Assembly (NCBI RefSeq): GCF_003544855.1
Contig: NZ_CP032101.1
Coordinates: forward strand, 186,001 to 250,000
Reading direction: 5' to 3'
Length of the DNA stretch: 64,000 nucleotides
From: Malaciobacter marinus
GTDB lineage: Bacteria > Campylobacterota > Campylobacteria > Campylobacterales > Arcobacteraceae
Shown: positions 1-64,000 of the stretch, piece by piece
Layout: each line of letters opens with the position of its first letter
Numbering within the stretch: position 1 is the stretch's first letter
Translations under genes and position numbers: made by a program
Notes under the pieces: generated by a model
The model's input: only the letters and a program-made list of their open reading frames with translations
What the model was told of the DNA's origin: nothing
The model's database searches: none

Positions 1-2
1 CA

Positions 3-1292
3 AAAGTCTTAAATAAGAACATACTTGTAAAAGCTGATATAAAAGGAAAAGTAGATTTTATCTCAGTAAAACCAATATCAAAAAATCAATTGCTTGAAGT
101 ATTAAAAAACTCATTAGAATCTTTTGGATATGAACTAATCAATAAAAATAGTTTTTATATAATAAATGAGAAGAAAGAAGAAGAGAAAGAAGAAAAAACA
201 GAAGAAAAGATTGAACCTAAAGTAATCACAAAAGTAATTGCTTTAAAAAATATTGAAGTAAAACAGTTAAAGAAAATTTTACAAAAATTCAAGTCTATAA
301 ATAAATATGAAAAACTTTTTATTTCAAGTGATGATGAATCAAACTCTTTGATTTTGATTGGTAAAGTGCATATTATTAAGAAAATAGAATCATTAGCAAA
401 AAAATTAGATAAAGATGAACCCCAAATATTTTTGAAAGCAAAAATTGTTGAACTTAATAGTAATCTTGTAAATAAAATCGGATTAAAGTATGGCTTACTT
501 TCAGGTAAAACTTCAAATAGTGGAATTTTTACAATGGCATCAAATTTAAACTCAAACGAAGCAGTAGATTTTGATATAAGTAGTATTGGTTTATCTATTC
601 CCACTTTAAAATCTTCAATATCATTAGGAGCTACATTATCTTTGTTACATCAAAATTATGCATTAAAAATTGTATCTGAACCCTCTATTTTATGTATAAA
701 TAATAAAAAAAGTACAATATATGTAGGGCAGAGTATATCTTTAAAGACTTCTTCTACTACAACAAGTGGAGGAAATACAAGTTACTCTTTTGAAAGAAAA
801 GATGTTGGTTTAAAACTAGAGGTTAAACCAAAGTTAAAAAGAGATGATAATAAAGTTAGACTTTATATAAATACTGTTTTAGAGGGGATAAAAAATAGTA
901 CAACAAATAACCAACCAGATACAACTAAAAAAAGTGTTTCAACTTTTGCAGTAGTTTCAAATGGAGAGAGTATTATCTTAGGAGGATTAGTTGAAAATAG
1001 AAATGAGAAATTAGATGATGAGGTGCCTTATTTCTCCTCTTTACCTATAATTGGTAACTTATTTAAACATAAAAATAATTCTAGTAAACAAAGTAATCTT
1101 GTAATTGTAATAACTCCTTATATTATTCCAAAAAATAAAGATATAACTTTTATAAGAGAAGAATTGGCAAAATTAAAAAGATTAGAAGATTTATTACTTA
1201 TAAAAAGTACACAAAATAAAAATGTTCACAATGAAAATAAATATTTAAAGCTACATAATCAAAGAGTAAAGAATCTTCTTGAAGGAAGATAG
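3..1292 (+). CDS. gspD: Type II secretion system secretin GspD, C-terminal part (5' end outside window)
   Basis: Outer-membrane secretin that forms the exit channel of a type II secretion system. The frame is open to the window edge, so the true start lies upstream; the first possible start inside the window (TTG at 90) falls inside a domain. The visible part opens with the end of an N0-like domain (KNILVKADIKGK), then a Lys/Glu-rich linker, an N1-type ring domain with VIALKNIEVKQLKKIL, and the C-terminal secretin barrel ending in the signature VPYFSSLPIIGNLFK followed by LVIVITPYIIP. About 430 residues are visible. No other T2SS gene is in the window; they may lie upstream. PilQ or a phage secretin is the alternative, but the domain order fits GspD better. 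Confidence 0.85.
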   Translation, partial: KVLNKNILVKADIKGKVDFISVKPISKNQLLEVLKNSLESFGYELINKNSFYIINEKKEEEKEEKTEEKIEPKVITKVIALKNIEVKQLKKILQKFKSINKYEKLFISSDDESNSLILIGKVHIIKKIESLAKKLDKDEPQIFLKAKIVELNSNLVNKIGLKYGLLSGKTSNSGIFTMASNLNSNEAVDFDISSIGLSIPTLKSSISLGATLSLLHQNYALKIVSEPSILCINNKKSTIYVGQSISLKTSSTTTSGGNTSYSFERKDVGLKLEVKPKLKRDDNKVRLYINTVLEGIKNSTTNNQPDTTKKSVSTFAVVSNGESIILGGLVENRNEKLDDEVPYFSSLPIIGNLFKHKNNSSKQSNLVIVITPYIIPKNKDITFIREELAKLKRLEDLLLIKSTQNKNVHNENKYLKLHNQRVKNLLEGR

Positions 1293-1293
1293 A

Positions 1294-1908
1294 TTATTTT
1301 ACAGTTGTCTTTGTTAGTAATGCATCTTCTATTAGTGAAGATTTAATACTTTTTATTTGAGAGTTTAATATCTTATTACAATCTGAACATAGTGTAATTA
1401 AATTTTCAAAATTATAACCACCTCCATTTGCTAAAGGTCTAATAAGAATGATTTGTGCATCTATTAGTTCAATATTTAATCCACATCTTTTACATTTACA
1501 ATTATCTCTTCTATATGTAAACTCTTTTCTTTTTGACCAATCATTTGGTAGTTTTTCTTTTATTGGTTTACAGTTTTGTTCATAAGTACTCCAAAGAAAA
1601 TCTTTGTGAATACATTTTTGAGTTTCAAGTTCATACTCAAAATCAAAAAATTGAGAAACTAAATCTTCAATAACTAATATTTGTCTAAGTTTTGCATCTT
1701 TTTCCATTTTAGTTTTTTGAATAATTGAATAGTCAAATTCTATTTTAGGATAGTATGTGTGTAAATAGTTTTTTATATTCTCTTCGAAGGTTTCAAAGTC
1801 ACCTTGTCTTGTAAAAAAATTATATACTTTTTTTCTATAAATATATAATGGAGTCAATAAAATAATTATTATACTTCCAATGATAATAAAATCTGTATCA
1901 AGTATCAT
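1294..1908 (-). CDS. Membrane-anchored protein with degenerate HNH domain
   Basis: 204 aa. One N-terminal membrane segment (about residues 6-24) is followed by a basic stretch, a helical middle region and a C-terminal HNH-like fold. The zinc-binding cysteine pairs are present (C139/C142 and C174/C177), as are the GG loop and ENL motif. The catalytic VDHI position reads IILI, so the usual Asp-His is Ile154-Leu155. By family knowledge loss of that His should abolish nuclease activity, so a zinc-binding structural or protein-binding role is more likely than DNA cleavage. It abuts the 361-aa gene upstream (stop and start adjacent at 1908/1909), so the two are probably co-transcribed. It converges on gspD with one base between stops. 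Confidence 0.6.
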   Translation of the reverse strand: MILDTDFIIIGSIIIILLTPLYIYRKKVYNFFTRQGDFETFEENIKNYLHTYYPKIEFDYSIIQKTKMEKDAKLRQILVIEDLVSQFFDFEYELETQKCIHKDFLWSTYEQNCKPIKEKLPNDWSKRKEFTYRRDNCKCKRCGLNIELIDAQIILIRPLANGGGYNFENLITLCSDCNKILNSQIKSIKSSLIEDALLTKTTVK

Positions 1909-2994
1909 CTATACTAACTTTGGATTAATTAAGTGATTATTTAAAGACTTTTTGGCTTCTTCAAAATTTCCTGCGGCAAGATTTTTTAGTTCATCTATGT
2001 GTAAAACTGGAAGATTAACCTCTCTTCTTGCAATTTTATTTAACTCTTTTCTATTAAAATCAAATATGTAAAAATCATTTAAATTATCAACTACAATAAA
2101 ATCTGCACCTTTATCAAAGGCTTCAAGAAGTACCGTTGAGGCTAATTTAAAAGTGAACTCTTTATTTATATGAAAACTATTTTTTGCCAAATCTATTGAA
2201 GAGTTTTCAATATGAATTATTTTTGCTTCTAATTTATTTAAATAGTTTAAAACATTATCACTATTACTATAATATGAAATATTAAATTCATTAAAGTTAT
2301 TTTCAATATTTTCACTACTAGCTTTTTCAATTGAAATACTATTTTTTTTATTTATTTTAAAGTTTTGTTTATTCTCTTCTTTATCAATACTTAATAAATT
2401 TCTTAAATTTAATATAATTTTTTCTATACTATCATCTATATTAAATACTCTATTTTCTAAATTTGTATGATATTGTATTCCAAATTCGCATGTTTTAAGA
2501 ATATTAAGTATCTCTTCTTTATTTTGATTATTTTCATTTATTAAATCATTTGCTAAAAGTAAGATTGCATCTCCAATATAGTCTTTTTCAAAGTTTAATG
2601 TATTTGAAGCATAATAATATATTTTATAATCTTCATATTTTTTAATATCTTTTTTTGAAATAAACTTTTCTAGTAAAGATAGTTTTGAATAAAAATCATC
2701 TTCATTTATAATTAGATCATTCATACATCTTTTAGTACTAATAGGTTCAATGGTGATTTCATTTCCTACTTTATTTACTAATTCCATTAAATTGATTTCG
2801 CAACTTGTAAAGATATTATTTACTTTTACTAAAAACGAGTCACAACTTTCGTAATAAAAACTCTCTTCTTTATTTATACTATTTAATAAATCTAAAAGAG
2901 ATTTTTCATTTTCAATATTTAAATAATATTTCTTATAATATGGTAAGTAATCAGATTTGTAATCAAATTTAAATAATGATACTTCTAGTTTCAT
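1909..2994 (-). CDS. SdhB/HdrB-like protein lacking iron-sulfur ligands (DUF5644-type, tentative)
   Basis: 361 aa, no signal peptide or membrane segment. The N-terminal 110 residues follow the outline of succinate dehydrogenase/fumarate reductase iron-sulfur subunits: a beta-grasp start, a CDSFLVKVNNIFTSC stretch where a CGSC...C motif would sit, then NDLIINEDDFYSKL matching the 'RDLVVD' region. Only C51 and C65 remain; the second CGSC cysteine is F54. The C-terminal 120 residues resemble the last domain of heterodisulfide reductase HdrB (GADFIVVDN, VLHIDELKNLAAGN), again without the CCG cysteines. I recall a Campylobacterota family of this shape (DUF5644) but cannot verify membership. Function unknown; it lies 16 bp downstream of murA and is probably in its transcript. 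Confidence 0.5.
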   Translation of the reverse strand: MKLEVSLFKFDYKSDYLPYYKKYYLNIENEKSLLDLLNSINKEESFYYESCDSFLVKVNNIFTSCEINLMELVNKVGNEITIEPISTKRCMNDLIINEDDFYSKLSLLEKFISKKDIKKYEDYKIYYYASNTLNFEKDYIGDAILLLANDLINENNQNKEEILNILKTCEFGIQYHTNLENRVFNIDDSIEKIILNLRNLLSIDKEENKQNFKINKKNSISIEKASSENIENNFNEFNISYYSNSDNVLNYLNKLEAKIIHIENSSIDLAKNSFHINKEFTFKLASTVLLEAFDKGADFIVVDNLNDFYIFDFNRKELNKIARREVNLPVLHIDELKNLAAGNFEEAKKSLNNHLINPKLV

Positions 2995-3010
2995 TTTTTG
3001 CCTTTACTTT

Positions 3011-4276
3011 TTATTCATTGTGTCTTTGAATATCAACACCAATTTCACTAAGTTTTTTTTCTAAATTTTCATATCCTCTATCAAGGTGATAAATTCTATG
3101 AATATCTGTTTCTCCTTGTGCAACTAATGCTGCTAGAACTAAAGCAGATGATGCTCTTAGGTCTGTGGCCATAACATCTGTACCATTTAATTTATTTGCA
3201 GTGCCATTTATTGTTGCTATATTGCCATTTAGGTGAATATCTGCACCCAATCTTAATAATTCACTAACATGCATAAATCGATTTTCAAATAATCTTTCAT
3301 CAATTGTACTCGTTCCATTTGCTTGAGTTGCAAGTGCCATAAACTGTGCTTGCATATCTGTAGGAAAACCAGGATATTCAGAAGTTACTATATTTACAGG
3401 TTTTATATCTTCTGTAGGCATAATAGTTAAACTATTTTCTTCTTGTATGATTTCAAAATTCATCTCTTCAAGTTTTGAAATTATAGCTTCTAAATGTAAA
3501 GGGATAATATTTGTAATTGTAAGTTTAGAGTTTGTAATAGCAGCTGCACACATATATGTCCCAGCTTCAATTCTATCAGGAATGATATTAAAGTCTTTAA
3601 ACTCAAGTAGTTTTCCTTTACTTCCTTGTATTATAAGTTTTGAAGTTCCAACTCCTTTTATATCAACTCCTGCATCTTGAAGCACTTCACATAATTGAAC
3701 AATTTCTGGTTCTTTTGCTGCATTAATAATTGTAGTTGTTCCTGTTGCTAAACTAGCAGCCATAATTATATTTTCAGTACCACCAACAGTAACTTTATCA
3801 AATACAATCTTTGCTCCTTTTAACCCATCTTCACAACTTGCTTGAATATATCCGCTTTTTATTTCAATTTTTGCACCCATTTGTTCTAAGGCTTTTAGAT
3901 GTAAATCCACAGGTCTTTGTCCAATTGCACAACCACCAGGAAGAGAAACTTCACAATGTCCAAATCTAGCTAATAAAGGTCCTAAAACTAAAATAGAAGC
4001 TCTCATTGTTTTTACAATGTCATAAGTTGCTTTTGTATTATTAATAGTTGATGTTTCTACATGTATTGTATGTTCATTTTTTGAATAAGAACTACCAAGC
4101 TTTTCTAATAATTTTAATAAAGTATTAATATCTACTACATCAGGTAAATTCCCAATTTCTATTTTATTTTTAGCTAAAATAGTAGAAGCTAGAAGAGGAA
4201 GTGCTGCATTTTTAGCTCCAGAAATACTAATTTTTCCCTTAAGTTTTTTATTACCAATTATTTTTAAATATTTCAT
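3011..4276 (-). CDS. murA: UDP-N-acetylglucosamine 1-carboxyvinyltransferase MurA
   Basis: First committed step of peptidoglycan synthesis: transfers enolpyruvate from phosphoenolpyruvate to UDP-GlcNAc in the cytoplasm. 421 aa, the normal family length. The N-terminal SGAKNAALP carries the catalytic lysine (K22). The loop [15 protein letters not shown] holds C116, the residue alkylated by fosfomycin in Cys-type enzymes, so this enzyme should be intrinsically sensitive. It appears to head a short minus-strand transcript running through the two downstream genes. The roughly 150 bp upstream is shared with the divergent DMT transporter. Confidence 0.97.
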
Positions 4277-4425
4277 TATTATCCTAGTTGTATATAATTA
4301 TATGTATGAGTTTATATTCTATCAAATTATTGCTAAAAAGATTAGTAGTAATATTTACCTAAAAACAATAATCTTGCTTTAATTATAAACACAATAGAAT
4401 TTCGCTTTAAAATTTAGGATGTATT

Positions 4426-5310
4426 ATGAAAGAAGATGTTTCTTTAGGAATAAAGTATATGTTATTTGCTTCTTTAATGTTTGCTTTTATGGGAGCTAGT
4501 GCTAAAGAACTTAGTGACTCTGTTAGTTCAGTTGAGGTGGTGTTTTTTAGAAATTTATTTGGTGTTGCAATAATACTATTTTCAGTTTATAGAAAACCTT
4601 TAGTTCAAGAAGGAGGGAAACCTTTACTTTTAATTTTTAGAGGAATGGCTGGTTTTATTGCATTGTTAATGTTTTTTTATAATATTGCTGAAATCTCTTT
4701 AGCAGAAGCCATGACTTTTTCAAAAACCTCTACAATCTTTACAGCAGTATTTGCTTATATTTTTGTAAAAGAAAAATTGGGATTTAAAGGTTGGGTTGGT
4801 GTATTTATAGGTTTTATTGGAATACTATTTATAACCAAATTTGATGGAAGCACATTAGAAAAGACTGATTGGTTAGGAATTTTGAGTGGTGTTGGAGCAG
4901 CACTTGCTTATACTTCAATTAGAGAATTAAGAAAATATTATGATAGTAGGGCAATTGTTTTATCCTTTATGGGAATTGGAACAATAGGACCTTTACTTTT
5001 AATGTTAGTTGCAGAGTTTTACTCTCCTTCTACACTTGATTTTATGTTAGAAACTTTTGTTATGCCAAGTGGTAAAGATTGGTTTTTTATTATATTATTG
5101 GGAGTTTTTGCAACATATGCACAAATTTATATGACAAAAGCATACTCTTGTGCAAAGGCAGGTATTATAGGTACTATTTCTTATGCTAATATTGCATTCT
5201 CCATTATATTAGGGATGTTCTTAGGTGATGCATTTCCTGACATTTGGATTATTTTAGGTATACTTTTAATAGTAATTAGTGGATTTTTAGTTTCGTTGAA
5301 AAAGGATTAA
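4426..5310 (+). CDS. DMT-superfamily (EamA) transporter
   Basis: 294-aa inner-membrane protein with two EamA repeats and about ten predicted membrane segments. Repeat one starts with LGIKYMLFASLMFAFMGA; the second starts near DWLGILSGVGAALAYTS. The conserved 'F.R.' feature at the end of helix 2 is present (VVFFRNLFG). The family exports or imports small metabolites; the substrate cannot be read from sequence. The start has a good ribosome site (AGGATG, 7 nt upstream). The stop is one base from the GTG start of the next gene, so this gene probably leads the 4.4-9.1 kb transcript. Confidence 0.85.
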   Translation: MKEDVSLGIKYMLFASLMFAFMGASAKELSDSVSSVEVVFFRNLFGVAIILFSVYRKPLVQEGGKPLLLIFRGMAGFIALLMFFYNIAEISLAEAMTFSKTSTIFTAVFAYIFVKEKLGFKGWVGVFIGFIGILFITKFDGSTLEKTDWLGILSGVGAALAYTSIRELRKYYDSRAIVLSFMGIGTIGPLLLMLVAEFYSPSTLDFMLETFVMPSGKDWFFIILLGVFATYAQIYMTKAYSCAKAGIIGTISYANIAFSIILGMFLGDAFPDIWIILGILLIVISGFLVSLKKD

Positions 5311-5311
5311 T

Positions 5312-7054
5312 GTGAACAATACTGTATTAATAATAGACATTACAATAGCATTATTTGTTATAATAATCATAGCTTGGTATGTGCATGATAAGTATGTACA
5401 AAGAGATCATCAGTTGTTAGTTAATTATCCAATTATTGGTAGGCTTAGATATGTTTTTGAAGAATTCAGAGAGCCTTTTAGACAATACTTTGGTGATGAA
5501 AAATTTTATGAGTCAAAAGATAAATTAGATTGGGTATATAAAGCAGCAAGAGATGTTCCCAATTATGCGTCATTTTCCCCTTCTCAACCTTTACCTAAAC
5601 CAAAATTTATGCTAAGGCATGCCACTATCGTATTAAATGAAGATGAGGTAGATACACACTTTGAAGTGGTATTTGGTGAAAAAAGAAAATATCCATATCA
5701 TGCAAAATCAATTATTGCAAGAAGTGCAATGAGTGATGGTTCTATCTCACCTGAGGGTACAAGAGCTTTTGTAAGAGGTTCTTTTATGGGGAATTTCCCA
5801 ATTAATTCAGGTGAGGGTGGATTAACATCAAACTTCTTTGTTACACATAGAAATTATAAGCCTGAGTATATGACTGTGGTTCATGGAAATATTTTTCAAA
5901 GAGTTTGCAAAAAGATAGTACAAAAATTATTTAATGGTGCAATGTCAGCAGATGTATATAGAAGTTTAGTATTTAAAAAAGATCCAGAAGCTGAAACTTA
6001 TGTTTTTGATTTAAAGTCAGAAATATTTCATAGACCAAATTGGGAAGCACCACTAGAAAACTTTCCAAAAGAAGTTCCTCAAGATATGCCTGATATTATA
6101 TTGCAATTAAGTTCAGGTTTGTATGGAGCTAGGGATAAACAAGGAAATTTTGACCCAGATAGATATCAAAAAACTATGAGATTTTGTAAAATGACTGAAA
6201 TTAAAATGGCACAAGGGGCAAAACAAACTGGTGGAAAATTAATTGCAGATAAAGTAAGCCCAGCAATAGCATATTATAGAAATGTTGAAGCACATAAAGA
6301 TTTATTTTCTCCAAACAGATTCCCATATGCAAATAGTGTTGAAGAGTTATTTGATTTTGTTGGTAAACTTCAAGAACTATCTGAGAAACCAGTTGGTATA
6401 AAAATAGTTATTTCTGATATAGAAAATATAGAACCTTATGCAAAAGAGATTAAAAAAAGAGTTGATGCAGGTAATGATGCATATCCTGATTTTATATCTA
6501 TTGATGGTGGAAGTGGAGGAAGTGCAACCGCTCCAATTGAAATGATGGAAAGAATAGGTCTTAATGCAAGAGACTCTATATATTTAGTTGATAAAATCTT
6601 AAGAGATTATGATGTAAGAGATAAAATAAAAATAGTTGCTAGTGGAAAAGTTTTAACTCCAGATGATTTAATCATTATTTTATCTTTAGGCGCAGATTTT
6701 GTTCAAATTGCAAGAGGTTTTATGATGAGTGCAGGATGTATTAGAGCTAGATATTGTTCAGGAACAAATGGTCATGAATGTCCAGTTGGTCTTGCTACTC
6801 AAGATAAAAGTAAAAGAAAAAAATATTTTGTTTATAAACATGCAAAATATGTAAGGGATTATCATAATAACTTACTAAAAGGTGTGAGAGGTCTTTTAGC
6901 AGTAATGGGACTTAAAAATGTAAATCAATTAAATAAACATAGATTGATTTTTCTTGATAAAGATTCAAAAGTGCATGATAATATTGATAGTGTATTTAAA
7001 CGAAGACTTGATATAGGAAAAGATTTAGGAGATGAATATCATGAACTTAGATAA
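5312..7054 (+). CDS. FMN-binding glutamate synthase family protein
   Basis: 580 aa. One N-terminal membrane helix (about residues 5-23) is followed by the FMN/Fe-S synthase domain of glutamate synthase. SIDGGSGGSATAP and DFVQIARGFMMSAG are phosphate/FMN-binding loops. A cysteine cluster CIRARYCSGTNGHECPVG (C-x5-C-x7-C) matches the 3Fe-4S site, with a longer second spacing than in GltB. The glutaminase domain and the C-terminal GXGXG domain are absent, so it cannot use glutamine like GltB; the family's reaction is not established here. It starts with GTG one base after the transporter stop and overlaps the next gene by 23 bp. Confidence 0.85.
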   Translation: MNNTVLIIDITIALFVIIIIAWYVHDKYVQRDHQLLVNYPIIGRLRYVFEEFREPFRQYFGDEKFYESKDKLDWVYKAARDVPNYASFSPSQPLPKPKFMLRHATIVLNEDEVDTHFEVVFGEKRKYPYHAKSIIARSAMSDGSISPEGTRAFVRGSFMGNFPINSGEGGLTSNFFVTHRNYKPEYMTVVHGNIFQRVCKKIVQKLFNGAMSADVYRSLVFKKDPEAETYVFDLKSEIFHRPNWEAPLENFPKEVPQDMPDIILQLSSGLYGARDKQGNFDPDRYQKTMRFCKMTEIKMAQGAKQTGGKLIADKVSPAIAYYRNVEAHKDLFSPNRFPYANSVEELFDFVGKLQELSEKPVGIKIVISDIENIEPYAKEIKKRVDAGNDAYPDFISIDGGSGGSATAPIEMMERIGLNARDSIYLVDKILRDYDVRDKIKIVASGKVLTPDDLIIILSLGADFVQIARGFMMSAGCIRARYCSGTNGHECPVGLATQDKSKRKKYFVYKHAKYVRDYHNNLLKGVRGLLAVMGLKNVNQLNKHRLIFLDKDSKVHDNIDSVFKRRLDIGKDLGDEYHELR

Positions 7055-7418
7055 AGTTATCGCAGGTTTTTTTATTATTTTAGCTATGACAATAAACTTT
7101 GGGTTCTTTTATGGCGATATGGACTCTTTAGAAATGCATAGTAAATATGAATTATTTGCAGCTATTATTATTAATATAATTGCAACAACATTAAAACTTG
7201 GTGATAAAACACAAATGGGTTCAGTTTTACTAGCAACATCATTAGTTGCTGATATCCAATTAATAAGTGCAGCAGTTATTTGGACAGTTGCAGAATATGC
7301 TTATACAATTGATAGAGAAATTGTTGGAATGATTATCTCTTTATCAGGTGGGGCATTACTTGCAAATATTACTTCAGTTACATTATATGTTGGTGAAACA
7401 ATAAAATCTAAAAGATAG
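7032..7418 (+). CDS. Small four-helix membrane protein (DUF6394-like, tentative)
   Basis: 128 aa with about four hydrophobic segments (residues 5-25, 40-58, 70-92 and 98-120) and few charged residues. No catalytic motif is seen. It starts inside the 3' end of the synthase-like gene (23-bp overlap) and is followed 8 bp later by the potassium channel gene, so the three are almost certainly translated from one mRNA. I recall a Campylobacterota family in this neighbourhood called DUF6394 but cannot check. A role as an accessory to the channel or to the membrane-anchored flavoprotein is only an inference from position. Confidence 0.6.
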   Translation: MNIMNLDKVIAGFFIILAMTINFGFFYGDMDSLEMHSKYELFAAIIINIIATTLKLGDKTQMGSVLLATSLVADIQLISAAVIWTVAEYAYTIDREIVGMIISLSGGALLANITSVTLYVGETIKSKR

Positions 7419-7426
7419 GTTTAAAA

Positions 7427-9115
7427 GTGAAGAATAGTTCTTTATTTATCATTCTTTATCGAATGAGAGTACCTTTTTTAGTGATTATTATAGCCTATAC
7501 AATAGCAATAACTGGCTTAGTTTTAATCGAAGGTAAGGATCCTAGTGGGAATCCTTATCAGATGTCTATTTTCGATGCATTTTATTTTGTTAGTTACACA
7601 GCAACTACTATAGGATTTGGAGAAACTCCTTATGAGTTTACATACGCTCAAAGAATTTGGGTGAGTTTTTCAATTTATATTACAGTAATTGGATGGTTTT
7701 ATGGTATTGGTTCTTTAGTTAGACTTTTACAAGATAAACTATTTTTACAAGAGATTGAAAAAAGTAGATTTAAAAGACAAATTAAAAATCTAAAACAAAA
7801 ATTCATAATAATATTAGGCTATAATCAAATTACTAGTGAAATAATAAAAAGAGCAATAGCTCAAGATATTAGAACTGTAGTAATTGAAAAAGGTGTAATT
7901 AAAGGTAATGAGCTTTTATTAGAAAATTTTACTCCCACAGTACCCTTGCTAATGAGTAATGCACATAGTTCAAAATCACTAGAAGAAGCAGGAATTAAAA
8001 AAACAAATTGTAAAGGTTTAGTTGCTCTTTTTGAAGATGATTCTTTAAATTTAAGAATTGCATTAACTTCAAAACTCTTAAATAAAAATGTAAAATTAGT
8101 CATAAAGTCAACTACTGAAAATCATACAGAAAACTTAAAAGATTTGGATGTTGAAATTGTTGCTAATCCATTTTCAATAATAGCAAAAGAGATAAATATG
8201 GCTTTGACTGCTCCTAATTTACTAAAATTAGAAAAATGGCTATTTAAAGTTGACACTCTTAATTCTTCTTTACCTCTTTTCCCAAAAGGTAAATATATAA
8301 TTTGTGGTTTTGGAAGAATGGGACAAAGTGTTTATGATAAATTAAAAACAAATAATATAGAAGCCCATTTTATAGAAATAGAAAAGAAAAATGTAGAGTT
8401 TAAAAATACTGACTTTACAAAACTAACATATGCAAATGCTGATGATAAAGATACTTTATTGGAAATTGGAGTAACAAACGCAGTTGCAATAATAGCAGCA
8501 ACAAATAATGACACAACAAATTTATCAATTTTAGCTACTGCAAAAAAGTTAAATCCAAAAATAATGACAATTGTAAGAGAAAATGAAATGGAAGACTTTT
8601 CAATTTTTAAAAGTGCAAATATAGATCATATTTTTATGCCAGCTAAAATCTTAATCAATAAAACTACCAATGCTTTAATAAATCCACTCTCAGATCTATT
8701 TAGTAGAATTATTTCAGAAAAAGATGAAATGTGGGCTGCAAAATTAGTTAGAAGACTTTTTGAAACAATAGATGAAAATCCACTTTTATTTGAAATTGAG
8801 TTAGATTTTGAAAAAGCACCAGAAGTTGCAAGATACTTAAAAATAAAAAAAGAGATAGAGTTAAAAATATTTAGAGTATCATTACACAATAAAGAACAAA
8901 AAAACAACGTTGTACCTTTGTTGATATTAAGGGATAAAGAGGAAATTTTACTTCCTTTATGGGATACAAAATTACAATTTGATGATAAAATTCTTTTTGC
9001 TTGTGATGAGCATGCAAAAAATGATATAGAGTATATATCTCAAAATATTTATGAATTTTACTATGCTTTAACAGGAAAAGAAAAAAGAACTATTTTTAAA
9101 GGATTATTTAAATGA
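7427..9115 (+). CDS. RCK-domain potassium channel / TrkA-N protein
   Basis: 562 aa. Two membrane helices flank a pore loop with the selectivity filter TATTIGFGE (residues about 62-70), a variant of the potassium-channel TVGYGD. After the second helix come two TrkA-N (RCK) nucleotide-binding domains, opening at KFIIILGYNQITSE and KYIICGFGRMGQS, and a C-terminal TrkA-C domain. This gives a ligand-gated potassium channel in the inner membrane. GTG start. The 3' end overlaps kdsA by 4 bp (ATGA), so the metabolic operon kdsA-ribH-nusB-pyrF may receive read-through from this cluster. Confidence 0.88.
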   Translation: MKNSSLFIILYRMRVPFLVIIIAYTIAITGLVLIEGKDPSGNPYQMSIFDAFYFVSYTATTIGFGETPYEFTYAQRIWVSFSIYITVIGWFYGIGSLVRLLQDKLFLQEIEKSRFKRQIKNLKQKFIIILGYNQITSEIIKRAIAQDIRTVVIEKGVIKGNELLLENFTPTVPLLMSNAHSSKSLEEAGIKKTNCKGLVALFEDDSLNLRIALTSKLLNKNVKLVIKSTTENHTENLKDLDVEIVANPFSIIAKEINMALTAPNLLKLEKWLFKVDTLNSSLPLFPKGKYIICGFGRMGQSVYDKLKTNNIEAHFIEIEKKNVEFKNTDFTKLTYANADDKDTLLEIGVTNAVAIIAATNNDTTNLSILATAKKLNPKIMTIVRENEMEDFSIFKSANIDHIFMPAKILINKTTNALINPLSDLFSRIISEKDEMWAAKLVRRLFETIDENPLLFEIELDFEKAPEVARYLKIKKEIELKIFRVSLHNKEQKNNVVPLLILRDKEEILLPLWDTKLQFDDKILFACDEHAKNDIEYISQNIYEFYYALTGKEKRTIFKGLFK

Positions 9116-9909
9116 TTATTTTAACAGGACCATGTGTATTAGAAGATAGAGATACAGTAATGAAAATTGCAGAGAGTTTAAAACCATTAAGTGAAGATAA
9201 AAGAGTCGAGTTTTATTTTAAAGCTTCATTTGATAAAGCAAATAGAACAAGTATTAGTTCTTATCGAGGTCCTGGATTAGATGAAGGCCTTAAAATATTT
9301 GAAGAGGTTAAAAAACAGTTCGGATATAAAGTTATCACAGATATACATGAATCTTATCAAGCAAAACCAGCTTCGCAAGTTATGGATATTTTACAAATAC
9401 CAGCTTTTTTATGTAGACAAACTGATCTTTTAGTTGAATCTGCAAAAACAAACTGTAAAATCAATATTAAAAAAGGGCAGTTTTTAGCAGCTGATGCTAT
9501 GAAACATCCTGTTGAAAAAGTTTTACAAACAAGAGGTGTTAATACTATAAATTATGAGACTTCTAAAGAAAATGGTGTTTGGTTATGTGAAAGAGGAAAC
9601 ACATTTGGTTATGGATCATTAGTTGTTGATATGAGAAATTTAATACTAATGAGAGAATATGCCCCTGTTATTTTTGATGCGACACACTCTGTTCAAATAC
9701 CAAGTACAGGTGGAACTACAGGAGGTAATTCAAAGTTTGTACCACATATGGCAAGAGCAGCTGCTAGTGTTGGTGTTGATGGATTCTTTTTTGAAACACA
9801 TACTAACCCAACAATAGCTAAAAGTGATGGGCCAAATATGCTTAAAATTGATGAACTTTATAAAACAGTTGAAGATATTTTTGCAATAAAAGAAGCTTTA
9901 AAAAATTAA
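9112..9909 (+). CDS. kdsA: 3-deoxy-8-phosphooctulonate synthase KdsA
   Basis: Condenses phosphoenolpyruvate with arabinose 5-phosphate to give KDO 8-phosphate, the precursor of the lipopolysaccharide inner core. 265 aa, the usual length. Family features seen: the N-terminal GPCVLE, the substrate loop NRTSISSYRGPG, DIHESYQA, and FDATHSVQIP near residue 190. The C11 near the N-terminus (GPCVLE) sits where metal-dependent KDO8P synthases keep a metal-ligand cysteine; metal dependence is an inference. ATG overlaps the channel gene stop; 89 bp with its own -10 box separate it from ribH. Confidence 0.96.
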   Translation: MIILTGPCVLEDRDTVMKIAESLKPLSEDKRVEFYFKASFDKANRTSISSYRGPGLDEGLKIFEEVKKQFGYKVITDIHESYQAKPASQVMDILQIPAFLCRQTDLLVESAKTNCKINIKKGQFLAADAMKHPVEKVLQTRGVNTINYETSKENGVWLCERGNTFGYGSLVVDMRNLILMREYAPVIFDATHSVQIPSTGGTTGGNSKFVPHMARAAASVGVDGFFFETHTNPTIAKSDGPNMLKIDELYKTVEDIFAIKEALKN

Positions 9910-9937
9910 AGCTTTAATTTCTTAATTTTATTTTAGA

Positions 9938-9943
9938 TATAAT
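9938..9943 (+). promoter_or_regulatory. Putative -10 box upstream of ribH
   Basis: TATAAT preceded by T-rich sequence (ttttagatataatcg) 56 bp before the ribH start. No clear -35 is seen, as usual for the vegetative sigma factor of Campylobacterota, where upstream T-tracts replace it. Confidence 0.55.
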
Positions 9944-9998
9944 CGCAAAATATGAATAATATAAATAGCTAATTAATAGCTTTAAAATTGGAGTAAAG

Positions 9999-10469
9999 AT
10001 GAATATTATAGAAGGTAAATTAAGACTAAATGGTAATGAAAAAGTTGCCATTATAAATGGAAGATTTAATCATATTATTACTGATAGATTAGTTGAAGGT
10101 GCAAAAGATGCATTTATAAGACATGGCGGTAATGAAGAGAATTTAGATTTATTATTAGTTCCTGGTGCATTTGAAATTCCATTCGCATTAGAAAAAGCAT
10201 TAAAAAGTGGCAAATATGATGCTGTATGTTGTGTTGGTGCAGTAATTAGAGGTGCCACTCCTCATTTTGATTATATTTCAGCAGAAGCAACAAAAGGTAT
10301 AGCAACTGTAACATTACAATATGGTAAACCTGTATCAAATGGAGTTTTAACAACAGATACAATTGAACAAGCAATTGAAAGAGCTGGTTCTAAAGTTGGG
10401 AACAAAGGTTCAGAAGCAATGGTAACAATTATAGAGATGTTAGACTTATATAACGAGTTAGGAAAATAA
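9999..10469 (+). CDS. ribH: 6,7-dimethyl-8-ribityllumazine synthase RibH
   Basis: Penultimate step of riboflavin synthesis: joins 5-amino-6-ribitylaminouracil with 3,4-dihydroxybutanone 4-phosphate in a cytoplasmic multimer. 156 aa, full length. The motifs [11 protein letters not shown] (substrate loop), [14 protein letters not shown], and [14 protein letters not shown] with the catalytic His are all present. Ribosome site GGAG lies 8 nt before the ATG. The last base of its stop is the first base of nusB, so the two are translationally coupled. Confidence 0.97.
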
Positions 10470-10867
10470 TGGCTACAAGAACACAAGCAAGAGAATCAGT
10501 AATAGGTTTATTATATGCAGTTGATTTAGGCAATGAAGGAATAATAAATTTTATTGATGAGATATTAGAAGATAAAAAAATAAGAAATAAGCAAAAGACT
10601 TTTGCAATAAATCTTTTTAATGGTGTAATTGATAATTTAGACGAAATTGATAAAGAGATTGAATCTCATCTAACTCAAGGTAAAATTATAGATTTAGGAA
10701 ATGTAGAAAAAGCAATATTAAGACTTGCTGTTTATGAAACTTTATTTGGTGAATTAGATAAACCAATTATTATAAATGAAGCAATAGAGTTATCAAAAAG
10801 ACTTGCAAGTGATAATGCACCAAAATTTATAAATGGTGTTTTAGATAAAATCAAAAGGCAAAAATAG
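10469..10867 (+). CDS. nusB: Transcription antitermination factor NusB
   Basis: 132 aa all-helical RNA-binding protein that with NusE (S10) binds boxA in rRNA leaders and prevents premature termination. The N-terminal ATRTQARESVIGLLYA and the C-terminal INEAIELSKRLASDNAPKFINGVLDKI are diagnostic. It overlaps ribH by 1 bp and pyrF by 1 bp. A boxA-like element is present in the rRNA leader in this same window at 15360. Confidence 0.96.
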   Translation: MATRTQARESVIGLLYAVDLGNEGIINFIDEILEDKKIRNKQKTFAINLFNGVIDNLDEIDKEIESHLTQGKIIDLGNVEKAILRLAVYETLFGELDKPIIINEAIELSKRLASDNAPKFINGVLDKIKRQK

Positions 10868-11565
10868 TGAAATTATGTATATCTTTAGATTTACCTACTG
10901 CAAAACAAAATCTAGATTTAGTAAAAAATATAACTAATGTTGAATTAAATAAAGAGATTTGGTTAAAAGTAGGATTTAGAACTTATTTAAGGGATGGAAA
11001 ATCTTTTTTAGAAGATATAAAAAAGATAAATAAAGATTTTAAAATTTTTCTTGATTTAAAATTATATGATATACCTAATACTATGGCTGATGCAGCTGAA
11101 GATATTTCAAAGTTTGGACTTATTGATATGTTTAATGTTCATGCAAGTGCTGGAAAAGTTGCAATGAAAGAAGTAATGAATAGGATTAAAAATATTCCAA
11201 ATAGACCACTTGTTTTATCTGTAACAGCTCTTACTTCATTTGATAATGATAATTTTAGAGCTGTATATAATGAAGATATTGATACAAAAGCTAGAAAGTT
11301 TGCTATTGATTCATTTGATTCTGGGCTTGATGGTGTAGTTTGTTCAGCATATGAAAGTAAAGATATAAAATCAAGTACATCAGAAGACTTTATAACTTTA
11401 TGCCCAGGTATAAGACCTTTTGGAGAAGACTCAGGTGATCAAAAAAGAGTTGCAGATATCACAAAAGCTAAAGAAGAGCTTGTTGATTTTATTGTTGTTG
11501 GAAGACCTATTTATAAATCACCAAGACCTAAAGAGATAGTAGAAAAAATAATTAATACTATTTAA
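10867..11565 (+). CDS. pyrF: Orotidine 5'-phosphate decarboxylase PyrF
   Basis: Last step of UMP synthesis. 232 aa. The catalytic K-x-D...D-x-K-x-x-D motif is seen as FLDLKLYDIPNT. SVTALTSFD and FIVVGRPIYKSPRP, the phosphate-binding C-terminal loop, are also present. GTG start overlapping the nusB stop. The kdsA-ribH-nusB-pyrF order is one I know from other Campylobacterota. A hairpin terminator follows 6 bp after the stop. Confidence 0.96.
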   Translation: MKLCISLDLPTAKQNLDLVKNITNVELNKEIWLKVGFRTYLRDGKSFLEDIKKINKDFKIFLDLKLYDIPNTMADAAEDISKFGLIDMFNVHASAGKVAMKEVMNRIKNIPNRPLVLSVTALTSFDNDNFRAVYNEDIDTKARKFAIDSFDSGLDGVVCSAYESKDIKSSTSEDFITLCPGIRPFGEDSGDQKRVADITKAKEELVDFIVVGRPIYKSPRPKEIVEKIINTI

Positions 11566-11571
11566 AACGAT

Positions 11572-11628
11572 AAAAAACACTTGAATTTATAAGTAATTAA
11601 ATAAAATCATTTATTTTAAGTGTTTTTT
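11572..11628 (+). terminator. Terminator after pyrF
   Basis: Fourteen-base arms at 11572-11585 and 11615-11628 (aaaaaacacttgaa with tttaagtgtttttt, one G-U pair) enclose a 29-nt AU-rich loop and end in a U-run. The stem sits between pyrF and the tRNA promoter, so it separates the two transcripts. Confidence 0.65.
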
Positions 11629-11642
11629 AAGTCACTAAGCAT

Positions 11643-11655
11643 TATAATTCTCGTC
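11643..11655 (+). promoter_or_regulatory. tRNA-cluster promoter (-10 and GTCC discriminator)
   Basis: TATAATTCTCGTCC begins at 11643. The same -10 plus discriminator, TATAATTCCCGTCC, occurs in the rRNA promoter at 15299, so the two stable-RNA promoters share an almost identical start region. No -35 hexamer is evident here. A short leader hairpin (arms 11656-11665 and 11671-11681) lies between the start region and the first tRNA. Confidence 0.65.
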
Positions 11656-11687
11656 CAGTTTTTGAGGTAATCAAAAAACTGTAAATT

Positions 11688-11778
11688 GGACAGATGGGTG
11701 AGCTGGCTGAAACCACTTCCCTGCTAAGGAAGCGTACTGGCAACGGTACCGAGGGTTCGAATCCCTCTCTGTCCGCCA
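11688..11778 (+). tRNA. tRNA-Ser (GCT)
   Basis: 91 nt with a long variable arm, as expected for serine. Acceptor GGACAGA pairs with TCTGTCC, discriminator G, encoded CCA. Anticodon loop ctGCTaa inside stem cttcc/ggaag reads AGC/AGU codons. Confidence 0.95.
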
Positions 11779-11798
11779 TAAAAATAAATAATGGAATT

Positions 11799-11875
11799 GG
11801 GTCATTAGCTCAGCTGGTTAGAGCACTCGGCTCATAACCGAGTGGTCGGAGGTTCGAGTCCTCCATGACCCACCA
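11799..11875 (+). tRNA. tRNA with CAT anticodon (probably Ile2, possibly elongator Met)
   Basis: 77 nt, acceptor GGGTCAT/ATGACCC, encoded CCA, anticodon stem ctcgg/ccgag around ctCATaa. The body (TTAGCTCAG, GGCTCATAACCG) looks like the minor isoleucine tRNA whose C34 is changed to lysidine by TilS. The third CAT tRNA of this cluster looks more like elongator Met. Sequence alone does not settle the identity. Confidence 0.75.
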
Positions 11876-11878
11876 GTT

Positions 11879-11955
11879 GCGGGAGTAGCTCAGTTGGCTA
11901 GAGCTTCTGCCTTCCAAGCAGATTGTCGCGAGTTCGAGTCTCGTCTCCCGCTCCA
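11879..11955 (+). tRNA. tRNA-Gly (TCC), copy 1
   Basis: 77 nt, acceptor GCGGGAG/CTCCCGC, anticodon stem tctgc/gcaga around ctTCCaa, encoded CCA. Identical to the two copies that follow. Only 3 nt separate it from the preceding tRNA. Confidence 0.96.
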
Positions 11956-12003
11956 TTATTTTATTTTAAGTTATTTTAATTATAATTTTATTCGCATTTT
12001 TAT

Positions 12004-12080
12004 GCGGGAGTAGCTCAGTTGGCTAGAGCTTCTGCCTTCCAAGCAGATTGTCGCGAGTTCGAGTCTCGTCTCCCGCTCCA
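12004..12080 (+). tRNA. tRNA-Gly (TCC), copy 2
   Basis: 77 nt, base-for-base identical to copy 1 over the whole tRNA. The 48-nt spacer before it is AT-rich and contains tataatttta, which could act as a secondary promoter. Confidence 0.96.
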
Positions 12081-12103
12081 TGTGAAAGTTTTAAAGTATT
12101 TAT

Positions 12104-12180
12104 GCGGGAGTAGCTCAGTTGGCTAGAGCTTCTGCCTTCCAAGCAGATTGTCGCGAGTTCGAGTCTCGTCTCCCGCTCCA
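12104..12180 (+). tRNA. tRNA-Gly (TCC), copy 3
   Basis: 77 nt, identical to copies 1 and 2. The 23-nt spacer before it ends in tttatg, as does the spacer before copy 2, which suggests that copies 2 and 3 arose by a recent tandem duplication. Confidence 0.96.
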
Positions 12181-12191
12181 TAAATACATAA

Positions 12192-12268
<77 letters not shown>

Positions 12269-12295
12269 AATTTAGAAGTAAAATTTAATAAATAT

Positions 12296-12372
12296 GTCAA
12301 GGTAGCTCAGCTGGCTAGAGCGCTGGTCTCATAAGCCGGAGGTCGGGAGTTCAAGTCTCCCTCTTGACACCA
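12296..12372 (+). tRNA. tRNA-Met (CAT), elongator
   Basis: 77 nt, acceptor GTCAAGG/TCTTGAC with a G-U pair at the base, discriminator A, encoded CCA. The anticodon stem ctggt/gccgg contains two U-G pairs around ctCATaa. It lacks initiator features, and the first CAT tRNA of the cluster looks like Ile2, which leaves elongator methionine by elimination. Confidence 0.8.
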
Positions 12373-12380
12373 CTATAAGT

Positions 12381-12457
12381 GCTGGTGTAGCTCAGTTGGC
12401 TAGAGCAGCTGATTTGTAATCAGCAGGTCGTAGGTTCGACTCCTATCACCAGCTCCA
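12381..12457 (+). tRNA. tRNA-Thr (TGT)
   Basis: 77 nt, acceptor GCTGGTG/CACCAGC, anticodon stem gctga/tcagc around ttTGTaa, discriminator T, encoded CCA. Confidence 0.95.
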
Positions 12458-12464
12458 CTTATAT

Positions 12465-12539
12465 TGGGGTATCGCCAAGTGGTAAGGCAACGGCTTTTGG
12501 TGCCGTCATTCGTAGGTTCGAATCCTACTACCCCATCCA
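12465..12539 (+). tRNA. tRNA-Gln (TTG)
   Basis: 75 nt, acceptor TGGGGTA/TACCCCA beginning with the U1-A72 pair typical of glutamine tRNAs, anticodon stem acggc/gccgt around ttTTGgt, encoded CCA. Last tRNA of the cluster; no strong terminator is seen after it. Confidence 0.95.
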
Positions 12540-12608
12540 TACTCAATTCTTAACAAAAATTCATTCAAAATTAGATATACTTAATTCAATTTAAATTAAG
12601 GTATCATT

Positions 12609-15197
12609 TTGCAAAAAATCTTTTATTTAATAATGTTTTTACTTAGTATAAATTTATGTGCTAAAAGTTTAGAAAAAGTTTCTTTACAACTATCATGGTT
12701 TAATCAGTTCCAATTTGCAGGATATTATATTGCAAAAGAGAAAGGATTTTATAAAGATGTTGGCTTAGATGTAGACATAAGAAATTTTGATTTTAATATA
12801 AATGTTCCAAATGAAGTAGATACAAAAAATGCGACATTTGGTGTGGGAAGAGAAACCTTACTTTTAGAAAAAAGTAATAATAAAAATATAATAGCTTTAT
12901 ATGCTATATTTCAAGCATCTCCATTAATTTTACTCTCTTTAGATAATACAGGTATAAACTCTATTCGTGATTTTAATAATAGAAAAATCATGACTACAAT
13001 TGATGATTCTAGTGAAGTGTCACTTAAAGCAATGATTAGCTCACAAAATATTGATTTTAAAAGATTAGAATTTTTAAAACATACCCATGATATTATGGAT
13101 TTAGTAAATAAAAAAACAGATGTAATTTCGGCTTATATATCTAAAACTCCATATGATTTACAAAAAATGGGCATTAGTTATAATGTTTTTTATCCTAAAG
13201 ATTATGGTTTTGATATGTATAGTGATTTTTTATTTACGAATGTAGATGAAATAAAAAATAATGAACAAAGAGTTATTGATTTTAAAAATGCTTCTTTAAG
13301 AGGTTGGGAATATGCTTTTTCACATATACATGAAGCAGCAAATTTGATTTATGAAAAATATAATGAACAAAATATACCTTTAGATGCATTAATTTATGAG
13401 GGCAAGGAGTTAAAAAAACTTGCATATTATATGAACTCAGATTTGGGTGAAATAAAAAAAGAAAAAGTTCAAAGAATTTTTGATTTATATAATGTAATGG
13501 GTTTAGCAAAAAATCCAATTTTAATAGATGATTTTATTTATGATGATAATTATACACTTTTTACTAAAGGTGAAAAAAATTACATAAATAATACAACTGC
13601 AATTAATGTTTGTATAAATCCTAGTTTAATCTCTTTAAAGCATAACTCAAATAAAGAATATACTGGAATATTAAAAGATTTTTTAGATTTAGTAACCAAA
13701 AATAGTAATTTGAAATTTAATTTAATAACGAAAAAAAATTGGGAAGAAACAATTAAGTCTATATCTACAAATGAATGTGATATTATATCAACAGCTTCAA
13801 AATCACTAAAAATAAAAAACAAACTAAATTTCACAAAAAGATATATTGATATTCCACTAGTTCTTGCAACAAAAGATAAAGTTTCTTTTATTGATAATAT
13901 TGCTTCATTGAAAAATAAAAAAATTGGAGTTGTAAAAGATATTACTTTTATTGACTTTTTAAAAAAACATTATCCGTATTTAGATATTGTTGAAGTAAAT
14001 AACATAAATGAAGGTTTGAAAAAAGTATCAAAAAATGAATTATTTGCACAAGTGGATACAATTACTGCAATTTCAAATGAAATACAAGAGAATTTTTTAA
14101 CAAAACTTAAAATTTCAGGAAAATTAAAAGAAAACCTACCACTTTATTTTGCAGTAAGAAAAGATGACAATTTTTTACTAAATATTTTAAATAAGTCTAT
14201 TAATTCCATAGATGATTTTGCAAAACAAAAGATTGTTAATAAATGGATAAGCATAGAATTTAAAAATAATTTCGATTATTCACTAATATGGAAAATACTT
14301 CTATTTTTCGTAACAATATTATCTATTTTACTATATAGACAAAGATTATTAAATAAAGTAAATATTGTATTAAAAGACAAAGTAGATGAAAAAACTAAAG
14401 AATTAAAAAAATTAAATGAATCATTGGAAAAAAGAGTAGAAGAGGAAGTTCAAAATAATAGAGAAAAAGATAGATTATTATCTCAACAAGTAAAGATGGC
14501 CGCAATGGGTGAAATGCTTGAGAATATTGCCCATCAATGGAGACAACCTTTATCTATTATTTCTACAACATCAAGTGGTATTGTTATGCAAAAAAAAGCA
14601 GAAATATTAAAAGATGAATTTTTAATAAAATCAATGGATACTATAAACGATACTGCACAATATTTATCTAAAACAATAGAAGACTTTAAAAACTTTTATG
14701 AACCAAATAAAAATATTGTTAAGTTCAATATTAAGACAATATACACTAAAACATTAGATATTATTGATTCTAAATATAAAAATTTAAATATAAAATTTAT
14801 TGAAAATATTGAAAGCATAGACTTACTTGGATTAGATAGTGAATTAATTCAAGTAATAATTAATATTTTAAATAACTCAAAAGATGCATTAGAAACTAAT
14901 AACAATCCTGATGAAAGATTTATCTTTGTAGATATTTATAAAAAAGATAATTTTTTGATAATTAGAATAAATGATAATGCTGGTGGAATAGATGAATCAA
15001 TTATTGATAGAATTTTTGAACCGTATTTTACAACAAAACATAAATCACAAGGAACAGGAATAGGTCTTTATATGAGTCAAGAAATTGTATCAAAGCATAT
15101 GTATGGAGAAATAACAATTAAAAATAGATATTTTAATTATAACAATAAAAGCTATACAGGAGCACAGTTTAATGTTAAAGTACCACTTAAACTATAA
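12609..15197 (+). CDS. Sensor histidine kinase with two periplasmic solute-binding domains
   Basis: 862 aa. A signal peptide (about 1-18) is followed by an NMT1/THI5-type binding domain (LQLSWFNQFQFAGYYIAKEK, residues 25-240), a SBP_bac_3 amino-acid-type domain (about 330-550), one membrane helix (about 556-577), a coiled coil and a kinase core. H642 in NIAHQWRQP is the phosphoacceptor; NILNNSKDAL, DNAGGI and GTGIGLYMS are ATP-binding boxes. It should sense a small periplasmic ligand and phosphorylate a response regulator, but none is adjacent. The TTG start at 12609 has an AAGG site 8 nt upstream and keeps the full signal peptide; an ATG at 12633 would shorten it. Confidence 0.85.
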   Translation: MQKIFYLIMFLLSINLCAKSLEKVSLQLSWFNQFQFAGYYIAKEKGFYKDVGLDVDIRNFDFNINVPNEVDTKNATFGVGRETLLLEKSNNKNIIALYAIFQASPLILLSLDNTGINSIRDFNNRKIMTTIDDSSEVSLKAMISSQNIDFKRLEFLKHTHDIMDLVNKKTDVISAYISKTPYDLQKMGISYNVFYPKDYGFDMYSDFLFTNVDEIKNNEQRVIDFKNASLRGWEYAFSHIHEAANLIYEKYNEQNIPLDALIYEGKELKKLAYYMNSDLGEIKKEKVQRIFDLYNVMGLAKNPILIDDFIYDDNYTLFTKGEKNYINNTTAINVCINPSLISLKHNSNKEYTGILKDFLDLVTKNSNLKFNLITKKNWEETIKSISTNECDIISTASKSLKIKNKLNFTKRYIDIPLVLATKDKVSFIDNIASLKNKKIGVVKDITFIDFLKKHYPYLDIVEVNNINEGLKKVSKNELFAQVDTITAISNEIQENFLTKLKISGKLKENLPLYFAVRKDDNFLLNILNKSINSIDDFAKQKIVNKWISIEFKNNFDYSLIWKILLFFVTILSILLYRQRLLNKVNIVLKDKVDEKTKELKKLNESLEKRVEEEVQNNREKDRLLSQQVKMAAMGEMLENIAHQWRQPLSIISTTSSGIVMQKKAEILKDEFLIKSMDTINDTAQYLSKTIEDFKNFYEPNKNIVKFNIKTIYTKTLDIIDSKYKNLNIKFIENIESIDLLGLDSELIQVIINILNNSKDALETNNNPDERFIFVDIYKKDNFLIIRINDNAGGIDESIIDRIFEPYFTTKHKSQGTGIGLYMSQEIVSKHMYGEITIKNRYFNYNNKSYTGAQFNVKVPLKL

Positions 15198-15275
15198 ATA
15201 TAAGAGTAGAAAAGCATTTAATTAAATTAAATCATAAAAACCTCAAAAATTTAAGCCAAAATTAAGACTAAACCC

Positions 15276-15304
15276 TTGACAAAGGGAAAGAATTTGTCTA
15301 TAAT
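15276..15304 (+). promoter_or_regulatory. rRNA operon promoter (perfect -35/-10 consensus)
   Basis: TTGACA (15276-15281), a 17-nt spacer, and TATAAT (15299-15304), followed by TCCCGTCC. This is an exact match to the sigma-70 consensus with optimal spacing, striking because -35 boxes are normally not recognisable in this phylum. It precedes the 16S gene by about 230 bp. The discriminator is nearly identical to that of the tRNA-cluster promoter at 11643. Confidence 0.85.
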
Positions 15305-15359
15305 TCCCGTCCAAATTCGCTGAGGCAAACAAGAGATTGAGAGCTGAAGAAGGGATTGA

Positions 15360-15369
15360 GTTCTTTAAC
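15360..15369 (+). promoter_or_regulatory. boxA-like antitermination element in rRNA leader
   Basis: GTTCTTTAAC resembles the NusB/S10-binding boxA (consensus TGCTCTTTAAC) and lies in the leader between the promoter and 16S, the expected place. Confidence 0.55.
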
Positions 15370-15393
15370 ACAAAGTAAGTTTGTAAGAGAAGT

Positions 15394-15422
15394 AACTTTT
15401 ATAAACTGAATATATATATGAC
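15394..15422 (+). other. 5' arm of pre-16S processing stem
   Basis: These 29 bases are almost exactly complementary to 17093-17120, just after the 16S 3' end (both contain the palindromic partners of ATTCAGTTTATAAA). In the transcript the two would form a long stem bracketing 16S rRNA, the usual RNase III substrate. Confidence 0.75.
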
Positions 15423-15537
15423 AAGAAAAAAAAGAAGAATACAAATTCTTCGTCTATAATATCATACAAAAAAGTATGATAAAACAATGAGTAATTAATT
15501 TTGTATAGAAATACATAATTAGTCAGAGAACAAACAC

Positions 15538-17052
<1,515 letters not shown>

Positions 17053-17139
17053 CAGAGAAAAGATTAAGAGAGTCAAAACTCTTAATCAAAAAGTCAATAT
17101 ATATTCAGTTTATAAAGGTTATTTAAAAGATAGGTGAGA

Positions 17140-17216
17140 GGGCCTATAGCTCAGCTGGCTAGAGCGCTCGACTGATAATCGTGAGGTCCCAGGTTCAAGT
17201 CCTGGTAGGCCCACCA
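17140..17216 (+). tRNA. tRNA-Ile (GAT)
   Basis: 77 nt in the 16S-23S spacer, acceptor GGGCCTA/TAGGCCC, anticodon ctGATaa, encoded CCA. The anticodon stem ctcga/tcgtg contains a U28-U42 mismatch, an oddity for a spacer tRNA. Confidence 0.94.
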
Positions 17217-17252
17217 TGATTAAATAATCTTAAAAGAAGAGATTAAAAAGTT

Positions 17253-17328
17253 GGGGAATTAGCTCAGCTGGGAGAGCGCCTGCCTTGCACGCAGGAGGTC
17301 AGCGGTTCGATCCCGCTATTCTCCACCA
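17253..17328 (+). tRNA. tRNA-Ala (TGC)
   Basis: 76 nt, second spacer tRNA. Acceptor GGGGAAT pairs with ATTCTCC with a G-U, anticodon stem cctgc/gcagg around ctTGCac, encoded CCA. Confidence 0.96.
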
Positions 17329-17422
17329 ACAAATAAGAAGAAGTTAAATATAAGTTCAATGAAGATTGAATTTATATTTAATTTTTTCAGAGATGAGAAG
17401 ATTAAAGAGTTATTTAAAAATA

Positions 17423-17521
17423 TAATGTTAAAGTCAAAAATTTTTCTAAGAAAAGAAAGCAATTTCAAGAAAAGAAGAAGAACACAACTATTTTATTAAA
17501 TTTAATAAGATAGTAGCCAAG
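17423..17521 (+). other. 5' arms of pre-23S processing stem
   Basis: Two segments before 23S have complements in order after it. 17423-17435 (taatgttaaagtc) pairs exactly with 20533-20545, and 17480-17521 pairs with few mismatches with 20488-20527 (for example gaacacaact with agttgtgttc). Together they give a long irregular duplex closing the 23S precursor, a likely RNase III target. Confidence 0.75.
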
Positions 17522-17562
17522 GAATAATTATCAAAAAAGGTTAGAGTAAGATCTAATTAAAA

Positions 17563-20484
<2,922 letters not shown>

Positions 20485-20599
20485 ATACTTGGTTTACTAT
20501 CTTATTAAGTTTACTAAAGTTGTGTTCAAAGAGACTTTAACATTAATATACTCAAAATATGAGTATAGAGTGAATAATAAAATTCATTGTATACTCATA

Positions 20600-20717
20600 T
20601 TGCTGGTGGATATAGCGAAGTGGAAATACCCAGATCCATACCGAACCTGGAAGTCAAGCACTTCTGCGCTGATAATACTGCACCTTTCAGGTGTGGAAAC
20701 GTAGGCCTCTGCCAGCT
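20600..20717 (+). rRNA. rrf: 5S ribosomal RNA
   Basis: About 118 nt. The terminal helix is formed by GCTGGTG (20602-20608) and TGCCAGC (20710-20716); the conserved ATACCCAGATCCATACCGAA and GAAGTCAAGCACTTCTGCGC loops are present. Confidence 0.93.
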
Positions 20718-20730
20718 CTTGAGTTTTTTT

Positions 20731-20787
20731 AAGCCCTTATCTATTTTAACTTTTTTCAGTTATCTTAGTTATGGGCTTTTTTTTTAG
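20731..20787 (+). terminator. rRNA operon terminator
   Basis: AAGCCC at 20731-20736 pairs with GGGCTT at 20773-20778, followed by a run of nine or more T. The loop is long and U-rich. It closes the rRNA transcript just after 5S. Confidence 0.65.
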
Positions 20788-20891
20788 CCTTCGTTTTTTT
20801 ATTCTGCCTTATATTTACTTTAACTTTGACTATTAATATATTATTAACTAAATTTCGATAAAATACCTAAACATTAAAATAAGGAATTTAA

Positions 20892-21380
20892 ATGCTATTA
20901 TCTTTAAAGCAGAAGATTATAGACTATGTATTTACTGTATCCAAGCAACCAATATTATTAAAAGATTTATTAATTGCGAATTCACAATATTTAGAAAAGT
21001 TGCATGTAGATCCTGTTAAATTAGGTTTTAGGCTAAAGGTATCTAGAGCATACTTAGTATATATAGTTTTAGTTATTTTGTTTACAGTGCCTTTTACTAC
21101 AATAACACATAATTTATTTGCAAATCTAGATCCTCATGTATCAATAATAGTTGCTATGGTTTTAACAGCTGTTGTTTTTATTTTTTTTAACTTCTTTAGA
21201 GTATGGTTAGTTGATCAAATAGCACTAAGTCAAATAAAAAAAGGTTGGCAAATACACTTCCCTTTTTTCCCTTATAAAGAATATAATAAAAAAATAAATG
21301 AAATCTTTCAGCAATCAAATAAATTAGAATTACAAAAAAAAGATTTACAAAAATATATTTTAGATAATCTAGCTGACTAG
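20892..21380 (+). CDS. Hypothetical two-helix membrane protein
   Basis: 162 aa that I do not recognise. A cytoplasmic-looking N-terminal 55 residues is followed by two hydrophobic helices (about 54-74 and 83-106, with the turn near THNLFANLDPHVS), then a basic C-terminal tail ending in a likely coiled coil (KINEIFQQSNKLELQKKDL). A ribosome site (AAGGAA) lies 8 nt before the ATG and a -10-like GATAAAAT about 35 bp upstream. It stands alone between the rRNA operon and the convergent mnmC-like gene, with only one base between the two stops. Confidence 0.7.
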   Translation: MLLSLKQKIIDYVFTVSKQPILLKDLLIANSQYLEKLHVDPVKLGFRLKVSRAYLVYIVLVILFTVPFTTITHNLFANLDPHVSIIVAMVLTAVVFIFFNFFRVWLVDQIALSQIKKGWQIHFPFFPYKEYNKKINEIFQQSNKLELQKKDLQKYILDNLAD

Positions 21381-21381
21381 A

Positions 21382-22116
21382 TTATCTATCATAAAGGGCT
21401 TTTGCCTTAGGGTTATTGATTTTTTTTAATTCCATATCAACATATTTTCCTAAAATATTTTGATTAGAAGTAAATGCTAAAGTTTGTTTTCTTTTTAAAG
21501 GAATATACTCATATATTTCAAATCCAGCTTCATACATAGATAATCTAACAGGCGTTGCAATAGAATATGTAGTAATAATAGTATTTTCTTTTGATAAGTT
21601 GTAGAGTAATTGAAAATACTCCTTAGTCCAAAGTTCATAATTAACTTCGCTTGAAAAAGCATCTTGGTAGATAATATCAAACTTAATATCTAAATTTTTT
21701 AAATATTGTTTTGCATCACCTAAATGAATTTTTATTTCAATTCCTTCGTCTTTATAATGAAAATTTTTACTTAATTGCTTTATTATTGGTATTAGTGAAT
21801 CAAACTCTTTGGGATAAGTAAAATTTTTTAAACTATTAATTAAATTTTCATCTAGTTCTGGAGAATAAATATTTAGTTTTGTTTTTATATTGTTTTTTTT
21901 GATGTAGTAAATAGTTCCTAATGTATTATATCCAAGACCAAAACATATATCTAAAATATTTAAGTTTGCTTTATTTTTATGGAAAGTAAATGCAGGAATT
22001 ACATGTTTTGATAAAGTTTCAAAAACAGCACCATCATCTATATTATGATAATGCTGGTTATACTTATTTGAATAAAGTGTATTTGAACCATCTTTTGTAG
22101 TTACAACTGAATACAC
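21382..22116 (-). CDS. MnmC-type tRNA wobble-uridine methyltransferase domain protein
   Basis: 244 aa, SAM-dependent methyltransferase of the MnmC(m) family, which finishes the mnm5s2U modification at position 34 of tRNAs by methylating nm5U. ILDICFGLGYNTL is the SAM-binding loop, SPELDENLINSL the acidic motif and DIIYQDAFSSEVNYELWTKEYF the family signature. The FAD-dependent oxidase half (MnmC(o)) of the E. coli bifunctional enzyme is absent, so it either acts as a methyltransferase alone or partners another protein. Its start overlaps the luxS stop by one base, so the two are coupled. Confidence 0.8.
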   Translation of the reverse strand: MYSVVTTKDGSNTLYSNKYNQHYHNIDDGAVFETLSKHVIPAFTFHKNKANLNILDICFGLGYNTLGTIYYIKKNNIKTKLNIYSPELDENLINSLKNFTYPKEFDSLIPIIKQLSKNFHYKDEGIEIKIHLGDAKQYLKNLDIKFDIIYQDAFSSEVNYELWTKEYFQLLYNLSKENTIITTYSIATPVRLSMYEAGFEIYEYIPLKRKQTLAFTSNQNILGKYVDMELKKINNPKAKALYDR

Positions 22117-22631
22117 TATATTTCTAACTCTTTTAATTTATCTTCAGGTAAGAATAATTCTTTGTTTGACATTACTCCAATCTTTGTATCTAAAATGTCT
22201 TGAGCTATTTGTTTTGCTTCATCTAGTGAGTGCATTGTATATGTACCACATTGAAATTTATTTAATTCAGGAATATCATTTTGTGATTTTACTTTTAATA
22301 CATCTTCCATAGATTCTTTCCATGCAGTTGCGACTTCTTCTTCACTTGGATTACCAAGTAAACTCATATAAAAACCTGTTCTACATCCCATTGGTGAAAC
22401 ATCTATAACTTCTACTTTATCTGAGTTCAAGTGGCTTCTAATAAAACCTGCAAAAAGATGTTCTAATGTATGAATCCCTTTTTCTCCTAGCATTTTTTCA
22501 TTTGGAACACAGAATCTTAAGTCAAATACAGTTATAACATCTCCTGATGGTGATTTCATTGTCTTTGCAACTCTAACAGCTGGTGCTGGCATAATTGTAT
22601 GATCAACTCTAAAGCTATCTAATAATGGCAT
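22116..22631 (-). CDS. luxS: S-ribosylhomocysteine lyase LuxS
   Basis: Cleaves S-ribosylhomocysteine to homocysteine and DPD, the precursor of autoinducer-2, in the activated methyl cycle. 171 aa, normal length. The metal-binding [10 protein letters not shown] (His-x-x-Glu-His) and the downstream cysteine in [14 protein letters not shown] are intact, as is the N-terminal [16 protein letters not shown]. Ribosome site AAAGG lies 8 nt before the start. It shares a transcript with the SAM-dependent tRNA methyltransferase downstream. Confidence 0.97.
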
Positions 22632-22726
22632 TTTAAACCTTTCAAATTTAATTATAATATTAATTTTAACTAAATAAAGGTAAATGAGTGATTAGTATTA
22701 AGAAGTAGTATATTTTAAAAGAATAT

Positions 22727-22757
22727 GAGAAAAAGAGGTTTTAGTCCTCTTTCTCTT
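22727..22757 (-). terminator. Possible terminator at the end of por/nifJ
   Basis: Arms gagaaaaagagg and cctctttctc surround the por stop codon, giving a 10-bp stem with one bulge on the minus strand. The U-tract after it is short, so strength is doubtful. Confidence 0.4.
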
Positions 22758-25700
22758 CTTCTTTTATATTTTCAAGTTCATCACTATAGTCCATAGTTGA
22801 CCATCTTTGAAGTTGTCTGTATCTATATTGTGCATCTTTTTTATTCTTTTCAAGTAAAAAGTTTGCATGTTCAGGATTTAGTTTTTTTAAAGATCTATAT
22901 CTATTCTCTCTTAATAAAAACTCTTCATATTTTTCCCATTTTGGTTTTTTACCAAAAATCTTAATAGGATTTTCTCCTTGTTTGATTTTTCTTGGGTCAA
23001 ATGTATAAATTGGCCAATATCCTGTATCAGTTGCAAGTTGTCCTTGTTCAACTGACTTCATTAAACCACCTTGAATTCCATGGGCAATACAAGGAGAGTA
23101 AGCAATAAGTAAAGATGGACCATCATACTCTTCAGCTTCTTTCATAGCTTGTAATGCTTGTTTTTGATTTGCTCTTGAATTAATTTGTGCTATATAAATA
23201 TTGCCATATGTCATAGAAATATAACCTAAATCTTTTTTAGCATTAGATTTACCATCATTTGTAAAATCTGCAATTGAACCAGCACGTGCAGATTTTGATG
23301 ATTGACCACCAGTATTTGAGTAAACCTCTGTATCAACTACTAAGATATTTACATTTGCACCAGTTGATAAAACATGGTCAAGTCCACCATATCCAATATC
23401 ATAGGCCCAACCATCTCCACCTATCATCCATTGAGATTTTTTAACTATAAATTTCTTTAAGTTTAAAAGATCTTTTACACCTTCTAAATCTTGATTTACT
23501 TCTAATTGTGGAACAAGTTTATCTCTAATCTCTTGTGTTTTAGTTCCATTATTTCTATTCTCAAGCCATTCTTTATATAAAACTTTTAATGGATTATTTA
23601 CTTTATCCATAGTTTTTGTCATAATTTGTGCAACTCTATTTCTAATTGTCTCCATTGCTGCATACATACCATATCCAAACTCTGCATTATCTTCAAAAAG
23701 TGAATTTGCCCAAGCTGGGCCTTCACCTTTCTCATTTTTTGTATATGGTGTTGAGGGAGCAGAACCTGAATAAATTGATGAACAACCTGTTGCATTTGCA
23801 ATCATCATTCTATCTCCAAATAATTGTGTTGCTAAAGTAATGTATGGAGTTTCTCCACATCCAGGACATGCTGAATGATATTCAAATAATGGTTGTGCAA
23901 ATTGTGAATTTTTGACATTAGAAGCTTCTACTAAATAGTCTTTATACGATACATCATTGAATAAGTAATCAGCATTCTCTTGCTCATGATTTTGATCTTC
24001 TTCATTATATGGAACCATTTTAAGAGATTTTTCTTTTGTAGGACAGATATCAACACAGATATTACAACCTGTACAGTCTAAAATAGAAACTTGAATTTTA
24101 TATTTTAAATCTTTTTCTTTAAACTCTTTCCCTTTTGCATCTAATGCTTGATTTTTTATTCCCTCTGGTGCATTTTCAAACTCTTCTTTATCCATTAAGA
24201 AAGGTCTAATTACTGCATGTGGACATTCAAAAGCACATTGGTTACACTGAATACATGTATCGCTGTTCCATTTTGGAACCATTGTAGCAATACCTCTTTT
24301 TTCATATTTTGTTGAACCATTCTCAAAAGTTCCACACTCCATACCAAGATCAACAATTGTAGATACAGGTATCTCATCACCTTTTGCTGCGTTTACTACT
24401 TTTGCAAATTGTTCAACATACTCGCTTCCATTGTATTTTGAATTAATTGTTAAAGAACCACCTTCAAGATTTGACCACTCTTTTTTTACTTCTACTTTTT
24501 CAACTCCATGTTCTCCTTGGTCAATTGCTTGATAGTTCATATTTACTATTTCTTCACCTTTGTTTCCATATGCTTTTTTTGCATACTCTTTCATATACTC
24601 TTTTGCTTCTTCATATGGAATAACATTAGCAAGTTTAAAAAATGCTGCTTGCATAATAGTATTTGTTCTATTTCCTAAACCAATATCATGAGCTAATCTT
24701 GTAGCATTGATTATATAAAAGTTTATATTTTTATCTGCAAGAAGTTTTTTTACTCTACTTGGTAGTTTGCTCTCTATTTCTTCTTTTGAATGAATTGAGT
24801 TTAATAAAAATGTACCATTCTCTTTTAATTTATCAAGTACTTCATATTGTTCTAAATAAACCTCTTTTGAACAGGCTACAAAGCTTGGATTTGATACAAG
24901 ATAAGTTGATCTAATAGGGTTTTTGCTAAATCTTAAGTGTGATCTTGTATAACCACCACTTTTTTTAGAATCGTATGCAAAATATGCTTGTGCATAAAGA
25001 TCTGTTTTATCACCAATAATTTTTACTGAGTTTTTATTTGCACCAACTGTTCCATCTGCTCCAAGCCCATAAAATAAGCATTCTGTTACATCTTCAACAA
25101 CAGAAATATTCTCTTTTACATCAATAGAAGTATTTGTTACATCATCAATAATACCAACAGTGAAATTATCCTTTGATTTATTACTTGCTAAATTATCAAA
25201 AAGTGCAATAATTTGATTTGGAGGTACATCTTTAGAAGAAAGACCATATCTTCCTCCAATAATTTTTGGTTGATTTTTTTGCCCATAAAATAATGTCTTT
25301 ACGTCAAGATATAATGGCTCGCCTAAACTTCCAGGTTCTTTAGTTCTATCAATTACACATATTCTTTCAACACTTAAAGGTAAAACATTCATGAAATATT
25401 TTGCAGAGAATGGTCTATATAAATGAACACTTAAAAGACCAACTTTTCTATTCTGTGTTTTTCTTAAATAATCAATTGTTTCTTTTATAGATTCTGTAAC
25501 AGAACCCATTGCAACAATAATATCAGTTGCATTTTCATCTCCATAATATGTAAAGGGAGCATAATTTCTACCTGTAACCTTTGAAATTTCACTCATATAT
25601 TCATTTACAATATCAGGAAGTGCATTATAGTATCTATTTGATGCTTCTCTTCCTTGAAAATAAATATCATCATTTTGAGCTGTTCCTCTTGTAATTGGTG

Positions 25701-26334
25701 ATTCAGGATTAAGTGAACTATCTCTAAATTTTTGTACAGCATCATAATCAAGAAGTTTATCAAATACTTCATATGGCATTACTTCAACTTTATTGATTTC
25801 ATGAGAAGTTCTAAATCCATCAAAGAAGTGTAAAAACGGAACTCTTCCTTTTATAGCACTTAAGTGAGCAACACCTCCTAAATCCATGACTTCTTGTACA
25901 GAACCAGTTGCAAGCATTGCAAATCCTGTTGCTCTTGTACTCATTACATCTTGATGATCACCAAAGATAGATAATGCATGAGTAGCTAGTGCTCTTGCAC
26001 TTACATGTATAACTCCAGGTAATAATTGTCCAGCAACTTTATACATATTTGGTATTTTTAAAAGTAATCCTTGAGAAGCAGTATATGTAGTAGTTAGTGC
26101 TCCTACTTGCAATGAACCGTGAAATGTTCCAGCAGCACCAGCTTCACTTTGCATCTCTATTACTTTTACAGTAGATCCAAAAAGATTTTCTTTACCTTGA
26201 GTAGCCCATTTTTCGGTTATATCACCCATTTGTGATGAAGGTGTGATAGGATATACTCCAGCAACTTCTGTAAAAGCATAAGAAACATGTGCAGCAGCTT
26301 CATTCCCATCCATAGTAGCAAATTTTTTTATCAT
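22741..26334 (-). CDS. nifJ: Pyruvate:flavodoxin/ferredoxin oxidoreductase
   Basis: Single-chain 1197-aa enzyme that oxidises pyruvate with CoA to acetyl-CoA and CO2, passing electrons to flavodoxin or ferredoxin; it may also run in the carboxylating direction. Domains in order: N-terminal pyrimidine-binding domain (AYAFTEVAGVYPITPSS), the gamma-type domain, two 4Fe-4S clusters (CIQCNQCAFECPHAV and CTGCNICVDICP), a cluster-ligating CPGCGE, and the thiamine diphosphate domain with GDGWAYDIGYGG. The order and length match the homodimeric type. It stands in its own transcription unit, with about 100 bp of AT-rich upstream DNA. Confidence 0.96.
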   Translation of the reverse strand: MIKKFATMDGNEAAAHVSYAFTEVAGVYPITPSSQMGDITEKWATQGKENLFGSTVKVIEMQSEAGAAGTFHGSLQVGALTTTYTASQGLLLKIPNMYKVAGQLLPGVIHVSARALATHALSIFGDHQDVMSTRATGFAMLATGSVQEVMDLGGVAHLSAIKGRVPFLHFFDGFRTSHEINKVEVMPYEVFDKLLDYDAVQKFRDSSLNPESPITRGTAQNDDIYFQGREASNRYYNALPDIVNEYMSEISKVTGRNYAPFTYYGDENATDIIVAMGSVTESIKETIDYLRKTQNRKVGLLSVHLYRPFSAKYFMNVLPLSVERICVIDRTKEPGSLGEPLYLDVKTLFYGQKNQPKIIGGRYGLSSKDVPPNQIIALFDNLASNKSKDNFTVGIIDDVTNTSIDVKENISVVEDVTECLFYGLGADGTVGANKNSVKIIGDKTDLYAQAYFAYDSKKSGGYTRSHLRFSKNPIRSTYLVSNPSFVACSKEVYLEQYEVLDKLKENGTFLLNSIHSKEEIESKLPSRVKKLLADKNINFYIINATRLAHDIGLGNRTNTIMQAAFFKLANVIPYEEAKEYMKEYAKKAYGNKGEEIVNMNYQAIDQGEHGVEKVEVKKEWSNLEGGSLTINSKYNGSEYVEQFAKVVNAAKGDEIPVSTIVDLGMECGTFENGSTKYEKRGIATMVPKWNSDTCIQCNQCAFECPHAVIRPFLMDKEEFENAPEGIKNQALDAKGKEFKEKDLKYKIQVSILDCTGCNICVDICPTKEKSLKMVPYNEEDQNHEQENADYLFNDVSYKDYLVEASNVKNSQFAQPLFEYHSACPGCGETPYITLATQLFGDRMMIANATGCSSIYSGSAPSTPYTKNEKGEGPAWANSLFEDNAEFGYGMYAAMETIRNRVAQIMTKTMDKVNNPLKVLYKEWLENRNNGTKTQEIRDKLVPQLEVNQDLEGVKDLLNLKKFIVKKSQWMIGGDGWAYDIGYGGLDHVLSTGANVNILVVDTEVYSNTGGQSSKSARAGSIADFTNDGKSNAKKDLGYISMTYGNIYIAQINSRANQKQALQAMKEAEEYDGPSLLIAYSPCIAHGIQGGLMKSVEQGQLATDTGYWPIYTFDPRKIKQGENPIKIFGKKPKWEKYEEFLLRENRYRSLKKLNPEHANFLLEKNKKDAQYRYRQLQRWSTMDYSDELENIKEEEKED

Positions 26335-26430
26335 TATCTATCCTTAAAATACTATCAATTTTATAAATAATAATTAAAGTTGACTTAATAAAGTATTAAT
26401 TCTTAGAATAATAAGTTTAAATTAAAAGTA

Positions 26431-27090
26431 CTATTTACAGATGTTACTTATTAGTTTTACAGCATCAAATGAACTTTTAGTAATAAAGTTTGTATACTCT
26501 TTTAATTCTGCTTCTTCTCCATATCCACATAAGACACCAACAGAATTAACTTTTGATTCTTGTGCACAAATTAAGTCTAGTTTTGTATCTCCAATCATCC
26601 ATACATTATGCTTTTTTTCATCATAATTCATTAAATCTAGAGTTTTTAAAATTGGTTCAGGATGTGGTTTTGGATTTTCTACATTTTCTCTACCTGTTAT
26701 GTGCTCAAAATAGTCTAAAATATTTAAGTGTTTTAATAAAGGAGTTGTATATAAAGCAGTTTTTGTAGTAACAATTGAAAGTCTAGCAAATTTTGATGCA
26801 AAATCAAGGCACTCTATTACTTCTTCTAAGAGTTTTGTTTGTTCTATCGAAACAGTTTTATATTTTTGTTTATATGCGTCAACAAAATCCCAAACTTTTA
26901 AATCATCAACCCCTAAATCTTTGTACATAATATCAAGGGGATAACCTATTAATTTTTTAATATCTTCATCTTCTCCTTGAAAATCATATGCAAGTTCATC
27001 AAAAGTATGTCTAAAGCAACTTATAATAGCAGTAGTTGAATCAATTAATGTTCCATCTAAATCAAATAATATAATATTGTTTTCTTTCAA
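26431..27090 (-). CDS. HAD-family hydrolase (phosphoglycolate phosphatase-like)
   Basis: 219-aa cytoplasmic phosphatase. Motif I FDLDGTLIDS carries the nucleophile Asp, motif II is SIVTTK, motif III is the Lys in NPKPHPEP, and motif IV is MIGDTKLDL. A helical cap (C1 type) lies between motifs I and II. This layout fits Gph/PpaX-like enzymes; the substrate cannot be set from sequence. Its start lies 2 bp from the stop of the upstream binding-protein gene, so both are probably on one mRNA. Confidence 0.85.
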   Translation of the reverse strand: MKENNIILFDLDGTLIDSTTAIISCFRHTFDELAYDFQGEDEDIKKLIGYPLDIMYKDLGVDDLKVWDFVDAYKQKYKTVSIEQTKLLEEVIECLDFASKFARLSIVTTKTALYTTPLLKHLNILDYFEHITGRENVENPKPHPEPILKTLDLMNYDEKKHNVWMIGDTKLDLICAQESKVNSVGVLCGYGEEAELKEYTNFITKSSFDAVKLISNICK

Positions 27091-27092
27091 AT

Positions 27093-28604
27093 TTATTCCT
27101 TATTTATTTTTTCCCAATGTATTTGATTGTGCATTATACCTAAAAATGTTGGTTCAATATTTTTAATATCTTTGTTAACAACAGTAATTGAGTTTGGTAT
27201 AAATAAAAATAAATAAGGCAAATCATTGGTTATTTGTCTAAATATTTTTTTGTATATCTTAGAAAGTTCTTTTTTATTTATAGTTTTAGCGCCTTTTTCT
27301 ATTAACTCATCAAGCTCTTTATTCTTATAACTTGTAAAATTAAATCTTCCTATTTCTTGTGAATTGCTATGCCAGATAGGATATGCATCTGGCATCAAAG
27401 GCAGTGACCAAGCAAGAAGAAGTGTTTCAAATTTTCTTGGGTGAACAACTGTATTTAAAAAAGCCTGCCATTCTAATACTCTAATCTTAACTTTTACTCC
27501 TACTTTTTTTAGTTGATGTTGTAAAATTTGAGCTGCATTTATTCTTATATCATTTCCTGTATTTGTTGTTAATTCAAACTCCAATGGATTATTTTTGTCA
27601 TAACCTGCTTCTTTTAATAACTCTTTTGCTTTTTTTATATCTTGTTTTATAGGTTTAATAGACTCATCATAAGCAAAAGTTCCAGGTAAAAATGGACCGT
27701 TACAAACTTTACCATGACCAAAGAATAAAATATCAACCATCTCTTGTCTATTTATTGCTAAAGAGAGTGCTTTTCTAACTTTTATATCTTGAAATTTTTT
27801 ATTTTTTAGATTAAATGCCATATATGTATATGAAAAGGCAGGCTCTTCAATTATTTGATAATTTTTATAAAATTCTTTGTTAACTTGTCTGTCAATTTGA
27901 ATAGGAGTTAAAGAAGAAACATCTAGTTTTTGTTGTTTTAACATTAAAAATGATGTTGTTGTATCAGGATAAAATTTATAATGTATTTTATCAATTTTAG
28001 GTTTTCCTTCAAAGTATTTTTCATTTGCATTTAAGACAATATCTGAAGAGTTTTTTAATGAATTTAGTTTATAAGGTCCTGTTCCAATAGGATTTTTATT
28101 AAATTTACTTGTCATTAAATCTTTTTCATCTTTTAAAAGGTGATAAGGTAAAAGACCAATTAACCAAATTTCTAAAGCTTTAAAGTAAGGTTCTTTATAC
28201 TCTATTTGTAGTTTATATTTATCTAAAACTTCTACACTTTTAACTTTTTTATAGTTTGAAGCAATTGAAGTATAAACCTTAGGATTCTTAATAGTTTCAT
28301 ATGTAAATAAAGCATCTTTTGCAGTAACTTCAACTCCATCATGCCAAAGAACACCTTGTTTTAGTTCTATTATTAGTTTTGTATCAGTTTGAAAATAGAA
28401 TTTTTTTGCAATATCAGATACAATATTTCCATGCTTATCATATTTTAATAATCCATTAAAAAGCCACTGACTAATTTGACTGCTTGCGCTATCATTTGAT
28501 AATATGGGATTTAATCTACTAGGACTTGAGCTAATAGAAAGATTTAATGTACTTGCAAATAAAAAATTAAAACTAAATAGAATTAAAAGAATTATTTTTT
28601 TCAT
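27093..28604 (-). CDS. Periplasmic oligopeptide/nickel-type ABC substrate-binding protein
   Basis: 503 aa with a signal peptide (MKKIILLILFSFNFLFA) and the SBP_bac_5 fold. Family marks: LNPILSNDSASSQISQWLFN near the N-terminus, LKQGVLWHDGVEVTAKDALFTYE (residues 80-103), the conserved GTGPYKL, and a C-terminal lobe. These proteins deliver peptides, nickel or other ligands to an ABC permease; no permease or ATPase gene is adjacent, so it is an orphan. It is followed closely by the HAD gene. An intrinsic terminator separates it from the molybdoenzyme operon upstream. Confidence 0.87.
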   Translation of the reverse strand: MKKIILLILFSFNFLFASTLNLSISSSPSRLNPILSNDSASSQISQWLFNGLLKYDKHGNIVSDIAKKFYFQTDTKLIIELKQGVLWHDGVEVTAKDALFTYETIKNPKVYTSIASNYKKVKSVEVLDKYKLQIEYKEPYFKALEIWLIGLLPYHLLKDEKDLMTSKFNKNPIGTGPYKLNSLKNSSDIVLNANEKYFEGKPKIDKIHYKFYPDTTTSFLMLKQQKLDVSSLTPIQIDRQVNKEFYKNYQIIEEPAFSYTYMAFNLKNKKFQDIKVRKALSLAINRQEMVDILFFGHGKVCNGPFLPGTFAYDESIKPIKQDIKKAKELLKEAGYDKNNPLEFELTTNTGNDIRINAAQILQHQLKKVGVKVKIRVLEWQAFLNTVVHPRKFETLLLAWSLPLMPDAYPIWHSNSQEIGRFNFTSYKNKELDELIEKGAKTINKKELSKIYKKIFRQITNDLPYLFLFIPNSITVVNKDIKNIEPTFLGIMHNQIHWEKINKE

Positions 28605-28639
28605 AATGTATTGTAGTGTTTTTTCTTAAAAAAGTGCAT

Positions 28640-28667
28640 AAAAAAAGGAAGCAAGTAATTTGCTTCC
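28640..28667 (-). terminator. Terminator of the molybdoenzyme operon
   Basis: ggaagcaa (28647-28654) and ttgcttcc (28660-28667) form an 8-bp perfect stem with a 5-nt loop. On the minus strand a seven-U tract follows. It lies after the torD-like stop, upstream of the binding-protein gene. Confidence 0.75.
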
Positions 28668-28730
28668 TTATAAACTTTTAATAAAAACAAGCTTTTTTAA
28701 ACTAGTTGGATTGTATTTTTTTATGTTTAT

Positions 28731-29357
28731 TTATGCTACATTTTTTAGAAAGTTTTCTTCTTTTTTCATAATCTCTTTTATAAATATACCGAATTCTTTC
28801 AAAATTGTTTGTTTTGAATTAATTATTATATCTTCACTGAAGTTATTAATCCAAGCTTTGGGATGCTTATTAAAGAACTCTTTTCTTATTTTAAGAAATT
28901 TATTTACTTCATCTATATTATCAATTTTATATGACTCAACTATTAATAATGATAAATAGTAAAGATATTGAAATTCAAATCCTACAAAATCATCGGGAAA
29001 GTGATTTAAGTCTTGAACTTCAATTCCTACTTCAGAATAATAATCTCTTACTTGGTAAGTGAATTTTCCCATAAGTAGATTTTCATCTAATCTGTAAGAA
29101 GATTCAAAAGGCATAGCTAAAGGTTTTTCAGGTCCTATAAATAGTCTATTGTAGTCCCATCTTGCTTCATTTACCATATTATTATTTAACTTTTCAATCA
29201 ATTGAATAAAGTTACTATTTTTTAGATCCATGTTTAGATCATTTGATTTTATTTTAAAGGAAGTTACATTTTCACTTGTCCATTGATTAAAGAAAAGTAT
29301 TCTTAATAAATCATAGGCTTTTGACAATTCTTCGCAATCTTTAACTATCTTTTCCAT
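28731..29357 (-). CDS. TorD/DmsD-type molybdoenzyme chaperone
   Basis: 208 aa, all-helical, cytoplasmic. TorD-family chaperones bind the Tat leader of a molybdoenzyme and hold it until its cofactor is inserted. The region FIGPEKPLAMPFESSY (residues 70-85) matches the family core motif, and FQYLYYLSLLIVESYK is a typical later helix. It is the last gene of the operon, 9 bp after the cytochrome b gene, and its client should be the Tat-exported subunit encoded four genes upstream. Confidence 0.8.
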   Translation of the reverse strand: MEKIVKDCEELSKAYDLLRILFFNQWTSENVTSFKIKSNDLNMDLKNSNFIQLIEKLNNNMVNEARWDYNRLFIGPEKPLAMPFESSYRLDENLLMGKFTYQVRDYYSEVGIEVQDLNHFPDDFVGFEFQYLYYLSLLIVESYKIDNIDEVNKFLKIRKEFFNKHPKAWINNFSEDIIINSKQTILKEFGIFIKEIMKKEENFLKNVA

Positions 29358-29366
29358 TTTGAATCC

Positions 29367-30092
29367 TTATTTTTCTTCTTTGTTCTCTTCTTTTATTATA
29401 TTCTGTTTTTTTAATCTTTCGTACCAATAAATATGGTGTTTCTTAATATGATCAATACTCATTTCACCTGTTTGAAACATTGCTTTAAATGCAGGTAGAT
29501 TTGATGGTAATAATGCAAATAGAATATGTGTTATTAATATAAATCCTAACATTACAAAACTAAATGAGTGAATAGTAGATACAAGTTCAGCAGTTCTTAA
29601 CTCTAATGCACCTGCATATATACTTTTGTAAACTAAGATGAATCCTGTAACTATTAATACTGTAACAAAAAAGTACATAGCCCAAGCTGCTGCTTTTTGA
29701 CCTATGTTATATTTTCCAAATTTTGCTGGTTTATTCTCAACATAATGTAATTTCATTTGTTTAATACCATCTTTAATTGCTGATATACCCCATTTTTCAG
29801 GCCATATACTTAATTCTTTTAATCTTCTTAACATTACTATTGCAAAAATCAATGATGTTACTGCTAATAAAAATCCACTTAACCAATGTAATGTTCTAAA
29901 AATCATTAATCCTGTTACCAATGGTTCATTGTTTTTTAATACTACACTTGCTGGATAACCTACATAATAGGCTAAAAAGCTAAATGTTTTAGAAAAAAAT
30001 GGTAATCCTGTTATTATTAAAGTAATTGTCTGTATTAATATGAACTTGTGAGTTGTCATTATTAATGGATGATACGCTTTTACTGTTTTCAT
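29367..30092 (-). CDS. Cytochrome b membrane subunit of molybdoenzyme (FdnI-like)
   Basis: 241 aa with four hydrophobic helices (about 13-35, 60-85, 130-155 and 170-195). Histidines in MTTHKFILIQ, TLHWLSGFLL and HSFSF/ITHILFAL are placed to ligate b-type hemes. It resembles FdnI/FdoI and hydrogenase cytochrome b, which link a periplasmic enzyme to the menaquinone pool, rather than the heme-free NrfD/DmsC anchors. The use of a heme b anchor is a clue that electrons cross the membrane to or from quinone. It is 22 bp downstream of the ferredoxin subunit. Confidence 0.82.
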   Translation of the reverse strand: MKTVKAYHPLIMTTHKFILIQTITLIITGLPFFSKTFSFLAYYVGYPASVVLKNNEPLVTGLMIFRTLHWLSGFLLAVTSLIFAIVMLRRLKELSIWPEKWGISAIKDGIKQMKLHYVENKPAKFGKYNIGQKAAAWAMYFFVTVLIVTGFILVYKSIYAGALELRTAELVSTIHSFSFVMLGFILITHILFALLPSNLPAFKAMFQTGEMSIDHIKKHHIYWYERLKKQNIIKEENKEEK

Positions 30093-30114
30093 AATCTTTC
30101 TCCAATCTATTAAG

Positions 30115-30690
30115 TTAAATTTTTATTGTAAATTCTTTTCTTTTCATACCTGTTACAAATTTTGGATAAAATCGTGTTGATGGTACATAAGAATTTGCTT
30201 TAAATCCAATAACTTCTTTTTCCATGCTTGCTCTATCTGCTAAATCTGTTTCAATAATACTTAGAACACCCATTGGACAAGCTCTAACACAAGCAGGTTG
30301 TTCTCCTCTATCTACTCTCTCACTACACATATTACATTTTTGTGCTTTATTTTCTTGACCTAATAAAGTAATAGCATTATATTCACAACTTTGAGCACAA
30401 TAACCACAGCCAATACATTTGTCTCTATTTAATTCTACTATACCATCTTCTCTAACTGTATAAGCTTCTGTAGGACAAACTTCAGCACAAATTGGATTTT
30501 CACAATGATTACATGAATGTGTTAAAAATAGACTCTTAATATTTCCATTTTGAACTACTTCATATTCATCAACTTTTCTCCAATTTATTTCTGGCTCTTG
30601 CTTATGGTAAGTTTGACATGCAACTTCACATGCTTTACATCCTATACAAAAATCTTGATCAAATAGAAAACTTTTTCTTAACTTTTTCAT
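30115..30690 (-). CDS. Four-cluster ferredoxin subunit (DmsB/PsrB-like)
   Basis: 191 aa, electron-transfer subunit of the molybdoenzyme. Four cysteine clusters: CIGCKACEVACQTYHK, CNHCENPICAEVCPTEAY, CIGCGYCAQSCEY and CNMCSERVDRGEQPACVRACP, the usual pattern for four 4Fe-4S centres. No signal peptide is visible, so it would be co-exported with the Tat-tagged catalytic subunit. It starts 11 bp after the catalytic gene, with an AGGAG-like ribosome site. Confidence 0.9.
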   Translation of the reverse strand: MKKLRKSFLFDQDFCIGCKACEVACQTYHKQEPEINWRKVDEYEVVQNGNIKSLFLTHSCNHCENPICAEVCPTEAYTVREDGIVELNRDKCIGCGYCAQSCEYNAITLLGQENKAQKCNMCSERVDRGEQPACVRACPMGVLSIIETDLADRASMEKEVIGFKANSYVPSTRFYPKFVTGMKRKEFTIKI

Positions 30691-30701
30691 TTTATACTCC
30701 T

Positions 30702-33029
30702 TTATACTTTTGCAACTTCAATGAATGAGGCAGTATATGTTGAACCTTGTCCTAGGTCACTAATACCATCACTACATAAAATATTAGCTCCTGTATCTGT
30801 CTTTGTTGTTCTACACCATATGTTATTCCAAGCATAAGTAACACCTGGATTCATATCAGTTGTAATTCTAACTCTAAAAAATGCTTTACCTTTTTCATTT
30901 ACTCCTGAAACTACTGTTCCTTCTTTTATACCTCTTTCTTGGGCATCTTTTTTATGCATAAATGGTTCTGGATAACCATCAAATAACACTCTTGGTAAAA
31001 TATATTTATTTGTTCCCCAGTTAGAATTGTTTTGTAATTGTGTTCCTGGAGTCATAAAATATAATGGGTATTTTTTTAGATAGTTTTTCCCAAACTCTTT
31101 ATGTGCTTCATAATAATCCCAGTCTGTTTCAAGATCAATAACTGGATGAAACCCTGAATCTTTAAAATATTTAGAGTAAAGTTCTGCTTTTCCAGATGGT
31201 GTTTTAAATTTAAGATCTGTTGTTTTACAATATGGATAATAAGGAAAATGTTCTTTCATTGATTCAACGGTTCTTATAGGTTTAACTTGACCTTCTTTTA
31301 CTAGTCTTTCATAAGTTATTCCTTGACTTTTACTAAAAGGAGTATCTAGCATATTTTTTATAACTACTTTTGGATCGTTAATATTAAAACACTCTTCTTT
31401 ATATCCCATAGCTTTTGCAATTCCATTAAATATTTCTAAATTAATTTTACTTTCACCAACTAGTTTAGCTGCTGCTGCGTTATAGCAAACAAATCCAGAA
31501 ATTTGATCATTTTGTACATCTTCAGATTCTAAAAAAGTTCCTGCTGGTAATACTAAATCTGCATAATCAACTGTATCTGTATGAAAAGGATCTAATACAA
31601 TTAGATAAAAATCATCATCTTCCATTAATCTTTTTTTAATTAAATCAGAGTTTGGTGCAGTAGTAATCATACTAGTGTTATAATGTATAACTGCTCTTAA
31701 AGGAGTAGGAAGAGTCACTTCTTTATAAACTTGAGATTCTGTATCTAAACTTGTTGGATTGTCAAGTCTTAATGCTCTACCAAATTGCACATAGTTCGCA
31801 GTTTGTCTTTTAATAGTTTTTCCATTTTCATCTTTTGGAGATAAGTCAGGCATAACTTTACTAAAATCATAACATGGGTTTAAGTTTGTATATGCCCAAA
31901 ATAGTCCTGCACCTTTTTTGTTTAATGCTCCTACTAAAACAGGTAAGAAAGTAACTGCTCTAACAAGTCTAGCTCCATTAAAATGTCTTTGTCCACCATC
32001 ACCATGAGCAATAGCAGGTCTTTTTGCTGCGGCGTAGATTCTTGCAAACTCTACTATTTCTTTAGATGTAATTTCACATGCTTTTGCTAGTTCTTCTAAT
32101 GTATATTCTTTAGTTTCTTTTACTAATTCTTCAAAACCCATTGCATATTTAGATACAAACTCTTTATTGTATAAATTTTCTTCAATAAGTACTTTACATA
32201 CACCTAAACAAAAGAAAGGGTCTGTTGAAGGTTTTAATTGTATAAACATATCTGAATTATTTGCCATTGGTGTTCTAACAGAATTAATTGTAACTAGTTT
32301 ACCACCATTTTTTCTTCTTACATCTTGTCCAAATCTAGCCCAGTGCACAGCTGTGTAAGCTTCATTTGAACCCCATGTAACATATAAATCTGAATCAACA
32401 GTTTCAAGCATATCTTTTGAATATGGTGTACCAATAACACTTGGAGTTCCTTGATATCTTGGCCAGTCACATGGATTTCTAACTAATCTAGTTGCTCCAA
32501 TTTTTTCAAGTAAATTACCTGGACCTATTGTTTTTGAGATATGACCTTCATTACCAGAATAAACCATTTCTCCAATAGCTTCTCCACCATATCTATTTTT
32601 AATATCAGTTAATTTTTTCCCTGCTAATTCAAAGGCTTCATCCCAAGAAATTCTTTCCCATTTACCTTCTTTTCTTTTTCCTACTCTTTTCATAGGATAT
32701 AGTATTCTATTTGGCTGATATAAATACTCTCTGTAAGTATTACCTTTTACACAAGGATGACCTTTTGTAACAGGATGTGCTTTGTTACCTTGGATGTCAA
32801 TCATTACACCATTTTGTACTTCTGCAACTAAAGAACATGCATCTCTACAGTTTCTTGGACAAGTTACAAAATGATATTCAGATGCACCATTTGTTTGAGT
32901 AGGTTTATACTCTACTTTATCATATTTTGTAGATGTATATGACATCCCAAATAATGGTACACTAACTAAACATGCAGTAGTCCCTTTTATAAAAGTTCTT
33001 CTATCACTATTGATATTTGAGGCTCCCAT
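30702..33029 (-). CDS. Tat-exported molybdopterin oxidoreductase, catalytic subunit
   Basis: 775 aa, DMSO-reductase superfamily. The Tat leader SDRRTFIKG sends it folded to the periplasm. The Fe-S motif is C-x3-C-x3-C-x26-C (CPRNCRDAC...HPCVKG), the spacing of DmsA-type enzymes, followed by LYPMKRVGKR and the cofactor domains (TWGSNEAYTAVHWA, HGDGGQRHFNGARLVRA). The expected metal-ligand region reads RNPCDWPRYQG; neither the DmsA serine nor the PsrA/NapA cysteine context is clear, so the substrate is undetermined (S- or N-oxide, or an oxyanion, are guesses). It is flanked by the cofactor and electron-transfer subunits and by a DsbB-like gene. Confidence 0.85.
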   Translation of the reverse strand: MGASNINSDRRTFIKGTTACLVSVPLFGMSYTSTKYDKVEYKPTQTNGASEYHFVTCPRNCRDACSLVAEVQNGVMIDIQGNKAHPVTKGHPCVKGNTYREYLYQPNRILYPMKRVGKRKEGKWERISWDEAFELAGKKLTDIKNRYGGEAIGEMVYSGNEGHISKTIGPGNLLEKIGATRLVRNPCDWPRYQGTPSVIGTPYSKDMLETVDSDLYVTWGSNEAYTAVHWARFGQDVRRKNGGKLVTINSVRTPMANNSDMFIQLKPSTDPFFCLGVCKVLIEENLYNKEFVSKYAMGFEELVKETKEYTLEELAKACEITSKEIVEFARIYAAAKRPAIAHGDGGQRHFNGARLVRAVTFLPVLVGALNKKGAGLFWAYTNLNPCYDFSKVMPDLSPKDENGKTIKRQTANYVQFGRALRLDNPTSLDTESQVYKEVTLPTPLRAVIHYNTSMITTAPNSDLIKKRLMEDDDFYLIVLDPFHTDTVDYADLVLPAGTFLESEDVQNDQISGFVCYNAAAAKLVGESKINLEIFNGIAKAMGYKEECFNINDPKVVIKNMLDTPFSKSQGITYERLVKEGQVKPIRTVESMKEHFPYYPYCKTTDLKFKTPSGKAELYSKYFKDSGFHPVIDLETDWDYYEAHKEFGKNYLKKYPLYFMTPGTQLQNNSNWGTNKYILPRVLFDGYPEPFMHKKDAQERGIKEGTVVSGVNEKGKAFFRVRITTDMNPGVTYAWNNIWCRTTKTDTGANILCSDGISDLGQGSTYTASFIEVAKV

Positions 33030-33058
33030 AATATTTCTCCTTCTTTTTTAATGAAATT

Positions 33059-33088
33059 AAATACTTCTTCACTTAAGAAGAAGTATTT
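33059..33088 (-). promoter_or_regulatory. Intercistronic hairpin
   Basis: Twelve-base inverted repeats aaatacttcttc (33059-33070) and gaagaagtattt (33077-33088) with a 6-nt loop lie between the DsbB-propeller gene and the catalytic subunit gene. On the minus strand no U-tract follows directly, so an mRNA-processing or partial-termination role is more likely than full termination. Confidence 0.55.
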
Positions 33089-33090
33089 TT

Positions 33091-34599
33091 TTATTTAAGT
33101 ACATAAAGTTTATTTTTACCGTCTTGATAACTAACTATGTTAATATCTCCATCAACAAAATCAATAGCTCTTGCATTTGTTATCTTACTTGGGTATGAGT
33201 ATGTTTTTACAATTTCTTCAGTTTTTGGATTAATTTGTAAAATTGTGTTATAGTTTTTACTTAGTGCATATAACATACCATTTTTCTTTGCCAGTCCAGT
33301 AATGTAATAATCACCAAGTCCTTTGTTATTTCTTGTTTCTATATTTGAAGCTAAAGTTGGCGTGTATTCACCAGATAAAACTCCATCAATATTTGATTGT
33401 TTTATAACAACAAAATTCTTTTTTAAATTACTAGGAACACTAATTGTATAACTATATTTTCCTAAACTTACGAAGCTATTTACATAATTAGTATTAGCTC
33501 GTACTGTTCTAAACGAATTTTTCTCAATAGCAACAAATTTATCTGCACCTTCTTTAAAGTGTGCAAATCCATTTACTTCATCAGCATTAATTGGGTCATA
33601 TTTTACAATTGCGTAAGTTTTATTTGTTCCCATAATTTTTATACTTTGATTATCCATAAAATCAATATCTGCAAAGTTTGTCATAAATGGAAAATAAAAA
33701 CTATCTAAAATTAAATGTGCATTAGTATTATTTAAATCTTTATTTGTAAGATACATTCCCCAATCTTGAGTTGCAATGGCAAATTGATTAGTTTTTTTAT
33801 CAAATCTAATACCACTAATAGGTGAATCTAAATCAAGATTGATATTTTTTTCTGATACCAAGTTAAGTTTATTTGTTATATGTAAAGGAGAGTTATTTAT
33901 GTTATGGTCAAACTCCATGTATTCTGCTTTTTTTGCTGGTAAATCAGGAGTATCTACACCAAAAGGACCTCTCCATGTTGGAGCAGAGAATGCATTTGGA
34001 AGTAAACTATCCCAACTGTTATATTTAGGATTAAAAGTAAATCTAGCTGGAGAATCAGGTGCAGTAAAAGGAGGTGGACCTGCTGCTACAAAAGCTTGCA
34101 ATGCATTTGAAGCTGTTACAACCATAAAAGTAACAAATGCAAATTTATTTATTTTTGTTAAATTTCTATAGTTTAATTTTGCTAAAACTTCTTGATCTGT
34201 TTTCAAATTAGCAAATGCTAAAATTAATCCAAGTACAATTAAAACAGCCCAAAAAACTATTCCAGCCCAAATTTGTGTATGAATATTAAATATTGGTAAT
34301 GCTTGCCCTTGTCCTATATCCATTTGTGCATACCATCCTAAATGCCAAAAAGCATTCCAAATACCAAAGGCAGAAACCATTATAATAAGAGCTAAATATT
34401 TCATTTTTAAACCATATCTTATTATAAATAAAGCTCCTGCTGCTACAACAATCATATTAATTCTAAGTGCCCAACAACTTGTACAAGGTGCATCTCCTAA
34501 GATGTAACCAAAAATCATGTTAGCAACAGCTACTGGACCTGCCATAACACCTAAAACTGCAAAAGACATCAATACATATAAATTTATATTTTTTTTCAT
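33091..34599 (-). CDS. DsbB-like membrane domain fused to a propeller-like periplasmic domain
   Basis: 502 aa. Four to five membrane helices fill residues 5-175. GDAPCTSCWALR carries C39-x-x-C42, matching the first, quinone-linked CxxC of DsbB. The second DsbB cysteine pair is missing; no other cysteine occurs in the protein. The C-terminal 330 residues look periplasmic and beta-rich with repeating strand pairs (ISGIRFDKKTNQFAIATQD, GLAKKNGMLYALSK, NARAIDFVDGDINIVSYQD), suggesting a beta-propeller. It precedes the molybdoenzyme gene by 62 bp containing a hairpin. It may supply redox or scaffold support to the enzyme, but the function is not known. Confidence 0.7.
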   Translation of the reverse strand: MKKNINLYVLMSFAVLGVMAGPVAVANMIFGYILGDAPCTSCWALRINMIVVAAGALFIIRYGLKMKYLALIIMVSAFGIWNAFWHLGWYAQMDIGQGQALPIFNIHTQIWAGIVFWAVLIVLGLILAFANLKTDQEVLAKLNYRNLTKINKFAFVTFMVVTASNALQAFVAAGPPPFTAPDSPARFTFNPKYNSWDSLLPNAFSAPTWRGPFGVDTPDLPAKKAEYMEFDHNINNSPLHITNKLNLVSEKNINLDLDSPISGIRFDKKTNQFAIATQDWGMYLTNKDLNNTNAHLILDSFYFPFMTNFADIDFMDNQSIKIMGTNKTYAIVKYDPINADEVNGFAHFKEGADKFVAIEKNSFRTVRANTNYVNSFVSLGKYSYTISVPSNLKKNFVVIKQSNIDGVLSGEYTPTLASNIETRNNKGLGDYYITGLAKKNGMLYALSKNYNTILQINPKTEEIVKTYSYPSKITNARAIDFVDGDINIVSYQDGKNKLYVLK

Positions 34600-34608
34600 A
34601 ATGATCTC

Positions 34609-34779
34609 CTATAAGTTAAATGCAGGTAATACATTGTATTGAATATCAATTGCATAAAATACAAAGGCTACTAATATTGCGGTAAAGGCCAATAAATTAA
34701 AAGCCAACTTTTCTTTCTCTGGTTTTTTATAAACCAAGTACGATACGTATAGTAATAAACATAATTCTAGGAATTCCAT
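34609..34779 (-). CDS. 56-aa membrane peptide, first gene of the molybdoenzyme operon
   Basis: Short ORF starting MEFLELCLLLYVSYLVY and ending VLPAFNL, with two hydrophobic segments (about 3-17 and 27-44) around a charged KKPEKEK turn. The ribosome site AGGAGGT, 5 nt before ATG, is one of the strongest in the window, which supports real translation. The stop lies 9 bp from the start of the DsbB-propeller gene. It is likely the leader-proximal product of the operon, perhaps a small subunit or partner of the DsbB-like protein. Confidence 0.65.
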   Translation of the reverse strand: MEFLELCLLLYVSYLVYKKPEKEKLAFNLLAFTAILVAFVFYAIDIQYNVLPAFNL

Positions 34780-35104
34780 AAATTACCTCCTCTTTTGTTT
34801 TAAACTTAAATATTAATTAATTATATATATAGTATAATATTTTAACAATATTCCGATTATTATTGAAAATATTAACTTTTATCTATTACTATATAAAAGA
34901 ATGCTATAATGCAAAGTAGTAAAAATCCTTATATATAGCTTATTCAAGCTTTAAACTTAAATAATAATTAATTAATAAAGTAATTATATATTTTAATTTT
35001 ATTAATTACTATACAAAAAATGCTAAATTTTGTTCATTACTATACAAAAAATGCTATATTTTGAATTTTTAGTAAAATAATATATTAAAGGGATAAAAGA
35101 AAAT
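34780..35104. promoter_or_regulatory. Divergent intergenic region with three direct repeats
   Basis: 325 bp without a gene, between the molybdoenzyme operon and the AraC-type regulator. It holds three copies of ATTACTATAnAAAAnATGCTA: 34885 (degenerate: tataaaaga), 35005 and 35036. The last two share 19 of the first 20 or more bases and are 31 bp apart, about three DNA turns; the first is 120 bp upstream of the second. Each ends in the TGCTA/T core. These look like binding sites for the adjacent regulator, able to control both divergent transcripts. Confidence 0.6.
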
Positions 35105-35932
35105 ATGAAATCACTTAACTTATCTAGTTATAATTTATATATTGAGAAAGTATTAGATGAAATTGAATGTAATTTAGATCATAATTTATCTATTGAGAAG
35201 TTGGCTTCTTTGGCAGGTTATTCACCATTTCATTTTCAAAGGCTATTTAAAGATTATGTAGGTGAAAGTGTTCATCAATATATAAAAAGATTAAGAGTAG
35301 AAAAAACCGCATTAATGTTAAAATATCAATATAACAATATAACAGATTCTGCAATTAGAACTGGCTTCAACAACAATATTTCACTTACTAGAGCATTTAA
35401 AAGTATATATAACTGTTCTCCAAAAGAGTATAAAGATCAATTTAGATTAAATAAAAAATTTGATACTCCATCATTTGAAGTTGTAAATATTGATGATCTA
35501 AAAGTTTTTTTTGTAAGAGTATGTGGAGATTATAATTATTCTGAAAAAGCTTCTTGGATGGAGGTTGAAAACAAATTTGAACAATTATCTCAAAATAATC
35601 TTCAATATATCTCCATATGTTACAATGAACCTTCAATTACTTTAGACAAAACAAACTTGAGATATGAAGCTTGTATTTTATATGAAAAAAACAAACATTC
35701 ACATATATCAGACTTACCAGTAAAAATTATAAGAGGTGGTAAGTATGCAAAATTTTCATTCTCTGGTACTTTAGATGAGTTTGATAATTTTTTTAATATT
35801 GTATTTGATACTTTCTATCATGATAAAAATTATCAGATATCTTTAAAACCATCTTTTCAATTTCATCATAATTCATATAAAGACTTATTATTTGGTACTA
35901 CTACAACTGATTTATTTATACCTATTGACTAA
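35105..35932 (+). CDS. AraC-family regulator with GyrI-like ligand domain
   Basis: 275 aa. The N-terminal 110 residues are an AraC DNA-binding domain with two helix-turn-helix units (LSIEKLASLAGYSPFHFQRL and ITDSAIRTGFNNNISLTRAF, then SPKEYK). The C-terminal 150 residues fit the GyrI/Rob small-molecule-binding fold (VVNIDDLKVFFVRVCGDY, ending in DLFIPID). Rob- and MarA-like proteins of this shape often respond to hydrophobic compounds. Divergent orientation and the repeats upstream make it the likely activator of the molybdoenzyme operon and of itself. Confidence 0.85.
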   Translation: MKSLNLSSYNLYIEKVLDEIECNLDHNLSIEKLASLAGYSPFHFQRLFKDYVGESVHQYIKRLRVEKTALMLKYQYNNITDSAIRTGFNNNISLTRAFKSIYNCSPKEYKDQFRLNKKFDTPSFEVVNIDDLKVFFVRVCGDYNYSEKASWMEVENKFEQLSQNNLQYISICYNEPSITLDKTNLRYEACILYEKNKHSHISDLPVKIIRGGKYAKFSFSGTLDEFDNFFNIVFDTFYHDKNYQISLKPSFQFHHNSYKDLLFGTTTTDLFIPID

Positions 35933-35993
35933 TAGTTTTTAACTTTTTTTTAATAAATTATATTAAAATATTATTTGTTAAAAAAATTTAAAT

Positions 35994-36029
35994 AAAAAAA
36001 GGGGAAACAACATATGTTGTTTCCCCTTT
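35994..36029. terminator. Bidirectional terminator between regulator and rpsI
   Basis: Positions 36001-36026 are a perfect 26-nt palindrome (ggggaaacaacat and its complement), flanked by A-run and T-run. It serves the plus-strand regulator and the minus-strand rplM-rpsI transcript, which converge here. Confidence 0.85.
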
Positions 36030-36054
36030 GTAAAAAACTTGTAAAAATAGTAGA

Positions 36055-36444
36055 TTATCTTTTTGAGAACTGTACTGATTTTCTTGCTTTTTTTCTTCCG
36101 TATTTTTTTCTCTCAACGCTTCTTGCATCTCTTGTTAATAAACCATATGGTTTTAAAATTGCTCTAAATTGCTCATCATAAGCAACTAAAGCTCTTGAAA
36201 TACCGTGTCTTACTGCATCTGCTTGTGCAGAATATCCACCACCTAGTGTTTTAACTACGATATTTACAGAAGTTTCTTGTTTTGATACTTCTAATGGTTG
36301 TGTAACTCTTTTTTTAATTGATTCAAGACCACCTAACCACTCATCTAAAGATTGACCGTTGATTGTAAGTTGACCATTACCATTCTCTAGCCATACTTTA
36401 GCTACAGCTGATTTTCTTCTTCCTGTTGCGTAAACTTTTGCCAT
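36055..36444 (-). CDS. rpsI: 30S ribosomal protein S9
   Basis: 129 aa. It has the conserved start [15 protein letters not shown], the [19 protein letters not shown] core and the basic tail [21 protein letters not shown], whose C-terminal Lys-Arg contacts P-site tRNA. It lies 5 bp downstream of rplM in the standard L13-S9 pair. Confidence 0.98.
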
Positions 36445-36449
36445 TAGTC

Positions 36450-36869
36450 TTATCCTTTAATTTGCGCAGTATGAGGGTGCTCAGAACCTGCATATACTTT
36501 TAATTTTTTTAACATATCTTTACCAAGTTTTGTTTTTGGTAACATACCTCTAGTAGCTAATTTATATAACTTCTCAGGGTTTTTTTCAAACATATCTGAC
36601 ATTTTGTGAGTTTTTGTACTTCCAAAATATCCTGAGTGAGTATAATAATTTTTGCTTTCTAGTTTATTTCCAGAAAATTTTGCTTTTGAAGCGTTAATAA
36701 TAATAACGTAATCTCCGCAATCTACATGAGGAGTGTAAGATGGTTTATGCTTACCTCTTAAGATAGTAGCAACTTCAGTAATAATTCTACCAAATACTTT
36801 ATTAGTTGCATCTACTACTACCCAATCTCTCTCGATTTCGTTAGCTTTTGCCATTTGAGTAAATTTCAT
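36450..36869 (-). CDS. rplM: 50S ribosomal protein L13
   Basis: 139 aa with the family core [19 protein letters not shown], the [11 protein letters not shown] motif, YYTHSGYFG and [10 protein letters not shown]. Early assembly protein of the large subunit. The operon promoter should lie in the roughly 75 bp between this gene and the kinase gene end. Confidence 0.98.
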
Positions 36870-36944
36870 TTATTTCTCCGATTTGATTAATGAGGTGAAA
36901 TAATAGTCTAATAAAACTTAAAAAATACTTAAATTAAGTAATTT

Positions 36945-38321
36945 TTAATATTTTATTATAAATTCAGAACCTTGATGAAGTTTACTCTTTATTTCGAGTT
37001 TAAAATTGTGTAGTGATAAGATAGATTGAACGATAAAAAGCCCAAGACCCAAAGAGTTATTCCATCCATTCTTTGATACTCTATAAAATTTTCTATTAAT
37101 TAAATCTAGTTCTTTCTCATCTATTCCAATGCCTTTATCTATAATGCTTATTGAAGAGGGTGTGATTTTAATAATTACATCATTTTCTGAATATTTTAAA
37201 GCATTCTCCACTAAATTTGATATTGCCATTTCCATTAAAGTTTCATCAAGCTTTAAAATTACATCTTCCCCTTCTATTGTAATCTCATGATCTTTATATT
37301 TATCTTTTAAATCTGATACTGCAAAATCACAAAGTTTTTTTATTGAACAGCTTTGTGTTGTAATTTGTTGTTTACCCTCTTCAAGTTTTAATGATAATCT
37401 TAGTTTATCGATTATTTGTGACATTTTATTACCATTTGTTTGAATTTTATGAAGAAATTTTTTTCTCATATTTTCAGGTAAATCCAAATCAGTTAGTAAA
37501 GTTTCACTATATCCAGAAATAATAGCAATAGGATTCTTGAATTCATGGGATATTGCAGAAATTATTTCATCTTTTTGTCTATTTGCAAGTTTTAGTTTTG
37601 CTGTTTGTTTTGACTTTTGTTTCTCTTTTTTAGAAAGTTTAGAAGAAACTTTGTTTAAAAATCTTGCTATTTTATTGAACTCTTGTGTATAGTTTGAACT
37701 TATTTGATAGTTTGGTCTTCCATCACTTAAATCAATTAAATATTTCAAAATAGCATCTGTTTCATTTTTTATTTTAATACTAATAAAATAAGTAGCAAAA
37801 AATGCCAAAATCAAAAATAGCGTAATTATTGCTATGACATGAAAAGATAATTTAAAAAAGTTTTCTTGAATTTTATCTGTATAATCAGCAAGTCTTATGT
37901 AATAAATAGCATCATTTAATTTTATTTTTTTTGCCACATACAAAAGCTCTTTATTTATTGAATCTGAAAATCTTATGCTTTTCCCATAATCATCATATCT
38001 AGCATGAATGATTTCATCTCTTTTTAAGTGATTGTCCATTGATTTCTTATCTTTATCACTTTCTGTAATAACATTACCTTTTTCATCAATTATTGTAATT
38101 CTAAGGTTTGTTTTATTTTTAAATTTGTTTACTATTTTTTCTATATCTTTAATATTATTTAATACAAGTGATATTGAATCAATATTTTGAGAAAGATTTT
38201 TTTCTATTTGTTCCATATAAATATTTTTTGACCAAAAATAAGTAGTGAAACTAATACTTAAAAATATAAGAAAAAATATAATAATAAAAGTTCTTAAAAA
38301 AAGTTGATGAATTTTTAACAA
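36945..38321 (-). CDS. phoR: Sensor histidine kinase, PhoR-like
   Basis: 458 aa. Two membrane helices (about 8-29 and 155-180) enclose a roughly 125-residue periplasmic sensor region containing LRITIIDEKGNVITES. After a HAMP-like linker the dimerisation domain has ISHEFKNPIAIIS with the phosphoacceptor His, and NLVENALKYS, DKGIGI and GLGLFIV complete the kinase. It is the last gene of the pst-pho operon and overlaps the regulator gene by 7 bp, so it is the expected phosphate-responsive partner; the periplasmic domain is not proof of signal. Confidence 0.85.
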   Translation of the reverse strand: MLKIHQLFLRTFIIIFFLIFLSISFTTYFWSKNIYMEQIEKNLSQNIDSISLVLNNIKDIEKIVNKFKNKTNLRITIIDEKGNVITESDKDKKSMDNHLKRDEIIHARYDDYGKSIRFSDSINKELLYVAKKIKLNDAIYYIRLADYTDKIQENFFKLSFHVIAIITLFLILAFFATYFISIKIKNETDAILKYLIDLSDGRPNYQISSNYTQEFNKIARFLNKVSSKLSKKEKQKSKQTAKLKLANRQKDEIISAISHEFKNPIAIISGYSETLLTDLDLPENMRKKFLHKIQTNGNKMSQIIDKLRLSLKLEEGKQQITTQSCSIKKLCDFAVSDLKDKYKDHEITIEGEDVILKLDETLMEMAISNLVENALKYSENDVIIKITPSSISIIDKGIGIDEKELDLINRKFYRVSKNGWNNSLGLGLFIVQSILSLHNFKLEIKSKLHQGSEFIIKY

Positions 38322-38989
38322 AAGATATATCCCTCACCTCTAATAGATTTTATATACTCTTTTTCACCCTTTGGGTCTATTTTTGCTTTTAATCTTTTAA
38401 CTGCAACATTTACTGTTTTTAGTTTTTTTTCAATTGAATCTTCCCATACAGTATTTAATAAGTGTTCCCTTGACATTAAAATATCTTTATTTTTTACAAA
38501 TTCTAGTAGCAAGTCATGTTCTAAATGTGTTAAATCAATAGCTTCATTATTAATATAAAATCTTTTATTATTTGCTTTATATACAATATCTTTGACTTTT
38601 AAAACCTCTATATCTTTAGATGTTCTTTTTAATACAGCTTTTACTCTTGCACATAACTCTTTTAGATTAAATGGTTTTGTAATATAGTCATCTGCATATG
38701 ATTCAAAACCTTCTAAAATATCTTCATCTTTGTCTTTTGCTGTAACATAAATTACAGGGTTTACATAACCTTTTGATCTTATTTTTGAAATAAATGTAGC
38801 ACCATCAATACCTGGAAGATTTCTATCCATTAAAATTAAATCAACATTTTCTTCATCCAAAATTTTATCAATTACTTTATTAATACTCAAACATCCAATT
38901 GTTTCATATCCTTCTTTTTGTAAGGTATATTCAAGTAACTCTAAAATATCTTCTTCATCTTCAACAATTAATATTAATTTATTTTTCAT
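38315..38989 (-). CDS. phoB: OmpR/PhoB-family response regulator
   Basis: 224 aa. The receiver domain has acidic residues in VEDEEDILELLEYT, the phospho-acceptor Asp in LILMDRNLPG, and the Lys in DDYITKPFN. The winged-helix output domain ends RGEGYIFC. It sits between psiE and the kinase in the pst operon, overlapping both, so it is the likely PhoB equivalent. Its expected binding sites are the GTAACC repeats upstream of pstC and pstS. Confidence 0.87.
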   Translation of the reverse strand: MKNKLILIVEDEEDILELLEYTLQKEGYETIGCLSINKVIDKILDEENVDLILMDRNLPGIDGATFISKIRSKGYVNPVIYVTAKDKDEDILEGFESYADDYITKPFNLKELCARVKAVLKRTSKDIEVLKVKDIVYKANNKRFYINNEAIDLTHLEHDLLLEFVKNKDILMSREHLLNTVWEDSIEKKLKTVNVAVKRLKAKIDPKGEKEYIKSIRGEGYIFC

Positions 38990-39374
38990 CTATTTCTTCT
39001 TTTGTTAAAATATCTTTTTTACTTGGAGAGTATTTTATAGCAAGTATTCTAAATATAAAGAAAACCAAAATCACAAATAGTAGAAATAGTATAGTAAAAT
39101 AATCTTTTTCTGCATGTGATGTGTATATGATAACATCTCTTATTAAGAAAATTATAAATATATCGATTACAAATCTAAGCCTTAGTTTTGCTTTTTTTAT
39201 AAAGTCAGAAATCATTTTCATAACTTCCATTATTACGATAAATTCTAACATTAAAACAATTGTTCTTTGAAAGTCTAATTTTACAGCAAGAATTATTATA
39301 AAAATAATAGTTGCTGCAAGAAATTCATAGTTATTCTCAAAATAATTTCTAATTTTTTGAATGGCTTTTTTCAT
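38979..39374 (-). CDS. psiE: Phosphate-starvation-inducible PsiE-like membrane protein
   Basis: 131 aa with four membrane helices (about 17-35, 37-55, 70-85 and 93-112), with LDFQRTIVLMLEFIVIMEVMK and RDVIIYTS matching my recollection of the PsiE family. The function is unknown; E. coli PsiE is induced by phosphate starvation. Its place between phoU and phoB inside the pst operon agrees with a phosphate role. It overlaps phoB by 11 bp and starts 3 bp after the phoU stop. Confidence 0.75.
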   Translation of the reverse strand: MKKAIQKIRNYFENNYEFLAATIIFIIILAVKLDFQRTIVLMLEFIVIMEVMKMISDFIKKAKLRLRFVIDIFIIFLIRDVIIYTSHAEKDYFTILFLLFVILVFFIFRILAIKYSPSKKDILTKEEIDEK

Positions 39375-39377
39375 ATA

Positions 39378-40043
39378 TTATTGTTCTAATTCTCCACCTA
39401 TGTATGCAAATACAATTAAATTTGCAATACTTGTAGCTCTATCAGCACATTTTTCTAGTTTTCTTAAACTACTTAGTAAGTTAAAGTAATCTCTAGAAAG
39501 TTCTTGGTTTTTTGAAATAAGTTTTAGAATGTTTTTTTCAACCATCGCATATAAGTCATCTGTTTTACTCTCTTCAACTAATACTTTATTAAAACTCTCT
39601 TCTATAAGCTTTTCATTTGTTTCATCAAGCATACTTAATGTTATTTCAAGTGCACTAGCTGCAGCTTTTTGTAAGGGAATTGCATATTCTAAAATAGTAG
39701 TTTCATCAAGTTCATCTGAAAATGATTTTCTAAAAGTCTTTATAAATATTTTTGAATTAGTACCCGCTCTTACTAATTCATTTGTAATCTTTAAATAAGA
39801 AACCATATGTCTTAAATCTTTTGCTTCTGGTGAATATAAAGCAAGTGTTGTAACTATTAAATTGTCAATTTCATTTGATTTTGAAACTAATTTTTTTAAA
39901 GATAAATCAATATCTTTTAATAAATTTATGTCATTATCTTTTAATGCTTTTAATGAAGTTTTATTAGCTTTTAATACAATTTCGCCAATCTGCCTTATTT
40001 CATTTTTTATTGTTTTGATTTTTTCCTCATAAGTTTTTAACAT
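39378..40043 (-). CDS. phoU: Phosphate transport regulator PhoU
   Basis: 221 aa of two repeated three-helix PhoU units. The E/D-x-x-x-D metal-binding patterns appear as NEIDNLIVTT and KTDDLYAMVEK; RDYFNLLSSLRKLEKCADRATSIAN matches the C-terminal signature. It couples the Pst transporter to PhoR signalling. It overlaps pstB by one base. Confidence 0.93.
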   Translation of the reverse strand: MLKTYEEKIKTIKNEIRQIGEIVLKANKTSLKALKDNDINLLKDIDLSLKKLVSKSNEIDNLIVTTLALYSPEAKDLRHMVSYLKITNELVRAGTNSKIFIKTFRKSFSDELDETTILEYAIPLQKAAASALEITLSMLDETNEKLIEESFNKVLVEESKTDDLYAMVEKNILKLISKNQELSRDYFNLLSSLRKLEKCADRATSIANLIVFAYIGGELEQ

Positions 40044-40822
40044 TATCCAAACCTTCCTGTAATATAATCTTCTGTTTTTTTATTATTTGGATTTACAAAT
40101 ATTGTTTCTGTTTCATCATACTCAATTAGTTTACCTAAGTGAAAAAATGCAGTATAATCAGCAACTCTTGCTGCTTGTTGCATATTATGAGTAACAGTTA
40201 TAATTGTATAATCTTGTTTTAGCTCTAACATTAAAGCTTCTATCTTTTCTGTTGAAATTGGATCAAGTGCAGATGTTGGCTCATCCATTAAAATAACTTC
40301 TGGTTTTACAGCAATTGTTCTTGCTATACAAAGTCTTTGTTGTTGACCTCCTGAAAGTGATGTTCCTGGTTCACCTAATTTGTCTTTAACTTCTTCCCAT
40401 AAACCAGACTTTTTTAAAGATGACTCAACTAACTCATCACACTCTTTTCCTTTTTTTACAATTCCATGCTTAAGTGGTGCATAAGCTACATTTTCATAAA
40501 TAGATTTTGGAAATGGATTTGGTTGTTGAAAAACCATTCCAATTTTTTTTCTAACACTTACTTCATCCACATCTTTATCATAAATATTTTTTTTATCAAT
40601 TATCACTTCACCATCACTTTTTACAATTGGAATTAAATCATTCATTCTGTTTAAACATCTTAAAAATGTAGATTTTCCACATCCAGATGGTCCAATTAAA
40701 GCTGTTATTTTATTTTTATAAATATCTACGTCAATATTGTGTAAAGCATGATTATCTCCATACCATAGATTTAAAGCTTTAACATTGACTTTTATTTCAT
40801 TCTTTTTATTTTCTTTATTCAT
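40043..40822 (-). CDS. pstB: Phosphate ABC transporter ATPase PstB
   Basis: About 259 aa. Walker [11 protein letters not shown]-loop [13 protein letters not shown], signature LSGGQQQR, Walker [13 protein letters not shown] and switch His in VTHNMQQA are intact; NPFPKS and the length are typical of PstB. I set the start at 40822 (MNKENKK) because TAGGAAA lies about 7 nt before it; an upstream ATG at 40840 gives six more residues but a poorer ribosome site. The pstA stop is 11 bp upstream of the chosen start. Confidence 0.95.
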
Positions 40823-40833
40823 TTTAATATTTC

Positions 40834-42024
40834 CTACCATTTAACTTCGAATTTTTTTCTTAAATATATTGCAAGTGTATTTAGTGAAATTAAAACACTT
40901 AATAAAACAATAATACCAGCTGCTGTTTTTTCTATATACATTCTTTCTGGCATTCCTGCCCATGTAAATATTTGAGCTGGCATAACAGTTGCAGCTTGTG
41001 TAACAGAAGATGGAGCATCGGGAATAAATGCAATCATACCAACAATAATAAGTGGAGCTGTTTCTCCCATAGCTTGTGCAAGTCCAATAATTGAACCTGT
41101 CATAATTCCAGGAAAAGCTAAAGGTAAAACATGGTCTCTTGTTACTTGAATTTTTGTAAGACCAAGTCCATAACCTGCTTGTCTAATAGAATCAGGAACA
41201 CTTCTTAATGCAGCCCTTGCACTTACAATTATAATAGGTAATGTCATAAGTGCTAAAGTTAGACCACCAACTAAAGGTGAACTTCTAGGAAGCCCAAATA
41301 AGCTTATAAATATTGCAAGACCCAAAAGACCAAATAGTATTGATGGAATGGCTGCAAGATTATTTATATTTACTTCTATTATTTGTGTAAACTTATTATC
41401 TTCTGCAAACTCTTCAAGATAAATTGCTGTCATAACTCCAATAGGAAAAGCAACAAGCATTGTAATAAGAAGTGTTAACACTGAACCAATAATTGCTGAT
41501 TTAAAACCTGCATATTCAGGTGTTTTAGAATCTCCATTTTCAAAAAAGAGTTTATTAAATTGTAGTTGTGCTTTGTTTTCAGCTTTTAAATCATCAACTA
41601 TAATTCTATCTTTTCTTTTTAACTTATAATAATGACCCTTTAAATATTGATCAACTTGATCATCTGCTAAAACCCATGTAGAGATTGTTTTACCCATTAA
41701 ACTTGGATCTTTTTCAATCATATTTGGAACTTCTCTAATCCATGCTCTTGAAACAACACCTGTATATTTTCTATCAATTGATTTTCTATAGTTTTTTATT
41801 GATGTTTCATTATATGTTACATCAACAAGTAAATATGCTTGTTTAAAAGCAGGTGAACCTTTTGTAACTATATCTGTTAAGAAAAATGCTAAAAATGCAA
41901 TAGAAAAAACAAGTGAGCCAAGAGTAAAAAGCTTGAATCTTCTTGAACTTTTATGCCTGTTTTTTAAACTTGGGTCATAAAATGGATTTTCTTCTTTTTT
42001 ATTCTTTTTTCTTTTAATTATCAT
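40834..42024 (-). CDS. pstA: Phosphate ABC permease PstA
   Basis: 396 aa, longer than most PstA proteins because of a periplasmic region of about 130 residues between the first helix (near residues 35-52) and the transport core. The core has the binding-protein-dependent permease motif (EAA loop) near [25 protein letters not shown]. Six membrane helices follow the usual scheme. It overlaps pstC by 4 bp (ATGA). Confidence 0.92.
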
Positions 42025-42950
42025 AATGTATTCACTTTATATTTTTCTTTAAATTTTCTAATTAACATTAGTGAAATAATATTTAATACTAATGTCACAA
42101 TAAACAAAACAAGTCCTAATGCAAATGCTGAAAGAGTAGCAGGAGAGTTAAAAGCTTGATCTCCTACAAGTGCATCAACAATTCTAACTGTTACTGTTGT
42201 CATATCTTCTAAAGGATTGATTGATAAATTTGGTCTTAAACCTGCTGCCATAACAACAATCATAGTTTCACCTAAAGCTTTTGAAAGACCTAGCAATGAA
42301 GCTGAAATTATACCTGGCATTGCAGAGGGTAAAACAATATTTTTTATTGTTTCTCCTTGCGTCAAACCTAATCCCAAAGAAGCTTTTCTTTGTGAGTCTG
42401 GAACAGCTCTAATTACATCATCACTTAATGATGCAATTACAGGAATTATCATAATCCCCATTACGATACCAGATGCAAGTGCTGAGTTAAACGAGGCTTC
42501 AAAACCTAATGAAGCAGCTGCTTTTACAACAAATGGAGCTACTGTAATTGCAGCAAAGAAACCATAAACAACAGTAGGAATACCTGCTAAAATCTCTAAA
42601 AGTGGTTTTAAAGTATTTCTTACTTTTCCTGATGCATATTCACTTAGATAAACAGCACTTCCCAGTCCAACTGGTATTGCAACTGCCATTGCTATAATTG
42701 TAATTACAAAAGTACCTGTAAAAATAGGCACTGCACCAAATTTACTGTTTGCAATTCCTGGTGACCATTCTGTACCTGTAATAAAGTACCAAAAACTTCT
42801 TAATTTGAAAAATTCTATAGCTTCAAAAAGAATTGAAAATAGAATTCCAAATGTTGTTAAAATAGAGATAATTGAAGCAGTAATTAATAATGCCTTAATT
42901 ACTTTTTCTTTTATCTCTGTGGATTTATTTCTTGTTTCAAAGGGTGTCAA
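42021..42950 (-). CDS. pstC: Phosphate ABC permease PstC
   Basis: 309 aa, six membrane helices, with the EAA loop ASLGLGLTQGETIKNIVLPSA. Forms the channel with PstA. TTG start (TTG ACA CCC TTT) with a ribosome site AAAGG about 9 nt upstream. It is the first gene of the seven-gene operon and is preceded by the GTAACC direct repeat and a -10 box, so it has its own phosphate-regulated promoter. Confidence 0.94.
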   Translation of the reverse strand: MTPFETRNKSTEIKEKVIKALLITASIISILTTFGILFSILFEAIEFFKLRSFWYFITGTEWSPGIANSKFGAVPIFTGTFVITIIAMAVAIPVGLGSAVYLSEYASGKVRNTLKPLLEILAGIPTVVYGFFAAITVAPFVVKAAASLGFEASFNSALASGIVMGIMIIPVIASLSDDVIRAVPDSQRKASLGLGLTQGETIKNIVLPSAMPGIISASLLGLSKALGETMIVVMAAGLRPNLSINPLEDMTTVTVRIVDALVGDQAFNSPATLSAFALGLVLFIVTLVLNIISLMLIRKFKEKYKVNTL

Positions 42951-42981
42951 TACATTTACCTTTATTTCTAAAATTTAAAAA

Positions 42982-43014
42982 ATTCTATAGAAAATTGGTT
43001 ACAAATAGGTTACA
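42982..43014 (-). promoter_or_regulatory. Putative Pho box and -10 of pstC
   Basis: On the minus strand TGTAACC-TATT-TGTAACC occupies 43014-42997 (7-4-7, period 11), then exactly 9 nt, then TAGAAT at 42987-42982. The same spacing is seen upstream of pstS. The repeat overlaps the stop codon of the preceding EAL-GGDEF gene, which ends at 43010. Confidence 0.7.
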
Positions 43015-44758
43015 TTAGAATACAACTACCAAGTGGAGTGTTTGTAAGCTTGGAATCTTTTTTTATTTTTCCTAGTACTTTATCAAGATTTGAAGAGTTT
43101 GAATATTTTGTAATTTCTATTATGGCAGAACATACACTTAAAAGTTTAAATTTTCTCATTACTGCAAATCTATCTTTAGTTCTTATGAATCCATTTTCTT
43201 TATCTTCTTCATTATATAAACTACTAACACATTGTTTAAACTCTTGTTGTATTTGCTTTGTTTTTTTATATACTTTCTCAAATTTTTTGTTTTTAAATCC
43301 TACAAAAAAATCATCCCCTCCAATATGCGCAATAAAACTATTTTTAGATAAGTTTTTTTGTAATAATTCAGAAAATATCAGTATTGCTCTATCTCCTTGT
43401 CTAAATCCATAATAGTCATTAAAAGGCTTAAAATCATTAAAGTCAAAGTAGACTATATGTGTTATATCATCACTTTGGAAACTCTCTTTTATAAACTTAT
43501 CAATTTGATTATTACCAGGAAGTTTTGTAAGAGGATTTTGATTTTGTGCAATTTCAATATTTCTTTTAAAGGATAAAGACAAAAGATTATTTACATTAAT
43601 AAATCCAATATATTTACTATTTTTTGTTACAAAGATACCTTTTGATTTATTGCCTCTTAAATTAAACATTTCTAATGTTTTATCTATTCCCCAAGATACT
43701 TCAATAGATAATGATGGTTTTATATATGAACTCAATCTTGATTTAAAAGATACATTTTGTGCAAGTGATAAGCCATATTGTGAATATGATAGTTTTTTGA
43801 TATCAACTTCATAAACCACTCCCATAAGTGTTTTATATTCATCAATAATTGGAACAAAAGTATTATTTGGAAACTCTTTAAAATATAAAAACAAATCATG
43901 CAAACTTGAATTGATACTAAGTGGTTCAATAAACTCAATATAATCTTTATCAATTAAATTACTTTTATTGTTTCTTCTGTCATTTTTAAAAAGATATGGA
44001 ATATCTTCATAGGTGTCTTGTATATCTAATATATTTAGACTTGGTTTTAAAATTAAAAAACCTTGAATATAATCAATATTAATCTCTTTACAAGTATAAT
44101 ATTCTGCAATTGTTTCTATACCCTCAGCTATTACTACTATACCCATAACATGTGCCATATCTACAATTGAAGAACAAAATAGTTTTTTTCTTGAATCTTT
44201 ATTTATATCTTTTATAAAAAATCTATCAAGTTTAATATAGTCTGCTTCACTCAAATATAAAAGTTCAAGCCCTGAAATACCAGTACCAAAATCATCAATT
44301 GCAATATTGAAACCTTCATTTTTATAATTAGTTAATATTTTATTAATCATAATTTTATTTTGCATTGAGCCATTTTCTGTAATTTCAAAACAAATAGAAT
44401 TCTCTTTAATATTTAGTTCATTTAAGATTTTATTTGTATTTCCTTTTTCATAATCAGGCATATACAAAAGCCTATTATCTAAATTATAAAAAAGTTTTAA
44501 ATCTTCTATTTTTATATGACTAAATTTTTCAATAGCTTTTTTTCTAAGAATTAAATCAATTTTATAGAGTATTTTTTTATCAAAGAAACTATCAAATAGA
44601 TCTAAAATAGATTTATATCCAAGATTTTGATATCCTCTTATTAAAGCTTCAACAGCAAAAGTTTTTCCAGTTCTTGTATTTACTATTGGTTGAAATGCAT
44701 AATCTAACTTATCAACAATTATACTGAAATCTTCACTTGGTTTTTTTGCAGTCGACAT
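43010..44758 (-). CDS. c-di-GMP protein with EAL, CBS and GGDEF-like domains
   Basis: 582 aa. Order is EAL (residues 10-250), a CBS pair (about 265-390), then GGDEF-like (about 400-570). No membrane helix. The EAL domain keeps EALIRG, EITENG, DDFGTGISG, IKLDRFF and EGIET, so phosphodiesterase activity is plausible. The GGDEF core reads GGDDF, with Asp in place of the signature Glu, so cyclase activity is doubtful; it may bind nucleotide as a regulator. CBS modules often bind adenine nucleotides. It lies between pstS and pstC, which suggests, but does not show, a link between phosphate and c-di-GMP. Confidence 0.85.
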   Translation of the reverse strand: MSTAKKPSEDFSIIVDKLDYAFQPIVNTRTGKTFAVEALIRGYQNLGYKSILDLFDSFFDKKILYKIDLILRKKAIEKFSHIKIEDLKLFYNLDNRLLYMPDYEKGNTNKILNELNIKENSICFEITENGSMQNKIMINKILTNYKNEGFNIAIDDFGTGISGLELLYLSEADYIKLDRFFIKDINKDSRKKLFCSSIVDMAHVMGIVVIAEGIETIAEYYTCKEINIDYIQGFLILKPSLNILDIQDTYEDIPYLFKNDRRNNKSNLIDKDYIEFIEPLSINSSLHDLFLYFKEFPNNTFVPIIDEYKTLMGVVYEVDIKKLSYSQYGLSLAQNVSFKSRLSSYIKPSLSIEVSWGIDKTLEMFNLRGNKSKGIFVTKNSKYIGFINVNNLLSLSFKRNIEIAQNQNPLTKLPGNNQIDKFIKESFQSDDITHIVYFDFNDFKPFNDYYGFRQGDRAILIFSELLQKNLSKNSFIAHIGGDDFFVGFKNKKFEKVYKKTKQIQQEFKQCVSSLYNEEDKENGFIRTKDRFAVMRKFKLLSVCSAIIEITKYSNSSNLDKVLGKIKKDSKLTNTPLGSCILM

Positions 44759-44846
44759 AAGAAGACCTTTTTAGTTATATATATAGATCTTTGTTATTTA
44801 TTTGCCAAAATAGATAAAGACCTATATTTATAGCTAGTTTATATAA

Positions 44847-44872
44847 ATTAAAGAGGAGAGTTCCTCTTTAAT
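44847..44872 (-). terminator. Terminator between pstS and the EAL-GGDEF gene
   Basis: Perfect 11-bp arms (attaaagagga at 44847-44857, tcctctttaat at 44862-44872) with a 4-nt loop, just downstream of the pstS stop. It could attenuate pstS transcription into the next gene, allowing abundant binding protein. Confidence 0.6.
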
Positions 44873-44874
44873 AT

Positions 44875-45927
44875 TTAATGTTTTAAATCTTCTAATGTAA
44901 GATTTTGTCTTTTAGAAACTCTTGTTTTAATAGTTTCTCTTTGTGCTTTTGGTAAAGGAATAAGACCAATTTCAGTTAAAATTCCATTTTCACCAATCAT
45001 CATATCATCTGTGAACATATTTACATACTCTTTCATAGCAGGAACATCTTTTTCATGTGAATTTTTAATATAGAAAAATAGTGATCTTGATACTGGGTAT
45101 TTACCTGAAGAGATTGCATCTGGAGTTGGCATTACTCCATTAATTTTAGAACCAATCAATTTATCTTCATTTTCAACTAAGAATGAATATCCAAAAATAC
45201 CAAATGCATTTTTATTTTTAACTAATTTTTGAACAATTAAGTTATCATTTTCACCTGATGGAACATATACACCATCTTGTCTTACTTTATGGTATTTTTT
45301 ATAAGCTTTATATTTTTCTTTATCTTTTTTATATAAAGATGTATATTCTGGCATTTTTTTGAATGTAGCTTTTAAAATCATATCTTCAAATGCATCTCTA
45401 GTTCCTGATGATTTTGGAGGACCATAAATTATGATTTCTCTATTTGGTAGTGATGAGTCAATCTCAGACCATTTTTTATAAGGATTATCAATTAATTTTC
45501 CATTTTTTCCTGGAACTTCTGCTGCAACTGCTAATGCTAATTGTTTAGTAGTTACTGAAAATGGTTTATTATCTTTTGATTCAGCAAATGCAATTCCATC
45601 AAAACCTATTACTACTTCTGTGATTTTAGTAACACCATTTTTTTCACATAATTTAAACTCTTTAGTTTTCATTCTTCTTGAAGCATTTGTAATATCAGGT
45701 GTATTTAAATCATTTCCTGCACAAAATAGTTTCATACCACCACCTGAACCAGTTGATTCTACAACAGGAGTAGGGTATTTAGTTGTTGCTCCTAGTTCTT
45801 CTGCTACAGCAGAGGCAAAAGGATAAACAGTTGATGAACCAACCATTTTAATTTGATCTCTAGCGCTTAAACTTACAGTTAAAGCAGCACTTGCAAGAAT
45901 TGCTAATGTTGTTTTTTTTAATGTCAT
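44875..45927 (-). CDS. pstS: Periplasmic phosphate-binding protein PstS
   Basis: 350 aa with a signal peptide (MTLKKTTLAILASAALTVSLSA). The phosphate-binding MVGSSTVYPFASAVAEELG and STGSGGGMKLFCAG near the N-terminus, and PPKSSGTRDAFEDM, are family hallmarks. It delivers phosphate to PstCA. It is transcribed separately from the rest of the system with its own GTAACC repeat promoter and is followed by a terminator. Confidence 0.95.
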   Translation of the reverse strand: MTLKKTTLAILASAALTVSLSARDQIKMVGSSTVYPFASAVAEELGATTKYPTPVVESTGSGGGMKLFCAGNDLNTPDITNASRRMKTKEFKLCEKNGVTKITEVVIGFDGIAFAESKDNKPFSVTTKQLALAVAAEVPGKNGKLIDNPYKKWSEIDSSLPNREIIIYGPPKSSGTRDAFEDMILKATFKKMPEYTSLYKKDKEKYKAYKKYHKVRQDGVYVPSGENDNLIVQKLVKNKNAFGIFGYSFLVENEDKLIGSKINGVMPTPDAISSGKYPVSRSLFFYIKNSHEKDVPAMKEYVNMFTDDMMIGENGILTEIGLIPLPKAQRETIKTRVSKRQNLTLEDLKH

Positions 45928-45958
45928 GTTTTATTCTCCATTGATGTTTGATAGAGAA

Positions 45959-45991
45959 ATTGTACACTTCGTTGGTTACATTTTGGTTACT
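45959..45991 (-). promoter_or_regulatory. Putative Pho box and -10 of pstS
   Basis: On the minus strand AGTAACC-AAAA-TGTAACC spans 45991-45974, then exactly 9 nt, then TACAAT at 45964-45959. The start codon follows about 30 bp further. The repeat unit, period and distance match the pstC site. Confidence 0.7.
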
Positions 45992-46029
45992 ATTTGTTAA
46001 GTAAGAAGAAGATGAAAAGAAGTGACTAT

Positions 46030-47097
46030 TTATACGTCACTTGTTTCCATGAGTTTTGATTGATAATCTGCAATTAATGGATCAATTATTTCATCAAATA
46101 ATCCATCATTCATTATGTATTCAAGTCTATAAAGAGTAAGGTTAATTCTATGGTCTGAAACTCTATTTTGTGGATAATTATATGTTCTAATTCTTCCACT
46201 TCTATCTCCAGTTCCAACCTGGGCTTTTCTATCTGCACCTTCTTGAGCCATTTTTTCTTTCATTTGTAAATCATAAAGTCTTGCTTTAAGAACTTTCATG
46301 GCTTTTTCTCTATTTTTATGTTGTGATTTTTGGTCTTGGTTTGTTACTACAAGTCCACTTGGAAGGTGAGTAATTCTTACTGCACTATCTGTTGTATTTA
46401 CAGATTGTCCTCCATTACCACTTGCTCTCATTACATCAATTTTTAAATCGTTTGGATTTATTTCTATTTCTACATCATCAACTTCTGGCATAACTGCAAC
46501 AGTAATTGCTGATGTGTGAACTCTTCCTTGTGATTCAGTTGCTGGAACTCTTTGAACTCTGTGTGTTCCACCTTCAAACTTTAGCTTACTATATGCATGG
46601 TCACCTTTTACTAAAAGTACCAATTCTTTATAGCCACCAGCCTCATTCTCACTTGAGTTCATTATTTCGACTTTCCAACCATTGTTCTCTGCATATCTTA
46701 AATAACCTCTAAATAGGTCACTTACAAAAATAGCAGCTTCATCTCCACCTGTTCCAGCTCTTAGCTCTAAATATATATTTTTGTCATCATTTGGATCTTT
46801 TGGCATCATAAGAATTTTAATCTCTTCTTCTAAATTATGTTTAGTTGAATCTAATTCTTTTAATTCTTCTTTTGCAAGTTCACCTAGTTCTTTGTCTTCT
46901 AAAAGTACTTTACTTTCTTCTATACCTTCAAGAACTTGAATATATTCTTTTGCTCTAGTAACAATTGGTTCAATAGATGATTGTTCTTTTGAAAGTTCTG
47001 TCATCTTTTTTATGTCAGATGTAACTTCTGGTGAGATCAACATTTCGTTAATCTCTTCATATTTATTTATAAAATGTTGCAGTTTTTCTTTTAGCAT
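46030..47097 (-). CDS. prfA: Peptide chain release factor 1
   Basis: 355 aa, reads UAA and UAG. The catalytic GGQ is in [18 protein letters not shown]. The recognition region [12 protein letters not shown], following a tripeptide context typical of RF1 rather than RF2, and the length without an RF2-style programmed frameshift support RF1. The weak 7-bp hairpin around 46020-46042 at its 3' end could be a terminator. Its start lies 28 bp after the rpsT stop. Confidence 0.96.
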
Positions 47098-47124
47098 AAT
47101 TATATTTACTATATAACCTTTAGA

Positions 47125-47385
47125 TTATATAGCATTTACTTTAGTTTGTAATCTACTAACTTTTCTTGCAGCATTACCTTTTTTTAATACACCTTTACTT
47201 ACACAATGGTGAATATATTTATTCGCAGTCTTCATTGCTTCAGTAGCTTTTTCTTTATCACTTACTTCAACAGCAGATAGTACATCTTTAGTTATATTTT
47301 TAACTCTAGTTTTGTAGAATCTATTTCTTTCTGTTCTAACTTTAGTTTGTCTAGCTCTTTTTTCAGCAGATTTATGATTTGCCAT
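47125..47385 (-). CDS. rpsT: 30S ribosomal protein S20
   Basis: 86 aa, three long helices. Start [21 protein letters not shown] and [20 protein letters not shown] are family features. Binds 16S early in assembly. It is divergent from glmM and shares an 85-bp promoter region with it. Confidence 0.96.
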
Positions 47386-47470
47386 TTTATTTTAACCTCT
47401 TTGTAAAAAATTTAAGGGTAGAATGTTACCTAAAATAACTTTAAATTAAGTTTAAATTTAGGAAGATTTA

Positions 47471-48805
47471 ATGAAACTATTTGGAACTGATGGAGTAAGA
47501 GGAAAAGCTGGTGAGTTTTTAGATGCAATAACTACAATGAAACTTGCAATGGCAGCTGGGATACATTTTAGAAAGCATTCTACTACAAATAAAATTTTAG
47601 TGGGAAAGGATACTAGAAGAAGTGGTTATATGATAGAAAATGCCCTTGTTTCAGGATTAACAGCAATTGGGTATGATGTTATTCAAATAGGCCCTATGCC
47701 TACTCCTGCAATTGCATATTTAACAGAAAGTATGAGATGTGATGCGGGAATTATGATTAGTGCTTCTCATAATCCTTATGATGATAATGGAATTAAATTT
47801 TTTGATAATCATGGAAATAAATTAAGTTCAAAGTGTGAAACAGAAATCGAAAATATTTTTGCAAATGAAGAATACTTAAGTTCTCAACAAAAAACAGGAA
47901 AAGAAATTGGGGCTTCAAAAAGAATTGATGATGTTATTGGAAGATATATTGTTTCAATTAAGAGTTCTTTTCCAAAAGATTTAACTTTACAAGGTATTAG
48001 AATAGTTTTAGATTGTGCAAATGGGGCTGCTTATAAAGTTGGGCCAACAATTCTTGAAGAGTTAGGTGCAGAAGTAGTAATTATTAACAACGCCCCTAAT
48101 GGATACAATATCAATGATGATTGTGGAGCACTTCACCCTAAAAATGTTGGAAAAATAGTATTAGAAACTAGGGCTGATATAGGAATTGCACTTGATGGTG
48201 ATGCTGATAGGTTAGTAGTAGTTGATGAAAAAGGTGAAGTTATATCAGGTGATAAACTAATTGGTGCATTATGTACATATTTAAGTAGTCAAAACTTATT
48301 ATCAAAAAATGCTTGTGTTGCAACAGTTATGAGTAATCAAGCATTAGAAGATTATTTAAATGAACATAATATAGAACTTCAAAGAAGTGATGTTGGGGAT
48401 AAGTATGTTTTAGAAGGAATGAAAAATTGTTCTTTAAACTTTGGTGGTGAACAAAGTGGACATATAATTTTTTCAGATGTTGCAAAAACAGGAGATGGAT
48501 TAGCAAGTGCCTTACAAGTTCTTGCCATGATGGTGAAAAGTAAAAAAACAGCCAGTGAGATATTAAATCCTTTTGAATTATATCCACAAGTATTAAAAAA
48601 TATTATTGTTAGTCAAAAAAAGCCATTAAATAAGATTGAAGGCTTAAAAGAGCTTCAAGAAGAGATTAAAAGCTTAGGAATGAGAGATCTAATTAGATAC
48701 TCAGGAACAGAAAAAAAGTTAAGAGTTTTACTTGAAGGTAAAGATAAAAAATTAGTAGATGAATATATGGAAAAATTAACAGAGTTTTTTAAAAATAGAC
48801 TATGA
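47471..48805 (+). CDS. glmM: Phosphoglucosamine mutase GlmM
   Basis: 444 aa, converts glucosamine 6-phosphate to the 1-phosphate for UDP-GlcNAc, feeding peptidoglycan and LPS. Active-site phosphoserine loop [13 protein letters not shown], metal-binding DGDADR, sugar loop GGEQSGHI and phosphate-binding [11 protein letters not shown] are all present. A -10-like TAGAAT lies about 50 bp upstream. It overlaps lspA by 4 bp. Confidence 0.97.
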
Positions 48806-49254
48806 ATAAAACAGTATTACTTTTTTTAATATTTTTAACTATTTTTATAATTGATCAAGCAATTAAATATGCTTTTGTTTACAATAACTGGGGTTATGAA
48901 GGAAGCTGTTTATCTTTTCAGTTAGCTTATAATTATGGTGTGGCATTTTCTATGTTCTCTTTTTTAAAAGAGTATTTAAAATATATTCAATTAGCCTTAG
49001 TATTTGCAGGAGTTATATATTTATATTTTAATAAAGATGTATTAAAAGAGTATGCTTTGCCAATTTCTCTTTTATTTGCAGGAGGATTATCTAATATTTT
49101 AGATAGGTTTACATATGAAGCAGTTGTTGATTATATATATTGGCATTGTGGTTTTGAGTTTGCAATATTTAATCTTGCAGATATGATTATTAATCTTGCT
49201 GTGGGAATTATTATATATAAACAAATTTGGGGCAAAAATAAAGAAGAAGCATAG
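48802..49254 (+). CDS. lspA: Lipoprotein signal peptidase LspA
   Basis: 150 aa, four membrane helices. The catalytic aspartates sit in [10 protein letters not shown] and FNLADMIIN, with NYGVAFSMF as the third conserved box. Cleaves prolipoprotein signal peptides at the inner membrane. The glmM-lspA pair is coupled by an ATGA overlap. Confidence 0.95.
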
Positions 49255-49283
49255 GCTTTTTGTAAGGTTAACTTTTTTTTAGA

Positions 49284-49289
49284 TATAAT
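49284..49289 (+). promoter_or_regulatory. Putative -10 box upstream of leuC
   Basis: TATAAT in ttttttttagatataattttt, T-tract upstream and no -35, about 32 bp before the leuC start. Same form as the box before ribH. Confidence 0.5.
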
Positions 49290-49320
49290 TTTTGACAAAT
49301 TATATATTAAGTAGGAATAA

Positions 49321-50589
49321 ATGAAACAAACTATAACAGAAAAAATATTTAGTGAGCATATTGGAAGAGAAGTATATGCAGGAGAAATCATTAGATGTAA
49401 TATAGATATGGTAATTGGGAATGATATTACCACACCCATTTCTATTAAAGCATTTGAAGAAAGTGGAAAAGAAAAACTTGCTAACCCAGATGGTTTTGCT
49501 ATTGTGCTTGATCACTTTATTCCAGCAAAAGATATAGCAAGTGCAAACCAAGCAAAAATTTCAAGAGATTTTGCAATGAAACATGATTTAAAAAACTTTT
49601 TTGATGAAAAAGACATGGGAATTGAACATGCACTTTTACCAGAAAAAGGTTTAGTCTTACCTGGAGATGTTATTATTGGTGCAGATTCACATACATGTAC
49701 ACATGGAGCTTTAGGTGCATTTAGTACAGGTATGGGAAGTACTGATATCTCTTTTGGAATGATTACAGGTGGAAATTGGTTTAAAGTGCCAGAGTCAATT
49801 AAAATAGTATTTAATGGTAAGCCAAGTAAATATGTAACTGGAAAAGATTTAATTTTAGAAATTATTAGAATTTTAGGTGTTGATGGAGCACTTTATAAAA
49901 CTTTAGAATTTACTGGAACAACAATCCCTTATTTAAGTATGGATGATAGATTTTCTTTATGTAATATGGCTATTGAAGCTGGAGCTAAAAATGGTATTGT
50001 TGCATATGATGAGGTTACAAAAGAGTTCTTGGACAGTAAAGAATCTTTAAGAGATGAGCCAAAAATACATTATAGCGATGAAGATGCAAACTACTGTCAA
50101 ACTATTGAAATAGATGTAGAGAAATTAGAACCAGTAATAGCATATCCATTTTTACCATCAAATGGGCATTCTGTTTCTCAAGCAGTTGAAGATGAGATTA
50201 GAGTTGATCAAGTATTTATAGGTTCATGTACAAATGGAAGATTAAGTGATTTTGAAGTTGCAGCTAAGATTTTAGATGGTAAAAAAGTTGCAAGACATGT
50301 AAGACTTATCATAACTCCTGGGACACAACAGATTTTAAGAGATGCAACAAAATTAGGATATATTGATATTTTAGTTGATGCAGGTGCAGTTGTATCAAAT
50401 CCAACTTGTGGAGCGTGTTTAGGAGGATATATGGGGATTTTAGGAGATAATGAAGTTTGTATCTCAACTACAAATAGAAACTTTGTTGGAAGAATGGGAA
50501 GTAGAAGTTCAAAAATTTATCTTGCAAATAGTGCAGTTGCAGCTGCTAGTGCAATCTCTGGATACATAACTGATCCAAACTCTTTATAA
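49321..50589 (+). CDS. leuC: 3-isopropylmalate dehydratase large subunit
   Basis: 422 aa of the aconitase superfamily, the shorter LeuC/homoaconitase-type large subunit. The 4Fe-4S ligands are in VFIGSCTNGR and NPTCGACLGG. GADSHTCTHGALGAFSTGMGS is the substrate-side signature. It catalyses isopropylmalate isomerisation in leucine synthesis, but the partner LeuD is not in this neighbourhood. It is followed 2 bp later by mobA. Confidence 0.9.
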   Translation: MKQTITEKIFSEHIGREVYAGEIIRCNIDMVIGNDITTPISIKAFEESGKEKLANPDGFAIVLDHFIPAKDIASANQAKISRDFAMKHDLKNFFDEKDMGIEHALLPEKGLVLPGDVIIGADSHTCTHGALGAFSTGMGSTDISFGMITGGNWFKVPESIKIVFNGKPSKYVTGKDLILEIIRILGVDGALYKTLEFTGTTIPYLSMDDRFSLCNMAIEAGAKNGIVAYDEVTKEFLDSKESLRDEPKIHYSDEDANYCQTIEIDVEKLEPVIAYPFLPSNGHSVSQAVEDEIRVDQVFIGSCTNGRLSDFEVAAKILDGKKVARHVRLIITPGTQQILRDATKLGYIDILVDAGAVVSNPTCGACLGGYMGILGDNEVCISTTNRNFVGRMGSRSSKIYLANSAVAAASAISGYITDPNSL

Positions 50590-50591
50590 TT

Positions 50592-51164
50592 ATGAAACCA
50601 CAATTTGATATACCTTGTATAATTTTATGTGGTGGGAAAAGCTCAAGAATGAAAGAAGATAAATCTCTTCTTCCATTCGCAAATGAAACCTCTTTAGCAA
50701 AATATCAATATAATAGATTAAAACCTTATTTTAAAGAGATATATCTTTCTTGTAAAAATAATAAATTCGATTTTGAAGCAAATTTACTTTTGGAAGAATC
50801 TTCTATTTACTCTCCTATAGTTGGCTTAGCAAATATTATAAATAAAACAAATAATTATGATAAATTCTTTTTGATAACTGTTGACACACCTTTAATAAAA
50901 ATAGAGTCAATTAAAGAATTAATAAATCAAAGTGAAAATTATGATATTACAGTAGCACAAACAAAAAGAGTTCATAATTTATGCGGTGTATTCTCAAAAG
51001 ATATTAAAAAGGTTGTGAATAGTATGCTTTTAGAGGACATGCATAAAATATCTTTTTTATTAGACTCTGTTAAAACAAAGATTGTAAAGTTTAATAATGA
51101 AGATGAATTTATAAATCTCAACCACCCAGAAGACTACAAAAAAGCTTTGAGTATTATAAGTTAG
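50592..51164 (+). CDS. mobA: Molybdenum cofactor guanylyltransferase MobA
   Basis: 190 aa. The nucleotide-binding loop ILCGGKSSRMKEDKSLLPF and the acidic motif TVDTPLIK match MobA, which attaches GMP to molybdopterin to make the bis-MGD cofactor of DMSO-reductase-family enzymes. This cofactor is needed by both molybdoenzymes in this window. It starts 2 bp after leuC. Confidence 0.93.
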   Translation: MKPQFDIPCIILCGGKSSRMKEDKSLLPFANETSLAKYQYNRLKPYFKEIYLSCKNNKFDFEANLLLEESSIYSPIVGLANIINKTNNYDKFFLITVDTPLIKIESIKELINQSENYDITVAQTKRVHNLCGVFSKDIKKVVNSMLLEDMHKISFLLDSVKTKIVKFNNEDEFINLNHPEDYKKALSIIS

Positions 51165-51227
51165 GTAAATATTAAATATTATTTGTTTAAGTTATAGTTA
51201 AGTATTATATTATTTACTTTTAGTTAT

Positions 51228-51261
51228 GCTTCTTTTATAAGATAAATTTATAAAAGGAAGC
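51228..51261 (+). promoter_or_regulatory. Hairpin covering the ribosome site of the sulfide oxidoreductase gene
   Basis: gcttcttttataa (51228-51240) pairs with ttataaaaggaagc (51248-51261), with one bulged base and a 7-nt loop. The 3' arm contains the AAAAGGAAG ribosome site, 3-11 nt before the ATG at 51265. If the transcript starts upstream, the stem would block translation until melted. It could instead be a DNA operator. Confidence 0.55.
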
Positions 51262-51264
51262 AAC

Positions 51265-52734
51265 ATGGCAAATAAAGAGCTTAATGACGCATTAGATTTA
51301 TTAGACTCTAAATTAAAAAAAGAGGGCATTTCCAGAAGGGATGCTTTTAAAGTAGCAGGTTTAGGCTCAGCTGCATTTTTAATGGGAGGAAATGAAGCTC
51401 AAGCAGCAACATCTGCAAAAGCTAGTGATGTTAAAGCAAAAATTGTAATTGTTGGTGGGGGACTTGCAGGTGTTTCTACTGCTGCTAAATTAACAAATTC
51501 ATTATCAAATCCTGATATTACTATAATTGAACCAAATCCAAAATCAGTATCATATCAACCAGGAAATACATTAGTAGCATCTGGAGTTTATGAAAAAGAA
51601 GATGTTATGTATGACACAAAAGACTTCATTCCAAATGGAGTAAAAGTTATATCTGATAAAGCAGTATCTTTTGATCCAGAGAATAATAAGCTAACAATTG
51701 GTTCAGGGGAAGATATTTCATATGATTATTTAATTGTTGCAGCTGGATTATCTCTTGATTTTGGAAGAATCAAAGGATTAGAAGATATTGGTGAAGCTAA
51801 AACGGTTGGTAGTGCAAAAAAAATACTTGATACTTTTGCTGATTCTGGAGTTTGTTCAATTTATAATGTTGATAGTTCAGTTAAAACATGGGAACAAATG
51901 CAAAAATTTGTTGAAGCTGCTAAAACTGGATCAAAAAAAATGCAAGGAGTATTTACTCACCCAAATACAGCAATTAAATGTGGTGGTGCTCCTAAAAAAA
52001 TAATGTATCTTACTAATTCAAGATTAGTAGAAGCAGGTGCTAGGGAAAATGCAGAATTAACTTTTTATCCAAATGGTTCAACTATGTTTGGAGTTAAAGA
52101 GTATCATGATGCTATTGTAAAGCAGTTTAAACAAAGAGGAATGAAGTGGAATTATAAACATAATTTAACAGGTGTTGATTTAAAAAATAAAATTGCAACT
52201 TTTGATAAAAAATGGCTTGAAAAAGGTGCTTGGGATGAGGACTTAGAAGAGTATGATATGATTTTAAAACATCAAGATGTTGAAGTTCCTTTTGATTTAT
52301 TGCATATTACTCCTCCTATGAAAGCACCTGATGAAATTGGTAAATCTCCTGTTGGTTCAGGAAAAGGATATGTTCCTGTAAATAAAGAGACTTTACAGCA
52401 TGTAAAATATGATAATGTATTTGCAATAGGAGATATCGCTGCTGTTCCAATGGGAAAAACAGGTGGAAGTGTTAGAAAACAGTATAAAGTTCTAGTAGAT
52501 AATCTAATCTCATTAATGGAACAAAAACCTTTAACTTCAAAATATGAAGGATATACAGTTTGTCCTTTAATTACTGATATTGGTAAAGTTATGTTAGCTG
52601 AGTTTAACTGGACAAAAAAACCAACTCCATCATTTCCTTTAGATCCTACTCAAGAAAGATATATATGGTGGTTATTAAAAGTATATGCCTTAAAACCTAT
52701 GACTATGTATGGTATGTTATCAGGTAGAGCATAA
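51265..52734 (+). CDS. Tat-exported sulfide:quinone oxidoreductase-like flavoprotein
   Basis: 489 aa. A Tat motif ISRRDAFKVAG near residue 23 precedes an FAD-dependent disulfide-oxidoreductase fold: IVIVGGGLAGVSTA, SYQPGNTLVASG, YDYLIVAAGL and NVFAIGDIAAVPMGKTGG. The three cysteine positions of sulfide:quinone reductases can be seen (GVCSIYN, IKCGGAPKKIMYL, YTVCPLIT), and the C-terminal WWLLKVYALKPMTMYGML is the usual membrane-contact helix. It should oxidise sulfide to sulfane sulfur in the periplasm and pass electrons to quinone or to the adjacent cytochrome; FccB-like pairing with a c-type cytochrome is the alternative. Confidence 0.85.
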   Translation: MANKELNDALDLLDSKLKKEGISRRDAFKVAGLGSAAFLMGGNEAQAATSAKASDVKAKIVIVGGGLAGVSTAAKLTNSLSNPDITIIEPNPKSVSYQPGNTLVASGVYEKEDVMYDTKDFIPNGVKVISDKAVSFDPENNKLTIGSGEDISYDYLIVAAGLSLDFGRIKGLEDIGEAKTVGSAKKILDTFADSGVCSIYNVDSSVKTWEQMQKFVEAAKTGSKKMQGVFTHPNTAIKCGGAPKKIMYLTNSRLVEAGARENAELTFYPNGSTMFGVKEYHDAIVKQFKQRGMKWNYKHNLTGVDLKNKIATFDKKWLEKGAWDEDLEEYDMILKHQDVEVPFDLLHITPPMKAPDEIGKSPVGSGKGYVPVNKETLQHVKYDNVFAIGDIAAVPMGKTGGSVRKQYKVLVDNLISLMEQKPLTSKYEGYTVCPLITDIGKVMLAEFNWTKKPTPSFPLDPTQERYIWWLLKVYALKPMTMYGMLSGRA

Positions 52735-52753
52735 ATTATTAAAAGGAATTGAA

Positions 52754-53407
52754 ATGCAAGTAAATAAAACACTGTATCTAGTTTTTATGATTAGTTTTTT
52801 AACATCTGGTTTATATGCACAAAATAATAAATATACAGCAAAAGAAGTATATACATTAATGTGTTCTAAATGTCATGGAATAAATGCTGAGGGTAATGTT
52901 GAAAAAAGTGCTCCTTCTTTAAATAATATTGATTTAAATGAATTAGAGATAAGTTTATTTGATTTAAAAAGTGGAGCTTCATATCAATCATCAGGTACAA
53001 ATCATGATGTAATGCAACATAATATGAAAGTAATTATACAAAAAGGTATGAACTACGACCCTAAAAAGATGGCAAACTATATTTTCTTTAACTTTAATAA
53101 AAATGCAAAAAGTTATAAAAAAAATAAAAAATACACTGTCTCAGAAATATATGAACAAATGTGTTCAAAATGTCATGGTAAAAAAGCACAAGGTATTGTT
53201 AGTAAAAATGCACCAGCACTTAATAATAAATTGCTTCATGACTTAGAATTAGAATTGGTTGATATTCAAGATAAAACGCTAACACAATCATCAGGTACAA
53301 ATCATGATATTATGGAACGTAATCATTCAATCATAGAAAAAAAAGGTATGAAATATACTCCTAAAGAAATGGCAGAATATATATACACACAATTTTATAA
53401 CAAATAA
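52754..53407 (+). CDS. Secreted tandem diheme cytochrome c
   Basis: 217 aa with a signal peptide (to about residue 22). Two near-identical 100-residue domains each have a heme motif: C37-x-x-C40-H41 and C137-x-x-C140-H141. Each also has APxLNN, QSSGTNHD and KGMxYxPKxMAxYI, which may supply the Met ligand. ATG at 52754 was chosen because AAAAGGAA lies 6 nt upstream and it gives a clean signal peptide; a longer frame begins at 52709. A 24-base identical DNA segment in both halves (52985 and 53285) shows recent duplication or gene conversion. It starts 19 bp after the flavoprotein stop and is the likely electron partner. Confidence 0.87.
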   Translation: MQVNKTLYLVFMISFLTSGLYAQNNKYTAKEVYTLMCSKCHGINAEGNVEKSAPSLNNIDLNELEISLFDLKSGASYQSSGTNHDVMQHNMKVIIQKGMNYDPKKMANYIFFNFNKNAKSYKKNKKYTVSEIYEQMCSKCHGKKAQGIVSKNAPALNNKLLHDLELELVDIQDKTLTQSSGTNHDIMERNHSIIEKKGMKYTPKEMAEYIYTQFYNK

Positions 53408-53440
53408 AGCAGTTATCTGCTTTATTTGAATTGAGAAAAA

Positions 53441-53680
53441 ATGAAAAATCTAAAAAAATTAACAATATTGTATGTTATTGTATTTATATTATCTTCTTTT
53501 ATAATACATATAGATAAATGGCTTAATTCTCCAATATCTCATCTAAAAAACTTATTTTATCATCCTTTACCTTATCATCCTTTACTTTATTCATTTTTGA
53601 TATTCTTAGTAATATCTATTTTTATTATCTTTATACAACTTCTTACAAAACTATTTAAAAAAATACTAAATAATAAGTAA
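53441..53680 (+). CDS. Small two-helix membrane protein
   Basis: 79 aa of unknown function. Two hydrophobic helices (about 7-22 and 47-65) flank a loop with a YHP repeat (FYHPLPYHPLLY). The start is 33 bp after the cytochrome stop, with a weak GAGAAAAA ribosome site. It sits between the sulfide oxidoreductase pair and the PsrABC-like genes and may be a membrane partner of either. Confidence 0.5.
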   Translation: MKNLKKLTILYVIVFILSSFIIHIDKWLNSPISHLKNLFYHPLPYHPLLYSFLIFLVISIFIIFIQLLTKLFKKILNNK

Positions 53681-53927
53681 TAATAATATCTAAGGATAAA
53701 AATTTATTACAATAATTTTTTTATTACAAAAATCAGACTATTTAAAAGGCTATATTATAAGAAAAAAAAATATTTAATATTAAAATAATATAAAAATTTC
53801 TTATAAAAGTTAAAAAATAAGGAAATTTTGAAAAATAAACTGAATATTCATTCATAAATAAGAATAATTTATATTAAACTGTGCTAAAGTTATAACATTA
53901 ACAAATAATATTAAGAAGGAGTGAGAA
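53681..53927 (+). promoter_or_regulatory. AT-rich region before the PsrABC-like operon
   Basis: 247 bp without a gene. It contains TGAATATTCA, a perfect 10-bp palindrome, near 53841, then TATATT and, nearer the gene, AGAAGGAG as the ribosome site 7 nt before the ATG. No direct repeats or clear terminator are seen. A promoter is expected here but cannot be fixed. Confidence 0.4.
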
Positions 53928-56372
53928 ATGCAAGTTGAAATTTCAAGAAGAAAATTTCTCCAAGGAACGGTTGCATTATCAGTAATTGCAAGTTCAAGTG
54001 CAATTTGTAAAGACACATCAAAACAAGATAAAATAAGTCTTGGTACAACAAAAACATCAAATAATAAAGATGTAAAGCTTATACCAACACTATGTGAAAT
54101 GTGTGTTAATAAATGTGCTGCTTATGCAAGGGTTGAGAATAATATAGTAACTAAACTTGAACCAAATCCTCATTTTCCAAAATCACAAAATATGCTTTGT
54201 GCTAGAGGGAATGCTGGTATTCAAGCACTATATGATCCTGATAGATTAAAATATCCTTTAATTAGAATTGGAAAAAGAGGGGATGGAAAATATAAAAGAG
54301 TAACTTGGGATGAAGCATATTCTTATATTAGTGAGAAAATGACTAAAATTTTAGATGAAGAAAAAGACAATAGATCATGTTTTGGTTATTGTGCTGGTGA
54401 GGGTTTAGCTGAACATACATTTAAAACTTTTATGTCAAATAAAATTGGTTCATCAAACTTTGTAAATCATGCTTCTATTTGTTTACAAACTGCTGTTTCT
54501 GGATATGCTTTAACAATAGGAAAATATGGACAAGCAGATTTGCAAAATGCAAAATATGTAATTATGGCAGGTGCAAATAGAGCAGAAGCAATACTTACTC
54601 CTGATACGATGGATATTTTCAAAAGAACAAGAGGAAGAGGAACAAAGCTTATTGTTGTTGATCCAAGATTTACAAATACAGCAATACACGCAGATAATTA
54701 CCTTGCTATACAATCAGGAACTGATTTAGCTTTTGTTTTAGCATTGACTTATCATGTAATAAAAAATGAACTTTATAATAGAACTTATGTAAAAAATAAT
54801 TTCTCTAATTTTGATAAATATAAAGAACATGTTCTAAATAGTGAATATACTCCAAAATGGGCAGAAAAAATTACAGGAATTCCTGCAAGTGAAATAGAGC
54901 AAGTTGCCCAAGAGTTTATGGCAAATGCACCACAAGCTATTTATTATCAAGGTAGAAGATCAACTTGGACAAAAAATGATTTCCAATTAAGAAGAGCACA
55001 AGCAATTTTTACTGCACTTGGAGGAGGAATTGACGTAAAAGGTGGAATAGTTTTTGGTAAAAAACTACCTCTTGGAAGTCATTATGTAAATGCTCCTTTA
55101 TATTCAAATCCAAAAGCTAGAATAGAAAAAGATGAAGCAGCAATTATTGGAGGAAGTGGTTCATGGATTGCATGGAGAAATATGATTGTTGAAGAAAGAA
55201 CACCATATCCAATAAGAGGAATGTTTGTTTATAAGCAAAACCCTGTACTTTCAGTTCCAAATACTAAAAAAACAAAAGAGATGTTTGAGAAAATGGATTT
55301 AGTAGTTGTTATTGATACAATGCCAAGTGATACAGCCATTATGGCTGATGTTATTCTTCCTGAGTGTACATATTTAGAAAGAGAAGACCCTGTAAAATCT
55401 TTTCCTGGAGTTGAACCCTCAATTGCATTAAGAAAAAAAGTAATTAATCCTATGTATGAAACAAAACCAGTAGTTGAAATTATACATGGACTTGCTAAAA
55501 AATTATCTAAGCCATTATTTGAAATAAGTAAAAAATATGATGAAGACTTGCAAGATGAACTAGAAGGATTAAATAAAGAAGAGATTAAAGAGTTATATGA
55601 AGATAATGGATATAACTTGGCAGATGCCTTTGAACATTCACAAGAACATGTAAATAAAGAGATGTTTTTAGAAAAATATAATCAAGAAGCATGGGAAATA
55701 TTAAATACAAAAGGTGTGTTTTATCCAAAAATGTTAAGTAGCTTTGAAAAAATTGATAATAACTCTTTTAGATATTATAAAGAAAAAGATAAATTTTTCA
55801 CAGTTGTAAAATTAGAAAATGAAGAAGACTCTGATGATATTGATACATGTATAAATCCAAGAGATATTGCTGAAATTAAAAGACTTTTTTCAACACCAAG
55901 TAAAAAGATTGAGTGTTATTTAGAAAACCTTACAAAAAAAGGTATTGAACCAATGCCTGTATGGCATCAAGAAGATTTCAAAGAGATACCAAAAGGTAAA
56001 TTCAAATTTATAACAGGTCGTCATGCTCAATTTACACAAAACTCAACAGCAAATAATGTAATGTTATTAGAATTAATGCCAGAAAATTATGTTTGGATAA
56101 ATGAAAAAGACGCTAGGAAAAAAGGGATTAAACACGCAGATTTAGTAGAGATAAAAAGCAGTGTAGGAACAATACAAATAAAAGCATTTCCTACTGATAA
56201 AATAGTTGCAAATACAGTTTTTTATATTCATGGATTTGGCTCTAACTCTTCTGGAATGACATTTGCAAATAGAAATGGAGCAAGTGATAATGAGATAATT
56301 GAAGATGAAATAGAACCAGTGTTTGGAAGTGCAATTATGCATGAAACTATTGTTTCAATTAGAAAGGTTTGA
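53928..56372 (+). CDS. Polysulfide/thiosulfate reductase-type molybdoenzyme, catalytic subunit (PsrA-like)
   Basis: 814 aa, DMSO-reductase superfamily. The Tat leader ISRRKFLQG directs it to the periplasm. Fe-S motif C-x2-C-x3-C-x27-C (CEMCVNKC...LCARG), then RYPLIRIGKRG-like cofactor loops. The metal-ligand cysteine context is NHASICLQTAVSG, as in PsrA/PhsA enzymes; VIMAGANRAEA and GRHAQFTQNSTANN are later cofactor loops. Together with PsrB- and PsrC-like partners it should reduce polysulfide, elemental sulfur or thiosulfate; tetrathionate or selenate reduction is not excluded. Its stop lies 2 bp before the next start. Confidence 0.85.
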   Translation: MQVEISRRKFLQGTVALSVIASSSAICKDTSKQDKISLGTTKTSNNKDVKLIPTLCEMCVNKCAAYARVENNIVTKLEPNPHFPKSQNMLCARGNAGIQALYDPDRLKYPLIRIGKRGDGKYKRVTWDEAYSYISEKMTKILDEEKDNRSCFGYCAGEGLAEHTFKTFMSNKIGSSNFVNHASICLQTAVSGYALTIGKYGQADLQNAKYVIMAGANRAEAILTPDTMDIFKRTRGRGTKLIVVDPRFTNTAIHADNYLAIQSGTDLAFVLALTYHVIKNELYNRTYVKNNFSNFDKYKEHVLNSEYTPKWAEKITGIPASEIEQVAQEFMANAPQAIYYQGRRSTWTKNDFQLRRAQAIFTALGGGIDVKGGIVFGKKLPLGSHYVNAPLYSNPKARIEKDEAAIIGGSGSWIAWRNMIVEERTPYPIRGMFVYKQNPVLSVPNTKKTKEMFEKMDLVVVIDTMPSDTAIMADVILPECTYLEREDPVKSFPGVEPSIALRKKVINPMYETKPVVEIIHGLAKKLSKPLFEISKKYDEDLQDELEGLNKEEIKELYEDNGYNLADAFEHSQEHVNKEMFLEKYNQEAWEILNTKGVFYPKMLSSFEKIDNNSFRYYKEKDKFFTVVKLENEEDSDDIDTCINPRDIAEIKRLFSTPSKKIECYLENLTKKGIEPMPVWHQEDFKEIPKGKFKFITGRHAQFTQNSTANNVMLLELMPENYVWINEKDARKKGIKHADLVEIKSSVGTIQIKAFPTDKIVANTVFYIHGFGSNSSGMTFANRNGASDNEIIEDEIEPVFGSAIMHETIVSIRKV

Positions 56373-56374
56373 TT

Positions 56375-57013
56375 ATGAATTATGCGATGGCTTTAGATTA
56401 TCAAAATTGTATAAATTGTAAAGCATGTGAAACTGCATGTAAAGAAGAAAATGGTGTGCAATTAGGTGCAAATAAACAAAGAATATGGGTTGGTATTGTT
56501 GAAGGAAGTATATTTGATAAATCATTTATCAATTTATATCCCTCACAGTGTAATCATTGCGAAACTGCTCCTTGTGTTAGTGTATGTCCTACCAATGCTA
56601 GTTATGTTGGTGCAGGTGGAATAGTTCAAGTTGATTATAAAAAATGTATCTTATGTAAAGGTTGTATGGAAGCTTGTCCTTATGATGCTAGATTTGTAGA
56701 TGATACAAAAGTTGCTGTAGATAAGTGTACATTTTGTGATCATAGAATTGAAGAGTATGGAACAACAGCTTGTCAAACAACTTGTCCAACAAATGTAAGA
56801 ATGTTTGGAGATTTAGATGATGATAATAGTGATTTAGTAAAACTATTAAAGAAAAAAAGATTTTTCTTTTTAAAAGAGAAATCAAATACACGACCAAAAC
56901 TTTTTTATATTGTTCCTGATTCAGAAAATTATGCAAGACAAAGTATCTCTCATGAAACTAAAATATACACGTGGGATGAGTATTTAGAAAAATATAGAGG
57001 TATAAGGGGGTAA
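56375..57013 (+). CDS. Four-cluster ferredoxin subunit (PsrB-like)
   Basis: 212 aa from the ATG at 56375, which I prefer over a TTG two codons earlier because AGAAAGG lies about 7 nt upstream. It carries four 4Fe-4S motifs: CINCKACETACKEENG, CNHCETAPCVSVCPTNAS, CILCKGCMEACPYDAR and CTFCDHRIEEYGTTACQTTC. It links the catalytic subunit to the membrane anchor, with the PsrB spacing. No signal of its own; exported with PsrA through Tat. Confidence 0.9.
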   Translation: MNYAMALDYQNCINCKACETACKEENGVQLGANKQRIWVGIVEGSIFDKSFINLYPSQCNHCETAPCVSVCPTNASYVGAGGIVQVDYKKCILCKGCMEACPYDARFVDDTKVAVDKCTFCDHRIEEYGTTACQTTCPTNVRMFGDLDDDNSDLVKLLKKKRFFFLKEKSNTRPKLFYIVPDSENYARQSISHETKIYTWDEYLEKYRGIRG

Positions 57014-57015
57014 TT

Positions 57016-58278
57016 ATGGAAAAGTTTACGATTGCAGGGCTTGAGATAAATAAAGCCTCTTTTAAAGATATGTTTTTAAATAAGATTATGCTTTTATCAT
57101 ATGTATTAATAGCCTTTGCTATATATGGTATATATGAGATTTATGAATTAAGATATTTTACAAAAGTTGCATCTACTCATTCAATGAGTTTAGATCCTTT
57201 TAACCCAGAGTTAAAAGAAGCTTTAAAAAGTGCAATATTTGGAAATGTAGGTGAAGTAAGTAGAGAAGTTCCTTGGACGCTATTCATCTCAAATTATATG
57301 TATATGATTTATACAGGAAGTGGAATCATATTTCTAGTTGCATTAGCAGAATTATTAAATTTTAAAATTGTAGAAAAATTAGCTGCTTCATTTATGGTAG
57401 CAGGTCTTGCAATGGTTTTTGCAGGATTATTTACAATTGCAACTGATTTAAACATGCTAAATATGAAATGGATGTTTTTAGATCCAAATACAAATGCGGG
57501 TATGTGGTTGATGTTACCTCTTTATTTTACATATATTCCATTTGTATTATTTGAAATATATTTAATACTTACAAATAAAAGAGAGTTAGCAAGGAAACTT
57601 GCATTCCCTATTTTAGTTTTAAGTATCGGTGTGGATTTAGTTGAATATTATATTCAAGCAAAGTTATTTTCTATGAATACTGCAAGACATTTTTGGACGG
57701 AGTTCCCTGGATTAATGTGGTACTTTATAATATCAGCATTTGTATCATCTTTAGGTGTAATGGGGATATTATCATATTTAGTACATAAGAATAAAAAAGG
57801 CTATAAAGAATTAATGTCTTTAATAAGAAAAAGTATGCTTTTTTTCTTGTATTTATTAGCCATATATGAGGTAGTAGGTTACTTAGTAATTGATAAAGAT
57901 TGGGCCTTTATAATATTATTTGGTGAATTTAGAGTGTTATTTTTTGGAGGATATGTTCTTTTTGCTCTTGTTTTACCTTTTTTACTTTTAGTAAAACCAG
58001 ATAGATCATACATAATACCAGCTTCAATCTCAGTAATTATAGGAGGATATATCGGAAGATACTTATTTGTTTATGGAGGAAATGCAAATCCTTTAACAAA
58101 TAGATTTGGTGTAGGATATGAAAAGTATGACTTTTATAGTTTGACAACAAATTTTAACTATGTTAGCCCTCATTTGGGTGAGATATTTATTGTTGTGGGT
58201 TCTGTTGGAGTAGCTATATTTATATTTAAATTAGTTGATACTCTATTTTCAATTACTAAACAAAGAGATGTTCATTAA
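57016..58278 (+). CDS. NrfD/PsrC-type membrane anchor
   Basis: 420 aa with about eight to nine membrane helices. The N-terminal helix contains LLSYVLIAFAIYGIYEIY and the conserved LFISNYMYMIYTGSG region forms the quinol-binding side, as in PsrC. It has no heme ligand pattern; NrfD-family anchors couple quinone chemistry to the Fe-S subunit. It starts 2 bp after the ferredoxin gene and ends 22 bp before the rhodanese gene. Confidence 0.88.
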   Translation: MEKFTIAGLEINKASFKDMFLNKIMLLSYVLIAFAIYGIYEIYELRYFTKVASTHSMSLDPFNPELKEALKSAIFGNVGEVSREVPWTLFISNYMYMIYTGSGIIFLVALAELLNFKIVEKLAASFMVAGLAMVFAGLFTIATDLNMLNMKWMFLDPNTNAGMWLMLPLYFTYIPFVLFEIYLILTNKRELARKLAFPILVLSIGVDLVEYYIQAKLFSMNTARHFWTEFPGLMWYFIISAFVSSLGVMGILSYLVHKNKKGYKELMSLIRKSMLFFLYLLAIYEVVGYLVIDKDWAFIILFGEFRVLFFGGYVLFALVLPFLLLVKPDRSYIIPASISVIIGGYIGRYLFVYGGNANPLTNRFGVGYEKYDFYSLTTNFNYVSPHLGEIFIVVGSVGVAIFIFKLVDTLFSITKQRDVH

Positions 58279-58300
58279 TAACACAATTTAAGGAGAAGTT

Positions 58301-59497
58301 ATGAAAGTTACAAAGTTTTTAGTAGCAGTTGTTTTAACTGCGAGTTTATCTGTTTCGGGTGTATTCGCTGCACAAGGTCAATCACTTGAAAAAGCAAGTG
58401 CAAAAGTACAAAAGTTAATTAAGAAAAATGATTTAAAAGTAGTAGGTTTTGAATATACAAAAAAAGCAGTAAATGGTGGAACAAAAACTACTGCAAAATC
58501 TATTTTAGTTGATGCAAGACCAGAAGCACAATATAAAAAAAGTACAATTCCATCAAGTATTAATATACCTGATACAAAATTTAAAGAGTTTGTTGTTCAG
58601 TTAAAAGATACTGCAAAAGATAAAGAGCTTATAGTATTTTGTGGTGGATGGAAATGTGGTAAAAGTCCAAAAGTTGCAGCAATGCTTAAGAAAGAGGGTT
58701 TTAAAAATGTTGTACTTTATCAAGCAGGTGAACCTGAATGGGCAAAGAAATCGTATACGGAAGTGTCTATAGCAGTTGCAAAAAGTGTACAGGCTAAAAA
58801 TTCAGGATTAATTGTAGATGCAAGACCTTATAAAAAAACATTACAAGAAACAATTCCAGGAGCCATTGCAATTCCTGATACAAAAATAGATTCATTAATT
58901 GGAAGATTTCCTTCTAATAAAGATGAGAAAATTCTTGTATTTTGTGGTGGATATAGTTGTACAAAATCACATAAAGTTGCAAATAAATTAATTGAAACTA
59001 GATATACAAATGTTTCTGTTTATGCAGGAGGCTTGCCAGAATGGAAAAAAGCTGGACTTGCAACAACAGCATCAGGAGCATCAAAAATTACAACTGAAAC
59101 ATCTGATACAAAACCAAAGTTTAGTAAAAATGGTGTTATGTTAGGTTTAGATGAGGGAACAGTTGATGGTGAGTGGATAAAAAAACTTATTTTAGAAAAA
59201 AAAGTACCAGCAAATATTCAAATTGTTGATGTAACATCAAAAGAAGAGTTTAAATCAGGACATTTAATTGGATCAATTAATATAACAGCAGGTGATTTAA
59301 CTGCAAAAGAGTTATATGAAAAATTACCAAAAGATAAAAGTGTTATATTTAATTGTACAGCAGGTGGAAGATCTTTAGAAGCTTGGACAAAACTACAAGA
59401 AGCTGAGTATGACTTATCAGAGATATTCTATTTTGATGCAAATATAGATTGCAAAGGTAATGATTGTAAAATTGAAGTTAATGAGCCATTAGGTTAA
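58301..59497 (+). CDS. Secreted triple-rhodanese sulfurtransferase
   Basis: 398 aa with a signal peptide (to about A24). Three rhodanese domains follow: residues 45-155 with C114-GGWK-C119, 160-255 with C215-GGYS-C220, and 285-380 with C352 in NCTAGGRS. The first two active-site loops share an unusual C-x4-C pair. Two further cysteines occur at C384 and C389. It could bind and hand on sulfane sulfur between the flavoprotein and the PsrABC-like complex, like the Wolinella Sud polysulfide carrier, but with three sites. It is co-oriented 22 bp after the anchor gene. Confidence 0.85.
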   Translation: MKVTKFLVAVVLTASLSVSGVFAAQGQSLEKASAKVQKLIKKNDLKVVGFEYTKKAVNGGTKTTAKSILVDARPEAQYKKSTIPSSINIPDTKFKEFVVQLKDTAKDKELIVFCGGWKCGKSPKVAAMLKKEGFKNVVLYQAGEPEWAKKSYTEVSIAVAKSVQAKNSGLIVDARPYKKTLQETIPGAIAIPDTKIDSLIGRFPSNKDEKILVFCGGYSCTKSHKVANKLIETRYTNVSVYAGGLPEWKKAGLATTASGASKITTETSDTKPKFSKNGVMLGLDEGTVDGEWIKKLILEKKVPANIQIVDVTSKEEFKSGHLIGSINITAGDLTAKELYEKLPKDKSVIFNCTAGGRSLEAWTKLQEAEYDLSEIFYFDANIDCKGNDCKIEVNEPLG

Positions 59498-59529
59498 AAA
59501 TAGAAAATAAATTAAAAAAAGGATATTAA

Positions 59530-59850
59530 ATGTTAAAAAAATTATTAAAAGCAACAGCAGTTTGTCTTATTGCAAGTTCAATGTTTACTATATCTGCACA
59601 AGCAGATGCACTAAAAGGGCAAAAAATTATCATTAAGAAGTTAAAAAAAGATTGTGGATTTACAGGAGCTGTATTAGCAAAAAAACATACTCAAGATGAG
59701 TGGAAAGCTAAATTTGAATCAAAAACTTTAAATGATGAAATATTGGAAATTTGTCCTAAGGCAAAGCCACTTAAAAATAGTTATTTACCACATGTATATG
59801 ACTTTTTATATAATTATGCAAGTGATTCAGGAAATGTTCCTTCTTGTTAA
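59530..59850 (+). CDS. Small secreted three-cysteine protein
   Basis: 106 aa with a signal peptide (about residues 1-25). The mature part is helical and basic, with cysteines at 42, 75 and 106, the last being the C-terminal residue. The LKGQKIIIKKLKKDCGF start and the helix order resemble small c-type cytochromes, but there is no CxxCH, so heme is not attached in the usual way. Free cysteines could bind persulfide. It is the last gene of the sulfur module, 32 bp after the rhodanese gene. Confidence 0.65.
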   Translation: MLKKLLKATAVCLIASSMFTISAQADALKGQKIIIKKLKKDCGFTGAVLAKKHTQDEWKAKFESKTLNDEILEICPKAKPLKNSYLPHVYDFLYNYASDSGNVPSC

Positions 59851-59861
59851 TAAGAAATAAA

Positions 59862-59892
59862 AAAAGGAAGATGAGTTACTCATCTTCCTTTT
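59862..59892. terminator. Bidirectional terminator between the sulfur module and rplT
   Basis: ggaagatgag and ctcatcttcc form a 10-bp perfect stem with a 3-nt loop, extended by A-run and T-run on the sides (14 pairs in total). It closes the plus-strand sulfur transcript and the minus-strand rplT transcript. Confidence 0.85.
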
Positions 59893-59915
59893 AAATATTT
59901 AATTTGCAAATTTAA

Positions 59916-60275
59916 TTATGTTGCTAAAGCATCTTTTGCTTTTACTACTAATGATGCAAAAGCTGCAGCATCATTCATAGCCATATCAGCTAAGATTTTT
60001 CTATCTAATTCAATATTAGCTAATCTTAATCCATTCATGAATCTTGAATAATTAATATCATTTAGTCTACAAGCAGCATTGATTCTTATAATCCAAAGCT
60101 TTTTGAAATCTCTTTTCTTTTGTCTTCTATCTCTATAAGCATATACTAATGAATGCTCAATTTGCTCTTTGGCTTTTCTAAAGTGTTTTCTTCTACCACT
60201 AAAAAAACCTTTGGCTTGTTTTAATATTTTTTTATGTCTTTTTCTTCTAACTACACCAGTTTTAACTCTAGGCAT
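59916..60275 (-). CDS. rplT: 50S ribosomal protein L20
   Basis: 119 aa, with [24 protein letters not shown] at the start and the folded C-terminal domain containing [24 protein letters not shown]. Early 23S assembly protein and, in several bacteria, repressor of its own operon. It follows rpmI with an 87-bp spacer holding two hairpins. Confidence 0.97.
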
Positions 60276-60307
60276 ATCTTTCCTTTCTTTACCATTATTT
60301 ATAGGTG

Positions 60308-60342
60308 TCGATTATTTAATCGAACTTATCCACAATTGTGGA
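60308..60342 (-). promoter_or_regulatory. Two hairpins in the rpmI-rplT spacer
   Basis: tcgatta/taatcga (60308-60323, 2-nt loop) and the palindrome tccacaattgtgga (60329-60342) sit in the minus-strand leader of rplT. They could be part of L20 control or a weak attenuator. Confidence 0.45.
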
Positions 60343-60362
60343 GGGACTAAGTAATTTTTTTA

Positions 60363-60560
60363 TTACGCTTTGTTTAACATTTTTTTAACTCTTGCATTAT
60401 CAACAGATGCAACAGTTTGTTCACTTCTAAGATTTCTTTTTGTCTTAGGGCTTTTTTTAGTTAAAATATGGCTTCTAAAAGCTGAACCTCTTTTAATAGA
60501 ACCATTTTTTTTCACTTTAAATCTCTTTAAAGCTCCACTATTAGATTTCATCTTTGGCAT
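60363..60560 (-). CDS. rpmI: 50S ribosomal protein L35
   Basis: 65 aa, highly basic, with [20 protein letters not shown] and [18 protein letters not shown], the standard L35 pattern. It lies between infC and rplT in the usual infC-rpmI-rplT order, with 122 bp between the infC stop and its start that may hold a promoter. Confidence 0.96.
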
Positions 60561-60682
60561 TGTGGAATCCTTTCTTTAAATTTGCATTTTCATTATTATT
60601 GAAAAAGTTTGTGATTTTACTTAAAATTAGCTTAAAATAAGTTTAAATATAGTGATTTAGAAGAGAAAAATCTCTTCTAAAA

Positions 60683-61225
60683 TTAAGAATTGTTTTTATC
60701 TTCTTTTTTAGGAAGAACCATCATATTAACAAATCTTCCTTCTTGTTTAGGTTTTGCATCTCTTACCCCATAGTCTTCAAGCATAGGCCAAATTCTTTCA
60801 AGAACTTCAGCACCAGCTTCTGGGTGAGCCATCTCTCTACCTTTTAAGAAAACTCTACATTTAACATGGAATCCTTTTTCAAGAAATTCAATAGCATGTT
60901 TAACTTTATAGTTAATGTCATTATCTGCAATTTTAACAGAAAATTTTACTTCTTTAACAACAATAACTTTTTGTTTTTTCTTTGCTTCTTTTTTCTTTTT
61001 TTCTTGTTGGTATTTAAATTTACCATAATCCATGATTTTTGCAACAGGTGGCTTAGCAGTAGCTGCAATTAAAACTAAGTCTAGCCCTAGTTCTTCAGCA
61101 GTTGCAAGTGCATCTCTTGTTGGAATAATACCATAATTAGTTCCATCATCAGATGTACATCTTACTTCTTTTGCTGTAATGTTTTCGTTCATTAGTACTT
61201 CGTCTTTTTTATTGTTTCGACTCAA
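60683..61225 (-). CDS. infC: Translation initiation factor IF-3
   Basis: 180 aa. Both domains are present: N-terminal [18 protein letters not shown], the linker-helix region with [12 protein letters not shown], and the C-terminal domain with [10 protein letters not shown]. The start is TTG at 61225, whose TTGA overlaps the thrS stop; AAGGA lies about 11 nt upstream. An internal ATG at 61192 is the alternative and would give 169 residues. IF-3 genes commonly use rare start codons, which the factor itself discriminates against. Confidence 0.95.
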
Positions 61226-63030
61226 ACTTCACATCCTTTTTTAATTTTTTCTAACATTGAAATAAACTCCTCTTTAGACATATTAGATTGCTCTCTCTTT
61301 CGTCTGTCTCTTAACGCAATAGAGTTATTTGCCACTTCTTCATCTCCAATAACAACAATCATTGGTACTCTTTGTTTTTCTGCCATTCTAATTCTTTTGT
61401 TTAAACTTTCGTTCATATCAAAAATCTTAGAATCTATATCATTATGAATAAGCTCTTTTTGCAAAGATTTTGCATATTCAACATGAGTATCTGCAATTGG
61501 AACAAGGATTACTTCTGTTGGAGCAATAACAAATGGAAACTCACCAGCACAATGTTCTGTAAGAATACCAATAAATCTTTCAAAAGAACCTAAAATTGCT
61601 CTATGAATCATCACAGGTTGTTCTTTTTCCCCTTTATCGTTTATATATTCTACATTAAATCTACTTGGTAAGTTCATATCAACTTGAACTGTACCACATT
61701 GCCATTTTCTACCAATAGCATCTAGAATTTTAATATCGATTTTTGGACCATAAAATGCTCCTCCACCTTCATCAATTCCATATGGTAGTTTGTTCTCATC
61801 TAAGGCATCCATAATACCTTTTGTTGTTTTTTCCCAAAACTCATCATCACCTATTGCTTTTTTAGGTTTTGTTGATACTTCCATTTCATATTTAAAATCA
61901 AATAGACTTAATAGTTTATCAACAAATTCTAAAACTTCAATAATAACATCTTTTACTTGTGCTTGAGTACAGAAAATATGTGCATCATCTTGTGTGAATT
62001 CTCTTACTCTAAAAAGCCCATGCATTGCTCCACTCATTTCATGTCTATGAACAACACCATATTCAAAAAGTTTTTTAGGTAAATCTTTGTATGAAACTAA
62101 ATCATTTTTGAAAATTTGAATATGACCAACACAGTTCATAGGCTTAATACCATACTCTTGTCCATCAATTTGTGTTAAATACATATTCTCTTTATAGTTT
62201 TCATAGTGACCAGATGTTACCCATTGTTGAGCTTTTAAAATCTCTGGACCTCTTACAGGTTCATAACCTCTTACTCTATGAGCTTTATAAAGAATTTTTT
62301 CTAATTTACTTCTAAGTCTTGCTCCATTTGGTAACCACATAGGAAGACCAGCTCCAACTTCATCATTGAATGTAAATAGTTCAAGCTCAGTTCCTAGTTT
62401 TCTATGATCTCTTTTTTTTGCTTCTTCAAGCATTCTTACGTGATCATTTAACTCTTTTTTATCAAAAAATGCGATTCCATAAATTCTAGTGATCATTTCG
62501 TTTTCTTCATCACCTCCAAGATAAGCACCTGCTACTCTTGTTAGTTTAAAACTTCTAATCATTCTAGTGTTAGGAACATGAGGACCTCGACATAAGTCTT
62601 CAAAATCACCTTGTTTATATACTGTTAAGGTATCATCAGTAATATTTTTTAATACTGCTTGTTTAAGTTCATCGTTTGCAAACTTTTTTAGAATTTCATC
62701 TTTGGTTGTTTCATATCTTTGAATTGGTAGCTTTGCATTTGCAAGCTCTTTCATTTTCTTTTCGATTTTTGGTAGATCTTCGTCCGTTATTTTAGAATCT
62801 ACTTTAAAATCATAATAAAATCCCTCTTTTACAACAGGACCAACAAAGAATTTAGCTTCTGGATATAACTCTTTAATCGCTTGTGCCATAAGGTGTGCAC
62901 AAGAGTGTCTTAATATTTCTAAAGATTCAACAGAGTTATCATTTCTTATCTCTTCTCCAGTTATATTTAAAGCTTCCGCAGTTTGAAGGTCATAAATTTT
63001 ACCTTCACTTAATACACCAATTGGTTCCAA
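61222..63030 (-). CDS. thrS: Threonyl-tRNA synthetase
   Basis: 602 aa, shorter than the E. coli enzyme by about 40 residues because the N-terminal TGS domain is reduced to a stub. The editing domain keeps [11 protein letters not shown] and CRGPHVPNT; the class II catalytic core has YEPVRGPEI, the zinc-site [11 protein letters not shown] and motif 3 in [16 protein letters not shown]. The anticodon domain closes the protein. It heads the thrS-infC pair on the minus strand; the genes are coupled by the TTGA overlap. Confidence 0.97.
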
Positions 63031-63153
63031 TAATTTCCTTTTCTTAATAAATTTTGCATTTGCAATTTTATAGAATTTCGTACATTTTAGCGCATTTGCA
63101 CTTAAATTTAATCTTAATATTAGGTTATTAATAAATTTTAGGTAGAATATGGA

Positions 63154-63666
63154 ATGATTTTAAACTTATCGAAGATAAAAACAGAAGCCTTATTATTGTT
63201 TTGCAAAGATTTAATAACTACATATAAAGATAGTAGTGAAAAGATTTTTGATATAGATGAAAAAGTTGATAAATATATCAATTCTATAAGTGAAGATATT
63301 TTAAAACAGATTAATAATGTCACTTTTGATAGTGAGCATTATCTTAAAAATAGAAATCACTATAGAATAAAAGCAGTTTTAAATGCATATAACTTTATAA
63401 ATAAAGAGATATCAAAGTATTTAAGTAAAAATAGTACTTTTAATCCAGCTATGTTGTATTTAGCATTGCTTGCTGTATGGTTTAAAGAATTAGATAAAGA
63501 AAGAGATTCCAAAGAGTTTATTTATTTTACAATTTTTCCTTATGCAAATATGTATGATAAACTTTTATTGGAAGTAAAAGATGAAGAGTTTAAAAAAGTA
63601 AATATTGCTATGATGAATATTGCTGAAACTACAATTGTAAATTTAGATAGAGTCTCTTTAAAATAA
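63154..63666 (+). CDS. Hypothetical helical protein
   Basis: 170 aa, cytoplasmic, mostly helical, with no motif I can assign. Features seen: FDIDEKVDKYINSISEDILK (residues 32-51) and a hydrophobic helix FNPAMLYLALLAVWFKELDK. It is divergent from thrS with about 120 bp between them, so it may share a promoter region. The downstream gene is convergent. Base composition is like its neighbours, so no sign of transfer. Confidence 0.65.
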   Translation: MILNLSKIKTEALLLFCKDLITTYKDSSEKIFDIDEKVDKYINSISEDILKQINNVTFDSEHYLKNRNHYRIKAVLNAYNFINKEISKYLSKNSTFNPAMLYLALLAVWFKELDKERDSKEFIYFTIFPYANMYDKLLLEVKDEEFKKVNIAMMNIAETTIVNLDRVSLK

Positions 63667-63682
63667 GACTCTATCTACAAAA

Positions 63683-64000
63683 CTAGAATCTATATCTAAT
63701 ATTTGCTGTAATATTTTGTGCTTCTTCAACATTATTATCTCTAATATTTGTTGGTTCACCTAAGTCTCCAAAGAAACCATTACTTCCTGCATAATCATAT
63801 TTTATATGTGTATATCTAAGAGAAAAACTTAAAGCATCAGTTAACTTTTGATTTCTATAAACTTCCCATGCCGTACCACGTGCTGCTATTTTACTTCCAG
63901 CCATAGTATCTTCACCATAAGTCATAGGTCTCCAGTATTTACTACCTTTATTCCATTCAATTCCTACTCTTGCACTATCAGTTATTGGACAAGGCATATT
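63683..64000 (-). CDS. Outer-membrane protein, C-terminal part (DUF3373-like, truncated by window)
   Basis: The frame is open through the right window edge, so only the last 105 or so residues are visible. The pattern is of beta-strands (ARVGIEWNKGSKYW, ALSFSLRYTHIKYDY, AQNITANIRYRF), and the chain ends in an aromatic Phe, the outer-membrane barrel signature. Motifs such as GSKYWRPMTYGEDT and GTAWEVYRNQKLT recall the DUF3373 porin-like family of Campylobacterota; I could not check. The visible ATG at 63997 is internal, not the start. Confidence 0.7.
   Translation of the reverse strand, partial: NMPCPITDSARVGIEWNKGSKYWRPMTYGEDTMAGSKIAARGTAWEVYRNQKLTDALSFSLRYTHIKYDYAGSNGFFGDLGEPTNIRDNNVEEAQNITANIRYRF

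Follow-up and report, generated by a model that had tools for sequence, protein, structure and literature searches.

The window, by which we mean the whole 64,000-nucleotide stretch of DNA that was analysed, comes from a genome of 2.917 Mb. It carries on its minus strand, in this order, prfA, pstS, an EAL-GGDEF gene, pstC, pstA, pstB, a phoU-like gene, a psiE-family gene and genes for a PhoB-like response regulator and a PhoR-like kinase. Related sequences place it in the Arcobacteraceae; among the matches, the closest named relative is Malaciobacter halophilus, with a PstS that is 90% identical. The relevant features, in the direction of the minus strand, are as follows.

45974..45991, minus strand: pstS twin box, AGTAACC-AAAA-TGTAACC, with the period and the −10 distance of the pstC box
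45959..45964, minus strand: pstS −10 element, TACAAT, 9 nt 3' of the pstS box
44875..45927, minus strand: pstS (TIGR02136, 146 bits, below the cut-off of 206.6; placed in the pst operon)
44847..44872, minus strand: terminator or attenuator candidate just 3' of pstS, a strong hairpin with an AT-rich tail on the pstS strand; the T-run rule picks it out on the plus strand
43010..44758, minus strand: EAL-GGDEF (c-di-GMP) gene, between pstS and pstC
42997..43014, minus strand: pstC box, TGTAACC-TATT-TGTAACC, a Pho-box-like direct repeat and candidate site of the PhoB-like regulator
42982..42987, minus strand: pstC −10 element, TAGAAT, 9 nt 3' of the pstC box
42021..42950, minus strand: pstC (TIGR02138, 284 bits, above the cut-off; TTG start as called)
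40834..42024, minus strand: pstA (TIGR00974, above the cut-off)
40043..40840, minus strand: pstB (TIGR00972, above the cut-off)
39378..40043, minus strand: phoU-like gene (TIGR02135, 86.1 bits, below the cut-off of 130)
38979..39374, minus strand: psiE-family gene between the phoU-like and PhoB-like genes (PF06146, 32.6 bits, above the Pfam cut-off of 23.9; no match among NCBIfam profiles)
38315..38989, minus strand: PhoB-like OmpR-family response regulator (best NCBIfam match TIGR02154, PhoB, below the cut-off)
36945..38321, minus strand: PhoR-like sensor histidine kinase (below all listed NCBIfam cut-offs)

The regulator scores 171.6 bits against TIGR02154, the best of the families listed, and misses the PhoB equivalog cut-off of 296.2 bits.

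The preliminary description had reported TGTAACC-TATT-TGTAACC with a period of 11, exactly 9 nt before TAGAAT, and this arrangement is indeed read at 43014-42997 and 42987-42982 of the minus strand: two direct 7-bp units around a 4-bp spacer, the generic layout of a Pho box. It had also equated the element with that of pstS, which is exact for period and distance and holds for the unit except that the first pstS unit starts with A. Both boxes lie 5' of a −10 element, in the place of a −35 element, at phosphate genes, which is the generic placement of Pho boxes. The Escherichia coli K-12 phoA promoter (TGTCATA-AAGT-TGTCACG, nine nt, TATAGT) likewise has two 7-bp direct repeats with a period of 11, 9 nt before the −10 element when counted in the TGT frame, but the E. 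coli half-site is of the TGTCA type, whereas here it is TGTAAYC. The claimed difference from the CTGTCAT box of E. coli extends well beyond the window: without exception, both halves of the 45 pst boxes that we aligned contain GTAA, and none of these has CTGTCAT or a close variant as a half-site.

These boxes come from a search of 60 genomes, 29 of which, own included, had a pstS match; 28 full loci were read, a 29% pstS fragment (L066) being excluded. The relatives are not mutually independent, and some named contigs may duplicate G-labelled genomes. A box with a −10 element precedes pstS in 26/28 loci, and pstC has its own box in 19/27 (L093-L119; the more distant L120-L122 were excluded, L120 and L121 having no box and L122 one with 11/14 matches). 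In six of the eight genomes with a box-less pstC, the pstS box is kept. A TANANT −10 element stands at a fixed distance in the 45 boxes, with T28, A29, A31 and T33 each at 90% or more, though it was not used in picking the boxes. Two members of the same family (G002 and G009) have the box before a different type of pst operon. Farther out, the order's other families contributed 17 regions (PstC 27 to 36% identical). By our reading, 11 of these have a box near the pst operon, four of them a weak one (L155, L160, L168 and L169), and no clear box was found in the other six (L153, L154, L157, L158, L162 and L167).

The TAA stop codon of the EAL-GGDEF gene sits inside the first half of the pstC box, an overlap shared by 7/15 pstC loci with an EAL gene (within L093-L111, that of the window counted) and by 4/5 named contigs. 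Together with the abundance of loose matches in an AT-rich genome, this might suggest that the repeat is due to chance, or results from coding constraint at the 3' end of the EAL-GGDEF gene, before an ordinary sigma-70 promoter. However, the box begins 5 to 13 nt past the stop codon in 8/15 EAL-bearing loci and is kept in 3/4 loci without an EAL gene (present in L101, L105 and L111, absent in L107), and the promoter scan of the site lists no match with −35 and −10 elements. Counts made without reference to the motif speak against a by-product as well. When every 4-base direct repeat within 120 nt 5' of the genes in relatives is counted, GTAA with a period of 11 ranks first for both pstS (26/28) and pstC (19/27). 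Pooled, the period-11 repeats number 184, and each other period between 5 and 30 yields 5 to 32. We consider an origin by chance or coding constraint hardly credible.

The preliminary description had proposed a genome scan for the 7-4-7 pattern near other phosphate genes. With at most one mismatch, TGTAACC-N4-TGTAACC occurs in the whole genome at one exact and one single-mismatch site, the pstC and pstS boxes, and nowhere else. The loose bare motif, in contrast, is not enriched. Genome-wide, up to two mismatches give 8 sites, with 11 for the reversed pattern, and up to three give 131, with 152 for the reversed pattern; within the window alone, up to three mismatches give 6 sites where 4.36 are expected, which is chance level. 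Genome-wide enrichment of the bare motif was thus rejected; it takes the −10 element at 9 nt as a further requirement to bring out an excess (62 sites against 35). A degenerate pattern combined with the −10 element has four exact matches in the genome, before pstC, pstS, olsF and a Cj0069-family gene. Separately, positions 16737-17758 of the window contain two loose matches to the motif, some 1 kb from each other, and the identical pair occurs at least two more times in the genome; the pair probably belongs to a repeated element, for instance an rRNA operon, that is present in several copies.

The box and the regulator occur together. The two loci with a box-less pstS (G012 and G042) belong to genomes in which the search at 1e-50 gave no PhoB-like match, and the 26 other genomes, all with the box, have such a match. 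OmpR-family regulators bind direct repeats (PMC4832192), and one of 11 bp might in principle serve any of them; a search of the own genome with the window regulator as query yielded 95 first-look candidates, of which 49 were scored. The box could therefore be the operator of another OmpR-family response regulator and not of the PhoB-like protein encoded downstream. This co-occurrence (2/2 absent, 26/26 present), the place of the PhoB-like gene in the operon itself and the phosphorus-related nature of the other target genes described below make another regulator improbable. Instead, the repeat is very probably a Pho box of altered half-site specificity, the predicted target of the PhoB-like regulator of the same operon. 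The preliminary description's candidate Pho box is borne out as a prediction by the concentration of the motif with its −10 element at phosphate genes, in the genome and in relatives, by the co-occurrence with the regulator and by the phoA-like geometry. A lack of enrichment near phosphate genes, which that description had named as refuting, was not what the scans showed. Features that it does not bring up are the overlap with the EAL-GGDEF stop codon, the psiE-family gene of the operon and the occurrence of the motif at lipid genes and pit.

In E. coli PhoB, T194, V197, R201 and R219 are described as making base-specific contacts (PMC3264566), and these residues, in E. coli numbering, are conserved in the window regulator, but D196 and H198 of E. 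coli are replaced by N and A, respectively. All 29 regulators of the family (L123-L151) have NVA in the helix; the PhoB loci were the best 30 of 46 genomes with a match. R219 is replaced by W in L027, L028 and L168. Helix and box are not strictly coupled across the order, because G055 and G049 have an NVA regulator with no clear box and G041 and G059 an NVT regulator with a box; G056 has a TVG regulator and no clear box.

A second regulator background is provided by eight contigs labelled as gammaproteobacterial or Methyloprofundus, which carry an Arcobacter-like pst operon with a PstS 68 to 73% identical to that of the window. Four of these (L017, L018, L020 and L025) have TGTCA in both halves of the box, and the other four (L014, L016, L021 and L022) have a hybrid TGTAAC/TGTCAT box, in each case in the same place. 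An E. coli-type PhoB with D196 and H198 is encoded in 8/8 of these genomes. As the contigs come from metagenome bins, mis-binning is possible, as is transfer of the operon. Operator and regulator appear to have changed together between the two backgrounds. Operators and recognition helices that differ as a pair, with related pst operons in two regulator backgrounds, would make this a case for the study of changes in response-regulator specificity.

The presence of two boxes in one gene cluster may be related to the hairpin 3' of pstS. A hairpin of −10 kcal/mol or stronger lies there in 24/28 loci, that of the window included: in 19/19 genomes with a pstC box and in 5/9 others. One genome (G008) has no such hairpin, only 42 nt between pstS and pstC, and no second box. 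The hairpin may attenuate read-through, with the second box restarting transcription. Since five genomes have the hairpin without a pstC box, it would be at most part of the reason for the second box, and the rule is not strict.

We then asked which other genes have the box, using a weight matrix derived from the 45 pst boxes that have 11/14 matches or more; lower-scoring loci were left out of the training and kept in the counts. The matrix threshold of 5 was chosen post hoc, once the scores were known, and at this threshold the box precedes olsF in 27/30 loci (best 30 of 34 genomes with a match), the plcP-like gene in 18/24 (one of 25 loci, L288, lacks upstream DNA) and phoH in 19/25, with near misses at 4.8 for one olsF (L263) and one prfA (L039). 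In four of the six phoH misses the repeat is present and the −10 element stands one base further away. The box was found in 0/5 distant phoH homologues (42 to 46% identical, from genomes with no closer one listed) and in 0/11 prfA controls (14 loci chosen, three with too little upstream DNA). As a broader control, the matrix was applied to 195 regions 5' of non-Pho ORFs, and 11 came out at or above the threshold of 5: two before pstS of another type, three own-genome regions that had been picked because of their scores, four before GT4 glycosyltransferase genes beside plcP and two before DUF155 genes. Setting aside the pstS-type and own-genome regions leaves 6/190, and counting the GT4 and DUF155 neighbours as regulon members leaves 0/184.

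OlsF itself matches the bifunctional ornithine lipid synthase model NF052615 of NCBIfam with 816.4 bits, against a cut-off of 620. The plcP-like protein is a calcineurin-like phosphoesterase (PF00149) for which NCBIfam gave no PlcP model match; we call the gene plcP-like tentatively, from its gene context. In four relatives (L275, L278, L279 and L284), a divergent GT4 glycosyltransferase gene beside it has its own box. In a genome from another family (G054), pstC, olsF, phoB, plcP and phoH all lie within 25 kb. DUF155 (RMND1-like) genes beside pstS or olsF (L065:528-1331 and L255:635-1438) have a box each.

In the own genome, where 150 of 6206 first-look candidates were scored with the pst-box model, pstC (29.6 bits), pstS (27.7) and olsF (19.6) come out on top, and the plcP-like gene (17.3 bits, E 0.02), pit (16.2 bits, E 0.05) and phoH (14.0 bits, E 0.26) lie among mixed sites. 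With such E values, single-genome support for these last three is weak, and the case for them therefore rests on the orthologues. Several of the best own-genome sites precede genes with no known phosphate role, namely a Cj0069-family gene, an M20 peptidase gene, an MCP-like gene and a short ORF. The Cj0069-family, ATP-grasp-like gene has an exact degenerate match with a −10 element (G000:C1:2511000-2514500, L226). Sites before radA-like (L004), glutamate-synthase-like (L005), chemoreceptor-like (L006; the same gene as L233), aminotransferase-like (L007) and tuf-like (L008) genes, all named from a reading of their translations, were set aside as chance or unproven. A second pst-like system (G000:C1:934612-936277) has no box upstream; the only listed model match nearby scores 11.3 bits and lies inside an ORF on the opposite strand.

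The site at pit, a PHO4-family phosphate transporter gene (G000:C1:62805-64382, minus strand), differs in orientation. A reversed GTAAY-N6-GTAAY lies within 60 nt before the pit start in 18/30 loci (L224, L319-L348; best 30 of 48 genomes with a match), against 3/958 control ORFs, which were called mechanically and include Pho genes. By reading of the sequences, the reversed box stands 3' of a −10-like element. In Sinorhizobium meliloti, PhoB represses pit, and the reversed box might similarly repress low-affinity uptake via pit during starvation. A regulator that could also repress would raise the question of whether the pstC box, too, is a repressor site and not an activator site. The orientation at the pst genes and the 9-nt distance are those of E. 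coli phoA, and the box stands in the place of a −35 element, which makes repression from the pstC box very unlikely.

As an activator site, the pstC box would work as follows. At low phosphate, the PhoR-like kinase would phosphorylate the PhoB-like regulator, two molecules of which would bind head to tail, one on each TGTAACC half-site, with a spacing of about one helical turn. Bound in this way, they would bring RNA polymerase to the −10 element nine bases downstream and take over the part of a −35 element. From the pstC box we infer activation of pstC-pstA-pstB-phoU-psiE-phoB-phoR, and, because this operon includes phoB, the regulator would boost its own level. The twin box would drive pstS and probably also the EAL-GGDEF gene. 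The hairpin 3' of pstS may limit read-through, so that the second box would re-supply transcription for the transporter and the regulators.

In a wider reading, to which we give somewhat better than even chances, the Campylobacterales have a re-specified Pho box, TGTAAYC-N4-TGTAAYC, read by a PhoB-like regulator with a changed helix (N for D196 and A for H198). Forward copies nine bases before a −10 element would activate pst, phoBR, olsF, the plcP-like gene, GT4 and phoH; the reversed copy at the pit start would repress low-affinity uptake; the EAL-GGDEF gene in the pst operon would join starvation to c-di-GMP; and in gammaproteobacteria the box would have been rewritten toward TGTCA for the host PhoB. 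The main value of these results lies in the range of target genes and in the change of specificity more than in a single site. The box would give work on phosphate control in these bacteria a specific operator to test, and the target genes predict a phosphate-controlled swapping of membrane phospholipids.

Comparable elements are known from other bacteria. Two papers give the Streptomyces coelicolor PhoP box as GTTCACC-N4-GTTCACC (PMC4832192, PMC4415409), a 7-4-7 direct repeat like the present one but with a different half-site and in a distant phylum. Closer by, within the same phylum, the phosphate two-component system PhosS/PhosR of Campylobacter jejuni has pstSCAB and phoX named as its targets (PMC3197622, PMC9449129). 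A Campylobacterales population genome is described as having phoU and phoB adjoining pstSCAB (PMC4674564). For marine bacteria, the pairing of plcP with agt and lipid-remodelling genes with Pho boxes have been described (PMC4796936, main text); here, similarly, a plcP-like phosphoesterase gene has a box and adjoins a divergent boxed GT4 gene in four relatives, but the box is TGTAAYC, and that main text does not mention Epsilonproteobacteria. Among the papers listed on Pho control in Arcobacter, C. jejuni, Campylobacterota and epsilonproteobacteria and on ornithine lipids in Arcobacter, no title or abstract start describes a TGTAAYC box; as the search covered few subscription papers, a printed description may exist.

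The C. jejuni PhosR box is reportedly GTTTC-N6-GTTTC (Wosten, 2006), unlike the TGTAACC half-sites of pstC. In a locus that we take to be Campylobacter-like (L153), the regulator is only 30% identical, PstS is of another type, and there is neither a phoU match nor a GTAAYC box.

In many Arcobacteraceae loci pstS and pstC are separated by the EAL-GGDEF gene, and in G013 and G028 an EAL homologue is found upstream of pstS instead; this hints at a connection of phosphate starvation with c-di-GMP. In one locus (L170, G005:C1:196000-208000), pstCAB is gone, the pstS, EAL-GGDEF, phoU, psiE-like, phoB and phoR genes are left, and the second box now stands before phoU.
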